From positions 620,001 to 684,000 of the forward strand of contig LVKA01000011.1 in NCBI GenBank assembly GCA_001709035.1: 64,000 bases of DNA. The letters are read 5' to 3'. The notes beneath the pieces are model-generated. The model had not been told where the DNA came from. It did no database searches and saw only the letters and a list, made by a program, of their open reading frames with translations. The position numbers were made by a program, and so were the translations under genes. The stretch is from Candidatus Thiodiazotropha endoloripes. Lineage in GTDB: Bacteria > Pseudomonadota > Gammaproteobacteria > Chromatiales > Chromatiaceae. This document shows, in pieces, positions 1 through 64,000 of the stretch; positions within the stretch are counted from its first letter, which is position 1; every line of letters begins with the position of its first letter.

Positions 1-682
1 TGCCGTCACCACCGTTGTTGTCAATGGTAGTGTTGGAGATAAAGGCGTAGATATCACCATGACTTCTCTCATCGACCCGAACGCCATCAAAATCTATCGC
101 GCCGGTACCATTGTACTCAAATGTACAACGGGTCAACTTTAACTCAATACCCAATGCAGAACCGGATCTACCGTCATCAAAGGCATCGGCATTATCATCG
201 ACGTGTAAACCATAGAGAGCGGAATGAGAAATGGTGACTCGGTCAAGGTTTACTGAGACATCATCACCAGAAGCATCGGCAGGAACGTTTATCACAATGC
301 CTCTGGTGGCGCTGTTGATTACCTTGAGGTTCTTGATCTTCACCTCACCGGCAGTATCGAATATCAACGTAGCGTCTTCCGTTGCGGCTGTAAGATTGGA
401 ATCCAGTACAAAACTTCCAGCGTTTGAACCATCGATGGTAGATCCCTTACCGACCAGGGTAATGGATTGTTCTCCCCTATAGATGGCCGGAGCACTCAAG
501 CTGATGTGGGAATATTTTTTAAACACGATCTCATCGATCTCCGGATTGTAGGAGGCTTGTTGAAATGCATCCTGAAGAGAACTCTCATCATAAACAATGA
601 CAGATTCGCCTAAGACCTGTGTGCTAACAGAAGTACAAATCAGAAGAGATAGCAGTGTAAGTTTGTTCATATTGTTTTCCAT
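1..682 (-). CDS. Secreted parallel beta-helix protein (5' part only; 3' end beyond window)
   Basis: About 227 codons are open on the minus strand from an ATG at 682 (a second in-frame ATG is at 670) to the window edge. The first ~20 residues (MNKLTLLSLLICTSV...) form a Sec signal peptide. The rest shows short alternating strands broken by turns such as GKGSTIDG, KIKNLKVIN, VTISHSALYG and TTIDNNGGDG, which is the rhythm of right-handed beta-helix (pectate-lyase-fold/NosD-like) proteins. Acidic turns (DDNADAFDDG) suggest calcium binding. No Shine-Dalgarno is obvious. A surface or extracellular role is likely; the substrate cannot be told from this fragment. The fold call is moderately sure, the function unknown. 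Confidence 0.7.
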   Translation of the reverse strand, partial: MENNMNKLTLLSLLICTSVSTQVLGESVIVYDESSLQDAFQQASYNPEIDEIVFKKYSHISLSAPAIYRGEQSITLVGKGSTIDGSNAGSFVLDSNLTAATEDATLIFDTAGEVKIKNLKVINSATRGIVINVPADASGDDVSVNLDRVTISHSALYGLHVDDNADAFDDGRSGSALGIELKLTRCTFEYNGTGAIDFDGVRVDERSHGDIYAFISNTTIDNNGGDG

Positions 683-1439
683 ACTAAATAATTATAATTC
701 TATCAACGATAATGGTTGAGGATGACGCTAATATGACAGATAGATTTCAGTTGAACAGTAATCAGTTAATGTGTACACATAAATCAGCGGGTTATCTAAT
801 CAGAATTATGATTTACCGTCTATCCTCTCACCCTTAATCCACAACCGTTCAACTGTCAAACGTTTTCAGATCGTAAAATATCAATCTCAGATAAGCGTGT
901 TGGATCGAGACGAATGAACTCATTCTCACGCACAGGCAATTGGAAGGGTTAGGCATGGAAGGAATTAATCAACAATGTTCTCAAGTTACTTACAGTACTA
1001 CAGATGGACTCTATATAAAGTCATTACATCAGATTCTCGGGCTAGGGGTTATTCAGAACACTCGGACTGGTTGACGATTCCAACCATTCTGTTCGGATGA
1101 GTACACACCACTTCCTGAAAATCGTTTTGCTCAGAGGCTGTGTGGTCGTTAGATAGCTCGATAATTTTGACTACCCATTGTGGGGGTATGTAATCCATTT
1201 ACCACCTCAGTTATCAAGACGAGATTGGTAACTCGACTTGGAATCCATAATAGCCTGTTTATTAGGATATTAATTCATATTAAGCTACTCTCGGTAGGTA
1301 GTTCGGTGTGGCCTTTGTACGAGTGATAGGAGATTACATTCTCTCGGTTTGTCCATTTTTAAGATAGTGACTATTAACTTCACGTCGTCGCCGGTATTGA
1401 AGGTCACTTCAATGGGCAATCATGATGGTACCGCCTAAA
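683..1439. other. Gene-free stretch
   Basis: AT-rich, with no open frame of useful length and no RNA gene that I recognise. It contains the promoter region of the minus-strand beta-helix gene and lies upstream of a decayed gene, so part of it may be further decayed coding sequence. Confidence 0.5.
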
Positions 1440-1811
1440 GTCGCCGGTTGAATGTCAACTTGCTGCCAGAGGTGACCGGGAGCGGCTATCTTACCCTGGA
1501 GGTTGGGGGAGGCTGTGTCACTGTCCAGGCCGTGGGGGGCAATCGGTTCAATGCCTGCACCTGAGCTGTTTGGTTACATTTACCACTACGGCTTGCTGGA
1601 ATTTACCCTGCCCTGTGAAATCTCCAATATCACCGCCTACTACCATATACCCGGTTTGACCTCTCTTGTGGCTGGCGTTTGCAGACAGGCTGGTTCGGGA
1701 TTTCTGCGCGCTACGCGGCCGATTCCCAGTCTTTCCAAGCTGGCGGTTCTATTGCTTGTCATGCTTGTCGGCGTTGTAGCTGTTGATTCGTTCAAACGGG
1801 TCTTTCTCTAA
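1440..1811 (+). pseudogene. Remnant of an IPTL-CTERM surface protein with choice-of-anchor-U-like domain
   Basis: Two adjoining plus-strand frames together read like the C-terminal end of a sorted surface protein. Frame starting near 1454 gives VNLLPEVTGSGYLTLEV then GGGCVTVQAVGGNRF and stops. Frame 1503 continues with IYHYGLLEFTLPC and NITAYYHIPGLTS, as in choice-of-anchor U domains (YpyGLfeFtl...vtiyyp). It ends in IPSLSKLAVLLLVMLVGVVAV followed by Lys/Arg, the IPTL-CTERM sorting signal (IPTLSEW plus membrane segment plus basic tail). A frameshift near 1540-1560 and the loss of the middle of the domain mark it as non-functional. The N-terminal body is not recognisable upstream. Confidence 0.6.
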
Positions 1812-2049
1812 CCAGTCTCTGGTCAGGTATCGGTTCTCACCAGGGGCATTGACCCCGCTGGTGTCTATTGGATTTGCAACAACTCGGTGTTCGTCTGATC
1901 GCTGACCAGTACAATGAGGCCAGCTGACAGCCCCTTGTTGGTTCATTCTGAAGGTCTGTTTTCCATTTCGGGGTGCGAAATCTCGTTCAGCTTCCGTTAA
2001 TACGCCCTCCCTTAAGCTCCATAGTACAGACACAATGATGGAGCTAACA

Positions 2050-2481
2050 ATGAAACATGCAGCAGCGATTACTTTCTCAACATTGATCCTTCTCTTTTAC
2101 GTCGGCACATCTTCGGCAATGAGCAATGCCTATGAACAAGGTTATGACGCTGGTTATAGCGATGGTTTGGAAGATGGCTATGTCAAGGCGTACAAACGCA
2201 GCTATCGTGAGGGCTACCGTGATGGCAAGGATAGATACTACGGCACGCACTCGAAAAGGTCATTCGATGAAAAAGAGTACATACGCGGTTACAAAGTCGG
2301 TTATGAAAAGGGCTACAGAAAAGGTACCAGAAAGGGTGATCGTCATGGCTATGAAGATGGTTATGAACAGGGCAGTATCGATTCGTTACGCAAAAAGATG
2401 AGAAAGAAGATGCGTCGTAAAAACTGTTACGACAGTCACCTGTATCTTGGTTCCGGAAGAAGATACAAGTGTTATAACTGA
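2050..2481 (+). CDS. Exported Gly-Tyr repeat protein, unknown function
   Basis: A small basic exported protein of about 143 residues. The ATG at 2050 (MKHAAAITFSTLILL) gives a clean signal peptide ending near SSA; an earlier in-frame ATG at 2035 would add five residues. The mature part is built of irregular repeats of the form GY-(2-3 residues)-GY-x-DG, for example EQGYDAGYSDGLEDGY, YREGYRDG, RGYKVGYEKGYRKG and YEDGYEQG, followed by a Lys/Arg-rich stretch and a Cys pair (NCYDS...YKCYN). Such periodic GY/DG repeats could form a turn-rich or adhesive structure; no family is recognised. It ends just before a strong hairpin terminator. Confidence 0.75.
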   Translation: MKHAAAITFSTLILLFYVGTSSAMSNAYEQGYDAGYSDGLEDGYVKAYKRSYREGYRDGKDRYYGTHSKRSFDEKEYIRGYKVGYEKGYRKGTRKGDRHGYEDGYEQGSIDSLRKKMRKKMRRKNCYDSHLYLGSGRRYKCYN

Positions 2482-2524
2482 AGGTTTTGATACTCTGGTC
2501 AGCCTGTCTTGATCACGAGTTTCA

Positions 2525-2562
2525 ACCCACCTGAATCGAACGGTGATCCAGGTGGGTTTTTT
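2525..2562 (+). terminator. Rho-independent terminator
   Basis: Stem ACCCACCTG (2525-2533) pairs with CAGGTGGGT (2549-2557) and runs into six T. It lies 43 bp after the GY-repeat gene and directly abuts the end of the convergent rhodanese gene. Confidence 0.9.
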
Positions 2563-2564
2563 AG

Positions 2565-3464
2565 TCAGGGTAGGTCGTAATAGCCCATCGCGTCAGCTTC
2601 TGCGTTGATCAATTTTCTTTTCATCTTGGTCGTATATGGCAGGCTTTGGTGGTAGCGCCATCCATCCTTGTCATCACTGCTAATGGTGCCGTCATTATTC
2701 AAATCGAGGTCATAGGCGATAAAGCCCTTTGCCATGGAACCGTCAGCAAGGGTCAGATCTGTTAATGTCTGATCATCGCCGACAACATAGCGACTGCCGC
2801 TGGAGCTGATGATCCCAGCCATGGGTTGACCGACGAATCCCTGCCAGATATTAGAGACATTTTCATAGCCTCTATCCTGGTAAGTGGCAAAGCAATCATC
2901 ATATTCACTACCGGTATAGCCTTTAAGATCGCAGATTGTCGTTGGCTTGGAGATAATGTTTGCCACAAGCACGCTGCGAAAGCCGGTTCGGCACAGCGTG
3001 GCGATCGGTGTTTGCTTGTCTTCGATTTTCTCTTCAATCTGTAAAAACAGGCTCTCCGGATCCTGTCGTACCTGATAGACCGTACCACTGGCGCAGGCAC
3101 CATCTTCCGTCCTCAGGTTGTCGGCACACTCTCTGTAGATCCTTGGGTATGGCATGTGAATGGCTTTTTTAGGATGACCCATACGATATTCAGTGGCATC
3201 TCTGACATCGATGATGGTGATTTTTTCATCTTCATCCTCTTTTTCCGAATCATCATCTTCACGTTGCTCTTTAAGTTTTCCCAGCATACCTAAATAGGCT
3301 TTGGCAGCACTGATGTCCTGTTGATAGAAACGCTCCAGATAGTATCTGTTGCCATCAGGCTCCCCATCCTGTGCGATCGCCAGATTGGTCGCGGTGATGG
3401 AGGTAGAGAGGAATAGGCTGGCAATGATGTGCTTTGCCGCTTTTTGACTTGGATATGATCTCAT
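2565..3464 (-). CDS. Secreted rhodanese-domain protein with acidic calcium-binding-like tail
   Basis: A 299-residue exported protein. A signal peptide (cleavage near AIA/QDG) precedes an acidic linker (EDDDSEKEDEDE) and a rhodanese domain: IIDVRDATEYRMGH at about 83-96 and the active-site loop CRTGFRS at about 158-164, with the catalytic Cys present. The C-terminal part has DLDLNNDGTISSDD, an EF-hand/dockerin-like Ca loop. Rhodaneses move sulfane sulfur, and a periplasmic one fits a sulfur oxidizer. Around the domain it has extra Cys residues (RECADNLRTEDGACASG, TICDLKG, DDCF) that may form disulfides. The specific partner is unknown; family assignment is firm. Confidence 0.85.
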   Translation of the reverse strand: MRSYPSQKAAKHIIASLFLSTSITATNLAIAQDGEPDGNRYYLERFYQQDISAAKAYLGMLGKLKEQREDDDSEKEDEDEKITIIDVRDATEYRMGHPKKAIHMPYPRIYRECADNLRTEDGACASGTVYQVRQDPESLFLQIEEKIEDKQTPIATLCRTGFRSVLVANIISKPTTICDLKGYTGSEYDDCFATYQDRGYENVSNIWQGFVGQPMAGIISSSGSRYVVGDDQTLTDLTLADGSMAKGFIAYDLDLNNDGTISSDDKDGWRYHQSLPYTTKMKRKLINAEADAMGYYDLP

Positions 3465-3833
3465 CCTTATCTCCCTGTTATATTGATTGTTTTTGGTTGA
3501 TCCCTAAGGTTGATGCGACTGTATGTGGCATGGATGGCTAGCTCAATAGAGTGGATTGAAACTGCCATCCGCATACGAGGCCGCGTGGCGGGACAACATG
3601 GTCAAGCTAGCTCAGGATTATTAAGAGCTGCTTAATTATTTGTCTTCAAAAGACCTACTCTTGATGTGAGTATCCAGGAGGTTCCTTCGATAGGGGCGTT
3701 TGCAGTCAGTGTCGTCGTGTTCCGTAGAATGGATCAGAAGGATCGGATGTTTGCTGCCTTAACAGCTTAATAGCAAATTTTTCGGGTTAGAGAGTTGGCC
3801 GATATTTGGCCTTGCCACAGCCGGGATTCTTGA
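3465..3833. other. Gene-free stretch
   Basis: No convincing ORF, repeat or RNA. It holds the upstream region of the minus-strand rhodanese gene and the trailer of the next minus-strand gene. Confidence 0.5.
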
Positions 3834-4148
3834 TCAACCCTCTTCATCACCAATCGGCTCATGCTCAGAGGTGGCGACCATGCCGATCAGTTTCTCCAGG
3901 TTGAGAAACAGGCAGAGTGTTTTTTCATGTCTGAGGATTGAGATGATGTCGTTGAATCGACTAATCGGAAAATGGATGACTGGTTTGTCTGATTGCAGTC
4001 TGTTCTGAGGTGGTTTGACGTCATCCTTGTGGAATATCAGTTCGCCGATTCTGACGTTGTCATGGAAACAATAGATTACGGCCTCATGTTTATGACCGCT
4101 GTATTGCCAGATTTTGTAGGAGTCAAAATCCTTTCTTATTGTCGCCAT
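3834..4148 (-). CDS. Hypothetical protein, 104 aa
   Basis: A cytosolic small protein without signal peptide or membrane segment. It begins MATIRKDFDSYKIW and has alternating strands (AVIYCFHDNVRIGELIFH) followed by a helical part (FNDIISILRHEKTLCLFLNLE) and an acidic end. I do not recognise the family with confidence; the strand-rich first half could be a small barrel. It stands alone, in the same direction as the flanking porin gene but separated by about 135 bp. Confidence 0.6.
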   Translation of the reverse strand: MATIRKDFDSYKIWQYSGHKHEAVIYCFHDNVRIGELIFHKDDVKPPQNRLQSDKPVIHFPISRFNDIISILRHEKTLCLFLNLEKLIGMVATSEHEPIGDEEG

Positions 4149-4282
4149 GGTCTGTATCCGCCTCTATCTTATATTTAATGGAGCCTAGGGTCTGTTAAGG
4201 TGAGCCTGCAAGTCTACCCAAGCTGAGAGCCTAAGGTATCAGATTATTTCTGGCAGACAAGGGTTGTGCCAGTGGCCGGTTA

Positions 4283-5122
4283 TCAGTAGTTTTCCACATT
4301 GACCCGCGTCTTCGATTCACTGATCACCCAGCTCACGGCTACCCCGATTGCTGCAAAGCTATCCTCGGTGAGCAGAGGGCTATCTTCGAAGACGGCATCA
4401 CTCAGAGTGTCATAACGGACAAATGCGCCAACCCAGGTGCGCTCAAAGCGTTTGGATAGGGTGAATAGAAACTGACTGCCACTGTAACCCCCACTGGTTT
4501 GATAGGCCGGTCGCTCACTGGTCGCATATTGGGGATCGACTCCGTAGAAATAGTCGTGTTGATCCTCAGTGGCATAGATTGGCCCGGCGACAAAGCCAAG
4601 ATTCCAACCCGGCAGTGCCGGCAGGTCGGTGATATCCAGATTGAGTCTGGGTGAGAAGACCCAGCCGATGGACTCTGATGAGCGTTCAACTGTAAAAGCG
4701 GCGCGGGCAGGCATACGCAGTCTAAGTGAACGTGTCCGGTTCTCGTTGCGCCATAGGGTGAGGTCGATCTGGGGGCCGAATTCAAAGGTGGTTTTGAGGT
4801 CGGGCATTCCCTCGCGGGCATTGATATCGTCGCTGTTGGTTGGTGGTGAAGCGGAAAAACTCAGTGTCAGATCAACCAGCTCCGAATCGAACAGGCTACC
4901 GCGGATGCCGTGCCGGTCAGCCTTGAGAAAATCACCGTGATAGACGAAGTAGGGAACAGGCAGTAGAAAGTTGTGCGTCTTGTCAGAACCGCGATAGGCC
5001 GGAAAGCTCATCGCCCCTATGCCAATGCCGGCTTCCCAGAGAGGTTTCTCCTCCGCGATGCTTAGCCCTGGGGTTATCAGCAGAGTGAGCATGATTGTTC
5101 GTAAAACAGTGCTGTTTATCAT
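4283..5122 (-). CDS. MipA/OmpV-family outer membrane protein
   Basis: A 279-residue outer-membrane beta-barrel protein. The signal peptide (LRTIMLTLLITPGLSIAEE) is followed by the family opening WEAGIGIGAMSFPAYRGSD, then repeated amphipathic strands with aromatic girdles (PVPYFVYHGDFLKAD, DLTLSFSASPP, LRLRMPARAAF, WVFSPRLNLDI, GWNLGFVAGPIYA, FLFTLSKRFERTWVGAFVRY) and a closing strand SFAAIGVAVSWVI. Family members scaffold murein hydrolases (MipA) or act as small porins (OmpV); which applies here is unknown. The common start motif and length fit the family. Confidence 0.85.
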   Translation of the reverse strand: MINSTVLRTIMLTLLITPGLSIAEEKPLWEAGIGIGAMSFPAYRGSDKTHNFLLPVPYFVYHGDFLKADRHGIRGSLFDSELVDLTLSFSASPPTNSDDINAREGMPDLKTTFEFGPQIDLTLWRNENRTRSLRLRMPARAAFTVERSSESIGWVFSPRLNLDITDLPALPGWNLGFVAGPIYATEDQHDYFYGVDPQYATSERPAYQTSGGYSGSQFLFTLSKRFERTWVGAFVRYDTLSDAVFEDSPLLTEDSFAAIGVAVSWVISESKTRVNVENY

Positions 5123-5534
5123 TAAAACATTCCCGAAAGAGACTGATGTCCTGTAGTAAGTCAGCCAGTGATGTTGCTGTTGTATGTTATAGAAAACTCA
5201 ATGCCAAATTCTGACGCTGAGGTAGCATTTCTCGAAAGTGGCACCATTCTATCCTGTAGCATTGATTTGCGTAACTCTCTTTCTTCGTCATGGCATCAAG
5301 CAAGGGATTTGCGAATTAAGGTGATCGAGAATCATCATGGGGTGGCCGGGTGGTTGTGGATTAACTGGTTGAACCATTGTTAATCAGGATTGCTTGAAAT
5401 GGATAAGCTTCGATTACGCTCTGTTGTACAGGTTTCCTGTCATTGTCTTCTACCTTTTCAAAAATCGTCCGCCTGCCTATAGTCGGTGAATGAGTGTAGG
5501 CTATTACCATTGTCGCTTCTCTGTTGGAGGAAAG
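5123..5534. other. Intergenic region between divergent genes
   Basis: Divergent promoter region for the MipA-family gene (minus) and the pentapeptide-repeat gene (plus). A 71-codon plus-strand frame at 5168-5383 has no ribosome-binding site and no recognisable composition, so I do not call it. Confidence 0.5.
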
Positions 5535-6287
5535 GTGATTAAGCATATCGTGCTCTCCCTGCTGTTGATCGTGTCATCACAATCACACGCTGAGAAGACC
5601 TCTCAGACCATGCCAATGGGGAATTGCAACAAGCCGCTCCCCCGGCATGACTATACCCATTGTGATTTCAGCGGCCGGGATCTCACCGGTGTCGATCTGC
5701 AGGGAAGTCGGTTGAGTGGCGTCAATTTTCAAAATGCCAAACTGATTGACTGCAACCTTTCCCAGGCAGACTTGGCCAAATCCGATCTGAAGTGGGCGAT
5801 GCTGTCCGGTTGCAAGGCAGACAATGCCGATTTCTCAGATGCTGATCTATTCCACACCAATTTCGATGAAACCTCGCTCAAACAGGCGGATTTCACCAAC
5901 GCCTATCTTTTTGGCGCCAGTATCAATGAAGCGAATGCTTCTGGCGCCAATTTTTCCAATGCAAATATGAAAGATATTTCAATGGAGGAGAGCCAGCTGG
6001 ACGATTCTCTATTTGACCGGGCGTTTATGATGAGGGCCGTTCTGATTGGCAGTACCCTCAGAAGGGCGAAGTTACGACAGGTTGTGTTGACCGGCGCGGC
6101 TTTGGAGCAGGCGGATTTTTCCCAGGCGGATTTGAGCGGCTCGCTGCTGAATGGGGTGGCCCTGACCGAGACACTTTTCAGGGAAGCGAACCTTAAGGGT
6201 GTACGATTTGTCAATGCCCGGGTACAGTCTGTCGATCTGAGCGGGGCCACAGGGGTTGGCGATGATTTCCCAGGTTTTATTCAGTGA
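5535..6287 (+). CDS. Exported pentapeptide-repeat protein
   Basis: A protein of about 250 residues made almost wholly of A(D/N)Lxx-type pentapeptide repeats (for example LTGVDLQGSRLSGVNF, ADLAKSDLKWAML, ADFSDADLFHTNF, ANLKGVRFVNARV), which fold as a right-handed quadrilateral beta-helix. I choose the GTG at 5535 because GGAGG lies 5 bases upstream and it yields a proper signal peptide (VIKHIVLSLLLIVSSQSHA). A Cys-containing segment (GNCNKPLPRHDYTHCDF) precedes the repeats. The role of exported pentapeptide proteins is unknown; DNA-gyrase mimicry (Qnr/MfpA) is unlikely given the signal peptide. Confidence 0.85.
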   Translation: MIKHIVLSLLLIVSSQSHAEKTSQTMPMGNCNKPLPRHDYTHCDFSGRDLTGVDLQGSRLSGVNFQNAKLIDCNLSQADLAKSDLKWAMLSGCKADNADFSDADLFHTNFDETSLKQADFTNAYLFGASINEANASGANFSNANMKDISMEESQLDDSLFDRAFMMRAVLIGSTLRRAKLRQVVLTGAALEQADFSQADLSGSLLNGVALTETLFREANLKGVRFVNARVQSVDLSGATGVGDDFPGFIQ

Positions 6288-6538
6288 ACCATAACTGGTT
6301 GTAATAGTTGAAAATATCCCCAAACACTGGGGGGCAGAACTATCGGTAGCTTGATATCTATCAAATCCCTATACCTCAGCTTGAGGTTTAATAGTTCATC
6401 AACGCAAAATCTGTCCAAATCGGAGATGTGCCTGCGTCCGGCAAGACTCTGTAAGATCCGGCAACAGACGGATGGTTTGAATTCTGCTTGCACCAGGTAG
6501 GATTCGTGTTAACAGGCCCTAGTTAAGGATCTGAAAAG

Positions 6539-6877
6539 ATGCTCATGATTCCGCGTATTCTGATGCTATTGTCCATTCTGTTCGGCGTGGTCCGGGTGGA
6601 AGCGGCGAGTGATGACCAGTTGACTGCCATTCGTGCACTGGGGAGTTTGAATGGTGTCGCTCTGCATTGCGGCAGGCTTGATCAGACACAACGGATCAAA
6701 CAGGCCTTGGTGCTGGCACTGCCAAAACAGCGGCAATTGGGAGAGTTGTTCGATTACCAGACCAACAAGAGCTTTATGGCATTCATCAACGAGAAGCGTA
6801 CCTGTCCTGCAACGGATACTTTCAATCAACAGGTTGATATGGCACTGGATAATCTCAATGCGGTATATCCAAGGTAA
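6539..6877 (+). CDS. Small exported protein upstream of the ZnuA-like/SCO fusion
   Basis: 112 residues with a signal peptide (MLMIPRILMLLSILFGVVRVEAAS) and a mature domain of about 90 residues, mostly helical, with two Cys (ALHCGRL and KRTCPAT) that could form a disulfide. The stop codon overlaps the next ATG (TAATG at 6875-6879), so it is translationally coupled to the metal-binding/SCO fusion and probably works with it in the periplasm. I do not recognise a family. Confidence 0.75.
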   Translation: MLMIPRILMLLSILFGVVRVEAASDDQLTAIRALGSLNGVALHCGRLDQTQRIKQALVLALPKQRQLGELFDYQTNKSFMAFINEKRTCPATDTFNQQVDMALDNLNAVYPR

Positions 6878-8328
6878 TGAGTAATATCGAAAAATATCCC
6901 CTGATCCCATTGTTGGTACTGCTTATCGCGGTCTTCTGGCCGCTCACGGGGGGGGCTGCAGAAGATCAGGATGAGTTTCGGGTTGTGGTGACGATCAAGC
7001 CACTGCATTCCATCGTGGCGGGCCTGATGGTTGGGGTCGGTAGACCTGAACTGCTGATCGACGATAGCCAATTACCCCATCAGTTCACCCCGTCGCCGGA
7101 TCAGCGGTTACGTATGCAGCAAGCCGATCTGCTGTTCTGGGTCGGTCCGGAGCTGGAGGCGTCACTTGTCGAGACCATACGCCAGTTGGGCAGCAATACC
7201 GAGGTCATCGAGCTGCTGTCCCATTCAGGTCTGAAGGTATTGCCGTCTCGTCATCAGCCGCAACAGCGTGATCCCCACTTCTGGCTGGATAATCGTAACC
7301 TGATGATTATGTTGAACGATCTGGCTAGTCTGCTGCAGCAGATGGACGCAAAACGAGCACATGTCTATGAGCGTAACCGGCAGACCGTATTGGCCCGGCT
7401 GGCCCGCATCGATCGGGAGTATGAGTATGGCTATCGGGGGATGAAGGCGGGATTGGGCATTCAGTATCATGACACCCTGCAATATTTTGAGCAGGCGTAT
7501 GCCCTTAAAGTTCTGGATTGGCTGACAGGTTTGCCGACACAACACGCCGATGCCAAAGGGTTGCTGCGGGTACGCGAGAGGATCGTTGCCGGCGAGGCGG
7601 TCTGTCTGTTATCGGAGCTTGGTTTCCCAAATCAACACCTTGCACTACTGACTCAGGAGAGTGATATCAATCATGGTATTCTGAACAGCTTCGGAATTGG
7701 CTTGCCACCTGGTCCAGATCTCTATTTCACACTCATGGAACATAACACGGATGAGATAAAACGCTGTCTGAATGCTGACATGGTGCGAGCGAAGCAGGCA
7801 AGGAGTGCTGCGCAACAGGAGAGGCTACACGCCACCGAGGGCATCGGTAGAGGGACGTTTCTGCTCACTGACCATCTGGGCAGGTTGGTGAGTAATGAGA
7901 GCATGCTGGGTAAGTTTGCGGTTGTCTATTTTGGCTATACCTACTGTCCGGATATCTGTCCGACCTCATTGCAGATTCTATTCCAGGCGCTGAATGAACT
8001 GGGCGCTAAATCCGACCACTTTCAGCCCTATTTCATCACCATCGATCCGCAGAGGGATACTGTTGCGGTAATGAAAAACTATGTCGAGTATTACGACGAA
8101 AGGTTGATTGGCGTTACCGGTTCCCCAGAAATGATTGAGCGGGTTGCCAGTCAGTTCAAAGCGAGATACGAGCGGGTAGAGGAGGCGTCAGGGGGGGCTG
8201 GTCTCTACCTTATGGATCATACCGCCAGTCTCTATCTGCTCGATCCGCAGGGTCGATTCATTACCAAATTCGCACATGGGATTTCCCCTGTGGAACTTGC
8301 CGCAAAAATGCGCGACCTGCTTGAGTAA
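6877..8328 (+). CDS. Periplasmic fusion: ZnuA-like metal-binding domain + SCO1/SenC domain
   Basis: 483 residues. After a signal peptide, residues ~30-310 match cluster A-I (ZnuA/TroA-type) substrate-binding proteins: VVVTIKPLHSIVAGLM, then the three metal-ligand histidine motifs PHQF (~67), DPHFWL (~132) and YHDTLQYFE (~197). Residues ~325-483 are a SCO1/SenC domain with the copper-binding CPDIC motif (~355-359) in YFGYTYCPDICPTS and the distal His in MDHTASLYLLDP (~446). SCO proteins deliver copper or reduce thiols for CuA centres. Placed 320 bp upstream of nosZ and coupled to a small exported protein, it probably handles copper for NosZ or a haem-copper oxidase. The ABC permease and ATPase normally paired with a ZnuA domain are absent. 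The two-domain fusion is unusual. Confidence 0.88.
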   Translation: MSNIEKYPLIPLLVLLIAVFWPLTGGAAEDQDEFRVVVTIKPLHSIVAGLMVGVGRPELLIDDSQLPHQFTPSPDQRLRMQQADLLFWVGPELEASLVETIRQLGSNTEVIELLSHSGLKVLPSRHQPQQRDPHFWLDNRNLMIMLNDLASLLQQMDAKRAHVYERNRQTVLARLARIDREYEYGYRGMKAGLGIQYHDTLQYFEQAYALKVLDWLTGLPTQHADAKGLLRVRERIVAGEAVCLLSELGFPNQHLALLTQESDINHGILNSFGIGLPPGPDLYFTLMEHNTDEIKRCLNADMVRAKQARSAAQQERLHATEGIGRGTFLLTDHLGRLVSNESMLGKFAVVYFGYTYCPDICPTSLQILFQALNELGAKSDHFQPYFITIDPQRDTVAVMKNYVEYYDERLIGVTGSPEMIERVASQFKARYERVEEASGGAGLYLMDHTASLYLLDPQGRFITKFAHGISPVELAAKMRDLLE

Positions 8329-8546
8329 CCAGCCGTCTTCAATTGAGCGCTCACCTCTCGTTAAAATAAATAAAATTTATCCTGACGGCCGACAACTGAA
8401 TACGCATAGTAGATTTTCGGTAATTTACTTTGATCGAGACCACTTATAAATAGGTATCTCTCGTTTACCTCTTTGTGGTTACTTGCCGCGCAAGCTTCAA
8501 GCGGAATTGGGCGATATCACCTAATATAGTTTCGATAGTGTGTCAT

Positions 8547-8560
8547 TTGACCTAAATCAA
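8547..8560. promoter_or_regulatory. FNR/DNR-type box upstream of nosZ
   Basis: TTGACCTAAATCAA matches the FNR/DNR consensus TTGAT-N4-ATCAA at 9 of 10 fixed positions. It lies about 90 bp before the nosZ start, a usual place for an activating site under low oxygen or nitric oxide. Confidence 0.75.
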
Positions 8561-8649
8561 TGAGATTACTTGGTCGTTTGATGAATATCTTTCAGTCGGC
8601 ATATCGTCTGATATGCACTTCTCATTAATAATCATGGGGACGGGGAACG

Positions 8650-10947
8650 ATGAACAATAGTTTGAAACGTATATCCGCATTGGGCATAGGTTTGGGGATC
8701 GGCTTATTAGCCGCAACCAATGCATGGTCCCAGTCGGCGCTTGAAGAGGTCATGAAGGCGCGCGGACTATCACAGCAGGATCTGCTTGCAGCAGCAAAAA
8801 CCTATACGCCAACGGGAGGGCGTGATGAATATCTGGCCTTCAGCTCCGGTGGACAGAGCGGACAGGTCATCGTTTACGGTATCCCCTCCATGAGGATACT
8901 CAAATATATTGCCGTTTTTACACCTGAGCCCTGGCAGGGCTACGGCTTTGATGATGAATCGAAAGCGGTTTTGGCCCAAGGCAGGATACAGGGTAAGGAT
9001 ATCAACTACGGCGATACTCACCATCCGGCTTTTTCTGAGACCAAGGGTGAGTACAACGGCCGTTATCTCTTTATCAACGATAAAGCCAACCCACGTATGG
9101 CGGTCATCGATCTGCATGACTTTGAGACCAAACAGATCGTGGTCAATCCATTCATGAAATCAGAGCATGGTGGTGCATTCGTTACCCCGAATACTGAATA
9201 TGTGATGGAAGCTTCCCAGTATGCTGCACCGTTTGAAGATGAATTTGTGCCGCTGGAAGAATTCAACGATAAGTACCGCGGTGCGGTTACCTATTGGAAA
9301 TTCGATGATAAAAAGGGTCGCCTCGATCCATCTCAATCGTTTACTTTCGAATTGCCCCCTTACAGTCAGGATCTCTCCGATGCGGGTAAAGGTCCATCCA
9401 TGGGGTGGGGTTTCACCAACTCTTTCTGTTCGGAACGCTATGTCGGTGGTATCGAACGCGGACGTCCTCCCTTTGAGGCGGGTTGTTCACAAAAAGATAC
9501 CGATTTTCTGCATGTAACCAATTGGAAGAAGGCTGCCGAATTGGTTGCGGCCGGTAAGGTTAAAAAATCCAAGGGGGCATACATGATCCCCATGGAGCAG
9601 GCAGTGAAAGAGGGCTTGCTCTATCTGATCCCGGAACCGAAAAGCCCGCACGGGGTTGATGTCAGTCCCGATGGCAGTCATATTATCGTTTCCGGTAAGC
9701 TTGACAGTCATGCTTGGGTCTATAGTTGGGAGAAAATCCAAAAAGCGATCAAGGACAAAAAGTTTGAAGGCAAAGATCCATACGGTATCCCGATCATTGC
9801 AATGAAAGATGCGTTGCACACTCAGGTGCAGGTAGGACTTGGTCCTTTGCATACCCAGTATGATGCCAAAGAGTGTGTCGTTTATACCTCGATCTATGTC
9901 GACTCCATGGTAACCAAGTGGAACTACTGTGAAGGCAAGGTACTGGATCAAATACACATCCACTACAACATCGGCCATCTGGTTGCGATGGAGGGTGATT
10001 CCGTATCACCGGATGGTAAATATCTCGTCTCGCTGAATAAGCTTGCCATCGATCGTTTCAATCCTGTCGGCCCTCTGCATCCGCAGAACCACCAGTTGAT
10101 CGATATCAGCGGCGACAAGATGCAGTTACTCTACGATATGCCTCTACCCTTGGGTGAACCTCACTATGTGGTCGCCATTAAAGCGGACAAACTGAAACCT
10201 GCCGTACGCTACAAGTCTGGTTGGGATAGTCGCTCTGACAAGAAGTCGCCTTACAAGACACGCGCCGGGCGTGAGAAGGTGGTACGTGGTGATGATGGTG
10301 TCGTGCATGTCTACGGTACTGTGATCCGTTCTCATATCACTCCGGAGATCATCGAGGTGGAAGAGGGCGAAACGGTATCCATTCATCTTACCAATCTGGA
10401 ACGTGCAGAGGATGAGACCCATGGTTTTGCGCTCTACGGTCAGAATGTGAATCTCTCGATCGAACCGGGTAAAACAGTTTCGGCAACCTTCAAAGCGGAT
10501 AAGGCCGGTGTCTATCCCTACTACTGCACCGAGTTCTGCTCTGCCTTGCATCTGGAGATGCAGGGGTATCTGTTAGTCAAGCCGAAAGGGTATGTGGCCA
10601 CAACTACCGAGATACAGGAAGGTACCAAGTATACCCAGGCTGACTATGAGAAGCAGGTCAAGACCAATATCGATACCCAGGCGGTTATCGATTCTGTAGT
10701 CGGTTTCATCACCAGCCACAACTACAAAGACTTCCCGGAAGTCGTTGCCCTGGTGGAGGATGCGACCGACCAGCTCGGTTTTGCCGAAGAGGCCAAGAAA
10801 AAGTCTGAAGGCTTTGCCGGCAAGGGTGACTATCAGAACGCCACGCTTTGGGCAGGCCAGTGGTGGCAGTATCAGGTCAAGACGGCAGATCTTGGGCTGC
10901 GTGCCAAGACCTTCCTGGAAGAGCATGGAGCTAAGAAGGTCAAATAG
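8650..10947 (+). CDS. nosZ: Nitrous-oxide reductase, clade II (atypical) NosZ
   Basis: 765 residues; reduces N2O to N2 in the periplasm. The signal peptide (MNNSLKRISALGIGLGIGLL) lacks a twin-arginine motif and is Sec-type, and the CuZ-domain motif reads DTHHPAFS rather than the DVHH of clade I; both mark clade II. Other CuZ-domain His motifs are visible (SEHGG, SPHGVD, GPLHTQ, HPQNHQ). The C-terminal cupredoxin domain carries the CuA ligands in YCTEFCSALHLEMQG (~625-639). A ~75-residue helical tail follows the CuA domain. The ATG is preceded by GGGGACGGGG. It heads the nos cluster and has an FNR/DNR box upstream. Confidence 0.97.
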   Translation: MNNSLKRISALGIGLGIGLLAATNAWSQSALEEVMKARGLSQQDLLAAAKTYTPTGGRDEYLAFSSGGQSGQVIVYGIPSMRILKYIAVFTPEPWQGYGFDDESKAVLAQGRIQGKDINYGDTHHPAFSETKGEYNGRYLFINDKANPRMAVIDLHDFETKQIVVNPFMKSEHGGAFVTPNTEYVMEASQYAAPFEDEFVPLEEFNDKYRGAVTYWKFDDKKGRLDPSQSFTFELPPYSQDLSDAGKGPSMGWGFTNSFCSERYVGGIERGRPPFEAGCSQKDTDFLHVTNWKKAAELVAAGKVKKSKGAYMIPMEQAVKEGLLYLIPEPKSPHGVDVSPDGSHIIVSGKLDSHAWVYSWEKIQKAIKDKKFEGKDPYGIPIIAMKDALHTQVQVGLGPLHTQYDAKECVVYTSIYVDSMVTKWNYCEGKVLDQIHIHYNIGHLVAMEGDSVSPDGKYLVSLNKLAIDRFNPVGPLHPQNHQLIDISGDKMQLLYDMPLPLGEPHYVVAIKADKLKPAVRYKSGWDSRSDKKSPYKTRAGREKVVRGDDGVVHVYGTVIRSHITPEIIEVEEGETVSIHLTNLERAEDETHGFALYGQNVNLSIEPGKTVSATFKADKAGVYPYYCTEFCSALHLEMQGYLLVKPKGYVATTTEIQEGTKYTQADYEKQVKTNIDTQAVIDSVVGFITSHNYKDFPEVVALVEDATDQLGFAEEAKKKSEGFAGKGDYQNATLWAGQWWQYQVKTADLGLRAKTFLEEHGAKKVK

Positions 10948-10972
10948 TCAGCACGGTTTTGTGCATTGAAGA

Positions 10973-10998
10973 AGAAAGGGGTCTTAGGGCCCCTTTCT
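10973..10998 (+). terminator. Stem-loop after nosZ (attenuator or processing stem)
   Basis: AGAAAGGGG (10973-10981) pairs with CCCCTTTCT (10990-10998). No T-run follows, so it more likely protects the nosZ message end or attenuates read-through than acts as a full terminator. Confidence 0.55.
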
Positions 10999-11133
10999 GC
11001 GTTTAACCGAATAATACGCACAAAAATGGCAAGGTTTATTTTGGCTCTAACTGAACTTAAATGGCTTGCTTCATGTGCTTTTTTCAGTTCCCTCATCGGA
11101 ACATAACCACTCATTCTAAATGAGGAAATCAGT

Positions 11134-11457
11134 ATGTTGAAAATTGTAAATTTCACATTGATCGGTATGACCCTGTTAGTTGTTTCCGCAGTCTCCATGA
11201 ATGCACAAGCCGCTGATGGCGCGGAGCTCTACAAAACCAAAACATGCTGGTCGTGCCATGGTAAAGATGCCAAATCACCGATTATGCCGGTCTATCCCAA
11301 GCTTGCCGGACAAAATGCTGACTATGCTTACAATCAGATGAAGGATATCAAGGCAGGCGTTCGCAGCAATGGTCAATCTGCCGCCATGAAAGGGGTAATG
11401 GGTTTGGTCACCGATGAGGAGATGCGTGCAATAGCCGATTGGTTGAGCACACTCTGA
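11134..11457 (+). CDS. Mono-haem cytochrome c of the nos cluster (NosC1-like)
   Basis: 107 residues with a signal peptide (cleaved near QA/ADG) and one haem site CWSCH in KTKTCWSCHGKDAK at ~34. It keeps the class I pattern of a small cytochrome c553: PKLAGQNADYAYNQM helix, a likely distal Met in AMKGVMGLV, and a closing helix EMRAIADWLSTL. Clade II nos operons carry one or two such cytochromes that are thought to feed electrons from the quinone-oxidizing NosGH module to NosZ. It lies 186 bp after nosZ and is followed by a second cytochrome gene. Confidence 0.85.
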   Translation: MLKIVNFTLIGMTLLVVSAVSMNAQAADGAELYKTKTCWSCHGKDAKSPIMPVYPKLAGQNADYAYNQMKDIKAGVRSNGQSAAMKGVMGLVTDEEMRAIADWLSTL

Positions 11458-11493
11458 ACCGACCACTCAGATACGTTATCCGGGCGATAGAGT

Positions 11494-11507
11494 TTGATGT
11501 ATATCAA
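11494..11507. promoter_or_regulatory. Perfect FNR/DNR-type box
   Basis: TTGATGTATATCAA is a perfect TTGAT-N4-ATCAA palindrome. It stands 124 bp before the di-haem cytochrome gene and suggests a second anaerobic promoter inside the nos cluster. Confidence 0.8.
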
Positions 11508-11630
11508 AGTAATCTAATATACCCCGTGACACACTGTGTGCGTTATTGAGGTAATACTTTTTTATATACTGGCGCCCAGGTACGAAGCTAACGGATCCCC
11601 ATGCTTTTCAGGGGAGTGGAGAAACGAATC

Positions 11631-12380
11631 ATGAATGTTAAACCGATGATCAAATCAGTGACCATCGCCTTGGGTCTACTTGCTTGTGGCGGTGTTAGCG
11701 CTGGGTGGAACGAAGCAGGAGGCGAAAAGGACGAGGCGATGCTGTTGACGCCCGATCGTGAGCGGGGCATTGCTGTGTATGAGGTCTGTTCTGCCTGTCA
11801 TCTGTTGGAAGGCTGGGGCCTTTCAGATGGCACTTTTCCTCAGCTTGCGGGCCAGCACCGTAATGTCTTGATCAAGCAGTTGGCGGATATCCGCGCACAG
11901 AACCGGGATAACCCAACCATGTATCCATTTGCTTTGGATGAACAGATTATGGCGGCATCCGGGTATCATGCCGGTGAGATCAAGCCCGCTCAACTGGTTG
12001 CCGATGTCACCGCATACATCGCCAAATTGCCGATGAATCCTGAAAACGGCAAGGGTCCCTGGAACCAGCTGTTCCCTGAATTCAGTCAAGGGAAGAAGCT
12101 CTACGATGACAACTGTGTTCAGTGTCATGGTGCGATTGGTGAAGGTGACGGTGAAAAGTTCTATCCGAAAATTCACGGACAACACTATGCTTACATGTTG
12201 CGTCAGTTTGAATGGATTCGTGATGGCAAGCGTCGTAATGCCAACCCGGAGATGGTAGAGCAGATCAAGAACTTTTCTGACAAGGACATGCAGATGGTCA
12301 TCAACTATGTATCGCGTATGCCGGTACCCAAGGAGCTGCTTGCGCCTTCCAAGGATTGGCAGAACCCGGATTACGACTAG
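11631..12380 (+). CDS. Di-haem cytochrome c of the nos cluster (NosC2-like)
   Basis: I start it at the ATG at 11631 (MNVKPMIK), with GGAGTGGAG about 10 bases upstream; an upstream ATG at 11601 would give a poor leader. About 249 residues with a signal peptide and two haem sites, CSACHLLEGWGL (~48) and CVQCHGAIGEGD (~163), each followed by cytochrome c4-like elements (FPQLAGQHRNVLIKQL, IHGQHYAYMLRQFEW). It is probably an electron carrier to NosZ. It is strongly similar along its length to the di-haem cytochrome at 62407-63180 (shared GWGL, IKQLADIRA, RDNPTM, NYVSR/DYVSR). Confidence 0.88.
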   Translation: MNVKPMIKSVTIALGLLACGGVSAGWNEAGGEKDEAMLLTPDRERGIAVYEVCSACHLLEGWGLSDGTFPQLAGQHRNVLIKQLADIRAQNRDNPTMYPFALDEQIMAASGYHAGEIKPAQLVADVTAYIAKLPMNPENGKGPWNQLFPEFSQGKKLYDDNCVQCHGAIGEGDGEKFYPKIHGQHYAYMLRQFEWIRDGKRRNANPEMVEQIKNFSDKDMQMVINYVSRMPVPKELLAPSKDWQNPDYD

Positions 12381-12466
12381 CGCAGTGAGCGCTGCAGTTC
12401 GCTACAAGCTGAGCCGGCGCTTACCCGACACCCTCAGTGTTCTGGTGGTAAGTGACAGGCAGCAGT

Positions 12467-12491
12467 CAGGTTGGGTGATCGGCCCAACCTG
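12467..12491 (+). terminator. Intercistronic stem-loop
   Basis: CAGGTTGGG (12467-12475) pairs with CCCAACCTG (12483-12491), between the di-haem cytochrome and the nosB-like gene. No T-run; likely an attenuating or mRNA-stabilising stem. Confidence 0.5.
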
Positions 12492-12550
12492 GAAGCTGCT
12501 TACAGAGACCCACTACTCATACAATCTTTTTTCTTTTCTAGAGAACCACT

Positions 12551-13744
12551 ATGCCGTCTAAGCAAACGCTTCAAGTTGCCGTGCTCACCCTGGCCGCACT
12601 GGGGCTTCTGACTGTTGTTTTCTACACCCCGATCTGGTGGGTATCGTTGACAGCTCCAAACTATCCGGCCGAGTCCTTTCCGGATGGTGTGAGAATTCAT
12701 TTTCATATGAATGGTGTATTCAACGGTTGTGAAAAGCAGGAGAAGGCGGAAATCGTCGAAGACGAAGCATTGGACTGTGTACATGAGATGGACACCATCA
12801 ACCACTATGTGGGTATGTATCCGATAGCGGCGGGTGGTCCTGTTGAGCGTGGCTTCGGTCAGTTTCTGATGGTATTCATGGGTGTCATGCTGTTGGGTTT
12901 TATCTGTATCAAGCCGAGGATACGAGTCGCGATACTGAGTAGTGGTTTTGCCGTTATCGCGGTATGGATGGGGCTTGCTTTATATGGGGATGGTGGTTTC
13001 AAACTGCTGAATACCGGTTATATCAGCGCATTGGTAACTTCATTGGATCAGGAGGCGACCTCTGAGAGCAGTGAACCTGAGATCGTGATTGGCGGTATTG
13101 CTGGGGTGCTCAAGGACTCTTTGGAGGAGTCGGGTGTGGAGGTGATCCTGCCGTCTCAGGTGGAAAGGGCGCAACGGGAACAGGCAAATTCGGGGGATGT
13201 GGAAAAACTTCATCTCATCGAGCAGCTTAAACTGACCTATGATATCGATCAGGTGAAATCCGATGAAATGGCGCCGTGGAATGGCAGTGCCTTTCAGGTC
13301 ATGTCCTGGCACTACGCTAAAAGTCTTGGTCGATATTTCAATAACCAGGAAGAGATTGTGCCGATGGTGAAGAATCTCGAACTGGCTATTCATGTCGTTT
13401 TTGTCGCTTTGCTGGGTGCTATGCTGCTGGTGATATTCGGTGCGCGTAAGAATGGTGGACTGTTTTACTGGCTCCTGGTGTTGGTGCCGATTGCATTGCC
13501 GGTTATTTTCGTCATAGATTACTCAGCCTGGCTTTGGTGGTATGGACATACCCTGAATGACATGGGGGCATTTTCCGTAAAACCGTTCATGCCCACAGTA
13601 TTTGGCGACGGCAAGGTTGCGCAGTTTACGACTCACTCCTATCCCTATACGGGATTCGGTTTGATGGTGCTGACTTCGTTGGTACTGGCAGCCGCGGCAT
13701 TGGTACGATTCAAGCAGTTCAAACAGGAGCAGGAGAAGTCTTAA
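12551..13744 (+). CDS. nosB: Polytopic membrane protein, NosB-like
   Basis: 397 residues with about six membrane segments: one near the N-terminus (VAVLTLAALGLLTVVF), two in the middle (FLMVFMGVMLLGFICI, VAILSSGFAVIAVWMGLAL) and three near the C-terminus (VVFVALLGAMLLVIFG, FYWLLVLVPIALPVIFV, TGFGLMVLTSLVLAAAAL). Two large periplasmic loops hold His/Cys (RIHFHMNGVFNGCEK, DCVHEMDTINHYVGMYPIAAGG). Clade II nos operons carry a membrane protein of this size and place, called NosB, whose role is unknown. Position between cytochromes and nosD supports the name, but I assign it from context and topology more than from motifs. Confidence 0.7.
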   Translation: MPSKQTLQVAVLTLAALGLLTVVFYTPIWWVSLTAPNYPAESFPDGVRIHFHMNGVFNGCEKQEKAEIVEDEALDCVHEMDTINHYVGMYPIAAGGPVERGFGQFLMVFMGVMLLGFICIKPRIRVAILSSGFAVIAVWMGLALYGDGGFKLLNTGYISALVTSLDQEATSESSEPEIVIGGIAGVLKDSLEESGVEVILPSQVERAQREQANSGDVEKLHLIEQLKLTYDIDQVKSDEMAPWNGSAFQVMSWHYAKSLGRYFNNQEEIVPMVKNLELAIHVVFVALLGAMLLVIFGARKNGGLFYWLLVLVPIALPVIFVIDYSAWLWWYGHTLNDMGAFSVKPFMPTVFGDGKVAQFTTHSYPYTGFGLMVLTSLVLAAAALVRFKQFKQEQEKS

Positions 13745-13787
13745 TCTGATTTAGAATTGTGAATTGATCGGTTAGTCTCTGTAACGG

Positions 13788-15230
13788 ATGAATTCACAGT
13801 CGAAGATCAATTTTCACGGCCAACCGTTTTCGGGTGTTAAATTGGTTATTGTTTTTGCAGTGTACAGACAGATCCTCTTATTGGCGGCACTTCTGCTGCT
13901 CCTGCCTGCAACTGTGCCTCATGCTTTTGCTGCGTCCGAGAGCTACCCCTCTTTTCAGGCCCTGGTCGATGATACCGAGCCTGGCGGTATTCTGATTCCA
14001 CCTCCCGGAACCTATGCTGGGCCGGTAACCATTAGTGATGCCATTACGGTGGATGGACAGGGTAAGGTCACCATCGATGCCGGTGGAAAAGGATCAGTTA
14101 TCATATTGGATACGGACGGCGCCACGATTAAGAATCTCCGTCTGACCAATTCCGGAGAGTCGCATAACACGATCGATTCAGGGGTGCAGGTACGTGGCGA
14201 CTTTAATGTAATCAAAGACAATGTGATCGATAATTGTCTGTTCGGCGTCGATCTGCAACAGTCGAAAAACAATATCGTGCGTGCCAACCGAATCTCGTCG
14301 AAGCCTTTCGATTTGGGCATCAGGGGCGATGCGATACGTCTTTGGTACAGTTTCGATAACAAGATCACGGACAATATCATCAGGGACTCCCGTGATATGG
14401 TGGTTTGGTACTCACGGGATAATCTGATTGCACGTAACGATGCCCGGGGAGGTCGTTACTCCCTGCACTTCATGTATGCTCAATACAACGAAGTGGTTGG
14501 CAATCATTATGAGGATAACTCCGTCGGTATCTTTGTCATGTACAGCGATGGGGTGCATTTGAAAAACAACTACATCGCTCATGCCACCGGTGCTACTGGA
14601 ATGGGTATTGGATTCAAGGAGACCTCGGATGTGGTGGTGACCGGTAACCAGGTTCTCTATTGTGCCACAGGGCTCTATCTGGATGTCTCTCCCTTTCAGC
14701 CCGATACCGTCAACCTTTTTGAAGACAATCTGGTCGCCTACAGTGGCATTGGGGTGCTTTTTCTCAATGATTGGACCGGCAATACGCTGAAAAACAATCG
14801 ATTCAAAGGCAATATCACTCAAGTGGCGGTTTCCGGTGGTGGAAAAACAGCGAACCGGAATAGTTGGCAGGGAAACTACTGGGACGACTATGAGGGCTTT
14901 GATCAGGATCAAGACAGGGTCGGTGACAAGCCCTATGAACTGTTCAGTTATGCCGACCGAATCTGGATGGATGTACCCTCGGCACGTTTTTTCAAAGGTT
15001 CTCCGGTTCTCGAAGTCATGGATTTCCTGGAGCGTCTCGCACCATTCACTCAGCCCAATATGCTGGTGCGTGATAAGCAGCCGATGATGACGGCTGAAGT
15101 GACTCAGCAGGTAGATCATGTTGCTGACAGTCAATCATCTGATTCAGCTGACTCCGAGGTGGAAATTCAAGCGGATACACAAAAGACATTTGATGCCTAT
15201 CGTGCACTGCGCGAGTCGCTCGGGCGTTAA
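13788..15230 (+). CDS. nosD: NosD, periplasmic beta-helix protein for NosZ copper-site maturation
   Basis: 480 residues. The long N-terminal leader ends in a hydrophobic stretch and AFA/ASE. The mature chain is a CASH/parallel beta-helix: TIDAGGKGSVIILDTDG, TIKNLRLTNSGE, NVIKDNVIDNCLFGVDL, NKITDNIIRDSRDMVVWYS, the family-typical GGRYSLHFMYAQYNEV and NSVGIFVMYSDGV, and a WQGNYWDDYEGFD motif near 360. NosD cooperates with the NosFY ABC transporter to supply sulfur/copper for the CuZ cluster. It starts 43 bp after the nosB-like gene. A Ser/Asp-rich tail of about 60 residues follows the fold. Confidence 0.95.
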   Translation: MNSQSKINFHGQPFSGVKLVIVFAVYRQILLLAALLLLLPATVPHAFAASESYPSFQALVDDTEPGGILIPPPGTYAGPVTISDAITVDGQGKVTIDAGGKGSVIILDTDGATIKNLRLTNSGESHNTIDSGVQVRGDFNVIKDNVIDNCLFGVDLQQSKNNIVRANRISSKPFDLGIRGDAIRLWYSFDNKITDNIIRDSRDMVVWYSRDNLIARNDARGGRYSLHFMYAQYNEVVGNHYEDNSVGIFVMYSDGVHLKNNYIAHATGATGMGIGFKETSDVVVTGNQVLYCATGLYLDVSPFQPDTVNLFEDNLVAYSGIGVLFLNDWTGNTLKNNRFKGNITQVAVSGGGKTANRNSWQGNYWDDYEGFDQDQDRVGDKPYELFSYADRIWMDVPSARFFKGSPVLEVMDFLERLAPFTQPNMLVRDKQPMMTAEVTQQVDHVADSQSSDSADSEVEIQADTQKTFDAYRALRESLGR

Positions 15231-15244
15231 ACGAGAAACATAGT

Positions 15245-16135
15245 ATGAGTGACAAGAAACAACCCGTGAAAAAAAACAAGCGACCGATGACGCCTAGACG
15301 CAAAGAGCAGAGCCGCCGGGAGTTTCTGCGCTCCTCGGTGTTGGCTGCCGGTATGATTGGTGTCTCAATGTTGGGATATGTTCCTGTCTTGCAAGGGACC
15401 TCGATACGTCTGCGTCCCCCCGGCGCATTGAAGACGCCAGACGATGAGCAGCAGTTCTATGCTTCCTGTATCAAGTGTGGCCAGTGTGTTCAGGTCTGTC
15501 CGGTGGAGGCGATCAAGCTGGCCGATCTGCTTGACGGATTCGGTATTGGTGTACCCTATATCGACGCCAGGGAGCAGGCGTGTGACTTTTCATGCGACGG
15601 CCTGCAGTGTGTATTGGCCTGCCCGACCGGCGCACTGACCCATGACCTGGATTATCCCGCCGATACACGCATGGGATTTGCCCGGCTGGCAAGACCCAAG
15701 GCCTGTCTGGCGATGCAGGGAAAAGGCTTCAAAGGCCAGGCGCGAGGTGCCGACTACAGAGGATTGCTGCGTTACGAAGAGATCGATCGTTGGAATCCCA
15801 TCCCGGTGTCGGAGCACCCCTATGACCTGGAGATCTGTGATCTGTGTGTGCGCCAATGCCCGATCGAAATACGCATCACCCAATGTGAAGCGGCAGAATC
15901 TGAAAAATCTGATCAGCCGGTTGCAAGGGTTGCACAGCAGATGGGTAATGCCTGCCCACCAAAACACGCCATCACACTTGAACCGATGGATCAGGGAGAT
16001 GGTGTGTTGCGGATGAAACCGGTAGTACAAGAAGGGTGTGTCGGATGCGGTGTGTGCGAAATGATCTGCCCGGTGGAGAGTGCGGCTATTGTGATCGATT
16101 TGGACAACAACGCCGATACGGTTAAGGAGTCCTGA
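15245..16135 (+). CDS. nosG: NosG, Tat-exported [4Fe-4S] ferredoxin-type protein (NapG family)
   Basis: 296 residues. A twin-arginine signal (SRREFLRSSVLAAGM, ~22-36) is followed by four Cys clusters for [4Fe-4S] centres: CIKCGQCVQVCP, CDFSCDGLQCVLACP, CDLCVRQCP and CVGCGVCEMICP. With NosH it is thought to form a menaquinol dehydrogenase that passes electrons through c-type cytochromes to NosZ in clade II systems, replacing NosR. Its stop codon is one base from the nosH start. Confidence 0.92.
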   Translation: MSDKKQPVKKNKRPMTPRRKEQSRREFLRSSVLAAGMIGVSMLGYVPVLQGTSIRLRPPGALKTPDDEQQFYASCIKCGQCVQVCPVEAIKLADLLDGFGIGVPYIDAREQACDFSCDGLQCVLACPTGALTHDLDYPADTRMGFARLARPKACLAMQGKGFKGQARGADYRGLLRYEEIDRWNPIPVSEHPYDLEICDLCVRQCPIEIRITQCEAAESEKSDQPVARVAQQMGNACPPKHAITLEPMDQGDGVLRMKPVVQEGCVGCGVCEMICPVESAAIVIDLDNNADTVKES

Positions 16136-16136
16136 G

Positions 16137-17111
16137 ATGAGTTATATCAAAGACTCGATCGCGCATCTGATAGGTAACAAGATTCCACGCCCTTCGAAAG
16201 AGGAGAGGAGTGCGGAAGTTCAGGCTATCTACGCAGGTAAAAAAGGCAAACTCTCCAAAGCGGATGTGGAAGCGGTACGACATGCACACAAGAGCACCTT
16301 TCTCAGTAAGTGGCAAAAGCGTCGATGGGCGACCCTGATCCTGGTCAACCTGCTGTTTGTGGCCTCGTTCTATTTCGATGTGCAGTTGGTGGAAGGTGCA
16401 TTGACCGGTGCGCGTGTGATGGGTTTTCACTTTGCCGATCTGAATGCCGCCTTACAGGTTGCATTGGCCTACAAACATATTGTGCTCAACCTGGTGATCG
16501 GTATTGTCACGGTATTTATGATGTGGCTGCTTTTGGGAGGGCGGACATTCTGCTCCTGGGTCTGTCCCTACCACTTGCTGTCAGAGTGGGCCGAATATCT
16601 GCACCTGTGGCTGGTGAAAAAACAACTCGTCAAGAACCATACCTTCAATCGCAAGGTGCGCATTGTCTTCTATCTGGTCTTCGCTCTGTTGGCATTGCTC
16701 ACCGGGTATACCGTGTTTGAGACGATCTCACCAACCGGCATTCTGAGCCGCGCACTGATCTACGGTCCCGGCGTGGCCCTGATCTGGGTGGGGTTGCTGC
16801 TATTGTTCGAAATCTTTTATTCCCGCCGTGCCTGGTGCCGTTACGTCTGTCCCATCGGGGTGACCTACGGTGCGGTGGGGCTGTTATCCCCCGTTCGGGT
16901 CAAATACAACGCTGAGGCCTGTCACCATGAGGGTGACTGTCGTAAGGTCTGCCTGGTGCCTCATGTACTGGAGCTGACCATCCGTAGCGGTGCACGGGAC
17001 GTCAATCAGGATGTCTCATCCGATTGCACCCGATGCGGCATGTGTGTCGACGTCTGTCCAACCGACTCTCTGACCTACGAGGTCAAGGGACTCAGCAAGA
17101 TGTTGAAATGA
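16137..17111 (+). CDS. nosH: NosH, membrane-bound polyferredoxin (NapH family)
   Basis: 324 residues. It has a long basic N-terminus, four membrane helices (ATLILVNLLFVASFYF, IVLNLVIGIVTVFMMWLLL, IVFYLVFALLALLTGY, GVALIWVGLLLLFEIFY), the two Cys loops typical of NapH/NosR/CcoG proteins (FCSWVCPYHLLSEW, WCRYVCPIGVTYG) and two C-terminal ferredoxin motifs (CHHEGDCRKVCLVP, CTRCGMCVDVCP). It likely oxidises quinol and relays electrons to NosG. AAGGAG lies just upstream of the ATG. Confidence 0.92.
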   Translation: MSYIKDSIAHLIGNKIPRPSKEERSAEVQAIYAGKKGKLSKADVEAVRHAHKSTFLSKWQKRRWATLILVNLLFVASFYFDVQLVEGALTGARVMGFHFADLNAALQVALAYKHIVLNLVIGIVTVFMMWLLLGGRTFCSWVCPYHLLSEWAEYLHLWLVKKQLVKNHTFNRKVRIVFYLVFALLALLTGYTVFETISPTGILSRALIYGPGVALIWVGLLLLFEIFYSRRAWCRYVCPIGVTYGAVGLLSPVRVKYNAEACHHEGDCRKVCLVPHVLELTIRSGARDVNQDVSSDCTRCGMCVDVCPTDSLTYEVKGLSKMLK

Positions 17112-17115
17112 ACCT

Positions 17116-17997
17116 ATGATTCAATTTGAAAACATCGTCAAAAGTTTTCGTCGCCATCAGGTGCTGAAGGGCATCAACCTGACCATTGAACGTGGTCAGC
17201 GTGTCGCGCTTGTGGGTTCCAACGGCGCCGGAAAAACCACCCTGATTCGTTGCCTGTTGGGTGAATACACCTGTCAGGGCCGGGTTCTGGTGGATCACAG
17301 GGATCCCAGGCTCTATCGTCGCGAGGTGCTCTCCAAGGTCGGTTTTGTACCGCAATTGCCGCCGCCTCTGCGGATGCCTATCGGGCAACTGATCCGCTTT
17401 GCCGCCAGTTTGTGTGACTCCGACCCGCAACGGATGTTCAGGGTTGCGGAGGAGTTGGGTTTTGATGCACAACAGTTTCACAAGCAGCCATTCGTTAAAC
17501 TCTCCGGCGGTCAGAAACAGAAGTTGTTGATCGCCATTGCCTTGGGTCGGGAGAGTGAGCTGTTGGTGATGGATGAGCCCGCGGCAAATCTCGATCCCCA
17601 GGCGCGGCATATCTTTTTCAAGTTACTTGCCGAGAAAAAAGATCACGCCGCGATGTTGATTTCAAGTCACCGACTCGATGAGGTGGCTGCGTTGGTGAAT
17701 CGGGTGATTGAGATGGATCAGGGAGAGATCGTGCTGGATGACAGAGTGGCCGACCTGGTGGATCTCTCATCCCGTCTCTATTGCCGGATTCGTCTGATAC
17801 AGGCGGAAGAGGCGTTTGCAAAGGCGATCGGTGAGTGGAGGTTCACTGCATCAGAAAACGGGCAGGTGTGGGAAGGCTACATTGCCGGTCCGGACCGTTT
17901 GCGTTTTCTCGGCCTGCTCTCTCGTTATGCGGCACTGCTCTCCGCCATGGAGATCAATGAGGTTGAGCAGCAGGAGGCATCAATCAATGTGGTTTAG
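17116..17997 (+). CDS. nosF: NosF, ABC transporter ATPase for NosZ maturation
   Basis: 293 residues with a complete ABC ATPase core: Walker A GSNGAGKTT (~34-42), signature LSGGQKQK (~131), Walker B LLVMDEPAANLD (~151) and the switch His in ISSHR. A C-terminal domain of ~80 residues follows. NosF pairs with NosY in the inner membrane and interacts with NosD to build the CuZ centre. It starts 4 bp after nosH and its 3' end overlaps nosL by 11 bp. Confidence 0.93.
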   Translation: MIQFENIVKSFRRHQVLKGINLTIERGQRVALVGSNGAGKTTLIRCLLGEYTCQGRVLVDHRDPRLYRREVLSKVGFVPQLPPPLRMPIGQLIRFAASLCDSDPQRMFRVAEELGFDAQQFHKQPFVKLSGGQKQKLLIAIALGRESELLVMDEPAANLDPQARHIFFKLLAEKKDHAAMLISSHRLDEVAALVNRVIEMDQGEIVLDDRVADLVDLSSRLYCRIRLIQAEEAFAKAIGEWRFTASENGQVWEGYIAGPDRLRFLGLLSRYAALLSAMEINEVEQQEASINVV

Positions 17998-18532
17998 AGG
18001 CTGTAAGCCTATCTGCCTGTCTGCATGTCTGCTGATGCTTGTTGCCTGCTCCGGTGATAGTGGTACTGGCCCCAAAGAGGTCAAGTGGGACAGAGATGCC
18101 TGTGAAAGGTGCCGAATGGTTGTAAGCGATCGCTATCACGCAGCACAGATTCGATATTTCCCACCCGATAAGAAACGTTCCGAGGTGGCGATGTTCGATG
18201 ATATCGGTTGTGCCACCCTCTGGCTGGCCAAGCAACCCTGGGAAGATGATCCGAAAACCGAGATCTGGGTTACCGATCATCGAACCGGAGATTGGATCGA
18301 TGCCCGCAAAGCCACCTATGTGAAAGGCAACCTCACGCCGATGGAGTTTGGTCTTGGCGCACAGTTGGAGACTGCTCCCAGTGGGCTCAGCTTCGAGCAG
18401 GCCAAACAACATATCATTCAGGTGGAAAAGCGTTTCGATCACCATGGGGTGCATCTGATGGAGCGTCTGAAACAACAGGCAAAGCGACGGCAGGGTGCAA
18501 CAGGGCAACCACCGACTGGGGCAGTCGACTGA
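17987..18532 (+). CDS. nosL: NosL, copper-binding lipoprotein
   Basis: I start at the ATG at 17987, preceded by AGGAGG at 17972-17977; an upstream ATG in this frame only reads the nosF shadow. 181 residues with a lipobox LLMLVAC and the NosL copper motif CERCRMVVSD (CxxCxM). Later family features are FDDIGCATLWL and YVKGNLTPMEFG. NosL is an outer-membrane copper chaperone that metallates NosZ. Unusual is a long basic C-terminal helix of ~60 residues (EQAKQHIIQVEKRFDHHG onward). Confidence 0.92.
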   Translation: MWFRGCKPICLSACLLMLVACSGDSGTGPKEVKWDRDACERCRMVVSDRYHAAQIRYFPPDKKRSEVAMFDDIGCATLWLAKQPWEDDPKTEIWVTDHRTGDWIDARKATYVKGNLTPMEFGLGAQLETAPSGLSFEQAKQHIIQVEKRFDHHGVHLMERLKQQAKRRQGATGQPPTGAVD

Positions 18533-18548
18533 ACAGGAAATCTATCCT

Positions 18549-19376
18549 ATGCGATACCTTTGGCTGGCAGCATATACCGATATCATAGAGTCACTGCGGG
18601 CACGCTGGTTTATGGTTTATGCCATGGTGTTCGGCGGCCTGGTGGTTATTCTGTTCGCATTCGGCCTGGCGGAATCCCGGATTATGGGGTTTACCGGCCT
18701 ATCGCGACTGTTGATTACCTATATTCAACTCTCGATGGCGATATTGCCGATTTTTGTATTGATCACCACGGTACGCTCGGTGGCTGGTGATCGGGAGGCT
18801 GGGGTCTTCGAGTATCTGCTCTCCCTACCGATAACCCTCGGGGCCTGGTTTTGGGGAAGGGTATTTGGACGCTTTTTTGTGGTCTTCCTGCCGGTGTTTG
18901 TGGCGATGCTGGGCGCCACGGCCTGGGGTTTGCTCAAAGGTGTGTCGGCTCCCTGGCATCTGCTGATCTACTATACCGGCCTGCTGATGGCTCTGGCCTG
19001 GTGTTTTCTCGGCATCGGTATGTTGATCTCCACCTTGGCTCGCAGTGCTGATGTGGCCCAGGGGGCCGCCTTCGTCGTCTGGCTGACCCTGTTGCTGTTT
19101 CTCGACCTGATTCTGTTGGGAGTGTTGATTCAGGAGCAATTGCCACCGGAAACCGCAGTCGGTATCGCCTTGGCAAATCCGATGCAAGTGTTTCGTACTG
19201 CAACGATGATGCTGTTTGATCCACAGTTGGTGCTGCTGGGTCCGACAGCTTATGTGATACTGGACAGTTTCGGCCAGGCCGGCTATATCGCCTATGCCAT
19301 GCTCTATCCCATCGCACTGGGAACAGTTTGTGCCGGCCTGGGATATCAATATTTCAAGCGCAGTGATCTACCCTAG
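18549..19376 (+). CDS. nosY: NosY, ABC transporter permease for NosZ maturation
   Basis: Start chosen at 18549 (MRYLWLAAYTDIIESLRARW) with AGGAA 10 bases upstream. 275 residues, six membrane segments typical of ABC-2 permeases, with TVRSVAGDREAGVFEYLLSLPI between helices 2 and 3 (the coupling segment) and GIGMLISTLARSADVAQGAAFVVWL later. Works with NosF. It follows nosL after 16 bp; the order nosF-nosL-nosY differs from the commoner nosF-nosY-nosL. Confidence 0.92.
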   Translation: MRYLWLAAYTDIIESLRARWFMVYAMVFGGLVVILFAFGLAESRIMGFTGLSRLLITYIQLSMAILPIFVLITTVRSVAGDREAGVFEYLLSLPITLGAWFWGRVFGRFFVVFLPVFVAMLGATAWGLLKGVSAPWHLLIYYTGLLMALAWCFLGIGMLISTLARSADVAQGAAFVVWLTLLLFLDLILLGVLIQEQLPPETAVGIALANPMQVFRTATMMLFDPQLVLLGPTAYVILDSFGQAGYIAYAMLYPIALGTVCAGLGYQYFKRSDLP

Positions 19377-19419
19377 AGCATGAATGCGTTTAGTCGATGA
19401 CATGACAGGTGAGTGCACA

Positions 19420-19929
19420 ATGGCAGTAGAGAATAAGTGGCAACACCAATTGTGGATCCTGGTCGGTCTGTTGGTGATTGCTGTGTCTGCTGTTGCGCTC
19501 TACAAGGCACAGCCAATTCTGTTTCCTGAAGTGATCCGGTCAGGGGAACTTGATCCCGACTGCGATCTTCGTGCAGGCCCCTGTGTATCCCAACTCAATG
19601 ATGCTGTGCGTGTCAGCTTTGCGATCGAACCACAGCAGATTCCTACGGTAAAACCACTGCAGCTGCAGGTCTCTCTGGAAGGTATGCAGGCTGAAAAGGT
19701 TCAGGTCGATTTTGCCGGCGTGGATATGAATATGGGGTTTAACCGAGTGACCTTGAATGCCGCTGGAGCCGGTGAATTCAAGGGTGACGGTATGTTACCG
19801 GTCTGTGTTTGGGATGCGATGGAGTGGGAAGCCAAGGTGCTGATAACAACCGGGCAGGGGTTGATCTCCATGCCGTATCGCTTCATTACGGTCAGGCCAG
19901 GGATTCCGCTGCCCGGGAGTGAGGAATAG
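19420..19929 (+). CDS. Membrane-anchored periplasmic protein at the end of the nos cluster
   Basis: About 169 residues from the ATG at 19420 (MAVENKWQHQLW); upstream in-frame ATGs at 19384 and 19402 are possible. One N-terminal membrane helix (LWILVGLLVIAVSAVALY) is followed by a periplasmic beta-sandwich-like domain with a Cys pair (DPDCDLRAGPC), a Met-rich loop (GVDMNMGFNRV) and another Cys (LPVCVWDAMEW). The layout resembles FixH/YtkA-like domains; the Met loop and Cys could bind copper. It lies 43 bp after nosY, so it is probably in the same transcript and may be a nos accessory protein. No firm family name. Confidence 0.75.
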   Translation: MAVENKWQHQLWILVGLLVIAVSAVALYKAQPILFPEVIRSGELDPDCDLRAGPCVSQLNDAVRVSFAIEPQQIPTVKPLQLQVSLEGMQAEKVQVDFAGVDMNMGFNRVTLNAAGAGEFKGDGMLPVCVWDAMEWEAKVLITTGQGLISMPYRFITVRPGIPLPGSEE

Positions 19930-19934
19930 GTTGG

Positions 19935-20600
19935 CTAATCATCCAGAATAGAGAGATAGGCGAACATGTTGGTCAGTTCCTGATCGCTGAATTCCGCCAG
20001 TAACTCATCATCCGGAGCCTCTTCATCGTGGATGCGGATGCCATTACGGTATTTCTTGACCTGTCGCCAAAGGTAGCTGGTGTATTGTCCTGCCAACATC
20101 GGCACGGCCTTTTCCTTATCCCCCATGCCATCGCGTCCATGGCAGGATGCGCACTCTTTGCGGTACTGTTTCTTGCCCTTCTGAATGTCCCCCGGGGCAC
20201 GGGGGATCTGCATCAGGCGCTTTGAAGCCAACAGACGTTCGTAGGCATTGAAATCCTCAGCGGTTTCATCCACAGGGGGGAGTTTTGTTTTCAACACGAT
20301 TTGTGAAAGGAAGTGGGAAATATCCCGAATATCTTCATCCGGCATCTGCCGGTGGTCGACATACTCCACCATAGCGAGATTGGGGCGTAGCCGGTCCCTG
20401 AACAGATGCAGTTGTTTGGCTAGGAAAGCGCTCGGCATACCGGCAAGCCTGGGGTATTCTCCCTCTTTACCACCCTGACCATATTCACCATGGCAACCGG
20501 CACAGACTTCATTAATCTCCTCGCCATTTTCCAGATCGATGGCAAGACTGGATGCTGGTAGCAAAATCATCGCAAGAATCAGTTGCTTGGTGATATGCAT
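19935..20600 (-). CDS. Di-haem cytochrome c (cytochrome c4-like), convergent to the nos cluster
   Basis: 221 residues. Signal peptide to LAIDLENG, then two haem sites CAGCHGEYGQGG (~33) and CASCHGRDGMGD (~144), each followed by a PRLAG/PMLAGQ segment and a Met-containing distal helix. A periplasmic electron carrier, probably for N2O reduction given an FNR/DNR box 82 bp upstream. It is a paralogue of the cytochrome at 61429-62046 (shared AIDLENG at the signal cleavage region, SCH-GMGK/D spacing and the C-terminal SD(K/Q)E(I/L) helix). Confidence 0.88.
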   Translation of the reverse strand: MHITKQLILAMILLPASSLAIDLENGEEINEVCAGCHGEYGQGGKEGEYPRLAGMPSAFLAKQLHLFRDRLRPNLAMVEYVDHRQMPDEDIRDISHFLSQIVLKTKLPPVDETAEDFNAYERLLASKRLMQIPRAPGDIQKGKKQYRKECASCHGRDGMGDKEKAVPMLAGQYTSYLWRQVKKYRNGIRIHDEEAPDDELLAEFSDQELTNMFAYLSILDD

Positions 20601-20681
20601 AGTCGTTTTCTCTCAGAAAGTCAGGGCTCAACCGAAACCACCACACTGCAGAGAATCTTGGCATGTTTTTCAATCAAGGGT

Positions 20682-20695
20682 TTGATATCAATCAA
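20682..20695. promoter_or_regulatory. Perfect FNR/DNR-type box
   Basis: TTGATATCAATCAA is TTGAT-N4-ATCAA without mismatch, 82 bp upstream of the minus-strand di-haem cytochrome. It ties that gene to the same anaerobic control as nosZ. Confidence 0.8.
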
Positions 20696-20999
20696 GTTGG
20701 TTAAAAGCATTGCTGGTCAAACATTGAGTATAGCCTCAGCTGCATCCCATTGTCGTAGGGATAAATCTCTATCTACCAAACTGTATCTGTCCTGTTTCCT
20801 CTTGTTTGTGGATATAAACAGTAGGGTGTCTGATTCATCGGTTAGGCAACTTGAAACCTTAACAGCCTGAGTGGATCTTAGGTGGTTCTTTCATCATGGC
20901 TAGTTAAAGATAGTGGGATTTCAATCAAAAACAGTGATCAATCTTTGACAGGCTTTAAAGGATAAGAACCACCTATGGACGATCAGCAGTCAACAGATA
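20696..20999. other. Gene-free stretch
   Basis: Between the divergent promoter region of the di-haem cytochrome and the end of msrA. No ORF or RNA seen; composition is AT-rich. Confidence 0.5.
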
Positions 21000-21596
21000 T
21001 CAATATGAGTTGTCCGCCATGTCGCCCCAAATTTCCTGTAGGCGTTCATCACGTTTACAATTCCAACGGTAGAGCTTGTACCTGACAGGGTTATTCTTAT
21101 AGAAATCCTGATGATAACTCTCAGCACCCTGTATGGGGTAGAAGGTCGATTGGTCGAGGATTTTTGTAGCAACCATTCGACTGGGAAATTGGTGTTCCAC
21201 AGCCTTTTTGGTCTGCTCAGCAATCTCACGCTCTTTCTGATTGGCCACAAAGATTGCACTTCGATAGCTATGGCCTTTATCGCAGAACTGTCCTCTGTCA
21301 TCAAAAGGGTCGATATTCAACCAGTAGTGCTCGATCAACTGTTGATAGCTGATCTTGTCAGGGTCGTATGTGATTTCAACCGCTTCATAGTGGCCTTCAT
21401 GATTGCCGTTGTAGGTGGGATTTTTCACTGTGCCGCCGGTAAATCCCGAGATGACGTCGCTCACACCCTCTAGCTTTTCAAAATCGGACTCCATGCACCA
21501 GAAGCAGCCGCCGGCCAGGGTGGCCTTGGCTGCAAAAGCATTCATTGAGACGCCCAGCAGAGTGAGCGCTAGTACAACCAGAATTCTGTATTTCAC
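21000..21596 (-). CDS. msrA: Peptide-methionine (S)-S-oxide reductase, exported
   Basis: 198 residues. An N-terminal signal peptide (YRILVVLALTLLGVSMNAFA) puts it in the periplasm. The catalytic motif is GGCFWCMESDFE directly after the signal, followed by SGFTGG, the acidic YEAVEITYDP and the late family segment FYPIQGAESYHQDFY. It repairs oxidised methionine in exported proteins using thioredoxin-type reductant; the C-terminal Cys (WNCKRDE) may act in recycling. A periplasmic copy suits a cell with many exposed Met-ligated cytochromes and copper proteins. Confidence 0.95.
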   Translation of the reverse strand: MKYRILVVLALTLLGVSMNAFAAKATLAGGCFWCMESDFEKLEGVSDVISGFTGGTVKNPTYNGNHEGHYEAVEITYDPDKISYQQLIEHYWLNIDPFDDRGQFCDKGHSYRSAIFVANQKEREIAEQTKKAVEHQFPSRMVATKILDQSTFYPIQGAESYHQDFYKNNPVRYKLYRWNCKRDERLQEIWGDMADNSY

Positions 21597-22275
21597 TTGC
21601 CTACTCCAGATATCGCTTGGTCAAGAACAGATTGAACTGTACTTGTATTTATCAAAACACTACTAATTTGTGACAAGGGTTACTACCCTGATACTTAAAA
21701 CGTTATCGATTTGTGATAAATGATTTGACTAACTTAAGCCTGATCCTGCTTAGTAGAGTAGGTGCCGTTAGATTTTATCGACTACCTTGCTACATATTAA
21801 GGAATATCCAGTGATGCAGTCGGTCGGAGAAGGGGGGCAGACAGAATACCATGGATTAGAAATCGGACCGTTAATCCCAATAAATTGTCAGGTGATTTTA
21901 ACCGGATATCCCTGTGTTGTTCAGAGTAGGTTGAGCAAAGGTGCTTACTGAATTGGGTAATCTGTCTGTTTGGTCATTCTAAAAGTACAATTAAATCAGT
22001 GTGCTAGTAGAGGGTTTATCAGGCTGCTAAACTTCTGTGTTATGGCCAGGTGACTCGCTCCAGTCAATCTATTCCGGGTTCCTGTCAGACAAATTCACTC
22101 AACACTAACCTTCTGGGGTAGAGTCGTGCTTTGCTCGGCAAACAGCTATTGAGTCGATATCTGCTAGGGTTCAGCAGCCTGTTAACGTGTTGTATAAGTG
22201 CAGATTGGGTTTGAGTTGAGAGACATTGGCACTGTTTCACCATGCGGCATCACGGATGCTTGGAAATCAATACCA
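21597..22275. other. Gene-free stretch of ~680 bp
   Basis: Divergent upstream regions of msrA (minus) and the thioredoxin-like gene (plus). Stop codons break all frames; I see no RNA gene. It contains CAGCCTGTTAAC near 22170, similar to a short repeat seen elsewhere. Confidence 0.5.
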
Positions 22276-22812
22276 ATGAAATTTCGCTATTTTCCTATTA
22301 TATGTATGGTTTTATCGATGTTCACCAAGGCCGGTGCATCGGACCGATTGCAGCACAATGATCTACACAAGCTGGCCAACGCGGCAAATAAAGCGAAACT
22401 TCCAATACTACTGATCGTATCCCAACACCATTGTCCCTTCTGTGTTCGATTAAAAGAGGAGATCATTTTTCCGATGCAGCTCAGTGGTGACTATCAGGAT
22501 AGCGTGATTATGGCTGAAATCCTGCTTGATTCCACTGACTCCATACGTGACCTGGGAGGGAAGCTGGTACATCCTAGTCAAGTTGGCGCTGCCTATAATG
22601 TATGGGTAACGCCAACTTTGCTGTTTCTGGATCATACGGGCAGGGAGGTTCACAGACGTATGCTTGGAGTCAACACAATTGAGATGTATAGCCACTATCT
22701 GGATGAGTCCCTGCAAGCTGCATTGAGTGCTGTCAAAAGGGGAGATCGAAGTTACACGCCTACAGCCAAGGATATCCAGGGAGATGCACCCGGCTATGAT
22801 CAGATATATTAG
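22276..22812 (+). CDS. Exported thioredoxin-fold protein (SoxW-like)
   Basis: Start at 22276 (MKFRYFPIICMVLSMFTKAG) gives a signal peptide and 178 residues; the longer frame from 22198 has no leader. The thioredoxin fold carries the active site HHCPFCVRLKEE (CPFC) near residue 55, the cis-Pro segment VTPTLLFLDHTG and GVNTIEMY later. It is likely a periplasmic thiol reductase that could recycle SoxYZ-like, MsrA or cytochrome-maturation partners. Family placement with SoxW/DsbC-like thioredoxins is inferred from layout. Confidence 0.82.
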   Translation: MKFRYFPIICMVLSMFTKAGASDRLQHNDLHKLANAANKAKLPILLIVSQHHCPFCVRLKEEIIFPMQLSGDYQDSVIMAEILLDSTDSIRDLGGKLVHPSQVGAAYNVWVTPTLLFLDHTGREVHRRMLGVNTIEMYSHYLDESLQAALSAVKRGDRSYTPTAKDIQGDAPGYDQIY

Positions 22813-22927
22813 TGTTAACAGGTCCTAACTGGTAGGAAGGATATTGTAGTTAGCCTCAAGGCAATAGTAGTGCTGACATCAATCGTCCCCGCAGTGCGGG
22901 GACTGGGTTGAGCATTGAAGCTATGGT

Positions 22928-23380
22928 CTACAGTTCATCTGCCGGAATATTTACAATGTTCGGCCACTGTGTGTCGGCCTTACTCAGATTGCCAGGGATA
23001 TCCTTGCGCCAAATATCATAGACTTGTTGATTCTTGTTAACATAGAGTATTCCATCGACAACCTCAAACGCCTTACCATCTACCTGAAACTTTTTGCCTA
23101 AGGTGGCGCCGTAGGCACAAAAACCACCATAAGCGGGTGCGTATTTTTCAGGATTGCTGTGGAACAGGTCACGATTGTCTGAGCTGCTGAACTGGTAGAT
23201 CGCATCATTGTAAACAGCGGTATACTTGGAACTGCCTTCAACGGCCGTGCCTTGTGTATGATAAGCGACCACATCATGGCCATCCAGTATGACACCGTTG
23301 ATATCGGTGCCGGTATCAACGCCAGCCCATAATGATGTGGTTACAACGGTGAATAAAAAAGCGAATATGGTACGAATCAT
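22928..23380 (-). CDS. Exported YHS-domain protein
   Basis: The start at 23380 (MIRTIFAFLFTVVTTSLWAG) has TAGGAGA upstream and gives a signal peptide; 150 residues. The YHS domain reads ILDGHDVVAYHTQG then KYTAVYNDAIYQFSSSDNR, FHSNPEKYAPAYGGFCAYG and KAFEVVDGILYVNKN. YHS domains are small, possibly metal-binding modules found near copper and haem enzymes. Divergent from the AraC regulator, which may control it. Confidence 0.85.
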   Translation of the reverse strand: MIRTIFAFLFTVVTTSLWAGVDTGTDINGVILDGHDVVAYHTQGTAVEGSSKYTAVYNDAIYQFSSSDNRDLFHSNPEKYAPAYGGFCAYGATLGKKFQVDGKAFEVVDGILYVNKNQQVYDIWRKDIPGNLSKADTQWPNIVNIPADEL

Positions 23381-23580
23381 TGCATTTCTCCTATCGGGTG
23401 ATGATCTGTTTAAATGAATCCTCAGTTGCGAGACTGTGTCGCGGATGAGCATTGACATAGATCTTAGTGGGCCGATAATCTGATTGGCATGCGCAAAACG
23501 CCGAAGAGTATGTCCAATACTCTATAATCTCTTCGTCGAGACAGGCTGTCCTGGCTTTGAAATGATTCAGGTGATTGTTT

Positions 23581-24474
23581 ATGGACTCACTGTCCACAAT
23601 ATTCAGCACATTTCGTCTGCAGGTCGATATTATCCACAATGCACAGTATTGTGGAAATTGGGCGGTGGATACATCAGGGCCGGGGCATATCAGCTTCCAC
23701 CTTGTTACACATGGTCAATGCTATGCGGAGTCGTCACAGCTGAAATCGCCGGCAAGATTGGAGGCAGGTGATTTCATCATGTTTCCACAGCGTACCCGTC
23801 ATCGAATATCTTCCGAGAGGGATAGCGAGATAGAGCTCAACATAGCCCCTTCACTGCCCTATGCGGAAGGGCTGCAGTTAGATGGTGTTGGTCTACTTTG
23901 CGGTTATTTTCGTTTTACTCATGCGGCCAACAGTCCGCTCATCGATCTATTGCCACCGGTGAAAATTGTTCAGAGTGCTCTTGCCCAAGCGGATTCCATA
24001 CCTGTACAAATTCTTTCGATAATCAAACGGGAAGCGTTATCACAGGAATCGGGTAGCCAGGCCTTGATCAATCGTTTGGCTGAATCCCTATTTGTCGTAC
24101 TGGTTCGTGAACATCTGCTGGAGAACGAAGCATTATCCGGTCTGTCTGCCGCGCTGACAGATGGTCGTATAGCCAAAGCTCTGGATGCTATTCACGCAAA
24201 ACCGGAATATGGGTGGAGTGTCGATGAGCTGGCGGTGCTGGCGAATCTGTCACGCTCGGCCTTTGCCGATCGTTTCAAATCTCTGTTGGGTGAAACACCG
24301 ATCAACTACCTTGGACGCTGGCGTATGCAGAATGCCTGGTTATGGTTGAGTGAGGAGCACGCTACAATCTACGATGTTGCCAAACGCTGTGGGTATGAGA
24401 GTGAGGCCTCCTTTTCGAAGGCATTCAAAAAGTATACGGGTGAGTCACCTGGGAAGGTGAGGAAGAAGCTTTAA
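23581..24474 (+). CDS. AraC-family transcriptional regulator
   Basis: About 297 residues. An N-terminal cupin (AraC_binding/cupin_6-like) holds SFHLVTHGQCYAES and LEAGDFIMFPQRTRHRI. The C-terminal double HTH has SVDELAVLANLSRSAFADRF and the family closing motif YDVAKRCGYESEASFSKAFK then GESPGKVRKKL. ATGs at 23575 and 23581 are both possible. It sits divergent to the YHS gene across ~200 bp and probably controls it; the effector is unknown. Confidence 0.88.
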   Translation: MDSLSTIFSTFRLQVDIIHNAQYCGNWAVDTSGPGHISFHLVTHGQCYAESSQLKSPARLEAGDFIMFPQRTRHRISSERDSEIELNIAPSLPYAEGLQLDGVGLLCGYFRFTHAANSPLIDLLPPVKIVQSALAQADSIPVQILSIIKREALSQESGSQALINRLAESLFVVLVREHLLENEALSGLSAALTDGRIAKALDAIHAKPEYGWSVDELAVLANLSRSAFADRFKSLLGETPINYLGRWRMQNAWLWLSEEHATIYDVAKRCGYESEASFSKAFKKYTGESPGKVRKKL

Positions 24475-24650
24475 ACCGTTATCCTCAAAATTCTAATTGA
24501 ATTGGATGTTGGTTGAACTAGCTCATCAAACGATTTGAAGCTGTAAATATCTGTCTTTATCTATTGAGTAATGAGAAGTCTGTTAGCGAGATATTGTCGC
24601 TACGCATAGTGAACTTGCAGCCTGAAATGTCAGATCTTGCCATATCATTT

Positions 24651-24682
24651 GATAAGGAGGGCGGGGCAGGGCCCCGTCCTAA
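24651..24682 (-). terminator. Probable terminator hairpin
   Basis: A GC-rich stem (GGGCGGGGC ... GCCCCGTCC) sits just past the end of the minus-strand membrane protein gene. It lacks a long T-run. Confidence 0.5.
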
Positions 24683-24688
24683 TCTTAT

Positions 24689-25138
24689 TTAAATCGCTCC
24701 TTTTCTCTTCATGCCTTCTAGCTGTTTTCTCGCCAGAAACCCATAAGAGAGCGATAGGGTGCCCAGGATCACAATTGAGAAGAATACAAATACGCCAACA
24801 ATGATTCCCATACTGACCGATGTCATCACTTCCAACAGCTGGCTTCCTTCGTTGGTGGCCAATACGAAACCACCCAGCAGTAGAAGTGAGACTAACCAGG
24901 TAGTCAAATAGGATAGCCATACCAGCTTTGTCTTCTCCGATCGATTAGGAACCCGTTTGTGGTCTTGGATAAACTTTGATCCCGCAACCATGGCAGCGCC
25001 AACCAGAGCGGCAATTGTGGCGCTTGTGCTTGAGTCGATTTCCAAGAGGATAAGTGCGATGCTGATGCAGATAGTCAGTGACAGATTTACAACCGTGAAC
25101 CAGATGACATACTTGCTGATCGTGACATTTTCTTCCAT
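24689..25138 (-). CDS. Four-helix membrane protein, ABZJ_00895-like
   Basis: 149 residues with four membrane segments (YVIWFTVVNLSLTICISIAL, TIAALVGAAMVAGSKF, LVWLSYLTTWLVSLLLLGGFVL, SMGIIVGVFVFFSIVILGTL) and a short conserved-looking loop KFIQDHKRVPNRSEKTKLVW between helices 2 and 3. The pattern resembles the uncharacterised ABZJ_00895 family; role unknown. It is monocistronic. Confidence 0.75.
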   Translation of the reverse strand: MEENVTISKYVIWFTVVNLSLTICISIALILLEIDSSTSATIAALVGAAMVAGSKFIQDHKRVPNRSEKTKLVWLSYLTTWLVSLLLLGGFVLATNEGSQLLEVMTSVSMGIIVGVFVFFSIVILGTLSLSYGFLARKQLEGMKRKGAI

Positions 25139-25333
25139 GAGATTACTCCTTGTTTAGCTCGCGCTCTTACTCAAAGGCACGTCTTGCCAGGGTCTGATCC
25201 CGAGCAGACGGTTTGACTCTCAAGGTCTATGAGGTGACAAGCTGCCAGAGAGATTCATAGCTATTTTACCATACAACTAATGATTCACACTCAGGAAAAG
25301 TTGCATGGCTTTGTATTGCTGTTGATTAATGAT

Positions 25334-25648
25334 CTATGGCGCCTGCCATTGATTATCCAATGTGCACTGCCAGCCCCAGGACTCCAGCTGTTCGATGAAA
25401 CCTTCAGCCTTTCGTTGACAATAGCCCTCTTCATTCTGGGCTTCCCATAAGGTACGCGGGATGACATTCTCTTTTGGTTTTGCATAGTAAACTTTACAAG
25501 GTAGTCTGCTGGGTTCATTCGGGTAGAGAATAACAACACTCCTTGTAAGATCCTCGAAATGACAACTCCACGAATCGGCCAGGCTCGCCACTGGAAAGAG
25601 TAGAGCAGCGAGAAGAGCTCCCCATGTTCTGTAAGCCGGGTGTTTCAT
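25334..25648 (-). CDS. Small exported protein, unknown
   Basis: 104 residues with a signal peptide (cleavage near LA/DSW) and four Cys in the mature part (SWSCHFED, RLPCKVYY, EGYCQRK, GWQCTLDNQW), consistent with two disulfides. No family recognised; the DNQWQAP ending and small size recall periplasmic accessory proteins. Confidence 0.7.
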   Translation of the reverse strand: MKHPAYRTWGALLAALLFPVASLADSWSCHFEDLTRSVVILYPNEPSRLPCKVYYAKPKENVIPRTLWEAQNEEGYCQRKAEGFIEQLESWGWQCTLDNQWQAP

Positions 25649-25980
25649 GATGACTCTCCAGAGTGATACAAACGCAGGTTAATTCCGTGTAGCCAGAAAT
25701 GTGATCCTGCAATTTCAAAATAGTATCAAATCAATAAGATAGTTTCAGTTAATTGTAACCGGGCAATGATGTAGCGAAATATTTACATTGTTCAGTTAGG
25801 GTGAATGACAGGCTTAAGCCTATTCCGGGGAAGAACAAACTAAACGCCGAATCATTGTTCTGGTTGCCGTTGCCGCTATTCGGCATTAGTCTGGCCTGGC
25901 TTTTAGCTGTAATAACAATCCTATAAATCGATTACCGGGCAGCTATATGCAGCCTGTGTGTTCACAAGAGGGAGAAAACC
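25649..25980. other. Intergenic region
   Basis: Divergent promoter region for the small exported protein and the CxxCH/DUF692 pair. No clear operator; a GAGGGAGAA ribosome-binding site precedes 25981. Confidence 0.5.
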
Positions 25981-26226
25981 ATGGAGTATCCAACCGCCAT
26001 CGCACTCGACAAAGATGCCCTGCGGAGTAATGTAGTACGCGTTACGATTCCCGCCAAAGCCATGTTCGATCTTAAAAAAATGCAAAAAATCACCGAATCG
26101 GTGCTTGATCAGCTTGGCTGCGGCAATTGTCACTCGGGACACGATATCCGTTTCGATATCGAGAAGCAGTTTATTGTTGATGAGAAGCTGAAAGTCCACA
26201 GCCAGATGGAATTGATGCGGCGTTGA
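25981..26226 (+). CDS. Small CGNCHSGHD protein coupled to DUF692 enzyme (candidate substrate/precursor)
   Basis: 81 residues, strong ribosome-binding site (GAGGGAGAA). No signal peptide. A charged N-terminal half (PTAIALDKDALRSNVVRVTI) leads into a compact Cys/His motif CGNCHSGHDIRF at 47-58, then a polar tail. The CxxCH could be mistaken for a haem site, but the protein is not exported, so haem c attachment is unlikely. Its stop overlaps the TTG start of the DUF692 gene (TTGA at 26223-26226). DUF692 enzymes oxidatively modify Cys or Asn in peptides, so this protein is a candidate substrate; it could equally be a partner subunit. Confidence 0.75.
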   Translation: MEYPTAIALDKDALRSNVVRVTIPAKAMFDLKKMQKITESVLDQLGCGNCHSGHDIRFDIEKQFIVDEKLKVHSQMELMRR

Positions 26227-27683
26227 AAACAGAACCACTGGGCGTAGGCCTGGTCTACATTCCGGGGCTCGAACCTCTGTTCGAGTCACCGGATGTTGCG
26301 GTTCAGGTATTGGAGCTTGAACCACAGGTATTGTGGCGTTACTTCCCCAATAGGGATCAGCCCTACGAAAATCAACTTGAATTTCTCAAACGGTTACAAG
26401 CCCTGCCACAGGCCAAGACCGTCCATGGGGTCGGCTTTCCGGTAGGTGGTTCGCGGATACCGGATCCCAGGCATATCCCCCCTTTACGCGAAGCGATTCA
26501 AACCCTGAATGCGGCCTGGGCCAGCGAACATCTGGTGTTCAATGAATCGGTCGATGCACAGGGCAACCCGGTTCAAACCGGTTTTTTCCTGCCACCGCTG
26601 GCTATGCCATCCGGTGTCGATGCGGCCTGTCGAACCATTCAGGCGGTCTCCGCTAAGATTCCTGTACCCTTTGCTGTAGAGACGCCAACCAACTATCTGA
26701 AACCCATACCGGGTGAAATGAGTGATGGAGCGTTCACGGCTGCTGTGGTCGAGACGGCCGATTGTGGCATTCTCCTCGATCTACACAATATCTGGTCGAA
26801 TGAGCGCAATGGCCGACAATCCGTGGAGGCTTTTCTCAGTGAGATACCGCTCGACCGGGTGTGGGAGATTCATCTTGCCGGAGGCTTGAAATATGGGGAC
26901 TACTGGCTCGACGCCCACTCGGGGGATATCCCGCGTCCTGTTATCGAATGGGCGCAAAGGTTGATTCCCTATCTACCCAATCTTGGCGCAGTGATCTACG
27001 AGATTCTTCCAGCCTATCTTCCCCGGTTCGGATTGGACGGTGTGCGACGGGCTGTAGATGAGATGCATGACCTTTGGAGTTGCCGTTGCTCTGCTCAGGA
27101 GAGTGACAACCCATTTAAAAACACGGAACCTAAGACGGTATCCGGAGATAATCGCTTAACCCCGGAGGTCTGGGAGAGGAAGCTCTCCGCGCAGATACTC
27201 TTCCCGAGTGACTATGAGGATGAGTTGAGCAGGCAACTTGCCAATGATCCGGCAGTTGCCCTGATTCGGGAACTGAATAGAAAATTCCGTTTGAGTGCCA
27301 TCATTTCAAATCTCAGGATGAGTATCAGATTGCTGATGCTCAGTCTGGATGAGGCCTCGTTTGATCGGCTTGTGGCAGATTACTGTGTCAGTCAGACACC
27401 GGATCGATTCGCGGTTAATGAGTCACACCGTTTCGCCGAATACATTAGAAAACTTGATCTGGAAATTCCCTATCTGTACGAAGTCCTGAATTACGAAATT
27501 ACCGCCATGGATGTCATAGCCGACGGACAGGCTCGTACTGTACCTTTCACCACAGATCCTCAAACACTGCTTGAGATCCTTGGCCGGGGGGAGTTGCCGA
27601 TCGAGCTGCCGACGGCTGACTATGAGGCAGAGATCACCCCGCCAGAAGAGCGGGCGTTTGAAACGCAAAGCCTGATCCATTAA
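26223..27683 (+). CDS. DUF692 multinuclear iron enzyme with DUF2063/BufC-like C-terminal extension
   Basis: 486 residues, starting at TTG in a 4-base overlap with the upstream gene. Residues ~8-290 are a DUF692 (MbnB/BufB/TglH) TIM-barrel: HGVGFPVGG (~69), SEHLVFNES (~102), ETPTNYL (~153), LLDLHNIW (~184), WEIHLAGG (~214), DAHSGDIP (~230) and VIYEILP (~258). These supply the His/Glu/Asp ligands of the iron cluster; DLHN replaces the more usual DVNN. Residues ~310-470 are helical (LSAQILFPSDYEDELSRQL, FDRLVADYCVSQTP, RFAEYIRKLDLEIPYLYEV) and resemble the HvfC/BufC/MbnC partner proteins that hold the precursor. Such partners are normally separate genes, so this looks like a B-C fusion. Confidence 0.85.
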   Translation: MKTEPLGVGLVYIPGLEPLFESPDVAVQVLELEPQVLWRYFPNRDQPYENQLEFLKRLQALPQAKTVHGVGFPVGGSRIPDPRHIPPLREAIQTLNAAWASEHLVFNESVDAQGNPVQTGFFLPPLAMPSGVDAACRTIQAVSAKIPVPFAVETPTNYLKPIPGEMSDGAFTAAVVETADCGILLDLHNIWSNERNGRQSVEAFLSEIPLDRVWEIHLAGGLKYGDYWLDAHSGDIPRPVIEWAQRLIPYLPNLGAVIYEILPAYLPRFGLDGVRRAVDEMHDLWSCRCSAQESDNPFKNTEPKTVSGDNRLTPEVWERKLSAQILFPSDYEDELSRQLANDPAVALIRELNRKFRLSAIISNLRMSIRLLMLSLDEASFDRLVADYCVSQTPDRFAVNESHRFAEYIRKLDLEIPYLYEVLNYEITAMDVIADGQARTVPFTTDPQTLLEILGRGELPIELPTADYEAEITPPEERAFETQSLIH

Positions 27684-28271
27684 CTATCTGTGGTAGGTTC
27701 TCACGACGCCTAATAGTATCCCCTGAACTTGCAGCCTGTCCGCAGCATAGATTTGGGCTTTCATCTCATCATTGTGTGGAATGAGTTTAATGCTTTTTCC
27801 GCCCTCTATTTTTTGGAATTCCTTCAAGGATGCCTCTTGGTTATCGACCAAGGCCACAACAATTTGTCCATTACTCGCGGTATTCGATGGTTTTATGACA
27901 ACCAGATCGCCATCCAGAATGCCGCTGTTGATCATCGAGTCGCCTTTTATTTTGAGCAGAAAACAGTCCGGTTGTATCAATAACGTTGTGAGATCGATCG
28001 TCTCATCCTGCTCCACTGCCTCAATCGGCATCCCGGCCGCGATCACACCTTTGTAGGGCAGTTCATTGGGTGAACGTAGCGTGCGCCAGCCTGAACGGGC
28101 CTTTTCGAGAAATCCCTTTTCTTTGATGGAAGTGACATAACGGTGCACCGTGCCCACCGATTTGATACCGCAGCCATCACCGATCTCAGACAGCTTGGGG
28201 GATTGACCATTGTGGCGCCTGAGGTAGTCCCCGATGAAGAGCAGGATCTTTTTTTCCAGTTCCGTCAGCAC
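27684..28271 (-). CDS. lexA: LexA-like SOS repressor linked to the imuAB-dnaE2 operon
   Basis: 195 residues: N-terminal winged helix (LTELEKKILLFIGDYL, KSVGTVHRYVTSIKEKGFL) and a C-terminal S24 peptidase domain with the Ala-Gly cleavage site in VIAAGMPIEA, the catalytic Ser in GDSMINSGILDGD and the Lys in EASLKEFQ. It is divergent to imuA across a 77-bp region holding a strong inverted repeat, so it most likely controls itself and the mutasome on DNA damage. The recognition site here is not the enterobacterial CTGT-N8-ACAG, so this may be a second, operon-dedicated LexA. Confidence 0.92.
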   Translation of the reverse strand: MLTELEKKILLFIGDYLRRHNGQSPKLSEIGDGCGIKSVGTVHRYVTSIKEKGFLEKARSGWRTLRSPNELPYKGVIAAGMPIEAVEQDETIDLTTLLIQPDCFLLKIKGDSMINSGILDGDLVVIKPSNTASNGQIVVALVDNQEASLKEFQKIEGGKSIKLIPHNDEMKAQIYAADRLQVQGILLGVVRTYHR

Positions 28272-28286
28272 TTGACTTTCTCCGAA

Positions 28287-28322
28287 TTTTCTCTAACCTA
28301 GAATAGAGAAAATTTAGAGAAA
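28287..28322. promoter_or_regulatory. Operator of the LexA-like repressor between lexA and imuA
   Basis: TTTTCTCTA (28287-28295) and TAGAGAAAA (28304-28312) form a perfect 9-bp inverted repeat with an 8-bp spacer. An additional TAGAGAAA half-site follows at 28315-28322. It sits 27 bp upstream of the imuA start and 15 bp from lexA. Confidence 0.8.
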
Positions 28323-28348
28323 CATCAACTCCTTTTTGGGATTGTTTT

Positions 28349-28960
28349 GTGAAAGAATCCTTAAAAAAACTTTTAAATAACAATCAGTTGATATGGTGTG
28401 GAGAAAGATGCGCTCCCCCTGGGCAGGGTGTGTCTACCGGCCATGCCGCATTGGACGCCATTCTGCCTGAAGCCGGATGGCTGCGAGGCGCGTTGATCGA
28501 GGTGATCTCGCCTCAATGGGGTATCGGTGAAATAGAGCTCTTTCTGCCGGCCATGGCCGCTGCCACGCAGGCGAACAAGCAGTTGGCATGGATCGCTCCA
28601 CCCTATATCCCTTACCCACCCGCCCTGGTAAGCGGCGGTATTTCATTACGCCATCTGCTGCTGCTGCGTCCACCTCAGCATCAGGAGATCCCCTGGGCGA
28701 TGGAGACGGTGCTGCGCCAGCGTCGTTGTGCCATGGTGTTGGCCTGGCCTGGCCGATTGCTAGCGAAAACAGTGCGGCGCCTACAATTAGCCGCCGAGGC
28801 AGGGGGTGGGGTGGGCGTGCTGTTTCGGTCGGAACATCAGGATAGCTCTTTTGCAGCAACACGTCTGCTGCTCACACCAGGAACGTCTGTCTTGCAGGTC
28901 ACCATTCTGAAAAGCCGCGCTAGTCGTGGCCGCCAGACGGTAGATCTTGCACTTAACTGA
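28349..28960 (+). CDS. imuA: ImuA, RecA-like mutasome accessory protein
   Basis: 203 residues from a GTG start. RecA/SulA-like core: STGHAALDAILPEAGWLRGALIEV near 30, IAPPYIPYPPALVSGGI, then AMVLAWPGR and a C-terminal RGRQTVDL. It lacks a true Walker A and, in known systems, supports ImuB and DnaE2 in translesion synthesis. First gene of imuA-imuB-dnaE2 with 12 bp to imuB; likely SOS-induced through the adjacent operator. Confidence 0.88.
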   Translation: MKESLKKLLNNNQLIWCGERCAPPGQGVSTGHAALDAILPEAGWLRGALIEVISPQWGIGEIELFLPAMAAATQANKQLAWIAPPYIPYPPALVSGGISLRHLLLLRPPQHQEIPWAMETVLRQRRCAMVLAWPGRLLAKTVRRLQLAAEAGGGVGVLFRSEHQDSSFAATRLLLTPGTSVLQVTILKSRASRGRQTVDLALN

Positions 28961-28972
28961 TGCTTCGCTGTC

Positions 28973-30481
28973 ATGTCCGAATCCGCCGCTGCCGCCCCCC
29001 TTCAGCATACCCTGTTTCCGTCCCAGTCACCGCAGGCTCCCAAGCCGTCTGCGACGGGGCGCTCTTCACTGTGGATGAGTCTCTTTTTCCCCCGTTTGTC
29101 CCTGGAAGTACTGGATGCTGATGTGGATGCCAGGCCATGGGCGGTCATCGATGAAGCGCATGGGAAACAGATTATCCACGCTGCGTCGCAACCGGCTCGA
29201 AAGAAGGGCGTGGAGACCGGCATGGCGCTTACGGCAGCTTATGCCCTGTGTCCCGAGTTGGCGACCGAGCAGCGCGATCTCCCGGCTGAACAGGCCCGCT
29301 TAACCGATCTGGCCGACGAGGCTATGCAGTACAGCTCCATGGTCAGCCTGGAACCGCAGGCGTTACTGCTGGAGGTGGGCGCCAGCTTGAAGTTGTTTGG
29401 CGGCCTGCAGGCATTGCACGCGCGTGTGGCAGGGGATCTGCGACAGCAACCCTATCGGGTGGAGATTGCTGTTGCTCCTTCCCCACAGGCGGCCTTGCTG
29501 CTGGCGCGTTGTGGTATGCAGGCCTGCATCACCGAAAGCGCTGCCCTGCGTGCAGAGCTGGGTAAACTGCCACTTGCCGTACTGCCTGTTTCTGAGAAAC
29601 AGGCAAGCCTGCTAGTCAGAATGGGTTTGCGCGAACTGCGCGATCTTTGGCGTCTTCCCAGAGCGGGATTGATAAAGCGTTTAGGGCTGGAGTTTATCGA
29701 TTATCTTGATCGGTTGTTGTGCGATAAACCCGAACTTCGCTTATCCCATAAGAGCGCACCGATTTTTTCCGCCTCCTGGCACTTCCCTCAAGAGACAGAA
29801 AACTTGACCTTCATTCTCTACGGCATTGAACAGCTCCTGCCGCGTTTGGTGCACTTCATGCGATTGCGGGAATTGGCGCTGAACCGCCTACAGGTGATCT
29901 TTTATCATGCGGACAAAGAGACGTCGTGTCTGCATCTGGGCACACGGCAGCTATGCCGTGACGAAACGCACCTATCGACACTGATACGAGAACGGTTTAA
30001 TCAGGAAAAACTGTCGGCACCTGTATTGGAGTTGGTGCTGCTCGCAGCTGAATTTCATCCCGCCGCTATCGGCAATCAAGCGCTGTTTGCGCCGGGTGAG
30101 GAACAGGACACCGATTGGCAGCAGGTGTTGGATCAGCTACAGACCCGCTTGGGAGAAGAGGCGGTGTGCCATCTGCAACTGCGGGACGAACACCGACCCG
30201 AATACGCCTGGGCCTATACCCTGACCGATCATGCAGAGCCACAGACTCACGGGTTATTGAAGAGGCGCCCACTTTGGCTGTTGTCACAGCCACAACGATT
30301 AGGCAGTAGATTGAAAGAGATTCAATTGACATCCGAATCGGAACGTATCGAGGGTGGCTGGTGGGATGGTTTTGATATCCGGCGCGATTATTATCAGGCA
30401 CGCGATCGTCATGGCCGGCGATTGTGGCTGTTTCGTAATCTACAGGATGGAGCGTGGTATCTGCAGGGTTTATTCGGGTAA
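28973..30481 (+). CDS. imuB: ImuB, catalytically dead Y-family polymerase homologue
   Basis: 502 residues. Y-family (DinP/UmuC) palm and fingers at the N-terminus (SLFFPRLSLEVL, WAVIDEAHGKQIIHAAS, ARKKGVETGMALTAAYAL) followed by little-finger and C-terminal regions. The catalytic acidic residues of real Y-polymerases are absent: the DxDxF motif reads FPRLSLE and the SIDE motif reads SLEPQALLLEV. ImuB acts as a scaffold that binds the sliding clamp and recruits DnaE2. It ends 11 bp before dnaE2. Confidence 0.93.
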   Translation: MSESAAAAPLQHTLFPSQSPQAPKPSATGRSSLWMSLFFPRLSLEVLDADVDARPWAVIDEAHGKQIIHAASQPARKKGVETGMALTAAYALCPELATEQRDLPAEQARLTDLADEAMQYSSMVSLEPQALLLEVGASLKLFGGLQALHARVAGDLRQQPYRVEIAVAPSPQAALLLARCGMQACITESAALRAELGKLPLAVLPVSEKQASLLVRMGLRELRDLWRLPRAGLIKRLGLEFIDYLDRLLCDKPELRLSHKSAPIFSASWHFPQETENLTFILYGIEQLLPRLVHFMRLRELALNRLQVIFYHADKETSCLHLGTRQLCRDETHLSTLIRERFNQEKLSAPVLELVLLAAEFHPAAIGNQALFAPGEEQDTDWQQVLDQLQTRLGEEAVCHLQLRDEHRPEYAWAYTLTDHAEPQTHGLLKRRPLWLLSQPQRLGSRLKEIQLTSESERIEGGWWDGFDIRRDYYQARDRHGRRLWLFRNLQDGAWYLQGLFG

Positions 30482-30492
30482 GGGGTGTGGAC

Positions 30493-33400
30493 ATGTCCTA
30501 TGCCGAACTCCACTGCATCAGCAACTTCACCTTTTTACAGGGTGCCTCACACCCGGAGGAACTCGTCGCACGCGCGGCGGTGCTCAACTACCGTGCCCTG
30601 GCCATCACCGACGAATGCTCCCTGGCCGGTGTTGTGCGCGCCCATGTCGAGGCCAAGCGTCAGCAACTCCACCTCATCATCGGCAGCCGGTTCAGGCTGG
30701 AGGACGGTCTGTCGTTTGTACTGTTGGCGACAAACCGCAAGGGATATGGTCAGCTATCCACATTGATCTCAAAGGCACGCCGTAATGCCGATAAAGGCGA
30801 CTACCATATGACCCGAGTCGATCTAACCCGGCATTGCCTGAGTGACTGCCTTGCTTTGTGGCTACCGGGAGAAGCGCAGGAGGTGGTCTTTCTCAATGAG
30901 CTTTTCCCCAAGCGGTTATGGATCGCTGCAGAGCTGTCGCTGACAGGCAAGGATGGGGCGCACCTGGAACATCTGCGGTGTCTGTCTCAGCGCCACGATA
31001 TCCCCCTAACGGCTAGCGGTAATGTTCAGATGCACCAGCGCAATCGTCGCATCCTGCACGATACCCTCACTGCGATTCGTTTGAACATACCCCTGGCACA
31101 ACTGGGTAATCGATTGGCCGCTAATGGAGAAGGTCACCTGCGCTCTTACCAGCGCCTGACACAAATCTATCCTCAGGCCCTGTTGCATGAAACCCTGGCC
31201 ATTGCCGATCGTTGCACCTTCTCGCTGGATGAGTTGCAATACGAATACCCCAGTGAACTGGTACCCGAAGGTTACAACGCCACTGATTGGTTGCGCATCC
31301 AGGTTGAAGCCGGAGCCAAAGAGCGCTGGCCGCAAGGGGTACCGGATAAAGTCAGAAAAGCGATCGAACATGAGCTGGCATTGATCGCCGAACTGAAATA
31401 CGAACCCTATTTCCTCACCATTTACGACATCGTCTGTTTTGCGCGCAGCCAGAAGATTCTTTGCCAGGGCCGTGGCTCAGCGGCCAATTCCACGGTTTGT
31501 TATTGTCTCGGCATTACCGCTGTCGACCCGGCCCGCATGGCGCTGTTGTTCGAAAGGTTCATCTCCAAGGAGCGCAACGAACCGCCGGATATCGATGTGG
31601 ATTTTGAGAATGCCCGGCGTGAAGAGGTGATTCAATACATCTATCGAAAATATGGACGTGACCGAGCTGCCCTGGTTGCCACCGTGATTACCTACCAGCC
31701 ACGTAGCGCCATACGCGACGTAGGCAAAGCGTTGGGATTTAGCCGGGTGCAGGTAGAGCGTCTGGCCAGATCCACCCGCTGGTGGGACAGTCAGGTCTTG
31801 ATCCCCGGCCACCTGGCTGAAATGGGCTTTTCTGCGGAGAGCCCTTTGATCAAACGACTGATCACCCTGGTGGAGATGCTGCTCGGGTTTCCTCGCCATC
31901 TCTCACAGCATGTCGGCGGTTTTATCATCTCGGCCGGACCGTTGACCCAACTTGTCCCCATTGAAAATGCGGCGATGCAGGAGAGAACCATAATCCAGTG
32001 GGAAAAAGACGATGTCGAAGCCCTTGGGCTACTGAAAATGGATGTATTGGCGCTTGGCATGCTGACCGCACTGCGCAAGGCATTGGGTTACATCGGCGCG
32101 CCGCAAAAATGCGAACTCTCTCTGGCTGATATTCCCGCTGAAGATCCCAAAGTCTACGAAATGATCAGTCGTGCCGATACCGTGGGCCTGTTTCAAATCG
32201 AATCACGGGCACAAATGTCGATGCTGCCCCGGTTGCGACCCCGGAATTACTATGACCTGGTGATTCAAATCGCCATTGTTCGTCCAGGCCCCATACAGGG
32301 TGATATGGTGCATCCCTATCTCTTGCGTCGCAGCGGTAAGGCACCTGTCACCTATCCCAGCGAGGCCATTCGTTCGGTATTAGAACGCACCCTGGGAGTG
32401 CCGATTTTTCAAGAGCAAGTGATGCAGATCGCCATGGTAGCCGCCGGTTTCAGTGCCGGTGAAGCAGACCAGTTACGTCGCGCTATGGCGGCCTGGAAAC
32501 GCAAAGGGGGGCTGGAGCCCTTCGAGGAAAAACTGCACAGCGGCATGCGTAAACGAGGTTATAGCGATGAATTCGCGCGGCAGATCTTTCGCCAAATTCG
32601 CGGTTTCAGCGATTACGGTTTTCCCGAGTCCCACTCAGCCAGCTTTGCGTTGCTGGCCTATGCCTCGGCTTGGATGAAACTCTATCACCCGGCTGTATTC
32701 GTTTGCGCACTCTTAAATAGTCAACCGATGGGATTCTATGCCCCGGCGCAACTGATACAGGATGCCAAACGGCATGGCGTGGAAGTGCGGCCTATCGATG
32801 TGCGATTTAGTGAAGCGGACTCTACCCTTGAATACGATACCCCCAGGGAGCAGAGCGAAGAACCCAGCCCCCAGCCTGCTTTGCGGCTGGGTTTGAATAT
32901 GGTCAAAGGCCTCTCAGAGGAGGGTATACAAAACCTGATCGATGCGCGTAAGCGGAAAGCTTTTGTCGATGTGGGTGAACTCGCCAATCGTGCCAAACTC
33001 CATCGCACCGACCTGCAAGCCTTGGCCAGTGCCGATGCGCTGCAGGGTTTTTCAGGGGATCGTTATCGTGCCCAGTGGCAGGTCAGTGGTGTGGAAGAAC
33101 CCTTGCCCCTGTTCCAGGAGTACAACGCCGAAAGTGCCGAAGTCATGCTGCCCAAACCCGACGAACAGGAGGAGATCATTGCCGATTATGCCAGTAGCGG
33201 TGTGAGCCTTCGGCGCCATCCTGTTGCTTTGCTGAGGCCCCGCCTGAATAAAAGGCGCGTGCATACGGCACAGGCACTCTGGTCGGTGCGCAACGGCGCC
33301 GTCGCCCGTACCGCCGGACTGGTCATCGGTCGTCAACGCCCCGGCACGGCCTCCGGTGTCATCTTTGTCACCTTGGAAGACGAAACCGGTCAAGCCAATG

Positions 33401-33579
33401 TCATCGTCTGGCCGAAGATCGCCGAAGCGCAACGTAAACCGTTATTGCAGTCACAATTATTGATCGTCAGCGGTATCGTGCAACAGCAAGATGGGGTGTT
33501 GCATTTAGTCGCCGGGCGGTTGGAGGATCGTACTGACTGGCTGGGAGATCTGCAGACAAAATCGAGAGATTTTCATTGA
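30493..33579 (+). CDS. dnaE2: Error-prone DNA polymerase DnaE2 (ImuC)
   Basis: About 1028 residues from ATG 30493 (MSYAELHCISNFTFLQGASH), with GGGG before it; an earlier ATG at 30454 lies inside imuB. PHP domain at the N-terminus, then the DnaE polymerase core with GRGSAANSTVCYCLGIT, the catalytic PPDIDVDFENARREEV motif, the QHVGGFII segment, FQEQVMQIAMVAAGFS and SDYGFPESHSASFALLAYASAW, and a C-terminal OB domain (FVTLEDETGQANVIVW). It performs mutagenic lesion bypass after DNA damage. Length matches DnaE2, shorter than DnaE1. Confidence 0.95.
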   Translation: MSYAELHCISNFTFLQGASHPEELVARAAVLNYRALAITDECSLAGVVRAHVEAKRQQLHLIIGSRFRLEDGLSFVLLATNRKGYGQLSTLISKARRNADKGDYHMTRVDLTRHCLSDCLALWLPGEAQEVVFLNELFPKRLWIAAELSLTGKDGAHLEHLRCLSQRHDIPLTASGNVQMHQRNRRILHDTLTAIRLNIPLAQLGNRLAANGEGHLRSYQRLTQIYPQALLHETLAIADRCTFSLDELQYEYPSELVPEGYNATDWLRIQVEAGAKERWPQGVPDKVRKAIEHELALIAELKYEPYFLTIYDIVCFARSQKILCQGRGSAANSTVCYCLGITAVDPARMALLFERFISKERNEPPDIDVDFENARREEVIQYIYRKYGRDRAALVATVITYQPRSAIRDVGKALGFSRVQVERLARSTRWWDSQVLIPGHLAEMGFSAESPLIKRLITLVEMLLGFPRHLSQHVGGFIISAGPLTQLVPIENAAMQERTIIQWEKDDVEALGLLKMDVLALGMLTALRKALGYIGAPQKCELSLADIPAEDPKVYEMISRADTVGLFQIESRAQMSMLPRLRPRNYYDLVIQIAIVRPGPIQGDMVHPYLLRRSGKAPVTYPSEAIRSVLERTLGVPIFQEQVMQIAMVAAGFSAGEADQLRRAMAAWKRKGGLEPFEEKLHSGMRKRGYSDEFARQIFRQIRGFSDYGFPESHSASFALLAYASAWMKLYHPAVFVCALLNSQPMGFYAPAQLIQDAKRHGVEVRPIDVRFSEADSTLEYDTPREQSEEPSPQPALRLGLNMVKGLSEEGIQNLIDARKRKAFVDVGELANRAKLHRTDLQALASADALQGFSGDRYRAQWQVSGVEEPLPLFQEYNAESAEVMLPKPDEQEEIIADYASSGVSLRRHPVALLRPRLNKRRVHTAQALWSVRNGAVARTAGLVIGRQRPGTASGVIFVTLEDETGQANVIVWPKIAEAQRKPLLQSQLLIVSGIVQQQDGVLHLVAGRLEDRTDWLGDLQTKSRDFH

Positions 33580-33833
33580 ATGTATGTGATTATAAAAATT
33601 TTCAGACTTCCGTTGCAGCCTGTGCCAGGAAGAATAGGGGTAAAGACTGACGGTTACTCACGCTCTCTATACCTTATTCGTCCAGCAGATTAGAAAAGGA
33701 GCAAACGTGCGGTTTGAAAAAAAATTCAGCAATTCAAAGCTATAAGACAATTAAGTACTGATCGTTATTATTATTTAACTACGGTAACTCAATGTTAGAG
33801 GCCTAGATTTATTTCACTAACTTGAACTCGGCG

Positions 33834-35057
33834 TCATTCGATAGCCTTTAACGCACGGCGTAAATTCTGTGTTATATGTTTTGGATGAGGTTTCGTCAAA
33901 AACACTGAGTTACATTGTTGAAAATGACAGAATTTTTTAATGGCTTTTACAAATTCGGCAATGATTAAATCTTCCTCAAAATTGTGCTGATCGAAATGGA
34001 GTGATTTAATCTCCAACTGACCGGTTTTTCTATGGGCTTTACAATCCATTCGTCCAATAAATTCATCGCGGAAAAGTAGCGGTAAGCAAAAGTAGCCATA
34101 CCTCCGTTTTGATGCGGGTAGATAGCATTCCAACTGATAGTCGTACTGAAACAGTGTTTTCAAACGCTCACGCTGGATGACGCTGTTGTCAAACGGTGAA
34201 AGAATCAGCATGCGATTGTTCAGTCGGGGAGGGCGGTGTTCGAGCCTACTCTTGTCCAATACATAGTCTTCACCACTGGCTAGTTTGACTTGTTCCAAAG
34301 TGTGCTGTGCCAACCTCTCCTTAACCAGATCATGTACTGTTTTGCGTAATTCGCTATTTCGGCGCTGGTGGTAGGTCAGCCCCTTGAGCGAAATCAAGCC
34401 ATGGCATTGCAACTGTCTATCCAAAACGTGTGCCGCAAACTCTTCCATGCTGGGCATTTGCGTGTTTACGTTGGGTGGCACTACTCGCTCGGTTAGGTCG
34501 TAGCTTTTTTGAAAGCCTTCCCGACTGCTTACCATCAGGTCGCCTTCCATATACAACTGTTCGAGTGCTTTTTTGGCGGGCTTCCAATCCCACCAGCCTG
34601 CACGTTTTGTGGTATTCGATTTTATATCTCGGGAGCGTAGCGGGCCATCTGAACGTATTCGGGCTAACAGTTCACGCATGAGCTTATTATCACGATCTTT
34701 ATACCAATGGGTTTGACCGTTCTTAATGGCGTGTTTATAGGGTAAAGAGAAGCGAAAATCGGAGATGGGGAAAAAAGCTGCGGCGTGTGCCCAATACTCA
34801 AAAATGTCGCCATCGATCAACATTTGATTCGTCATGGACGGCTTGAAGTTGGGTACTCTGGAGTGAACCACGTGGTGGTGTGCTCTTTCCACCACCGATA
34901 TGGTGTCGATCTGCACATAGCCGATGTGGTTGATCGCATTACGAGCGCCCGACAAACCGCTTCCATAGGGCTTAACCTGCAGTAACCCTTGGGCAGTTAA
35001 GGCAAGTCGGCGTAAACGCGCCAACGCTTGTGAGGATTTAATTTCAATTATGGTCAT
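33834..35057 (-). CDS. AlkZ/YcaQ-family winged-helix DNA glycosylase
   Basis: About 407 residues. I prefer the ATG at 35057 (MTIIEIKSSQALARL); a GTG at 35072 is possible. It carries the catalytic QxD motif in GYVQIDTISVVERAHHHV (~45-60), the LPYKHAI segment, a winged-helix stretch (RDIKSNTTKRAGWWDWKPAKKALEQLYM) and a C-terminal beta barrel with RRYGYFCLPLLFRDEFIGRMD. This family unhooks interstrand crosslinks and bulky alkyl lesions. Placed next to the mutasome but convergent to it, so probably a separate unit. Confidence 0.9.
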   Translation of the reverse strand: MTIIEIKSSQALARLRRLALTAQGLLQVKPYGSGLSGARNAINHIGYVQIDTISVVERAHHHVVHSRVPNFKPSMTNQMLIDGDIFEYWAHAAAFFPISDFRFSLPYKHAIKNGQTHWYKDRDNKLMRELLARIRSDGPLRSRDIKSNTTKRAGWWDWKPAKKALEQLYMEGDLMVSSREGFQKSYDLTERVVPPNVNTQMPSMEEFAAHVLDRQLQCHGLISLKGLTYHQRRNSELRKTVHDLVKERLAQHTLEQVKLASGEDYVLDKSRLEHRPPRLNNRMLILSPFDNSVIQRERLKTLFQYDYQLECYLPASKRRYGYFCLPLLFRDEFIGRMDCKAHRKTGQLEIKSLHFDQHNFEEDLIIAEFVKAIKKFCHFQQCNSVFLTKPHPKHITQNLRRALKAIE

Positions 35058-35664
35058 ACTTGTCCAATCCACCGTATCAGCAGCAGATCAATATCAAACG
35101 CTAACTGTCCCGATTTATGTTGACAGGTTTATTACTTCTTATTCATTTCTATCCCATTAACTTTGATCGATAGGATACAAACTGGTGAGTTCAGCCGGTT
35201 TCTCCAGGGCTTGTTAATACGAATTCAATACCTTCTGTTGTACCTGAAAAAGCACCCAGTATCAGTGTGCCAAATAGACAGAAACAGTAGCTCCCCTCTC
35301 CCCTGCGGTAGAGGGGGAGCACCCAGCAACACCCTCATAGTTCTTAAATTAATCCACAATATAAGGATTGGTGCATTATTAACCCGGAAACCAATGGATT
35401 TCTATTAGCCGCAAGATGCACACACGCTTCCCAACCCCCCTCCCACCCAGGTAGAGGGGCTTTTATGCATCATCTTGGCTAATTTTGAGTTAACGGGACT
35501 GCAGTGACTTCCTATACTTGTGTTATCAAGGAGAATTGATTGTCAGGAGTAAGTTAGTGGCCACTCAGGTGGCTGGTTCAGAACTTTATGGCGATGAGTT
35601 TGCCAAACCTGTTGGCTCAACGTTATCGCAACTTTTATAAGGCAGAATCAAAGGGTTCAAGCCT
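35058..35664. other. Gene-free stretch of ~600 bp
   Basis: No supported gene. Contains pyrimidine/purine-rich pieces (CTCCCCTCTCCCCTGCGGTA near 35295 and a similar AACCCCCCTCCCACCC near 35430) that could be decayed repeats, and the promoter of the large fusion gene. Confidence 0.5.
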
Positions 35665-38511
35665 ATGAATAATAGACTCCCCGATGAGATGGTCCAGCGT
35701 GAAGCCGAGGTGACGGCAGATGCTCTGTTGGATGTGATTCAAGGGTTGATTGATGAAATGCCCACTGTCGGACATCAACGATCCAGGTTGGATCTGGATT
35801 GTCGACTGGAGCGCGACCTGGGATTGGACAGTCTGGCGCGTACTGAGTTAATTGGCCGGATCAATGGGCAATTCAACCTGGTCATGCCTGATGAAGCGCT
35901 GCTTGCGGAAACACCCCGCGCCCTATTGATCCTGACGACGCAAGTTGCTGGTTTGCCGGGAAACCAAGTGACAGAGGCGAGACCGTCACTCCCGGATAGC
36001 GATGTTCCTGCTCCGATCAAAGCATCAACCCTGATGGAGGTATTGTCATGGCATCTGGATCATCAGCCTCAGCGTGTTCACATACTCTACTACGGCAGTG
36101 ATGAAAACCCCGTTGAGTTGAGCTATCAGGCTCTCTGGTCGGGTGCGGCGAGGGTGGCATCCAGTTTATGGCAACGATCGATCAGGCCGGGCGACCGGGT
36201 CGCCTTGATGCTACCGACCGGAGAGAGCTATTTTTTCAGTTTTTTAGGCACCCTGCTGGCGGGCGCCGTGCCGGTACCCATCTATCCACCGACTCGCCCC
36301 TCCCAACTGGAAGAGCATCTGACTCGCCACAGTCGCATACTTGAGAATGCGGGTGTGCGCCTGCTGATTACCATACCAGCGGCAAATAAGGTGGCGCGGT
36401 TACTCAAGATCCAAGTGCCATCTTTGCGGCATATTGTCGACTGGAGCGAACTCGACAGTGGGCCGAGTACGCCGCCATCCGTAATCCGACAGGCGGATGA
36501 CATTGCCTTTCTGCAATACACCTCGGGAAGTACAGGTGATCCCAAAGGGGTCATGCTCACCCATGCCAATCTTCTCGCTAACATCCGCGCCATGGGAGAG
36601 GCGGTTAAGGTCACCCCTGATGATGTGTTCATCAGCTGGCTCCCCCTCTATCACGATATGGGGCTAATCGGCGCCTGGCTCGGCAGTCTCTACTACGGTG
36701 TACCGCTGGTAGTCATGTCCCCGTTGCACTTCCTGGCGCGGCCTTCCCGCTGGTTGTGGGCGATCCACCATCACCGGGGCACTCTCTCCGCATCCCCTAA
36801 CTTTGGTTACGAACTCTGTCTCAACAAGGTGTCGGAAGAAGAGATTGCCGGTCTCGATCTCAGCAGCTGGCGCTTCGCATTCAATGGTGCAGAGCCAGTT
36901 ACTGCAGCGACCTTGCAAGGATTTACCGAGCGATTTGCACCCTATGGTTTTGATGCGGGCGCACTGGCTCCGGTGTATGGTTTGGCGGAGTCGGCCGTGG
37001 GATTGGCTTTCCCGCCACCCCAACGCGGTCCGGTCATCGATCGAATCAACAGAGATCGATTTATGCTCGATGGGGAAGCGGTTACGGCGGCGGAAAACGA
37101 TCCTGAACCTATGGCTGTCGTAGGCTGTGGTCGAGTGCTTGATGGCTATCGGGCTCAGGTTGTTGATGGTAACAACATGCCTCTGCCTGACCGCATGGAG
37201 GGACGCTTGGAGTTTCAGGGGCCATCGGCCACAAGTGGTTACTTCGACAACCCGCCAGCCACGGCCAAGCTCTACCGCGACGGCTGGCTGGATACCGGGG
37301 ATCGTGCCTATCTTGCGGATGGGGAGATCTTTATTACGGGACGCCTCAAGGAGATGATCATCCGTGGCGGACGCAATATCTATCCCTATGAATTGGAGCA
37401 GCAGTTGGGAGAGCTGGATGGCATCCGTAAGGGGTGTGTGGCACTGTTTCCCAGTAACGACCCCACCACGGGAAGTGAGCGTCTGATCGTTCTGGCAGAG
37501 ACTCGAGAGACAGACCCAGAACGCAAAGCGCACCTGCGACAGGCAATCCTGGAACACTCGACCGATCTACTGGGGATGCCGCCGGATGATCTGTTGTTGG
37601 CGCCACCGCACACTGTGCTGAAGACATCGAGCGGAAAATTGCGACGAGGCGCGATGCGTGAACTTTATGAGCGGGGAGACCTGGGGCGTCGCCCACGTCC
37701 GCTGGTGCTGCAGATGATGAGTCTGTTGATATCAAGCATGGCGCGTGGGCTGGGCGGTTTCTATCGCCGTGCAAAAAGCCGCCTCTTCGCAACCTATGCC
37801 TGGATGATGTTTTATATCCTGGCGCCACTGGTATGGACCAGTGTCATATTGTTGCCACGCCTCTCCTGGCGTTGGGCTGTGGTGCGTAAGGCAATTCGCA
37901 TCCTGCGAGGGCTTACTGCCACACCACTCAGTGTGGAGGGGGTTGAAAACCTCCCATCAGCAAATCATCCTGTCATTCTGGTAGCCAACCACTCAAGTTA
38001 TCTCGATACGCTGGCATTGATCGATGGCTTACCACGGGATTTTATCTATGTGGCCAAACAGGAGCTGGCAAGAAAATCCTATGTCAGGCTATTCCTGAAA
38101 CGGCTTGATACACTGTTTGTCGAGCGCATCGACAGTCGGCGCAGTGTTATGGCCGTTGAGGAATTTGCCAGCCAACTCTCTGCCGGACGGTCGCTGGCCT
38201 TCTACCCGGAAGGTACCTTCCGGGCTGAACCGGGGCTGTTGCCGTTCCGTATGGGGGCATTTGTCGCTGCGACCCAGAATGGGATACCTGTCGTGCCGGT
38301 TACGATCAGAGGAACCCGCGCCATATTACAAGACGATTCCAAATATCCTCACCACGGCGCAGTGCGGATCATCATAGCACCTACAATTGAACCAAGAAGT
38401 GATGATTGGGCCGAGGCGGTTCGCCTCAAAGATGCAGCCAGAGAGGTGATTGCGTGTAATTGTAGCGAGAGGAATCTTGGGTTGGGGGATCAGGTTGATT
38501 TGAAAGGCTAA
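35665..38511 (+). CDS. ACP / fatty acyl-AMP ligase / acyltransferase fusion
   Basis: 948 residues, three domains. An acyl-carrier domain at ~15-90 has the phosphopantetheine Ser in LGLDSLARTEL (S56). An acyl-adenylate ligase at ~125-670 has the P-loop LQYTSGSTGDPKGVM (~282), LPLYHDMGLIG, FNGAEPV, WLDTGDRAYL and KEMIIRGGRNIYPYELE. After a hydrophobic segment (~710-730), a PlsC-type acyltransferase at ~750-930 has the catalytic NHSSYLD (HX4D, ~774) and FYPEGTFR (~845). This order suggests activation of a fatty acid, loading on the fused carrier and transfer to a glycerolipid acceptor, as in Aas-like lipid remodelling. Monocistronic. Confidence 0.9.
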   Translation: MNNRLPDEMVQREAEVTADALLDVIQGLIDEMPTVGHQRSRLDLDCRLERDLGLDSLARTELIGRINGQFNLVMPDEALLAETPRALLILTTQVAGLPGNQVTEARPSLPDSDVPAPIKASTLMEVLSWHLDHQPQRVHILYYGSDENPVELSYQALWSGAARVASSLWQRSIRPGDRVALMLPTGESYFFSFLGTLLAGAVPVPIYPPTRPSQLEEHLTRHSRILENAGVRLLITIPAANKVARLLKIQVPSLRHIVDWSELDSGPSTPPSVIRQADDIAFLQYTSGSTGDPKGVMLTHANLLANIRAMGEAVKVTPDDVFISWLPLYHDMGLIGAWLGSLYYGVPLVVMSPLHFLARPSRWLWAIHHHRGTLSASPNFGYELCLNKVSEEEIAGLDLSSWRFAFNGAEPVTAATLQGFTERFAPYGFDAGALAPVYGLAESAVGLAFPPPQRGPVIDRINRDRFMLDGEAVTAAENDPEPMAVVGCGRVLDGYRAQVVDGNNMPLPDRMEGRLEFQGPSATSGYFDNPPATAKLYRDGWLDTGDRAYLADGEIFITGRLKEMIIRGGRNIYPYELEQQLGELDGIRKGCVALFPSNDPTTGSERLIVLAETRETDPERKAHLRQAILEHSTDLLGMPPDDLLLAPPHTVLKTSSGKLRRGAMRELYERGDLGRRPRPLVLQMMSLLISSMARGLGGFYRRAKSRLFATYAWMMFYILAPLVWTSVILLPRLSWRWAVVRKAIRILRGLTATPLSVEGVENLPSANHPVILVANHSSYLDTLALIDGLPRDFIYVAKQELARKSYVRLFLKRLDTLFVERIDSRRSVMAVEEFASQLSAGRSLAFYPEGTFRAEPGLLPFRMGAFVAATQNGIPVVPVTIRGTRAILQDDSKYPHHGAVRIIIAPTIEPRSDDWAEAVRLKDAAREVIACNCSERNLGLGDQVDLKG

Positions 38512-38560
38512 TACTCTACCAATAAGCCATCTATGAGAGCCGTAAACCTCTATTGACTAT

Positions 38561-39322
38561 TCATCGTGTCTCTCTACCAGGCAAACACTTTGAATCTGCC
38601 ATGGTTGCTAATGGATCGCGCTTCGTTATTTGCCTGTCGTGAAGGTAATTCATAATGCTTTCTGCTGTGAATTTGCTCGTGGGCACAATATCCATGCCGA
38701 TGCTCTTCAAGCCTTTTGCTGTCCACTCGTTGCAAGTGTTCAACAGATGATAGGTGCCGGCACCTTTATAGAATTGACTGTCGCCATAAATGCCTTCGCT
38801 GAGTGGTTCCACTTCAGCCAAACTGCTCTTGCTGAAGCTGTTTGAAATAAACGCCACCAATGTGGTGATCTCTTTGTCATTCAAACAGAGCCGTTCTACT
38901 TCGCTGTTGCTGAAATAACCTCTGACGTTTTCAGGCACGGCCACCGCATGAACCACGGTTTCGGTTGGCCACAGGATTGCTCTTAGTGCGAGACTGGTGG
39001 TGATCTCCTCAGCCTGATAAAACTTCTTATCACCCCAGCCGAATTCGATATTTCTGCTTTGTTCAAAACGCTCCTGTAAAGCGGGGATGGACTCATAGAC
39101 TTTAGTCGAAGGAATAACAAAGCCGGTATGCCAATCGTGACTTACGACATAGACCTGATGATGTCCGCTTGAGCTATAGTCATCAGCGTGTTGAATGACA
39201 TTGGGCTTATCTGAACAGGCGGACAGGAATAATAGACAGGCAAGTGACAGCGATGTCACTATGTCTTGGTGGATCAATGCTCCAGTCAGCTTGTCTGCGC
39301 TGATTGCCGTCGCTTTAATCAT
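38561..39322 (-). CDS. DUF2459 (TIGR02117-type) lipoprotein
   Basis: About 253 residues starting near 39322 (MIKATAISADK); a further ATG at 39370 is in frame. Lipobox LLFLSACSD. The domain shows VVSHDWHTGFVIP, IEFGWGDKKFYQ, VVHAVAVP and TYHLLNTCNEWTAKGLKS, the conserved His/Trp/Cys pattern of DUF2459. The family is often annotated near urease genes but its activity is unknown; the His-Cys pattern recalls a papain/NlpC-like catalytic pair. No neighbours in the same operon. Confidence 0.85.
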   Translation of the reverse strand: MIKATAISADKLTGALIHQDIVTSLSLACLLFLSACSDKPNVIQHADDYSSSGHHQVYVVSHDWHTGFVIPSTKVYESIPALQERFEQSRNIEFGWGDKKFYQAEEITTSLALRAILWPTETVVHAVAVPENVRGYFSNSEVERLCLNDKEITTLVAFISNSFSKSSLAEVEPLSEGIYGDSQFYKGAGTYHLLNTCNEWTAKGLKSIGMDIVPTSKFTAESIMNYLHDRQITKRDPLATMADSKCLPGRETR

Positions 39323-39760
39323 AAGTGGTTTACAGTGAAAAAAGTTGGGTATAACCAACATCATAATCATTTAAAATATCTTTTTTAATTATTGAGTTCA
39401 TGCTAATGATCGTTACGTTATTAATACTCAATATTGGCTATCCGGTTTTTTCACGGAAGTGTGTCAATTACAGATGGGGTTTTCATAGGTGGATTTATGG
39501 CATCCGTTTCGTCTGAAATCTGTAAATGTCATATAAAACGACAAGATAAAGATGAAATATGCTGTAAATAATCATAGAGGCCAAGAGTAATACTGCAGAA
39601 TTCTGTGAGATATACCGGACAGGTTATTAGAAAATTATTAAAAAATTACTCTCTAAACTTGTTTTTTGCTCCCTTGATATGATGGTAGGTTGCTTTTATT
39701 CTAATTCAATAACCATAGTTTATGGCTAGTCAAAATAACTATTCCCCAGAGGAGAATCCA
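39323..39760. other. Intergenic region
   Basis: AT-rich divergent promoter region between the DUF2459 lipoprotein and the CBS protein; GAGGAG lies just upstream of 39761. No other feature seen. Confidence 0.5.
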
Positions 39761-40144
39761 ATGCTGGTAAGTGACTACATGAGTTCATCGCCCGTTACAG
39801 TTCAGCAGGAAGACAACTATGATCTGGCATTTGAGATCATGGAAAAAAAGAACATGCATCATCTACCGGTTGTCGATGAAGGAAACCAGGTCGTTGGCAT
39901 CGTAACCCGGCGCGATTTACAGTTGGCCGCACGTTATTTCAAAGAAGCGCCCGTGGAAATTTCAGAAGTCATGCATACGCCTGTATTAACAACCTCGGCA
40001 GGCACTTCACTTGCCATTGCAGCACAGCAGATGAATGACAATCGAATCGGTTGCTTACCGGTTTTAAGCGACGATCAGCATGTAGCCGGCATGCTGACTG
40101 AAACGGATCTGTTTCGTGCATTGACCGATCTATTGAAAACCTAA
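39761..40144 (+). CDS. Two-CBS-domain protein
   Basis: 127 residues starting at 39761, where GAGGAG is well placed; the frame opens earlier at 39722 without such a site. Tandem CBS domains: MLVSDYMSSSPVTVQ...MHHLPVVDEGNQVVGIVTRRDL and VMHTPVLTTSAGTSLAIAAQ...GCLPVLSDDQHVAGMLTETDL. Such stand-alone CBS pairs sense adenosine nucleotides and regulate unknown partners. A related protein is encoded at 60192-60641 and begins with the same MLVS(D/E) pattern. Confidence 0.9.
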   Translation: MLVSDYMSSSPVTVQQEDNYDLAFEIMEKKNMHHLPVVDEGNQVVGIVTRRDLQLAARYFKEAPVEISEVMHTPVLTTSAGTSLAIAAQQMNDNRIGCLPVLSDDQHVAGMLTETDLFRALTDLLKT

Positions 40145-40283
40145 AAAGCCAGGTTAGAAATGCGAATCCTGGGGCGTCTCATGTTTGATAAAAGAACCAT
40201 GTTGTACTACTTGTTCGTATCTCTTTGATTCTTTCTGTCTATCAATGATAGGTCTCCTGAATATTCAATTACTCGAGGAATGA

Positions 40284-40306
40284 GACGACCGCAAGATGCG
40301 GTCGTC
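40284..40306 (-). terminator. Hairpin beyond the ald gene
   Basis: GACGACCGCA pairs with TGCGGTCGTC around an AGA loop (10-bp perfect stem), 48 bp past the end of ald and 140 bp past the CBS gene. T-run is weak. Confidence 0.6.
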
Positions 40307-40353
40307 GAGTCTTCAGGGGTGTGGTTACAGCCTCAACGTCCAGATGTTGCTGC

Positions 40354-41472
40354 TTAAGCGGCCAATGCCTCCGTGGGGACAGCATAGTCGTATCCCAGAT
40401 CATGAGCCACTGCCTCGCAAGTCACCTTGCCACGATAGATGTTGAGCCCTTCCAGGAAAGAGGGGTTCTCCAGCAGCGCCGCACTGTAACCCTTGTCCGC
40501 CAGTGACAGGGCATAGGGCAGGGTGACGTTGTTGAGGGCATAGGTGGAGGTGCGCGGTACCGCCCCCGGCATATTGGCGACACAGTAGTGAACCACACCA
40601 TCCACCACATAGGTGGGTTCGGCGTGGGTGGTGGGTCTGGAGGTTTCGAAACAGCCACCCTGGTCGATGGCGACATCCACCAACACCGAACCGGCTTTCA
40701 TCGACTTGAGCATCTTGCGGGTTACCAGCTTGGGTGCCGCCGCACCCTTGACCAACACACCACCCACAACCAGGTCGGCGCCAAGTACATGATCATTCAG
40801 TGCGGCACGGGTGGAGTAGACGGTCCTCAGTGCCGTGCCGAAGCGACCTGCTAGGCGGTTGAGTACCTCGATGTTGCGATCCAGCACCGTCACGTCAGCA
40901 CCCATGCCCAGGGCCATCTGGATGGCGTTCTCACCTACCACACCACCGCCGATCACAACCACCTTGGCTGGCGCTACCCCGGGAACACCGCCCAGCAAAA
41001 TACCCTCACCCCCATGGGCGCGCTCCAGAGCGCTGGCCCCGGCCTGGATCGACATGCGACCTGCCACCTGGGACATGGGAGCCAGGAGAGGCAGGCCACC
41101 ATGACCATCGAGGACAGTTTCATAGGCGATGCAGACTGCACCGCTGTCGATGAGGTCACGGGTCTGCTCCGGATCGGGTGCCAGATGCAGATAGGTGAAG
41201 AGGATCTGACCCTCACGCAGCATCTGCCGTTCGATGGCCTGGGGCTCCTTGACCTTGACGATCATATCCGCCTGGGCGAACACTTTAGCCGCATCCGCAA
41301 CCACTCTGGCGCCTGCCTTTGCATAATCTTCATCACTGCAGCCGATGCCTGCACCGGCCTGTGTCTCTACGATAACCGGATGTCCATGGGCCACCATCTC
41401 CTGCACGCTGGCAGGGGTCATGCCGACTCGGTATTCATGGTTCTTGATCTCTTTGGGTACACCGACAAGCAT
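40354..41472 (-). CDS. ald: Alanine dehydrogenase
   Basis: 372 residues. Starts [20 protein letters not shown], the family signature with substrate-binding Arg and Lys. The Rossmann motif is [29 protein letters not shown] (GGGVVG at ~174), and [34 protein letters not shown] and [16 protein letters not shown] are present. It converts alanine to pyruvate and ammonia with NAD, or the reverse. Divergently transcribed from an Lrp-type regulator 145 bp away. Confidence 0.96.
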
Positions 41473-41617
41473 CTCACTCTCCTCATCAATTGTTGGGCTG
41501 ATGATGGCAACTGTAGTGAAAAACCGATTGAATTGGATTGCAAAATCACCGGTGAAGACCTTTAATAATCGTAGAAAACACTATTTCAACTCTAATTATT
41601 GAAAGAATATTCGAAAA

Positions 41618-42076
41618 ATGGCTTTTGACCGTATAGATCGCGCCATCCTGAACCAGCTCCAGGCGGACGGACGCATCACCAATGCCCAGCTGGCGGAGCG
41701 GATCAATCTGTCCCCCTCAGCTTGTCTGCGCCGGGTGCATGCACTGCAAGAACGTGGAGTCATCGAACGCTACACCGCACTGGTCAACCAGGAAGCGGCG
41801 GGCAAGCCGAGCAACGTGTTCGTGGAGATTTCCCTCAATCGCCAGAGCGAGGAGGCACTGGAAGCGTTCGAGCGCCAGGCTGCCGAGAGCCCCGACATCC
41901 AGGAGTGTCATCTGATGGCGGGGGATTTCGACTATCTTGTGAGAGTGGCTGTTGCCGATGCAAAAGATTACGAGCGTATTCATAAGAGCCAGCTGAGCCG
42001 TCTGCCGCACGTGGCGCATATCAAGACCAGTTTTGCGCTGCGTACCATTTGTAAGAAAACAGCGTTTGAGTTTTGA
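41618..42076 (+). CDS. Lrp/AsnC-family regulator, probably of ald
   Basis: 152 residues with an N-terminal HTH (DRIDRAILNQLQADGRITNAQL, LSPSACLRRVHALQERGVI) and a C-terminal RAM ligand domain (VFVEISLN, ECHLMAGDFDYLVRVAVADAKDYERI). The head-to-head arrangement with ald is typical of a local alanine- or leucine-responsive regulator. The shared 145-bp region is AT-rich with imperfect AATAAT/ATTATT symmetry where such proteins bind. Confidence 0.9.
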   Translation: MAFDRIDRAILNQLQADGRITNAQLAERINLSPSACLRRVHALQERGVIERYTALVNQEAAGKPSNVFVEISLNRQSEEALEAFERQAAESPDIQECHLMAGDFDYLVRVAVADAKDYERIHKSQLSRLPHVAHIKTSFALRTICKKTAFEF

Positions 42077-42244
42077 TTGGGGCAGGGTTTGAAAGAGGTA
42101 AGGCTTTTCAAAGAGCTCTTCAAATCATTTAAAGAGTGCGTCGTAGTATTGGTCAGCTTGCTCCAAGCTATACTCCCTAAGGCCGCCTAAGCAGATTCGT
42201 TCGAAGTCTGCTTTTGTTTCGCTCGAAAGCCTATAATTTCCCAC
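42077..42244 (-). pseudogene. ParE-type toxin remnant with premature stop
   Basis: From a GTG at 42244 the minus strand reads VGNYRLSSETKADFERI, LGGLREYSLEQADQYYDALFK, a TGA, then FEELFEKPYLFQTLPQS in the same frame until the end of the Lrp gene. This is the ParE/RelE-fold pattern (YxLSxxAxxDxxxIYxYG...QADxYxxxLFxRFExLxxxP). The TGA stands where family members have Arg, so CGA to TGA is likely. The C-terminal half is missing. Confidence 0.7.
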
Positions 42245-42353
42245 TAATTTCTGCTCGATCATTGATTTCAGTGAGAATCTCTTCTCGGCTTTCATCCGCA
42301 GAGCCGCTTAGCTGAGCTTTGACTGACTTGGCCCGAATATGGGCGATTTCTTT
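42231..42353 (-). pseudogene. Antitoxin remnant upstream of the ParE-like fragment
   Basis: A 40-codon open stretch, KEIAHIRAKSVKAQLSGSA then DESREEILTEINDRAEISGKL and stop, overlaps the toxin start by 14 bp as in TA operons. No start codon remains, so the N-terminal DNA-binding part is lost. Its identity rests mainly on position. Confidence 0.45.
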
Positions 42354-42831
42354 TTAGAGTATTCGTTTCCTGTATCTATTAAATATAAAGAAATCAGTGG
42401 AAAAAGGTGATGTTAGTAAAGTTTCTTTTGCGATAATTGATAATTGATGGGTGTCCTGATTTGTTTTTGGCAAAGCCCCCTGGAAAAATCGGTGGCGGCC
42501 ATAATTTTATTCCAACAGAAATAAATGGAGGCTGGAGTTTAGGGGGTGTGTTGATCCTTTCAAATGGTGCCTGTCATGGTGTATGGTAATTGTTCCCGGT
42601 TTACCGCGGTTTACCGACATCCTGCTGCAGTTTACCGGCAATATTTGCATTTTACAGTCAGGTTCTATATGGTGTGAGGATCTGCAAGATCTTAGTCCTT
42701 CCTTTAAAACCTGATATTCGCTGTCTCCTCGTTAGATACACCCGAATCATGTTGTACAGTTTTTACCAAGATTTGTGGTGAACGTCCGCCTTAAAGCCGG
42801 ATAAATTTTAGTAAATTTGAGGTATATAGTA
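42354..42831. repeat. Gene-free region with GTCCC repeats and a ~78-bp repeat copy
   Basis: Holds GGGTGTCCTGATTTG near 42449 and, at 42513-42590, a copy of an interspersed repeat (second copy 44724-44800) beginning CAACAGAAATAAAT and ending ATGGTGCCTGTC...TATGGTAA. Downstream lies the leader of the cold-shock gene with a GC stem-like CGTCCGCCTTAAAGCCGG. Confidence 0.6.
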
Positions 42832-43041
42832 ATGTCTGAAAAACAAACCGGAACCGTCAAGTGGTTCGATAGTGGCAAAGGTTTTGGATTTATTGAACGG
42901 GAATCTGGTAAAGACCTGTTCGTCCATTTCCGCTCCATCGTCGGCGAAGGCCACCGTAATCTGATGGACGGTCAGAAGGTTGAATTTACCGAGACACAGG
43001 GTCCCAAAGGGCCACAGGCGGAAAACGTCGTCCCACTGTAA
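42832..43041 (+). CDS. Cold-shock protein (CspA family)
   Basis: 69 residues from ATG 42832. The single cold-shock domain has both RNA-binding motifs, GKGFGFIE (RNP1) and DLFVHFRSI (RNP2), and ends [10 protein letters not shown]. It binds single-stranded RNA/DNA as a chaperone. It lies just upstream of an RNA-recognition-motif protein gene, a pairing of two RNA-binding proteins, though a hairpin separates them. Confidence 0.95.
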
Positions 43042-43059
43042 ACTGCTGTCTTAAAAGAG

Positions 43060-43081
43060 CTTGCCTCACTCACGAGGCAAG
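43060..43081 (+). terminator. Hairpin after the cold-shock gene
   Basis: CTTGCCTC pairs with GAGGCAAG across a 5-base loop; only a short T/C tract follows. Confidence 0.6.
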
Positions 43082-43164
43082 TTCAACCTCCTCTCTCAGA
43101 ATCCCATCAATCCCTTCTTTTCGAGTTGGATTGAACAATATTCATTCAACAAAGGCCATGCACA

Positions 43165-43431
43165 TTGATCACCCTCTCAGTACGCGGACTGCCAAGATCG
43201 ACGACCGAAGCCTCTCTCACCAGCCTCTTTTCTGAATACGGAACCGTTCGTTCCCTCAAACTGGTAAAAGACCTCTTCTCCGGCGAATGCAAAGGCTTCG
43301 CAACCCTCGACATGGAAGGTCATGAGGCTCGTGCAGCAATTGCCGCACTCGACAACAGCGATCTCAATGGAAGTCTACTACGTGTGGGACCCGATCGAGG
43401 TAAAAAAGGACGTGGCGGTAAACGACGTTAG
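43165..43431 (+). CDS. RNA-recognition-motif (RRM) protein
   Basis: 88 residues from a TTG start with AAAGG 9 bases upstream; the ATG at 43158 is in another frame. Single RRM with RNP2 LSVRGLP and RNP1 KGFATLDM, SLFSEYGTVRSLKLV between, and a Gly/Lys/Arg tail (GKKGRGGKRR). Small bacterial RRM proteins bind RNA and are often cold-induced; location behind csp agrees. Confidence 0.88.
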   Translation: MITLSVRGLPRSTTEASLTSLFSEYGTVRSLKLVKDLFSGECKGFATLDMEGHEARAAIAALDNSDLNGSLLRVGPDRGKKGRGGKRR

Positions 43432-43885
43432 TTCTGTCTGAAGTGACGAAAAAAGAGGCTTTTATCAATTCACCTGTGGTAGAAAATACATCTGATTCCT
43501 CAGTTTAATTAAATACATCGTTTTGTCATTTATCGATGATAGCTGGCTTAGCGCTTTCGTAATGAGGCATCAAAAAGACAGATCTTCGATTAAACAATCA
43601 AACCGTTGAGTGTGGGAAAATGGACAACCATATTTGCACATAAAAATGGTGACTGTCCCCGTACTTCGCACTTACTCTCCCCGTACTTACTCCTTCCAAA
43701 TGATGCCTGTCCCGGTATATCCGCCACCGGTTTACCGCGTAATATTCCGCAGCCAATGTGCTAATAAACCCCAATATTTACCACGATGAAGGAACTCGGA
43801 ATTGGGGTTATACATCCCAATATAGAGACAAACCACTGACAGATGCCGTAGTCCAGGCAAGCGAAAATGGTTGGAGCGTTCGATA
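43432..43885. repeat. Gene-free region with GTCCC repeats
   Basis: Contains ATGGTGACTGTCCCCGT (43646-43662) and, at 43691-43720, a short piece of the interspersed repeat (TCCTTCCAAATGATGCCTGTCCC) ending in CCGGTTTACCGCG, which also occurs near 42597. No gene seen. Confidence 0.6.
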
Positions 43886-44629
43886 ATGGAAAAATGGTTG
43901 GAAGGCACGATAGTCGAAAAGCGTCACTGGAGTGATAAGCTCTACTCACTGCGCCTCAAGGCCCCGGTGGATGCCTTCATTGCTGGGCAGTTCACCCGTC
44001 TGGCCCTCGAAATCGACGGCGAGCGTGTGGCGAGACCCTACTCATTCGTCAACCCACCACAGGATAAGCTGCTCGAAGTCCATTTCAACGAAGTGGAGAA
44101 CGGCCCATTAAGTCCTAGGCTAGCTGCACTGAAGCCGGGCGATCGGGTCTGGGTTTCTGCCAAAGCCAACGGCTTTTTCACCCTCGATCAACTGCCGCAG
44201 AGCGAAAATCTCTGGATGATCGCCACTGGAACAGCGCTGGGTGTCTATCTCTCCATACTGCGTACCGAGCTTCCATGGCAGCGATTCACACAGATCGTCC
44301 TGGTGCACAACGTCCCCTACAAGGATCAACTCAGCTATGGTGAGGAGATCGCCAATCTGACACAGCTTTACGGCGAGCGTTTCCGCTATCTACCGATCAT
44401 CAGCCAAGAGCAGGTGGATAAGGCCCTCCAGGGGCGCATTCTGGCCGCCCTCGAGGATGGTCGTCTTGAGAAGCATGTGGGTGTTGCACTTACCCCGGAG
44501 AAGTCCCACGTAATGCTTTGCGGGAACATGGGTATGATCCGGGAGGTCTCTGCAGCCCTCGAGGCCCGGGGCATGCGCAAGCATCGCAAGAAGGAGCCGG
44601 GGCACTTTACCACGGAGAAGTATCACTGA
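43886..44629 (+). CDS. fpr: Ferredoxin--NADP(+) reductase
   Basis: 247 residues from ATG 43886. FAD-binding RPYSFVNPP (~54) and GPLSPRLAALKPGDRVWV, NADP-binding MIATGTALGVYLSIL (~113) and VMLCGNMGMIREV near the end match the bacterial Fpr subclass; the C-terminus is TEKYH where many homologues end in Trp. It exchanges electrons between NADPH and ferredoxin/flavodoxin, in redox balance and oxidative-stress defence. Confidence 0.93.
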   Translation: MEKWLEGTIVEKRHWSDKLYSLRLKAPVDAFIAGQFTRLALEIDGERVARPYSFVNPPQDKLLEVHFNEVENGPLSPRLAALKPGDRVWVSAKANGFFTLDQLPQSENLWMIATGTALGVYLSILRTELPWQRFTQIVLVHNVPYKDQLSYGEEIANLTQLYGERFRYLPIISQEQVDKALQGRILAALEDGRLEKHVGVALTPEKSHVMLCGNMGMIREVSAALEARGMRKHRKKEPGHFTTEKYH

Positions 44630-44697
44630 TTCCCGATTGGCAGATTAATGTCGAATGCACGCCCATTCCAGTCTAAGCTTCTCGATGCCTCAACAAA

Positions 44698-44850
44698 TAG
44701 TGACTGTCCCTGTTTATCTGTTTCAACAGAAATAAATAAAAGCTGGAATTTGGGAGTTGTATTGGTCCTTCCAAATGGTGCCTGTCCTGGTTTATGGCAA
44801 TGACTGTCCCTATTTTCTTTTGGGTGTCCCGGTTTGTTCATAGGGGGTGT
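44698..44850. repeat. Cluster of GTCCC repeats and second copy of the ~78-bp interspersed repeat
   Basis: AGTGACTGTCCCTGTTT (44698), the repeat copy 44724-44800 (CAACAGAAATAAAT ... ATGGTGCCTGTCCTGG), a second ATGACTGTCCC at 44800 and TGGGTGTCCCGGTTTGTTC at 44821. Confidence 0.7.
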
Positions 44851-44870
44851 CCATCTATGTCTTGTTCGTT

Positions 44871-45299
44871 TTATTTTTGTTGGGCTTTCCATGGATTGAT
44901 GATGGTTACTCCCGTCGATTTAAAGTCGATCACATTCCGGGTCACTACAGTCAAACCATGAACTAGAGCGGTAGCCGCAATATAGGCGTCTCGCTCCGGG
45001 CGAGGGTCGGGAACATGTAGTTGCGCGCATCGAAGTGCTACAACTTCATCGATCGGTAATGTACGGTCAGTAAACTCCGGAAGAACACGACTGTCCATCC
45101 AGGTGCGCAACAGCGCCCCTTGAGCAGAATCACGACGTCCCACGCGTAAAATGCCAAGTTCAAGTTCCATGACGGTTACAGCAGAGATGTAGAAATTGGT
45201 GGCATCCAAATCTGACAGCCATTTGGTTACGTTGTGATCAGCCTTACCATTGCCGGCCTTGCGCAATTCGGAAATAACGTTGGTATCGAGCAGAAACAT
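44871..45299 (-). CDS. PIN-domain toxin (VapC/FitB family)
   Basis: 142 residues. PIN-domain acidic residues: LLDTNVISELRKAG (first Asp), VTVMELELGIL (Glu), PERDAYIAATALVHGLTVVTRN (Asp pair) and GVTIINPW at the end. A ribonuclease toxin held in check by the upstream antitoxin, whose stop overlaps its start by one base. Confidence 0.93.
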   Translation of the reverse strand: MFLLDTNVISELRKAGNGKADHNVTKWLSDLDATNFYISAVTVMELELGILRVGRRDSAQGALLRTWMDSRVLPEFTDRTLPIDEVVALRCAQLHVPDPRPERDAYIAATALVHGLTVVTRNVIDFKSTGVTIINPWKAQQK

Positions 45300-45553
45300 C
45301 AGTCAAATTCTGCTGGTCGAGGAAGCTCGCGCGAATGGGGAAGCTCAATCTCGATATCGGCAATACCCGGCATGGACAGTGCCTCAACGAGGCTTCTATG
45401 TTGACCCGTTAGTCGCTGGTATTCCTCGATACTTAACAGTACGTGTGCCGGCTTGCCGCGATCCGTGATAAACACCGGGCCGTTTTTGGCCGCTTTCTTG
45501 GCGCGACTCACGTCCTGATTGAGATCTCGGCTGGATAGCGTCGTTATGCTCAT
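45299..45553 (-). CDS. Phd/YefM-type antitoxin
   Basis: 84 residues: ITTLSSRDLNQDVSRAKKAAKNGPVFITDRGKP is the Phd/YefM DNA-binding fold, followed by AHVLLSIEEYQRLTG and a disordered C-terminal toxin-binding region rich in Glu/Pro. It represses its own operon; a 7-bp inverted repeat lies upstream. Confidence 0.93.
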   Translation of the reverse strand: MSITTLSSRDLNQDVSRAKKAAKNGPVFITDRGKPAHVLLSIEEYQRLTGQHRSLVEALSMPGIADIEIELPHSRELPRPAEFD

Positions 45554-45579
45554 GGTGGTGCCTCCTGTGCAGGATGTCT

Positions 45580-45601
45580 AATGTAGGTACGTTACTACAT
45601 T
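45580..45601. promoter_or_regulatory. Likely operator of the Phd/PIN operon
   Basis: AATGTAG and CTACATT form a perfect 7-bp inverted repeat with an 8-bp spacer (GTACGTTA), 27 bp upstream of the antitoxin start. Confidence 0.6.
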
Positions 45602-45783
45602 TTTCCTCGTTTGTACATTTACAGTCAAAATTATTTCGGTGCACCCATCATCTGAGTTTATAAATATAACTATAAATCAATTAGATAATGACAATTATTG
45701 CTGTGTGATTATTGTAAATAAATGCTGGGGGGTGTTCCGATTTGCGCTACATGGTGACTGTCCCTGTTTGTCTATATTTAGTT

Positions 45784-46335
45784 CTATTGCTCAATCGGAA
45801 ATCCTCTGCAACTGTTGGACAGGCTGTGATGTGGAGGTAGTTGAACCTGCTTGCCATCTTCCTGGGTCAGTTGTATATGCACATGGGGTTTGCCATGGTG
45901 GAATACTCGAATGTCGATTATCGATGGAGAGTGATTAATCGCAAGTGTAAGCATCTTCAGGTCTGGAGCATAGTAGCTCAAAGCCCTACCTTCGGTTGGC
46001 TGAGGTAACAATACAATGGGAATACGATTACCTATAAAGGTCGAGAGAAATCTTATACGGTGATTATCCTGATTGCGTATGAACTGCCAATAGTGCAGGG
46101 AGGCATCGGTTTTTGCCACACCTGCAATTATTCCGTCACTGCAGGTATGAAAGACTATATCGTAGTTCATTCGACCCACCGGCGTTTCTATGGCTTCCCC
46201 CATCCAAAAGCCGGGCAGACTTTGTAGAAGCTGCTCCATGCGCCCTCCTGAAAGATGAGATTCGCTTACTGCGGAAACTGATGATAATCCAATCAGAACG
46301 GCGGTTAGATATGACTTTATCTGCACGATCAACAA
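45784..46335 (-). CDS. Exported hypothetical protein
   Basis: 183 residues with a signal peptide (IKSYLTAVLIGLSSVSAVS). The mature domain has a THAP4/lipocalin-like flavour: LPGFWMGEAIETPVGRMNYD, then FHTCSDGIIAGVAKTD, RIRFLSTFIGNRIPIVLLP, and SYYAPDLKMLTLAI. I do not recognise the family firmly. Flanked by GTCCC repeats on both sides. Confidence 0.65.
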   Translation of the reverse strand: MLIVQIKSYLTAVLIGLSSVSAVSESHLSGGRMEQLLQSLPGFWMGEAIETPVGRMNYDIVFHTCSDGIIAGVAKTDASLHYWQFIRNQDNHRIRFLSTFIGNRIPIVLLPQPTEGRALSYYAPDLKMLTLAINHSPSIIDIRVFHHGKPHVHIQLTQEDGKQVQLPPHHSLSNSCRGFPIEQ

Positions 46336-46687
46336 GGAGATGTCCCGATTTGAGGTTTACATTATTCAAGCGTAGATCATGGGCGCTTTCCTTGGCTTTG
46401 AGCGTAATATCTCACTCTCAGATAATACGAGTATGAAGAGAGCAACCACAAAAATTCCAAAATTCCGGGACACTCAACGTTTAGAAAAAATCATATCATT
46501 GAATTACGTCAAGGTATCTTATTGATTTGTAGTTAGTTTAATTAAATGTAAATGGTGTATGTCCCCATAATATTTTAATAGTGGAGGAATGGTGCTACTA
46601 GACGTAAAATTACTATGAATCAATAAGATAAAAAGTGCTTGTCCAGTGTTATTGTTGCTGATAAATGCTGGATGTCCCGATTTACCT
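46336..46687. repeat. Gene-free region with GTCCC repeats
   Basis: ATGTCCCGATTTG at 46340, a variant TATGTCCCC near 46559, and GCTGGATGTCCCGATTT at 46667. No gene seen. Confidence 0.55.
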
Positions 46688-47182
46688 CTACAATTTTCCT
46701 AAAATAGATTCAAGCGGCAATATCAAGGTCATTGGCTCTGTTGGAGAAATGGTAAAGCTCCGATCAAGATAGGATTGTTTTGCTTCTTCGGATATAGCAT
46801 GAACTAATATGGCTTTAATGCCGGCAATTTCCGCAGCTTGCAATATACGTAGTATGGCATCACGTAGTAACGCATCTCCCAATTTCTTGCCTTGATGTTC
46901 CTTATCTATGGCTAACCTTCCCAAGACCATAACAGGGATAGGGTCAGGCATATTTCTTTTAATTTTACCAGGGGCGTATTTGGCTGCTAAGGAGCCAGAT
47001 GCAAGTGCGTAATAGCCTATGACCCGTTTATCGATGCACAGCACATAGGTACGCGAGGCGCGGGAACGTTCATTTGATCTGGCTCTCTTCTTTAGCCAGT
47101 TATCTAAGGCAGGAACGCCACAAGAAAATTGATCAAGGTCGTGATAGTCCGCTAATGGACAAGGAGCAGTTAACGTTGACAT
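46688..47182 (-). CDS. GNAT acetyltransferase toxin (TacT-like)
   Basis: 164 residues with the GNAT core: LDNWLKKRARSNERSRASRTYVL, VIGYYALASGS, VMVLGRLAIDKEHQGKKLGDALLRDAI (acetyl-CoA site Q/G-x-x-K/G-x-G/L) and AISEEAKQSYLDRSF. Toxins of this type acetylate aminoacyl-tRNA and stop translation. It is directly preceded by a DUF1778 antitoxin, one base apart. Confidence 0.93.
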   Translation of the reverse strand: MSTLTAPCPLADYHDLDQFSCGVPALDNWLKKRARSNERSRASRTYVLCIDKRVIGYYALASGSLAAKYAPGKIKRNMPDPIPVMVLGRLAIDKEHQGKKLGDALLRDAILRILQAAEIAGIKAILVHAISEEAKQSYLDRSFTISPTEPMTLILPLESILGKL

Positions 47183-47461
47183 TCATTCCCACGGCGCTTT
47201 AGTTGCTAGTAATGCTAAGAGCTTCTTGTTGGGTTTGGGTGGGTTATCCAGAATACGGTTAAATTTTTCCCATTGTGCGTCATCCAGAAAAAACTCTGTC
47301 CTATCCAGCAGTATTTCCTGAGCTTTCTCGTAAGCTGCTTCCAGCATGAAATCAGACCGATCCTTGCCAATACTTTTTGCGGCCTTGTCAATGAAGTCTC
47401 TTGTGCTGCTATGTACGCGCATATTGATCAGCGTATCTTTTGGGGCGTCTTGCGGTAGCAT
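47183..47461 (-). CDS. DUF1778 antitoxin (TacA-like, ribbon-helix-helix)
   Basis: 92 residues. The RHH part is INMRVHSSTRDFIDKAAKSIGKDRSDFML, followed by the toxin-neutralising helix FFLDDAQWEKFNRILDNPPKPNKKL, all typical of DUF1778. It should autoregulate the operon; an imperfect GTATAC/GTATATAC palindrome lies at 47489-47512. Confidence 0.93.
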   Translation of the reverse strand: MLPQDAPKDTLINMRVHSSTRDFIDKAAKSIGKDRSDFMLEAAYEKAQEILLDRTEFFLDDAQWEKFNRILDNPPKPNKKLLALLATKAPWE

Positions 47462-47488
47462 TGTTGCGCCTCCTCTATGAAAGACATT

Positions 47489-47512
47489 GTATACACATCA
47501 TAGCGTATATAC
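47489..47512. promoter_or_regulatory. Likely operator of the TacAT operon
   Basis: GTATAC and GTATATAC flank a 10-base spacer, 28 bp upstream of the antitoxin start; ribbon-helix-helix antitoxins bind such short palindromes. Confidence 0.5.
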
Positions 47513-47640
47513 GTCGCCTTTACAATATTTTGATGTTTTAGAGGGCGATGATTCAGGTCTCCACTATTAATATTTTAAAAATAATAAAAATCAATAAGTT
47601 GCCAGTGATTTAGCTAATCTAATTATTGGATGAAATGCTG

Positions 47641-47701
47641 GGTGTCCCGATTTGTCAGCAATTTCACTATTCTGATTATTGGGTGTCCCGATTTGTCAAC
47701 A
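47641..47701. repeat. Two class-2 GTCCC repeats in tandem
   Basis: GGTGTCCCGATTTGTCA at 47641 and GGGTGTCCCGATTTGTCAA at 47681, 41 bp apart, immediately before a transposase fragment. Upstream (47513-47640) no gene is seen. Confidence 0.7.
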
Positions 47702-47794
47702 CATCAGGGTAAGATGTGTTGCGGACGATCACCCATGCAGACGTTGCGTGATGGGCTGAAGCTATGGGATGAGAAGGTTGGTAATTTAAACTAA
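47702..47794 (+). pseudogene. C-terminal fragment of an IS481-like transposase
   Basis: The frame reads HQGKMCCGRSPMQTLRDG then LKLWDEKVGNLN and stop. The CxGRTPMxTLxDG-LW-EK pattern is the usual C-terminus of IS481-type integrases. Only ~30 codons remain. Confidence 0.55.
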
Positions 47795-47899
47795 CCTGAC
47801 AACAAGGACTACGTCAAAACCGACAATTGTCAGATCGGGTCCCGACTAATACACATAAATAATGGTGACTGTCCTCGTTCTTTTCCTTCTGGTATCCCA

Positions 47900-48175
47900 T
47901 TAAGGTTTGTCAAGTCTTCCTGCGAGTATTGCTATATAAAATGCTGAAAATCCGGAAATAATGAGATTTCCTGGTTTGCTACTAACGACTCCTTCGCTAA
48001 TCAAGATAACTGGAACTGCTGCACCTATAATTGAAGCAATCATGGCTCCAAACCATAATTTACCCCTGCCTGCTGTTAAATGACTGTTACCCAAGAATGA
48101 CAAAGCTAACCATAGGCAAAGCACGCAAATAAAAAGAAATAATGAATCCATGCCAAGCATAGTTTCAAGGTTCAC
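47900..48175 (-). CDS. Small three-helix membrane protein, candidate immunity protein
   Basis: 91 residues with three membrane segments (LFLFICVLCLWLALSFL, LWFGAMIASIIGAAVPVILI, LIISGFSAFYIAILAG). Its ATG overlaps the stop of the preceding DUF4225-like gene (4-base overlap), a coupling often seen between a toxin and its immunity protein. No family recognised. Confidence 0.7.
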   Translation of the reverse strand: MNLETMLGMDSLFLFICVLCLWLALSFLGNSHLTAGRGKLWFGAMIASIIGAAVPVILISEGVVSSKPGNLIISGFSAFYIAILAGRLDKP

Positions 48176-48861
48176 TTTGTAGCACCATAGATCGTTGCTG
48201 CATCACTAGCCCCTTCTATTACTAAACCTGTTGATGTTGCCTGCTTGTATGCGGCTTCATAACTCGATGGCATCTTGATAAAGAGATCTTTCACGGGGTT
48301 ACCCAATTCATTTATTTTTGGTACGTTTCTAGCTAATCCTCCAACTGATATAGTGAGATCAATTCCTGCATCAATGAGCGTGGCTGTTTGTTCACTACCG
48401 GTAATTCTCTCTATACCTTGTTTAGAATAGCTATCAGTCCCTCTTATTCCTGCTTGAAAATTGTCTGCTCCTTTAGCTGCTATTGTTACACCTGCAGCAC
48501 AAGCTAAACTACCTGAACCATAACAGATTCCTGCACCTAGAAGAACTTGTCCGGCACCTCCAACGGACTGTAAAGTACGAAGAAGTACATTCATACCCTC
48601 GTCCTGGATAAATCCAGAGAAGGAACCTTTGGGATACTGCCCTATTGGGTCAGTGTTGTTTTGCGTTTCCCCAGCGAGCACAGTGGATTCGACCGCAATC
48701 TGAGACGAGTCCTGTTTTCCCTGATCTCGAAATCGATCAATCGGCGTCGGTAGTGACTTAAGCCTATCTTCAGTCGTGGAGTCATTCTGAGGCGTTACGC
48801 TTGAATTCGTATTGTCCGTTGTCAATACCGGTGCTCCAGATGCACCTTGCACGTCAGCCAT
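48172..48861 (-). CDS. DUF4225-like protein, putative secreted toxin
   Basis: 229 residues. A low-complexity Asn/Thr/Ser-rich first ~90 residues precedes a Gly/Ala-rich hydrophobic domain: GGAGQVLLGAGICYGSGSLA, GVTIAAKGADNFQAGIRG, and TATLIDAGIDLTISVGGLAR. This matches the DUF4225 pattern (GxxQVxxG..YGSG..C..G..L.AHG.NN..E......G). DUF4225 proteins are suspected membrane-acting effectors of bacterial competition systems. No signal peptide; delivery route unknown. The coupled downstream membrane protein would be its immunity partner. Confidence 0.65.
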   Translation of the reverse strand: MADVQGASGAPVLTTDNTNSSVTPQNDSTTEDRLKSLPTPIDRFRDQGKQDSSQIAVESTVLAGETQNNTDPIGQYPKGSFSGFIQDEGMNVLLRTLQSVGGAGQVLLGAGICYGSGSLACAAGVTIAAKGADNFQAGIRGTDSYSKQGIERITGSEQTATLIDAGIDLTISVGGLARNVPKINELGNPVKDLFIKMPSSYEAAYKQATSTGLVIEGASDAATIYGATK

Positions 48862-49192
48862 TTTATTAGTCCTTTAATAGTATCGCTGGAATAAATCGAT
48901 CAAAGTGTCGAAGTCTAAACTTCCTGTTGGGCGTGTTTTTTACTGTATTTCACGGAAAAACGAACCTGGGCTGCCCGCATCGACAATTGATCACGTTATT
49001 CAGCAATAGAGCCGTCGAAAAAAATGCCATCAACAAAACAACCAGTTAACACAGTACCTCGATTTCTATGATGACCACTCTATAGAAGTAAATGACTTGT
49101 AAACACTAGGGATAACGCTATCAGAAAAAGATTACATACAGCTTTGTATATACTCAAACAGTGACTGTCCCCATTCTATCATTAAAGCGTTT
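48862..49192. repeat. Gene-free region with one GTCCC repeat
   Basis: AT-rich upstream region of the DUF4225-like gene. It contains GTGACTGTCCCCATT at 49161, just past the end of the next minus-strand gene. Confidence 0.55.
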
Positions 49193-50230
49193 TTACAATG
49201 GCAAGAAAACTTCAGTTTTGACTGGTGTCTCCATCCTTGTTATTCGCTTTGCCTTGATATCCAAGGAGCTCAGTAACATCTGGAAAGCCCCAATTGGATC
49301 AGTTAACTTTTCAGTGGTTTGTTGAAATCCATCCAATACTTGTTCTTGCTCATCAGATATGTCGCCAGCCAAGTCGTAAACAGCATCAATTAAATGTGGG
49401 ACCTTCATTTGATCATTAATAAAGACGAGTTTATCTCGTATTTTGTCCCATTTCTCTATACTCATCTTGGAGTGCCTGGCGAGTTTTCGTCTTGCTCGGT
49501 TAACATTAACCTCGACACTGTAAGATAACCCGGACTCGATAAGCTCATCCATGAGTTCATCTGTTATATTAACGCCAACCGATGCTAGGATCTGCTGGGT
49601 TTTTTCACTCTTTAACTGTTCGGCACTCCAGCTCCACTCTGTAGCGTCCTCATAACTCTCGATAAAAAAATCTTTAGGTTCGGTGACCTTGATAAGGTTC
49701 TTATCTTTCGGAATCTCACTCTTGAGTACTTTGATAAAATCAAGAATAGAATTTGATTCGTTATACTTAATGATATGATTTTCGGGTCGACTATCAAAAA
49801 GGGCATGTTGGTTTGATGTTATACAGATACTTCCTGCGTCTAACTTGCATGCAACCTCGTATATGAATCTGACATCTTTCTGATTAATATCTGAACTGCC
49901 TTCATATATTGCCGCTATAACCTGATTTTTGAAATTCCAAAGTGATATTCGAATCAACGCAAAGCCGCTGTGGGTGAAATAGTATCCAACGTGTGCGGCG
50001 CCGACTCTTTTGAGTTCTGATTCACAATAGTCCAGTTTTTCTCTCTCCTTCCATTGATCAATATTTGAAGGCTCCAGGTCCATTACTTGTGAGGGTAGTA
50101 CGGACGTCGCTTTGGAAATATCTGAATTTTGTTGACGTTTTACAAAACGATACAATTTCCAGGCGTAATAAGCAGCAATGAGGAGTAGTATTAAAAAAAT
50201 TATCCCTAGAATTTGTAAAAACATAGTCAT
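49193..50230 (-). CDS. Membrane-anchored hypothetical protein
   Basis: 345 residues with one N-terminal membrane helix (FLQILGIIFLILLLIAAYYAW) and a soluble remainder. Parts look alpha/beta (GYYFTHSGFALIRISLWNFK, QVIAAIYEGS, AGSICITSNQHALFDSRPEN), others coiled or helical (DELMDELIESGLSYSVEVN, KWDKIRDKLVFINDQMK). I do not recognise a family. AT-rich like its neighbours, suggesting transfer with the accessory region. Confidence 0.65.
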   Translation of the reverse strand: MTMFLQILGIIFLILLLIAAYYAWKLYRFVKRQQNSDISKATSVLPSQVMDLEPSNIDQWKEREKLDYCESELKRVGAAHVGYYFTHSGFALIRISLWNFKNQVIAAIYEGSSDINQKDVRFIYEVACKLDAGSICITSNQHALFDSRPENHIIKYNESNSILDFIKVLKSEIPKDKNLIKVTEPKDFFIESYEDATEWSWSAEQLKSEKTQQILASVGVNITDELMDELIESGLSYSVEVNVNRARRKLARHSKMSIEKWDKIRDKLVFINDQMKVPHLIDAVYDLAGDISDEQEQVLDGFQQTTEKLTDPIGAFQMLLSSLDIKAKRITRMETPVKTEVFLPL

Positions 50231-50442
50231 CCTGCCATTTCAAAACGTTGATGTTTGTATTTAAATAGTGTTTTAAAAGAAAAAACAATCCTTGTGTAAT
50301 GCTGGTTCCTAATCACGATTAGGATTGATATATCGGTTAAATAACAACCAGATAGAATAAATAGGACACCTACCCTTAATTTGCCAAAAACCATCAAGTC
50401 TGGCAATCTCTAAATTCACACACGATATCAAGGAGCGATATC

Positions 50443-51438
50443 ATGCCCAAGCCAAGGAAAGCCCAGGTTTCGCTGGAAACCACCCCTTATTATCATTGCG
50501 TCTCCCGCTGTGTACGCCGTGCCTTTCTCTGCGGTGTGGATTCACACACCGGAAAGAGCTTTGAACATAGGCGCCAATGGATCGTCGATCGGATGAAACA
50601 GCTGGCAGAGATCTTCGCCATCGACGTCTGTGCCTACGCGGTGATGTCCAACCACTACCACGTCATCCTCCATGTCGATGCCGAGATTGCAGCCGGGTGG
50701 AGTCAGCAGGCTATCATCGAGCGCTGGGAGAGGCTCTTTACCCTGCCAGTGCTCGTACAGCGTTATCGTGCAATGGAAGCCCTCAGCAAAGCAGAGCGCG
50801 ATGTGATCTCCGAACTGGTCACCAAATGGCGTAAACGCCTTCATGACATCAGCTGGTTCATGCGCTGCCTCAACGAACCGATTGCACGCCAGGCCAACCA
50901 GGAGGACGGATGTACCGGTCGCTACTGGGAGGGCCGGTATAAATCCCAGGCTCTGTTGGATGAAAAGGCCCTGGCGGCCTGCATGGCCTATGTGGACCTT
51001 AATCCCGTCAGGGCAGGGATGGCCAAGACGCCGGAACAATCAGAGTGCACATCTATCGCTGAGCGGACAAACAAGCTCAAACAAAGCCGTAATCAGGCAA
51101 ACAGAGCAATCACCCCGGCTGGCTTACTCCCGTTTGCAGGAAACCTGCACAAAAACAGGCCCAAAGGGCTGCCGTTTCGACTGAAGGACTATCTTGAACT
51201 TGTCGATTGGACAGGGCGTGCCATCCTGGAGTACAAGCGCGGCCATATCCCAGATAATCAACCGCCCATTCTGGAACGGTTACAGATCGATCCCCAGCAT
51301 TGGCTCTACATGACGCAGCATTTCGAAAGCCGGTTCAAGGGCATTGTCGGTGCAAGCTATAAGCTGAAAGAGGCCTGTCAACGAATGGGTTATCAACGAA
51401 CGCCAAATCTCAGCGCTGCCATACACTATTTCAGCTAA
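50443..51438 (+). CDS. IS200-like/RAYT-type transposase (TnpA_REP family)
   Basis: 331 residues. N-terminal ETTPYYHCVSRCVRRAFLCG, the HUH motif in AVMSNHYHVILHVD (~70), SWFMRCLNEPIARQANQEDG, GRYWEGRYKSQALLDEKAL and the family segment CMAYVDLNPVRAGMAK (~187). These are REP-associated Y1 tyrosine transposases (COG1943), which are tied to small palindromic repeats in the same genome. The extra ~120 residues after the Y1 domain match the longer subgroup. GTCCC repeats scattered in the surrounding 10 kb could be its substrates. Confidence 0.9.
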   Translation: MPKPRKAQVSLETTPYYHCVSRCVRRAFLCGVDSHTGKSFEHRRQWIVDRMKQLAEIFAIDVCAYAVMSNHYHVILHVDAEIAAGWSQQAIIERWERLFTLPVLVQRYRAMEALSKAERDVISELVTKWRKRLHDISWFMRCLNEPIARQANQEDGCTGRYWEGRYKSQALLDEKALAACMAYVDLNPVRAGMAKTPEQSECTSIAERTNKLKQSRNQANRAITPAGLLPFAGNLHKNRPKGLPFRLKDYLELVDWTGRAILEYKRGHIPDNQPPILERLQIDPQHWLYMTQHFESRFKGIVGASYKLKEACQRMGYQRTPNLSAAIHYFS

Positions 51439-51963
51439 AGGCTCATTCCAAAAACAAGCCAATTACAGAATCAGCCTCCTGCTGAGGATTGAGTGCGGTT
51501 CCTGAATTACATTCAGCGTGATTGGCAAGGAAATCTGAACCAGCAAGCAGCAATTTCAATATTTCTATGAGTGATGCAAGCCTGATATGAATAAGCCTGT
51601 GCGTCGGATATTGGTAATCTTTGGGGTGGGTGTCTTTTTAATTCGGCATTTCGAAAGCCGGTTCAAGGGCATTGTCGGTGCAAGCTATAAGCTGAAAGAG
51701 GCCTGTCAACGAATGGGTTATCAACGAACGCCAAATCTCAGCGCTGCCATACACTATTTCAGCTAAAGGCTCATTCCAAAAACAAGCCAATTACAGAATC
51801 AGCCTCCTGCTGAGGATTGAGGACGGTTCCTGAATTACATTCAGCGTGATTGGCAAGGAAATCTGAACCAGCAATTTCAATATTTCTATGAGTGATGCAA
51901 GCCTGATATGAATAAGCCTGTGCAGTTATATATTGGAAATCTTTGGGGTGGGTGTCTTTTTAA
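51318..51963. repeat. Tandem duplication of the RAYT 3' end and flank
   Basis: Unit 1 (51318-51641) covers the last ~40 codons of the RAYT gene and ~200 bp beyond; unit 2 (51646-51963) repeats it nearly perfectly at an offset of 328 bp. Differences are a 7-base deletion (AGCAGCAA versus AGCAA region) in unit 2 and a few point changes near the end. Both units end in GGGGTGGGTGTCTTTTTAA. Unit 2 therefore carries a headless copy of the transposase C-terminus. Confidence 0.92.
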
Positions 51964-52371
51964 CTCTCTCGCGCCATTGTCGGTTGGTCGATGAGTGATC
52001 GGCCCTCAAGTCAACTCGTCATAGATGCATTATCAATGGCATACCAATCGAGGAATGAGCCTAGCGGGACATTAGTGCATTCAGACCAAGGCTGCCAATA
52101 CACAGCGGCAAGTTATCGAGCGAAGTTAGCGGAACAGAATATGATTTGCAGCATGAGCGGAAAGGGAAAGTGTCACGATAATGCAGTAGCAGAAAGTTTC
52201 TTTCACACATTGAAGAACGAGCTTGTATACGATGCCAGGTTTCGTACACGTGCAGAGGCAAGGCAGTCAATTTTTAAATACATCGAACTGTTCTATAACC
52301 GAAAACGAAAACACTCATATTTAAACTATAAACCACCACTTGAATATGAGAGGATTCATGCTGTGGCTTAA
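51964..52371 (+). pseudogene. IS3-family transposase OrfB, C-terminal fragment
   Basis: The frame opens at the end of the duplicated unit and reads RAIVGWSMSDRPSSQLVI..., LVHSDQGCQYTAASYRAKL (second catalytic Asp), GKGKCHDNAVAESFFHTLKN (catalytic Glu) and FYNRKRKHSYLNYKPPLEYE, the rve core of IS3 transposases. The first ~150 residues and orfA are missing, so it is inactive. The sequence after the stop, GTGTCCGATAGTATAGGGG, may be the right terminal repeat. Confidence 0.85.
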
Positions 52372-52589
52372 ATAGAGTGTCCGATAGTATAGGGGAACTT
52401 CAGACTGTCCCGGTTTTTTCTCCTGTTTATTTTACTTCCCTTAACTCCGCGCTGAATCGTTGCTTGGCCATTGGTGTACCGGATTATTACCTCTTCCAGC
52501 TGGATAAGTGCCTTAATGATGCCTTTCACGGTTTATTCTTGGTATTTCGTGCTTTTCTCAGTGTACTGTTTGCTTGGCTTGTTAGTTCA

Positions 52590-55022
52590 CTAAGAAATTT
52601 CTACCTCTTCTGCTTTATCAGCTTGGAGGTTAGAAAAGTGGCGCTCAAATATTATTAGAGATGTTGTAATTTCAGGGTCTCCTAACCTTAATTCTGCATC
52701 CTTTAACCTTGTCATGGCATCGTCAAATACACTTGAGTTACTTGTTTTTCTAAATATATGTAAACCAACATCACAATAAGTTTTTAGTATATTTTTATTA
52801 TTGCTATATCGATCTATTGCCTTGATGGATTTTTTTCTGGCATCTTCTAGAATGGCGATGCGATCTTCATCAAGTATTCCAACTGTTCGTTCAGCCCTTG
52901 CTATTAGTAATATAATTTTGAACCTCTCAATAGGTCCCTCTGTATTAAAGTCATTTTCAAATAAACGTATTTCTGTTTCTGCTTTTTCTAGTTCATTAAT
53001 ATCAATTAAATAACGTATTAATCGGTGCCTAGGAATGCGCTCGCCAGGTACTTTTGAAATTATTTTCCTCAGTAATTTGTTTCGCACATGTTTGTCTGGA
53101 AAGCGACTAATACCTGAGTCGAAAGAGCATAATTGTTTAACTGTTCGGATCTCAATGTCATAAGTTGGTATTATGTTGTCAATGATGGTTTCAAATAGTT
53201 TATAATACTCGTCTTCATCGGTCATTTTATATTTTGTTATAATGTCAGTAATTACTGGATGTCTTCCCTTCCATCCATATATACCCTCTCGTTCGTTTAT
53301 TGTGTATTCATGAATTATGTCAATTAAATTAACCAAAGAAGCGGAAATGGCTTCGGCTGAGATTCCTAAAAGTCGAATTACTAACTGCCTATGGACGTTT
53401 ACTCCAGCACTTTCCATTGCGGAAACAATTCTGTAAATTTCCCGCAAATTAGTGTCTAATTCAGCATATTCTCTTAGAACAATGTCATCAAATTGTTCTG
53501 AAGCAAAAATATTTTTTAGACAAACAAAGGTGTCTGACTCGCACTTTACAGTGAGTCTTCTTTTCCTCTCGGATCTTGAAAATCCAGAAAAGCTATTTTC
53601 AATTAAAGGTTGCAAATCTGGATGTGTGTCAACTAGAGATAATAGCCCATCAATTTCTGCTGCATCCAGCTTTCTGAGTACGAACTCTTTTCCTTTATTG
53701 AATAGATTCGGTGTTTTGATTCGCGGATGCCAATGGTTGCGAGATGAAGTTAGGAGTAATTTTAGATTGAAATTTTCGTCTATAGATAATAAATCAATTA
53801 GATTGTTGATTTCGTATAAATGATTATGTGCATCATCAATAAAAATGATGCCCATCTCCTTTTTATCTTGGAGCTCCTTCGCTACGGCTCTCCATTCATC
53901 AAAAAGTAGTTTATGATTAGGTTTGTGTTCCCAGCAATGGAAGCCCTTACTTTTGAATCTCAGCAAGGTTTTTCGGGCTGTTGTACTTTTACCCATACCA
54001 CTTGCGCCAAGTAAGCAGGCGGTCAGCATGTTTTCTTTCTGGATATGAGATTCTAAATCTTTAATAATGGTTCTATCAAAGGTTAATTTTGCTTGGATGT
54101 CGGAGTACGTAGCCGGCCAGCCTTGGAACATTGCGCTTACATTTTTTTCAATATTTTTAAGTTCATCCTCAACTTTTAATGTTAATGATTGTAAAATACT
54201 TTGATTGTCTAGTGGATCACCAGTTGACAAGTAAACTATTGGGTCTGGAGTGTTTTTTTTCTGAAATTCAATAAAAAAATCATCAACACTTCCAAAGGCA
54301 ACTTGTATACCTCTTTTTTCAAATAGAGATGCTCTATTTTCATCCTCGGTATATAAGACTAATTTTATTGATGCGGGTGAATGAGATTTATTGTTTATCG
54401 ATACAGCCCGACTAACAATGTCTTTAATGTGTTGGTCCGCTAAAGAATAACCTATGATTATAATGTTTCCACCACTGAGGTCATTTTTAAATGAATCCCA
54501 GAGGGTTTCACGGTACTCGGATGTGTTGTCATAGTCAGATTCGGATATAATAATTCTACTTTGATAGCCATCAGATAGATCCTTGCTGATGCATCCATGT
54601 AGTTTGTATAACTTGGTTATTCCTGGATACCTCTGTTCTCTGAAATCATAATTCGTTGTTATTACAGGTAAGTCCTTTCCTTTTCTTGCATAAGCCTGTT
54701 CAATGAGTGTGTCATAGTTTGTAGTGTATATATTTTTCCAATTATAAAGTGGCAAATTCAATAAAGAGCCCGTAACGTTAGTGCTATTAAATAAAGACCT
54801 TAAGCACTTAACTAATTCAGAACGGGATCTTTGTTCCTCAGCAATACTTGTAATCTCTGTTAGTGAATAGCTGTTAGCATCTATTTTAAATTTTTTGCCA
54901 ATTCTATCAATTAACTTAGACACGCTAGGTGCGCCAGATGGAATTGATGAGCCTGAGCCAAAGAACAATATTGTATTCTCGGGTACAATTTCTTCGACCA
55001 ATGCTGATAATGATATACTCAT
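52590..55022 (-). CDS. SIR2-STAND NTPase, putative antiphage defence protein
   Basis: 810 residues. SIR2-type NADase domain at ~1-250: FFGSGSSIPSGAPS (~20), IYTTNYDTLIEQAY (~100), KLHGCISKD with the catalytic His (~142) and IIIIGYSLADQHI. A STAND/AAA NTPase follows with Walker A GASGMGKSTT (~335), Walker B MGIIFIDDAHNH (~393) and a sensor LLLTSSRNHWHP. The last ~300 residues are helical, repeat-like and probably sense a target. This layout is found in Avs5-like and related SIR2 systems that deplete NAD on infection. Strongly AT-rich versus its neighbours and single, consistent with horizontal transfer. Confidence 0.85.
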   Translation of the reverse strand: MSISLSALVEEIVPENTILFFGSGSSIPSGAPSVSKLIDRIGKKFKIDANSYSLTEITSIAEEQRSRSELVKCLRSLFNSTNVTGSLLNLPLYNWKNIYTTNYDTLIEQAYARKGKDLPVITTNYDFREQRYPGITKLYKLHGCISKDLSDGYQSRIIISESDYDNTSEYRETLWDSFKNDLSGGNIIIIGYSLADQHIKDIVSRAVSINNKSHSPASIKLVLYTEDENRASLFEKRGIQVAFGSVDDFFIEFQKKNTPDPIVYLSTGDPLDNQSILQSLTLKVEDELKNIEKNVSAMFQGWPATYSDIQAKLTFDRTIIKDLESHIQKENMLTACLLGASGMGKSTTARKTLLRFKSKGFHCWEHKPNHKLLFDEWRAVAKELQDKKEMGIIFIDDAHNHLYEINNLIDLLSIDENFNLKLLLTSSRNHWHPRIKTPNLFNKGKEFVLRKLDAAEIDGLLSLVDTHPDLQPLIENSFSGFSRSERKRRLTVKCESDTFVCLKNIFASEQFDDIVLREYAELDTNLREIYRIVSAMESAGVNVHRQLVIRLLGISAEAISASLVNLIDIIHEYTINEREGIYGWKGRHPVITDIITKYKMTDEDEYYKLFETIIDNIIPTYDIEIRTVKQLCSFDSGISRFPDKHVRNKLLRKIISKVPGERIPRHRLIRYLIDINELEKAETEIRLFENDFNTEGPIERFKIILLIARAERTVGILDEDRIAILEDARKKSIKAIDRYSNNKNILKTYCDVGLHIFRKTSNSSVFDDAMTRLKDAELRLGDPEITTSLIIFERHFSNLQADKAEEVEIS

Positions 55023-55218
55023 CCCTATCCTTTCATTAAATGATTAAAGTGATAATCTACATATGACGCTGCCGACCAGTATTCCAATGTAAATAACATT
55101 GGTGGAAATTCTCTCTGGAAGTGGAAAGAGAGCAGTAAAAACGAAAAGCCAGGCAATGGCGCAAAGCGCCAAAGCCCGCCCGCAAGCGCGGGAAGTGAGG
55201 AGAGGAATAAAACCCTTT

Positions 55219-55410
55219 TCAGGTATGCCGAAGCGTATGCCCCGGCAAACGTCCCATTTGTAGCGATACGTTTTCTTTCCATTGATCAATTGTCTTGGTG
55301 GTCAATTGGGTCCGTCCACAAACCGGACATTCGTACCTCGATTGTTCGGTGTGCCCTTCCTGCTGGGTTTCGAGTTCGGCCATGAGAGAAGCGCAATGTG
55401 AACAGTGCAT
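55219..55410 (-). CDS. Small zinc-ribbon protein downstream of nrdB
   Basis: 63 residues with two CxxC pairs, MHCSHCASLMAEL and YECPVCGRTQL, enough for one zinc ribbon. It begins 31 bp after nrdB in the same direction, so it may be co-transcribed. The C-terminal ~20 residues look less constrained. Function unknown. Confidence 0.6.
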   Translation of the reverse strand: MHCSHCASLMAELETQQEGHTEQSRYECPVCGRTQLTTKTIDQWKENVSLQMGRLPGHTLRHT

Positions 55411-55440
55411 TTTGTTTACCCCTTGTTGCAGCTCTTCAGT

Positions 55441-56610
55441 TCAGTCCCATTTCAACGCGCCGCCGGTCTGGTATTCGGTGACACGGGTTTCAAAAAAGTT
55501 TTTCTCTTTCCGCAGGTTCGCCTGTTCATCCAACCAGGGCAGGGTCGCTTCCGCACCGGGGAAGGGTTCCTCGATGCCGAGTTGTCTGGCACGGCGGTTG
55601 GCGGTGAAACGGAACTGGCCGATGTGATCCTCTTTGGAGTAACCCAGGATCGGGTCGCGCAGGATGTAGCTGGCGTAACCGATCTCGGCGGCTTCCGCTT
55701 CATCCCACATCTCGCGCATCGCCTGTGGGTCGAGGGTGATGTTCTCTTCGAGAATGATCTGTTTCACCACGCGGATGCCGAAGGAGGCGTGCATCACTTC
55801 ATCACGCATGATGTATTGCAGTTGTTCGGCGGTGCCTTTCATCAGGCCGCGACGCTGCAGAGCGAAGATCGGGCTGAAGCCGTTGTAGAACCAGCAGCCT
55901 TCGAAGATGGCGGCGAAGTAGATGTAGGCCATGACGAAGTTCTGTAACTCATTCGGATCGCGCAGGTTGATGTCGGCGCGCAGGATCGAGGAGAGGCGTC
56001 GGTTGGTGATCTGGATCTTTTTGTTGATCTCCGGAACCACCCGATAGCGGTTGTAGATCTCTCCCTGGTCGAGGCCGATGGTCTCGATGCAGTGCTGGTA
56101 GGTCCAGGTGTGCAGCGACTCTTCATAGACCTGACGGGCCTGGTAGATCTGCAGCTCGGGGGCGGACATCTTCTCCATCACCGCCAGGCCGATATTGCGC
56201 ATCGCCAGGATGTCGGAGGTGGTCAGGTAGGAGAGCACGTTCTCATAGACGTGACGCTCTTCCAGGGTCAGCTTGTGCTGATAGTCGTGGACGTCCTGGG
56301 CCATGTTGATGTCCAGCGGGGTCCAGTGGTTCTTGTTGGCGTTGAGGAAGTACTCCCAAGCCCAGGGGTACTTGAAGGGGGCCAGCTGGTTGATGTCGGT
56401 CATGCCGTTGATGACCCGCTTGTCATCCGGATTGACCGGTTCCATGGAGGTGACTTCCGTGATTTCCGGCTCGAGCTGCTCTTCGATCTGTAACGCACGG
56501 GCCGCCTCTTCCACCACGTGAGGATGGGCCGCTGTGGTCTCTTTTACCGCCGGGGCAGGGGCGGCTTCCTGAAGCTTTGGCTTGGCGAGTGGATCATCCC
56601 AATTCAGCAT
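55441..56610 (-). CDS. nrdB: Ribonucleoside-diphosphate reductase, beta subunit (class Ia)
   Basis: 389 residues. After a Pro/Ala-rich N-terminus the ferritin-like fold carries the di-iron/tyrosyl-radical ligands: LTLEERHVYENVLSYL, EESLHTWTYQHCIE with the likely radical Tyr, YIYFAAIFEGCWFYNG and YIMRDEVMHASFGIRV. It generates the radical for NrdA. The C-terminus (ETRVTEYQTGGALKWD) is the usual NrdA-binding tail. It follows nrdA after 49 bp. Confidence 0.96.
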   Translation of the reverse strand: MLNWDDPLAKPKLQEAAPAPAVKETTAAHPHVVEEAARALQIEEQLEPEITEVTSMEPVNPDDKRVINGMTDINQLAPFKYPWAWEYFLNANKNHWTPLDINMAQDVHDYQHKLTLEERHVYENVLSYLTTSDILAMRNIGLAVMEKMSAPELQIYQARQVYEESLHTWTYQHCIETIGLDQGEIYNRYRVVPEINKKIQITNRRLSSILRADINLRDPNELQNFVMAYIYFAAIFEGCWFYNGFSPIFALQRRGLMKGTAEQLQYIMRDEVMHASFGIRVVKQIILEENITLDPQAMREMWDEAEAAEIGYASYILRDPILGYSKEDHIGQFRFTANRRARQLGIEEPFPGAEATLPWLDEQANLRKEKNFFETRVTEYQTGGALKWD

Positions 56611-56659
56611 CTCTTATTCCTCTTTATATTCTGGTTCGCTTGGTGGTTCAGCTCATCGC

Positions 56660-59545
56660 CTATTGGCAGGCTTCACAGTCCGGGTCGAGTATCGAGCAGG
56701 CCTTGGGGGATTCGCCGCCGTTGCTGCCGATCAGGTCGACTGAGTTGCTGCCGCTGTTCTCCTGCACTGAGGTCTTCTCCGCACCGGTGGCGCCCATGGA
56801 GCGCAGGTAGTAGGTGGTCTTCAGGCCCCGCACCCAGGCCAGCTTGTAGAGATTGTCGAGCTTTTTGCCCGAGGGCTCGGCCATGTAGAGGTTGAGGGAC
56901 TGGCCCTGGTCGATCCACTTCTGACGACGGGAGCCGGCTTCCACCAGCCAGCGTGGGTCGATTTCGAACGCGGTGGCGTAGATCGCTTTCAGCTCCGCCG
57001 GGATGCGGTCGATGGGCTGCAGGGAGCCGTCGTAGTATTTCAGGTCGTTGATCATCACTTCGTCCCACAGGCCGAGCTTTTTCAGGTCGTGGACCATGTA
57101 GGGATTGACCACGGTGAACTCACCGGAGAGGTTCGATTTGACGAACAGGTTCTGGTAGGTGGGTTCGATCGACTGGCTCACCCCACAGATGTTGGAGATG
57201 GTGGCGGTGGGGGCGATCGCCATGGTGTTGGAGTTGCGCATGCCCTGATCCAGCACCTTCTCCCGCAGGGCGGCCCAATCCAGGGTGTGGCTCTCGTCCA
57301 CCTGCAGGTAGTCGCCACGCTCTGCTTTCAAAAGCTTGAGGGAGTCGATGGGCAGGATGCCCTGGCTCCACAGAGAGCCTTCATAGGTGGAGTAGCGGCC
57401 ACGCTCTTCCGCCAGATCCGATGAGGCCTGGATGGCGTAGTAGCTGACGGCTTCCATGGACTGGTCGGCGAAGCCGAGGGCCTCTTCCGAGGTGTAGGCG
57501 AGACGCTGTTTATAGAGGGCGTCCTGGAAGCCCATGATACCCAGGCCCACCGGACGGTGACGCAGGTTGGAGTTTCTCGCCTGGGGCACGCTGTAGTAGT
57601 TGTAGTCGATGACATTGTCGAGCATGCGCATCGCGGTGGTCACCGTCTTCTCCAGCTTGGCCATGTCCAGGCCGTCTTCGGTGGTGTGGGCTGTCAGGTT
57701 GACCGAGCCCAGGTTACACACCGCGATCTCCTGATCGTTGGTGTGCAGGGTGATTTCGGTACAGAGGTTGGAGCTGTGAACCACACCCATGTGCTGGTTG
57801 CTGTAACGCAGGTTGCAGGGATCCTTGAAGGTGATCCAGGGGTGGCCCGTCTCGAACAGCAGGCCGAGCATCTTGCGCCACAGATCCATCGCGCTGACGG
57901 TTTTGTAGATGTCCAGCTCGCCCCGCGCCGCCTTCTCTTCGTAGGCGGTATAGGCCTGTTCGAAGGCCTTGCCGGTGAGGTCATGCAGGTCGGGGGTCTC
58001 GTTGGGGGAGAAGAGGGTCCACTCCTTCTCTTCGGCGACCCGCTTCATGAACAGATCGGGAATCCAGTTGGCGGTGTTCATGTCGTGGGTACGACGGCGC
58101 TCGTCACCGGTGTTCTTGCGCAGCTCGATGAACTCCTCGATGTCGATGTGCCAGGTCTCCAGATAGGCGCAGACCGCGCCTTTGCGTTTGCCGCCCTGGT
58201 TGACCGCCACCGCGGTGTCGTTGGCCACCTTGAGGAAGGGAACCACACCCTGGGATTTGCCGTTGGTGCCTTTGATGTGGGCGCCGAGACCGCGAACCCG
58301 GGTCCAGTCGTTGCCCAGGCCGCCGGCAAACTTGGAGAGCAGGGCGTTGTCCTTGATGCTGCTGTAGATGCCGTCCAGATCGTCGGCGACGGTGGTCAGG
58401 TAGCAGCTGGAGAGCTGGGGACGCAGGGTGCCGGAGTTGAACAGGGTTGGGGTCGAGCTCATGAAATCGAACGAGGAGAGCAGGTTGTAGAACTCGATGG
58501 CGCGGCCTTCCCGGTCGATCTCATTGATCGCCAGACCCATCGCGACGCGCATGAAGAAGGCTTGTGGCAGCTCGAAACGGGTGCCGCTCTCACTGTGGAT
58601 GAAGTAGCGGTCGTAGAGGGTCTGCAGGCCCAGGTAGGTGAACTGCAGATCCCGCTCCGGTTTGATGGCGCTGATCAGGCGGTCCAGGTCGTATTGACCG
58701 AGACGGGTGTCGAGCAGCTCCAGATCCTCCGCCTGTTTGATATAGCGTTTGAAGTAGTCGCCGTAGAGACCGGCCATGTCGGCCTGGGTGTTGACCGGGG
58801 CGTGGATATCGAGGAAGCCGAGGGCCTCCCGGCGCAGGATATCGAGCAGCAGTCGGGCAGCGACCTGGGAGTAGTTGGGCTCCTGATCGATCAGGGTGCG
58901 GGCGCTCATCACCAGGGTCTGGGAGACGTCGCTCTCCTTGACGCCATCGAACAGGTTGCGGCAGGCATCCTGCAGGATGCGTGGGGCGTCCACTTCCTCG
59001 AAGCCGTTGCAGGCCTCTTCCACCAGGGCGTGCAGTCGCTCCACATCCAAGGGACGCTGGCTGCCGTCTTCCAGGGTGACATTGACCCGGTGCTCTTCCG
59101 GGATGCCTTCGGTCTCGGCCCGCTTGGCGGCCTCTTCCTGGCGCTTCAGATTCTGACGTTCACGATAGAGGACGTAAGCGCGCGCCGCCTTGTGTTCCCC
59201 GGAGCGCATCAGGCAGAGTTCGACCTGATCCTGAATATCCTCGATGTGGACAGTACCGTTGTCCGCCATGCGGCGGGTCAGGGCGCTGACCACCTGGTCG
59301 GTCAGATCCTTTACGGTGTCATGGACCCGGCTCGACGCGGCCGCGCTGCCACCTTCCACCGCAAGAAAGGCTTTGGTCATGGCGACGCTGATCTTGCTTG
59401 GATCGAAGTTGGTGACCTTGCCGTTACGACGAATCACCTGGATGCCGCTACTGGCGGTGGATTGACTCTGGCCTGTCGGTTGGTGCATCTCAGGTGGTTG
59501 GGGCACTGCAACGGTTACGTCGCTATCGGCTACTGGTGTCGCCAT
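56660..59545 (-). CDS. nrdA: Ribonucleoside-diphosphate reductase, alpha subunit (class Ia)
   Basis: I start at the ATG at 59545, with AGGAG 8 bases upstream; a longer frame opens at 59578. ~961 residues with an N-terminal ATP-cone (IQVIRRNGKVTNFDPSKISVAMTKAF), a second cone-like region (VTLEDGSQRPLDVERLHALV) and the catalytic barrel: DFMSSTPTLFNSGTLRPQLSSCYL (active-site Cys), HSSNLCTEITLHT with N/C/E catalytic residues, and IAPTATISNICGVSQSIEP. The C-terminal DPDCEACQ holds the redox Cys pair. Makes deoxyribonucleotides; two NrdR boxes and a DnaA box lie upstream. Confidence 0.96.
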   Translation of the reverse strand: MATPVADSDVTVAVPQPPEMHQPTGQSQSTASSGIQVIRRNGKVTNFDPSKISVAMTKAFLAVEGGSAAASSRVHDTVKDLTDQVVSALTRRMADNGTVHIEDIQDQVELCLMRSGEHKAARAYVLYRERQNLKRQEEAAKRAETEGIPEEHRVNVTLEDGSQRPLDVERLHALVEEACNGFEEVDAPRILQDACRNLFDGVKESDVSQTLVMSARTLIDQEPNYSQVAARLLLDILRREALGFLDIHAPVNTQADMAGLYGDYFKRYIKQAEDLELLDTRLGQYDLDRLISAIKPERDLQFTYLGLQTLYDRYFIHSESGTRFELPQAFFMRVAMGLAINEIDREGRAIEFYNLLSSFDFMSSTPTLFNSGTLRPQLSSCYLTTVADDLDGIYSSIKDNALLSKFAGGLGNDWTRVRGLGAHIKGTNGKSQGVVPFLKVANDTAVAVNQGGKRKGAVCAYLETWHIDIEEFIELRKNTGDERRRTHDMNTANWIPDLFMKRVAEEKEWTLFSPNETPDLHDLTGKAFEQAYTAYEEKAARGELDIYKTVSAMDLWRKMLGLLFETGHPWITFKDPCNLRYSNQHMGVVHSSNLCTEITLHTNDQEIAVCNLGSVNLTAHTTEDGLDMAKLEKTVTTAMRMLDNVIDYNYYSVPQARNSNLRHRPVGLGIMGFQDALYKQRLAYTSEEALGFADQSMEAVSYYAIQASSDLAEERGRYSTYEGSLWSQGILPIDSLKLLKAERGDYLQVDESHTLDWAALREKVLDQGMRNSNTMAIAPTATISNICGVSQSIEPTYQNLFVKSNLSGEFTVVNPYMVHDLKKLGLWDEVMINDLKYYDGSLQPIDRIPAELKAIYATAFEIDPRWLVEAGSRRQKWIDQGQSLNLYMAEPSGKKLDNLYKLAWVRGLKTTYYLRSMGATGAEKTSVQENSGSNSVDLIGSNGGESPKACSILDPDCEACQ

Positions 59546-59763
59546 GTCATCTCCTAATTGTTTTTCGTTGGCGGTCATCGTCGTACGGGATGGCCGGGCC
59601 GGGGCCTAACGCTTTAAATCTTGTGGTAATTCTGTTGGTCGTGCTTGCCGGCAGATCGTTGTCCGCCGTTTCTATGCAGGTTTACAACCCTGCAGGCCGG
59701 ATTTGGTTGCCGGTCTTATTGTCTGGCTGGTGAATTCAGGATGGTGAATTTCAAAACCAGTAA

Positions 59764-59779
59764 ACACAATATATATCGT
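59764..59779. promoter_or_regulatory. NrdR box 1 upstream of nrdA
   Basis: ACACAATATATATCGT matches the NrdR consensus ACACWATATATWGTGT at 14 of 16 positions. Confidence 0.75.
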
Positions 59780-59795
59780 ATCTGACGGATGTCAA

Positions 59796-59811
59796 CCACA
59801 ACATCTTGTGC
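59796..59811. promoter_or_regulatory. NrdR box 2 upstream of nrdA
   Basis: CCACAACATCTTGTGC is a weaker match, starting 32 bp (three helical turns) from box 1, the phased spacing typical of paired NrdR boxes. Confidence 0.65.
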
Positions 59812-59850
59812 ATTACCTTGTGGAAAAACGTCGCCAATCTGTGTGCTGTT

Positions 59851-59859
59851 TGTGGATAA
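59851..59859 (-). promoter_or_regulatory. DnaA box upstream of nrdA
   Basis: TGTGGATAA is the exact complement of the DnaA consensus TTATCCACA. In E. coli DnaA controls nrdAB expression. Confidence 0.6.
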
Positions 59860-60191
59860 CTTCTGGATAGAAGTTCGCTTTTCACGGCAAATCATTGGCT
59901 TATGATGATGTTTAATTTTTATCCCCAGCCTGGTGTTGAGGTGGAATGGTTGGGGCTCCTTGGGGCGTGATCCGTTTTCCCGGCCATTTCAGGGAATTAG
60001 TTTCCTGTCAGGAGGCTTGCCGGTATTCCCGGTGGTGTCATGATGAGGGTGGTTTTGGGGGAGAATATTCCCAATGATCAGCCGCTTGGCGATAAAACTA
60101 TTGGCATAGCTCATGAGAATGCGTATGGTTGGGTTCTGGGGTAAACCCGGAAGAATAATGATTAATTAACCGAAGATGAGGAGTTGTTTCG
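59860..60191. other. Intergenic region
   Basis: Between the nrdA regulatory region and the plus-strand CBS gene. No ORF or RNA seen; GAGGAGTTG precedes 60192. Confidence 0.5.
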
Positions 60192-60641
60192 ATGCTGGTA
60201 AGCGAAATAATGTCAAAATCACCGAAAACGGTGACTCCAGACACGAAGCTGCTGGATGTGGTCTCGCTGATGTGCCTGTTCCGTTATAGCGGTCTTCCAG
60301 TGGTGACCGATGGCAAGCTGTCCGGGATTATTGCTGAAAAGGATGTTCTGCACAGAATGTTTCCCACCCTTGAAGAGGTGATGGATGGGCTCTCATCACC
60401 CGATTACGACGATATGATGAAGCAGTACAAGGATGTGGTGAACCTGCAGGTCTCCGATGTGATGTCTTCCAATGTCGTCACCGTGAGTCCCGATATGCAT
60501 ATCCTGAAAGCGGCCACGGTGATGGTGCGGCATAAGTTCCGTCGTATTCCTGTGGCGGATGCCGGTCAGTTGGTTGGTATGTTGAGTCTTGGTGATATCC
60601 ATAAGGCGATCTTCCAGAGCAATCTGGCGCACACAATATGA
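60192..60641 (+). CDS. Two-CBS-domain protein
   Basis: 149 residues, start with GAGGAG upstream. First CBS MLVSEIMSKSPKTVTP...YSGLPVVTDGKLSGIIAEKDV, second VSDVMSSNVVTVSPDMHILKAA...FRRIPVADAGQLVGMLSLGDIHKAI. The linker (EEVMDGLSSPDYDDMMKQYKDV) is longer than in the 39761 protein. Ligand and partner unknown. Divergent to nrdA, so it shares the regulatory region. Confidence 0.9.
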   Translation: MLVSEIMSKSPKTVTPDTKLLDVVSLMCLFRYSGLPVVTDGKLSGIIAEKDVLHRMFPTLEEVMDGLSSPDYDDMMKQYKDVVNLQVSDVMSSNVVTVSPDMHILKAATVMVRHKFRRIPVADAGQLVGMLSLGDIHKAIFQSNLAHTI

Positions 60642-60681
60642 TTCAGAATTAGTTTCAGATCGACATCGGCCAGTAGCGATG

Positions 60682-60713
60682 AAAACCCGTGCCTGATGTG
60701 CTCGGGTTTTTTT
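60682..60713 (+). terminator. Rho-independent terminator of the CBS gene
   Basis: AAAACCCG (60682-60689) pairs with CGGGTTTT (60703-60710) and continues into T. Confidence 0.85.
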
Positions 60714-60778
60714 ATTGGCAGTACGGTTCAGCTGCGCGGCATTTTAGTAATCCAATCAGTCTGGGATTTCTTTCAGGC

Positions 60779-60805
60779 AATAAAAAACCGGCATCAAGGC
60801 CGGTT
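60779..60805 (-). terminator. Rho-independent terminator of the DUF302 gene
   Basis: On the minus strand AACCGGC-CTTGAT-GCCGGTT runs into TTTTTATT, 63 bp past the stop. Confidence 0.85.
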
Positions 60806-60867
60806 GCAAAGGCTGTGCCCCGTACCCTTACGGGTACGGATTTATTATTATTGTTGTTGTATTCGCT

Positions 60868-61377
60868 TCAGAACTCGCCGGTTGCTCCAGCCACCATCAC
60901 ATCCAGCATGGCCTGATTGACTCGAATCGCAATTTCGGTCAGATCCGGTGGCAGCAGAGCGCTGTTGATCAGCATATCCAGATTCAGCATCATCAGCCAC
61001 AGTTGTCCTTTCTTATCCTCCACCATGGCGATACGGCAGGGCATGTAGGCGGCATAGATCGGATCGTGCAGAATCATCTGTCTGGCATCTTCCGGGTTAC
61101 AGAACTGGAAAATGTCCAGGTAGGGGGTTTTCAGTCCACGCGCTTCAAGCTCCTTCGAGACCTGTTGGCGGGCAACGAACTTCAAATTGATTTCGGCGGC
61201 TCTGGACATCAGCGCCTGTACCGCATCCTCTTTGGTAATGCCATCTTTAACGCTCATCTGCACCACGGTCTGATTGATATCCGTGATGTTGATTTCAGGT
61301 TGATCGCCGGCAACTACCGTGCTCAGAAAGGCCAGATTGACCAGCAGAGCAAATCCCACCGCTTTGAGTGATTTCAT
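60868..61377 (-). CDS. Exported DUF302 protein
   Basis: Start at 61377 (MKSLKAVGFALLVNLAFLST) with GGGAG upstream; 169 residues with a signal peptide. The DUF302 domain shows LDIFQFCNPEDARQMILHDP, AAYMPCRIAMVEDKKGQLWLMMLNLDMLI and IAIRVNQAMLDVMVAGATGEF. In this family the Cys of the PCR segment and nearby Met may bind small ligands; role unknown, often near sulfur-oxidation genes. It is followed upstream by a di-haem cytochrome in the same direction (51 bp), suggesting an operon. Confidence 0.88.
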   Translation of the reverse strand: MKSLKAVGFALLVNLAFLSTVVAGDQPEINITDINQTVVQMSVKDGITKEDAVQALMSRAAEINLKFVARQQVSKELEARGLKTPYLDIFQFCNPEDARQMILHDPIYAAYMPCRIAMVEDKKGQLWLMMLNLDMLINSALLPPDLTEIAIRVNQAMLDVMVAGATGEF

Positions 61378-61428
61378 AGGGTTCTCCCAGTTATATTCTT
61401 TAATCTGCGTTATGTAGTTGGTGCCCAA

Positions 61429-62046
61429 TTATTTTTTGTTGTTGGGCGCCAGTGAAGAGACGTAGGAGAGCAGTGCTTCGATCTCTTTGTCAGACAGATT
61501 GTCGAAGGTATCATCTTCCGGATCGTCGTCGTGTACCCGTTTATCCCATTGAAACATCTTGATCTGGCGGAACAGGTAGCGGGGGTATTGCAGCGCCAGG
61601 GCCGGGATACCCTTACGGGATTTGCCCATGCCGTTTTTCCGGTGACAGCTTTTACAGTCTCCCTCATAGAGTTCCCTGCCAAGTGCAACATCTCCATTCC
61701 ATAGCGGGATATGATTCAACACAGGATTGATCTTATCAAGATTGATACTTTCGTAATAGGCGGCGACATCGTCGATATCATCTTCGCTCAATGAGTGCAG
61801 GGAAGAGGTGATGACCATCCGGGGATTGATGCGATCTTCATTGATGTAGGCTTCTATCTGTTTGATCATATAGCCGGCCGGGGTGCCTGCCAGTCGAGGT
61901 GAGGCTGGGCCGGGTGTTCCCTGGCCGTAATGTCCATGGCAGAGTGCACAGCTTCTGGCCTGCTTCTTGCCGTTCTCCAGATCAATTGCATGGGATGCAA
62001 ATGGGGTTATGAGCAATAAAATTAGGGGTAATAGTAGCCTGTTCAT
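61429..62046 (-). CDS. Di-haem cytochrome c, paralogue of the one at 19935
   Basis: About 205 residues from 62046 (MNRLLLPLILLLITPFASHA); an in-frame ATG at 62103 would lengthen the leader. Haem sites CALCHGHYGQGT (~31) and CKSCHRKNGMGK (~134); PRLAGTPAGYMIKQIEAYI and YPRYLFRQIKMFQWD correspond to the c4-like distal helices. Unlike its paralogue it has no FNR/DNR box upstream that I can see. Likely co-transcribed with the DUF302 gene; an electron carrier in sulfide oxidation is a reasonable inference from nearby fccB. Confidence 0.85.
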   Translation of the reverse strand: MNRLLLPLILLLITPFASHAIDLENGKKQARSCALCHGHYGQGTPGPASPRLAGTPAGYMIKQIEAYINEDRINPRMVITSSLHSLSEDDIDDVAAYYESINLDKINPVLNHIPLWNGDVALGRELYEGDCKSCHRKNGMGKSRKGIPALALQYPRYLFRQIKMFQWDKRVHDDDPEDDTFDNLSDKEIEALLSYVSSLAPNNKK

Positions 62047-62406
62047 TTTTATCGGCACCTGTATTGTTTGGTCGTTATTTTGAGGGAGGGAATTGCTTGG
62101 CAAATCCCAAACATTCTAACCTTAGCCGGAAATAAAAATTCCCCGGCTTAAACTGTGTGAATGTCAGTTGTTTCAGTCTTCTTATTCTGTTTTGGCAAAC
62201 TGCGGCCCCCTATACTTGAGGTTGTGTTGTTTTCTTTATTGTGCCGCGGCATATGCCTCGCTATATTAAACACTGAGAAGGTTAAATTGGATATGGCTGT
62301 GCGCAATAAAATTGTTTATCACGTTATAAATAGATGTGAAAGACCTTGGTAACTGCGAGTAGGATCTAAGCAGTCGCGTGCAAGCGAATGTGAATCAGGA
62401 GTTTCA
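62047..62406. other. Divergent intergenic region
   Basis: Between the two divergent cytochrome genes. No ORF with a ribosome-binding site; CAGGAG precedes 62407. No FNR/DNR palindrome. Confidence 0.5.
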
Positions 62407-63180
62407 ATGAGAAAGTTTATTTTAGTCGCTTCGCTGGTCAGCCTGTTAACGCCGGCACTGGGCGTGGCTCAGCCTGCTGACGACGCATTGCGTGAGTATG
62501 AGCAGGCGATGAATCTCACCCCGAACCTGGCGAATGGCAAAAAGGTCTACAAGATCTGTGCGGTCTGCCATACGCCGGAAGGCTGGGGGCTGGAGAGTGG
62601 CGCCTATCCTCAGGTGGCGGGTCAGCTGTCAACCGTATTGATCAAACAGTTGGCAGACATACGCGCAAGAAACCGCGACAATCCGACCATGCTGCCCTTT
62701 ACCTCGCCACAGTTGCTTGGGGGCGCTCAGGAGATTGCAGACGTGGCGGCCTATATCTCCCAGTTGCCGATGAGCCCACACAATGGGGTTGGTCCGGGAG
62801 TGGATCTTGCGTTGGGTGAACACCTCTATAAAGACAACTGTGTTGAATGTCATGGCGAGCATGGTGAGGGTATCCTGGACGACCATATCCCCTTGATCTA
62901 CGGTCAGCACTATCGCTACCTGTTGCGACAGTTCGAGTGGATTAAAAATGAGCGTCGGCGTAATGCGGACAAGAAGATGGTCAAACAGATCCACGGCTTC
63001 ACGCATCGGGATATTCGTGCGGTACTCGATTATGTATCACGCATCAAACCACCAAAAGAGAAACTGGCTGAACCGGGATGGCACAATCCGGATTTTCCAA
63101 AGTTCGCCAGACCGCCGAACCTCCATTCAGGAGCAGGCTATAGCATCGATAAGCGTCCAGCAAGGCCAACACGACCCTAG
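62407..63180 (+). CDS. Di-haem cytochrome c, paralogue of the nos-cluster cytochrome
   Basis: 257 residues with a signal peptide (FILVASLVSLLTPALGVAQP). Haem sites CAVCHTPEGWGL (~51) and CVECHGEHGEGI (~144); YPQVAGQLSTVLIKQLADIRARN and RDNPTM, YGQHYRYLLRQFEWIKNERRRNADKKM and VLDYVSRIKPPKEKL match the protein at 11631-12380 through their length. A basic Pro-rich tail (KRPARPTRP) is specific to this copy. Possibly an electron acceptor of flavocytochrome c or of another periplasmic dehydrogenase. Confidence 0.87.
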   Translation: MRKFILVASLVSLLTPALGVAQPADDALREYEQAMNLTPNLANGKKVYKICAVCHTPEGWGLESGAYPQVAGQLSTVLIKQLADIRARNRDNPTMLPFTSPQLLGGAQEIADVAAYISQLPMSPHNGVGPGVDLALGEHLYKDNCVECHGEHGEGILDDHIPLIYGQHYRYLLRQFEWIKNERRRNADKKMVKQIHGFTHRDIRAVLDYVSRIKPPKEKLAEPGWHNPDFPKFARPPNLHSGAGYSIDKRPARPTRP

Positions 63181-63303
63181 TGGTCTGAGAGCTTCAGATT
63201 GGAATTGTCTTAATCTCGCCGGAGGGTGGCATGACAAATTGTCACCTTTCGTGGTTATCAGCCATGACATCGGCGTTGTGAATTCACTGGCTTGATGAGG
63301 CGA

Positions 63304-63335
63304 AAAAAAAAGCGGGGCAATGCCCCGCTTTTTTA
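63304..63335. terminator. Bidirectional rho-independent terminator
   Basis: AAAAAGCGGGGC pairs with GCCCCGCTTTTTT, with an A-run on one side and T-run on the other, between the convergent cytochrome gene and fccB. Confidence 0.9.
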
Positions 63336-63365
63336 TTTGGAATCGATCCCTGATTCCGTGCTGGA

Positions 63366-64000
63366 TTACATGAAAATATCAGCCGTGATATTGTCGAACC
63401 AGCTGTAGGCATAGGCTACTTCACGCGCCCGCATCTCTGGGGTAGCGTCGGTTGGGGTCAGACCACCGGAAACCTTGGTGATCTTGGAACCGTCTTCTGC
63501 CAGTTTGTAGACGGCGGCAACGGAGATGCCCCAGTCTTTGCCGATGATGGAGTAGCAGGTGTTGACGTAAGCCGGTGTACCTGGCTCCTGACCATTCAGC
63601 AGAGCAGCAACGCTGGCTGCGCAGACTTTGGCTTCAGAGTTGGCGGCATATCCGGATTTCGGCATACCTTTCGCGATGGACGCGTCACCAATCACGTGGA
63701 TGTTCTTGTGAATGGTGGACTCGAAGGTGTGCAGATCGATCGGGCACCAGCCACTGTCATTGGTCAAACCAGCTGCAAAGGCGATCTTGCCCGCTTTTTG
63801 GTTTGGAATGACGTTCAGTACATCGGCCTTGATGGTGTCGTCGAAACCGGTGGTCACACTCATTGCGCCGGCATCCACTTTAACAACCGCGTTGTCATTG
63901 GAACCCTGAGCACTGCCGCGCCATTCGATCATGGAGTTGTCGGTCTCATAGCCATAGAGTGCTTTCCAGCCCTGGGTAAAGAGACCCATCTTGGAGAACT
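63366..64000 (-). CDS. fccB: Flavocytochrome c sulfide dehydrogenase, flavoprotein subunit (3' part; 5' end beyond window)
   Basis: The frame is open to the right edge (FSKMGLFTQGWKAL at the entry). About 211 C-terminal residues are visible: KADVLNVIPNQKAGKIA, SGWCPIDLHTFES with one of the redox-active disulfide Cys, the FAD-binding HVIGDASIAKGMPKSGYAANSEAKVCAASV, and NTCYSIIGKDWGISVAAVY. FccB oxidises sulfide in the periplasm and passes electrons to its cytochrome partner FccA. The mature end (YSWFDNITADIFM) is intact and followed by the terminator. Confidence 0.94.
   Translation of the reverse strand, partial: FSKMGLFTQGWKALYGYETDNSMIEWRGSAQGSNDNAVVKVDAGAMSVTTGFDDTIKADVLNVIPNQKAGKIAFAAGLTNDSGWCPIDLHTFESTIHKNIHVIGDASIAKGMPKSGYAANSEAKVCAASVAALLNGQEPGTPAYVNTCYSIIGKDWGISVAAVYKLAEDGSKITKVSGGLTPTDATPEMRAREVAYAYSWFDNITADIFM

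Follow-up and report, generated by a model that had tools for sequence, protein, structure and literature searches.

Several peptide-modifying systems are built around an MNIO barrel. HvfBC and BufBC (oxazolin, bufferin) combine an MNIO barrel and a DUF2063-type partner with a Cys substrate; however, their partner is a separate protein, mostly of 250-260 aa with a full RRE (PME-type 1), and their precursor is described as carrying a Sec signal peptide (PMC12452194). An engineered HvfB-HvfC fusion, with its domains in the same order as in the natural fusion reported here, has been described to work (PMC13419390). The partner TglI of the TglHI system (3-thiaglutamate, pearlins) is also separate, and the target Cys lies at the very C-terminus, where it is added from cysteinyl-tRNA (PMC9016710). 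MbnBC oxidizes Cys with a barrel holding the same ligands, but it has a separate MbnC partner and a DISN motif, and its product is a copper-uptake peptide (PMC8888699). MovX is a single-chain MNIO that has no separate partner and is extended at the C-terminus by an RRE/winged-helix domain (PMC12452194, PMC13419390); in contrast to the present enzyme, it acts on a C-terminal Asn, and its extra domain is, by description, a winged helix and not DUF2063-like. The main text of PMC12452194 mentions an MNIO-nitroreductase fusion and MovX with its winged-helix domain, and no MNIO-partner fusion. The same 2025 paper named a signal-peptide-less CxxC precursor family adjamnio-7, assigned to MNIO sequence cluster 7, with an example from Novilysobacter spongiicola (= Lysobacter spongiicola).

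We analyzed a stretch of 64,000 nucleotides (the window) from a host genome of 4.87 Mb in 25 contigs, in which two genes lie together on the plus strand. The first (25981..26226, stop included) encodes a putative substrate of 81 aa without signal peptide, and a Shine-Dalgarno-like GAGGGAG, read from the sequence itself, is located 6 bases upstream of its ATG (25968..25974). The second (26223..27683) starts with TTG and encodes a single chain of 486 aa that unites an MNIO barrel with a partner domain. The genes overlap by four bases, TTGA; both frames and the overlap were recovered at the positions that an earlier sequence-only reading had assigned. Comparison of the small gene with four same-genus orthologues gave 23-32 nucleotide changes and 0-3 amino-acid changes, indicating that the small ORF is a real gene. 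Its dN/dS values were 0, 0.009, 0.012, and 0.025, and those of the fusion gene were 0.088-0.091 (three orthologues). Within the genus, near-zero change extended along nearly the whole small protein, and the core motif was not singled out. As read from the sequences, domains, ligand positions, pairing, and constraint are properties of this gene pair.

The N-terminal part of the fusion (residues 1-290, 26223..27092, plus strand) is a TIM barrel of the DUF692 family. The window protein matched PF05114 with 125 bits against a cut-off of 25, bearing out the DUF692 barrel proposed earlier, and all 29 fusions in the family alignment also matched it. In a VIA-align structure search, the barrel resembled solved MNIO members, with rows spanning residues 4-291. 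The iron-ligand positions of the window fusion were H68, H103, E153, D186, N189, H217, D230, H232, and E260. As observed, the last eight were kept in 30/30 fusions and H68 in 29/30, the exception being locus L062, whose fusion is a 386-aa frame lacking the first part. Eight of the nine positions aligned with TglH ligands; E260 lay outside that alignment and was assigned from the family alignment only.

Besides the ligands, a short signature distinguished the fusions. D[LIMV]HN together with Gly at the fifth place of HxxxG was read in 35 fusion frames, some of which are the same G189 gene cut differently, and 29 separate MNIOs had D[VIL]NN with His, Phe, Tyr, or Pro at the fifth place (AG[HFYP]); the signatures were unread in six frames (L025, L002, L088, L062, and two L072 pieces). 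At the level of these signatures, D[LIMV]HN separates the fusion family from the separate MNIOs read. It had been suggested that DLHN in place of DVNN could mean a new product. This step is insecure because TglH also has DLHN (with HLAGG), and the iron ligands given for TglH (PMC10880893) and for VcMbnB (PMC8888699) do not include the changed residue. A stretch of TglH scored fusions and separate MNIOs alike, so that the nearness of TglH comes down to two short signatures and the barrel Z. By sequence, TglH was no nearer to the fusions than to separate MNIOs, and its place in the barrel tree was unsure, with an end branch of 4.77.

The C-terminal half contains a helical domain at residues about 314-470 (27162..27632, plus strand), which the sequence-only reading had taken for a fused DUF2063-like partner. 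This was supported: the window protein alone gave no Pfam match over cut-off in this half, no NCBIfam match, and no DUF2063 match at E up to 10, whereas a profile of 22 free partners reached it at residues 375-440 (E 4.2e-5). With the latter profile, which was run without filters and whose E-values refer to 29 sequences, 15/29 fusions reached E<=0.001, always within the C-terminal half and with 1.4e-9 as the best value, and 14/29 did not. Pfam DUF2063 matched 4/29 fusions (best E 2.2e-4). An HMM of free DUF2063 partners, built from 32 rows with repeats included and no fusion among them, matched fusions at residues 332-442 (best E 3.7e-7), the window's own fusion being missing from its matches. 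Direct comparison of the fusion C-terminal profile with the free-partner profile by hhalign gave 95.6% probability and E 1.3e-8 over 118 columns, in agreement with the proposed enzyme-partner fusion. Searched against PDB sequences, the C-terminal profile found no convincing relative and no partner protein; only barrels were among the matches listed by VIA-align, and since barrels filled that listing, the missing partner chains mean nothing.

The C-terminal profile was also run on 369 genomes of the host's class and gave five matches. Two are fusions, from the own genome and from G189; the other three are free-standing, with longest frames of 245, 256, and 372 aa, each adjoining or overlapping an MNIO frame. 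The 245-aa protein belongs to L088:606-2172, an MNIO plus free partner that is possibly the nearest unfused relative; it scored E 7.7e-11 with the fusion C-terminal profile, better than with the DUF2063 profile (1.6e-7). The host genome has four MNIOs and three DUF2063 genes, one beside each of the non-fusion MNIOs. No free DUF2063 frame was found in the flanks of 29 small-protein loci, and the one present in G189 lies beside its other MNIO. The profile matches and the missing free DUF2063 frames together indicate a partner in cis. Thus, consistent family evidence identifies the C-terminal half, at the sequence level, as a diverged DUF2063-type MNIO partner. After the helices of this domain, only strand-helix-strand follows (residues 438-471); shortened PME-type 2 partners have been described with such a tail (PMC12452194), a likeness by description only.

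We then compared the small protein with known families. Its motif, C47-G-N-C50-H51-S-G-H54-D55, had been noted before as CxxCHSGHD and was found as such from C47 to D55 of the 81 residues; the core LGCGNCHSGHD occupies residues 45-55 (codons L45-D55, including Cys47 and Cys50, 26113..26145, plus strand). No match over cut-off was obtained with Pfam or NCBIfam, and PHROGs, for which no cut-off exists, returned a single weak match to an unknown family (E 0.028). A profile of the protein found no convincing relative among PDB sequences, and its predicted model was poor (pLDDT 68.8). The best 19-residue hydropathy mean was 0.62, with no signal-like hydrophobic stretch; judged by hydropathy only, the N-terminus is not signal-like, as the earlier reading had held. 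A weak match to cytochrome c3 (14 bits, cut-off 25) was rejected since 29/43 motif copies have Cys in place of His and a signal peptide is absent; the match probably reflects the heme-like CxxCH string. At locus L043, a stray partial copy (G013:C255:31449-31526) matches only residues 7-32 of the small protein and has an internal stop.

Across the family, the core pattern is LGCxxCxSGxD. We counted 43 domain copies in 31 small proteins of relatives, with the window protein excluded, which equals the expectation for 19 proteins with one domain and 12 with two. Cys50 was present in 43/43 copies; the pattern demanded Cys50, yet every expected copy was recovered. Position 47 was Cys in 38 and His in 5, and position 51 was Cys in 29, Phe in 6, His in 4, and Ala in 4. 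Among the loci examined, His51 was confined to the window's genus, residue 51 being mostly Cys elsewhere. At 12/30 loci, the small protein has two domains, the motifs of which have diverged. These loci are L064 and L070-L074 (Rhodobacterales) and L075-L080 (Flavobacteriaceae-type). Cys47 is gone from the second motif in 5/6 of the Rhodobacterales proteins. In the Flavobacteriaceae-type proteins, residue 51 of the first motif is Phe, and the Asp of this motif is followed by an additional Cys.

The small protein should belong to the adjamnio-7 family, an assignment made by elimination in the L. spongiicola genome and not by sequence comparison. Two MNIOs were found in L. spongiicola DSM 21749: the fusion and a second one that reads DVNN. 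By eye, the latter is accompanied by a Sec-signal-like EGKCG precursor that contains an EF-hand-like stretch, and by a partner-like frame of its own; because the other MNIO has a Sec-signal precursor, adjamnio-7 would correspond to the small protein. The absence of a signal peptide, the CxxC, the MNIO neighbour, and the species shared with one relative agree with the description of adjamnio-7 (PMC12452194). The passages on the family in that paper make no mention of a fused partner, two-domain substrates, the LGCxxCxSGxD pattern, or the constraint. The precursor family of a new RiPP, as had been proposed, therefore already had a name in 2025 if the match by elimination holds. By this elimination, the precursor family is most likely adjamnio-7 and hence not new. 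Neither a natural MNIO-DUF2063 fusion nor the two-domain substrates were found described in the literature searched, which covered few subscription journals.

The known systems were also compared feature by feature. The pair does not fit the bufferins, as the small protein has no hydrophobic N-terminus and no Pfam domain over cut-off, and no free DUF2063 gene was listed in the flanks of 29 loci. Nor does it fit TglA/TglHI, as residues 45-55 of the 81 form the motif, away from the C-terminus, and the partner domain is in cis.

To follow the pair across species, one genome from each of 84,980 species was scanned with the small-protein alignment, giving 137 pattern matches and 29 confirmed relatives; the scan demanded one of two short peptide patterns, so that distant relatives were likely missed, and it was blind to any fusion that lacks the small protein. 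Same-genus genomes already found account for four of the 29 (L052-L055), and the others belong to Gamma-, Beta-, and Alphaproteobacteria, Actinomycetota, and Bacteroidota. Within the window's genus, the fusion was found in 7/22 genomes and the small protein in 6/22; in the seventh genome (G009), the contig stops within the enzyme gene. In a class sample, the small protein occurred in 2/369 genomes, the same two as the fusion, and in a phylum sample in 1/299, which was the own genome. Among 72,556 plasmid records and 50,697 phage records, tblastn gave no match at E 0.01. This distribution is patchy, and no phenotype can be deduced from it.

Whether the two genes always neighbour each other had been posed as a check; the fusion lay directly downstream of the small protein in 30/30 loci (the 29 relatives and G189/L044). 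Together with the DUF2063-like matches of the C-terminal half, this means that the earlier reading withstood two of the three refutations it had named. It was one frame over the whole profile in 28. In Paracoccus amoyensis (L072:8410-9863), the enzyme gene is in two frames (192 and 284 aa) beside an intact small gene, perhaps owing to a frameshift or assembly error. The distance from the small-gene stop to the fusion start ranged from -26 to +32 bases in 24 pairs. Both flanking long frames, taken as the longest ORFs and not from annotation, ran on the opposite strand in the window and at L052, L054, L060, L064, L071, L075, L077, and L078; since neighbours on both sides run opposite at these eight loci and in the window, the two genes seem to be a whole transcription unit. 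Judged by these gene arrangements, the pair is a real unit. At G189 (L044:4983-10411), two tandem small proteins precede the fusion. Upstream of them lie a TauE gene, an 88-aa frame, and a separate MNIO with its DUF2063 partner; thus, G189 has two MNIO systems side by side.

Phylogenetic comparison of the barrels used 67 rows, 36 of them fusion rows, five of which are the same G189 gene. All fusion rows fell on one side of a branch with support 99/96. The Rhodobacterales and Flavobacteriaceae-type rows grouped together against taxonomy (11 rows, 99/96); these 11 rows and L072, which is not in the tree, are the 12 two-domain loci. L062 (Cyclobacteriaceae) and the alphaproteobacterium L067 lay outside the group on long branches and have one domain. 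Small-protein and enzyme distances correlated over 28 loci (r 0.85, 0/2000 permutations), a correlation inflated by shared host ancestry.

Neighbouring genes showed little in common. None recurred across loci beyond near relatives, except for one broad mixed cluster at nine loci in varied places. Pfam scanning of 20 neighbours gave varied unrelated families or no match, with no biosynthetic theme, and among the neighbours compared no exporter, protease, or other tailoring gene recurred beside the pair. Directly 3' of the pair in the window (27684-33579), we observed an SOS mutasome-like cassette that starts with LexA (TIGR00498) on the minus strand, convergent with the fusion gene, and continues with ImuA (NF033429) and a 502-aa frame in the ImuB position, which had no NCBIfam match at 1e-10; it also includes the error-prone DNA polymerase DnaE2 (NF004225). 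The LexA/ImuA/DnaE2 order was repeated beside the pair in L052 and L054 and absent in L053, and the link therefore looks positional. On the 5' side of the small gene, a block at about 25843-25925 was conserved across five same-genus loci; its copy in the window carries arms that read GCCGAAT and ATTCGGC. A hydrophobic mini-ORF was considered for this block and rejected, as changes were about even over the three codon positions; since codon-position bias is missing, the block is probably a promoter or regulator site. Farther upstream (22928-24474) lie a match to the YHS-domain (seleno)protein family and an AraC-type regulator with distant RclR likeness, far under the RclR cut-off.

We consider it likely that the pair is a two-gene module in which a single-chain MNIO holoenzyme modifies the 81-residue protein, most likely by oxidizing a cysteine; the small protein is very probably the target of the fusion. 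Between the iron-loaded barrel (1-290) and the built-in DUF2063-type domain there would be a linker of poor order. The DUF2063-type domain would bind the first half of the small protein (VVRVTIPAK..FDL..MQK...VL) and hold its LGCxxCxSGxD motif at the iron cluster. There, the thiolate of the substrate would bind the ferric iron and O2 the ferrous iron, as in MbnB and in the model for HvfB (PMC13419390), and the cysteine would be oxidized. Cys50 is the favoured candidate because it is the only cysteine in every domain copy, even in second domains without Cys47. Modification, residue, product, and metal function are what we infer here. Once modified, the protein probably stays intact and acts in the cytoplasm, where binding of a soft metal is its most likely role; copper is a guess by analogy with bufferins. 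A rather doubtful extension is that mid-protein MNIO chemistry of a natural one-chain holoenzyme rebuilds the cysteine oxidatively into a lasting cofactor or metal site in the cytosol, and that no secreted peptide natural product is made. Under this extension, since the active-site signature (D-x-H-N, with Gly for His/Phe/Tyr) is that of TglH, the change at Cys50 may as well be carbon excision or some other rearrangement of the backbone as a thiooxazole.

Against the substrate reading, the small protein is not clearly divided into leader and core, its conservation exceeds that of the enzyme, and it could be a binding partner that the enzyme does not modify. It might be a third subunit, an activator, or an iron/redox partner, with the real substrate encoded elsewhere: dedicated pairing and extreme conservation would also be expected, the CxxC could hold iron or a disulfide, and no leader/core split is visible. 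We regard this as unlikely, because the clusters tabulated in PMC12452194 run candidate precursor, MNIO, partner, the order seen here with the partner fused, and because the Cys motif is the best-kept part of the protein; moreover, the tandem copies of G189 and the diverged motifs of the two-domain proteins at 12/30 loci are common among substrates but would be strange in a fixed subunit. Alternatively, the small protein could be a conventional RiPP precursor, with its modified part released by proteases and exported by transporters that are encoded elsewhere; a precedent is pearlin, where the residue is freed by proteolysis from a signal-peptide-less scaffold (PMC9016710). Nevertheless, the lack of a recurrent protease or transporter beside the pair (20 neighbours scanned) and the near-zero change within the genus over nearly the whole protein, not the core alone, make this quite improbable; given the almost unchanged sequence and the absence of a recurrent exporter or protease, the whole protein more likely acts in the cytosol than gives rise to a secreted product. 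Although CxxC(H/C)xxH resembles a metal site and the scanned neighbours have no biosynthetic theme, an unmodified Cys/His metal-binding protein served by the barrel as an iron/metal chaperone and not an oxidase is very improbable, as all catalytic ligand positions, unneeded in a plain chaperone, are kept and the MNIO products tabulated in PMC12452194 are all peptide modifications.

MNIOs carry out some of the least expected peptide chemistry, and some are hard to study, as enzyme and partner form their heterodimer only partially or are insoluble when apart (PMC13419390, PMC9016710); one laboratory made an artificial enzyme-partner fusion as a workaround (PMC13419390). The present pair offers a natural counterpart, a one-gene enzyme with a putative one-gene substrate, also found in named cultured strains, among them Nitrosospira briensis (L061) and Marivita, which puts the reaction within reach of an experiment with two expressed genes. 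The putative substrate is unusual for its class in being small, almost unchanging, free of a signal peptide, and without recurrent export or cleavage genes, and these features suggest that it functions inside the cell.
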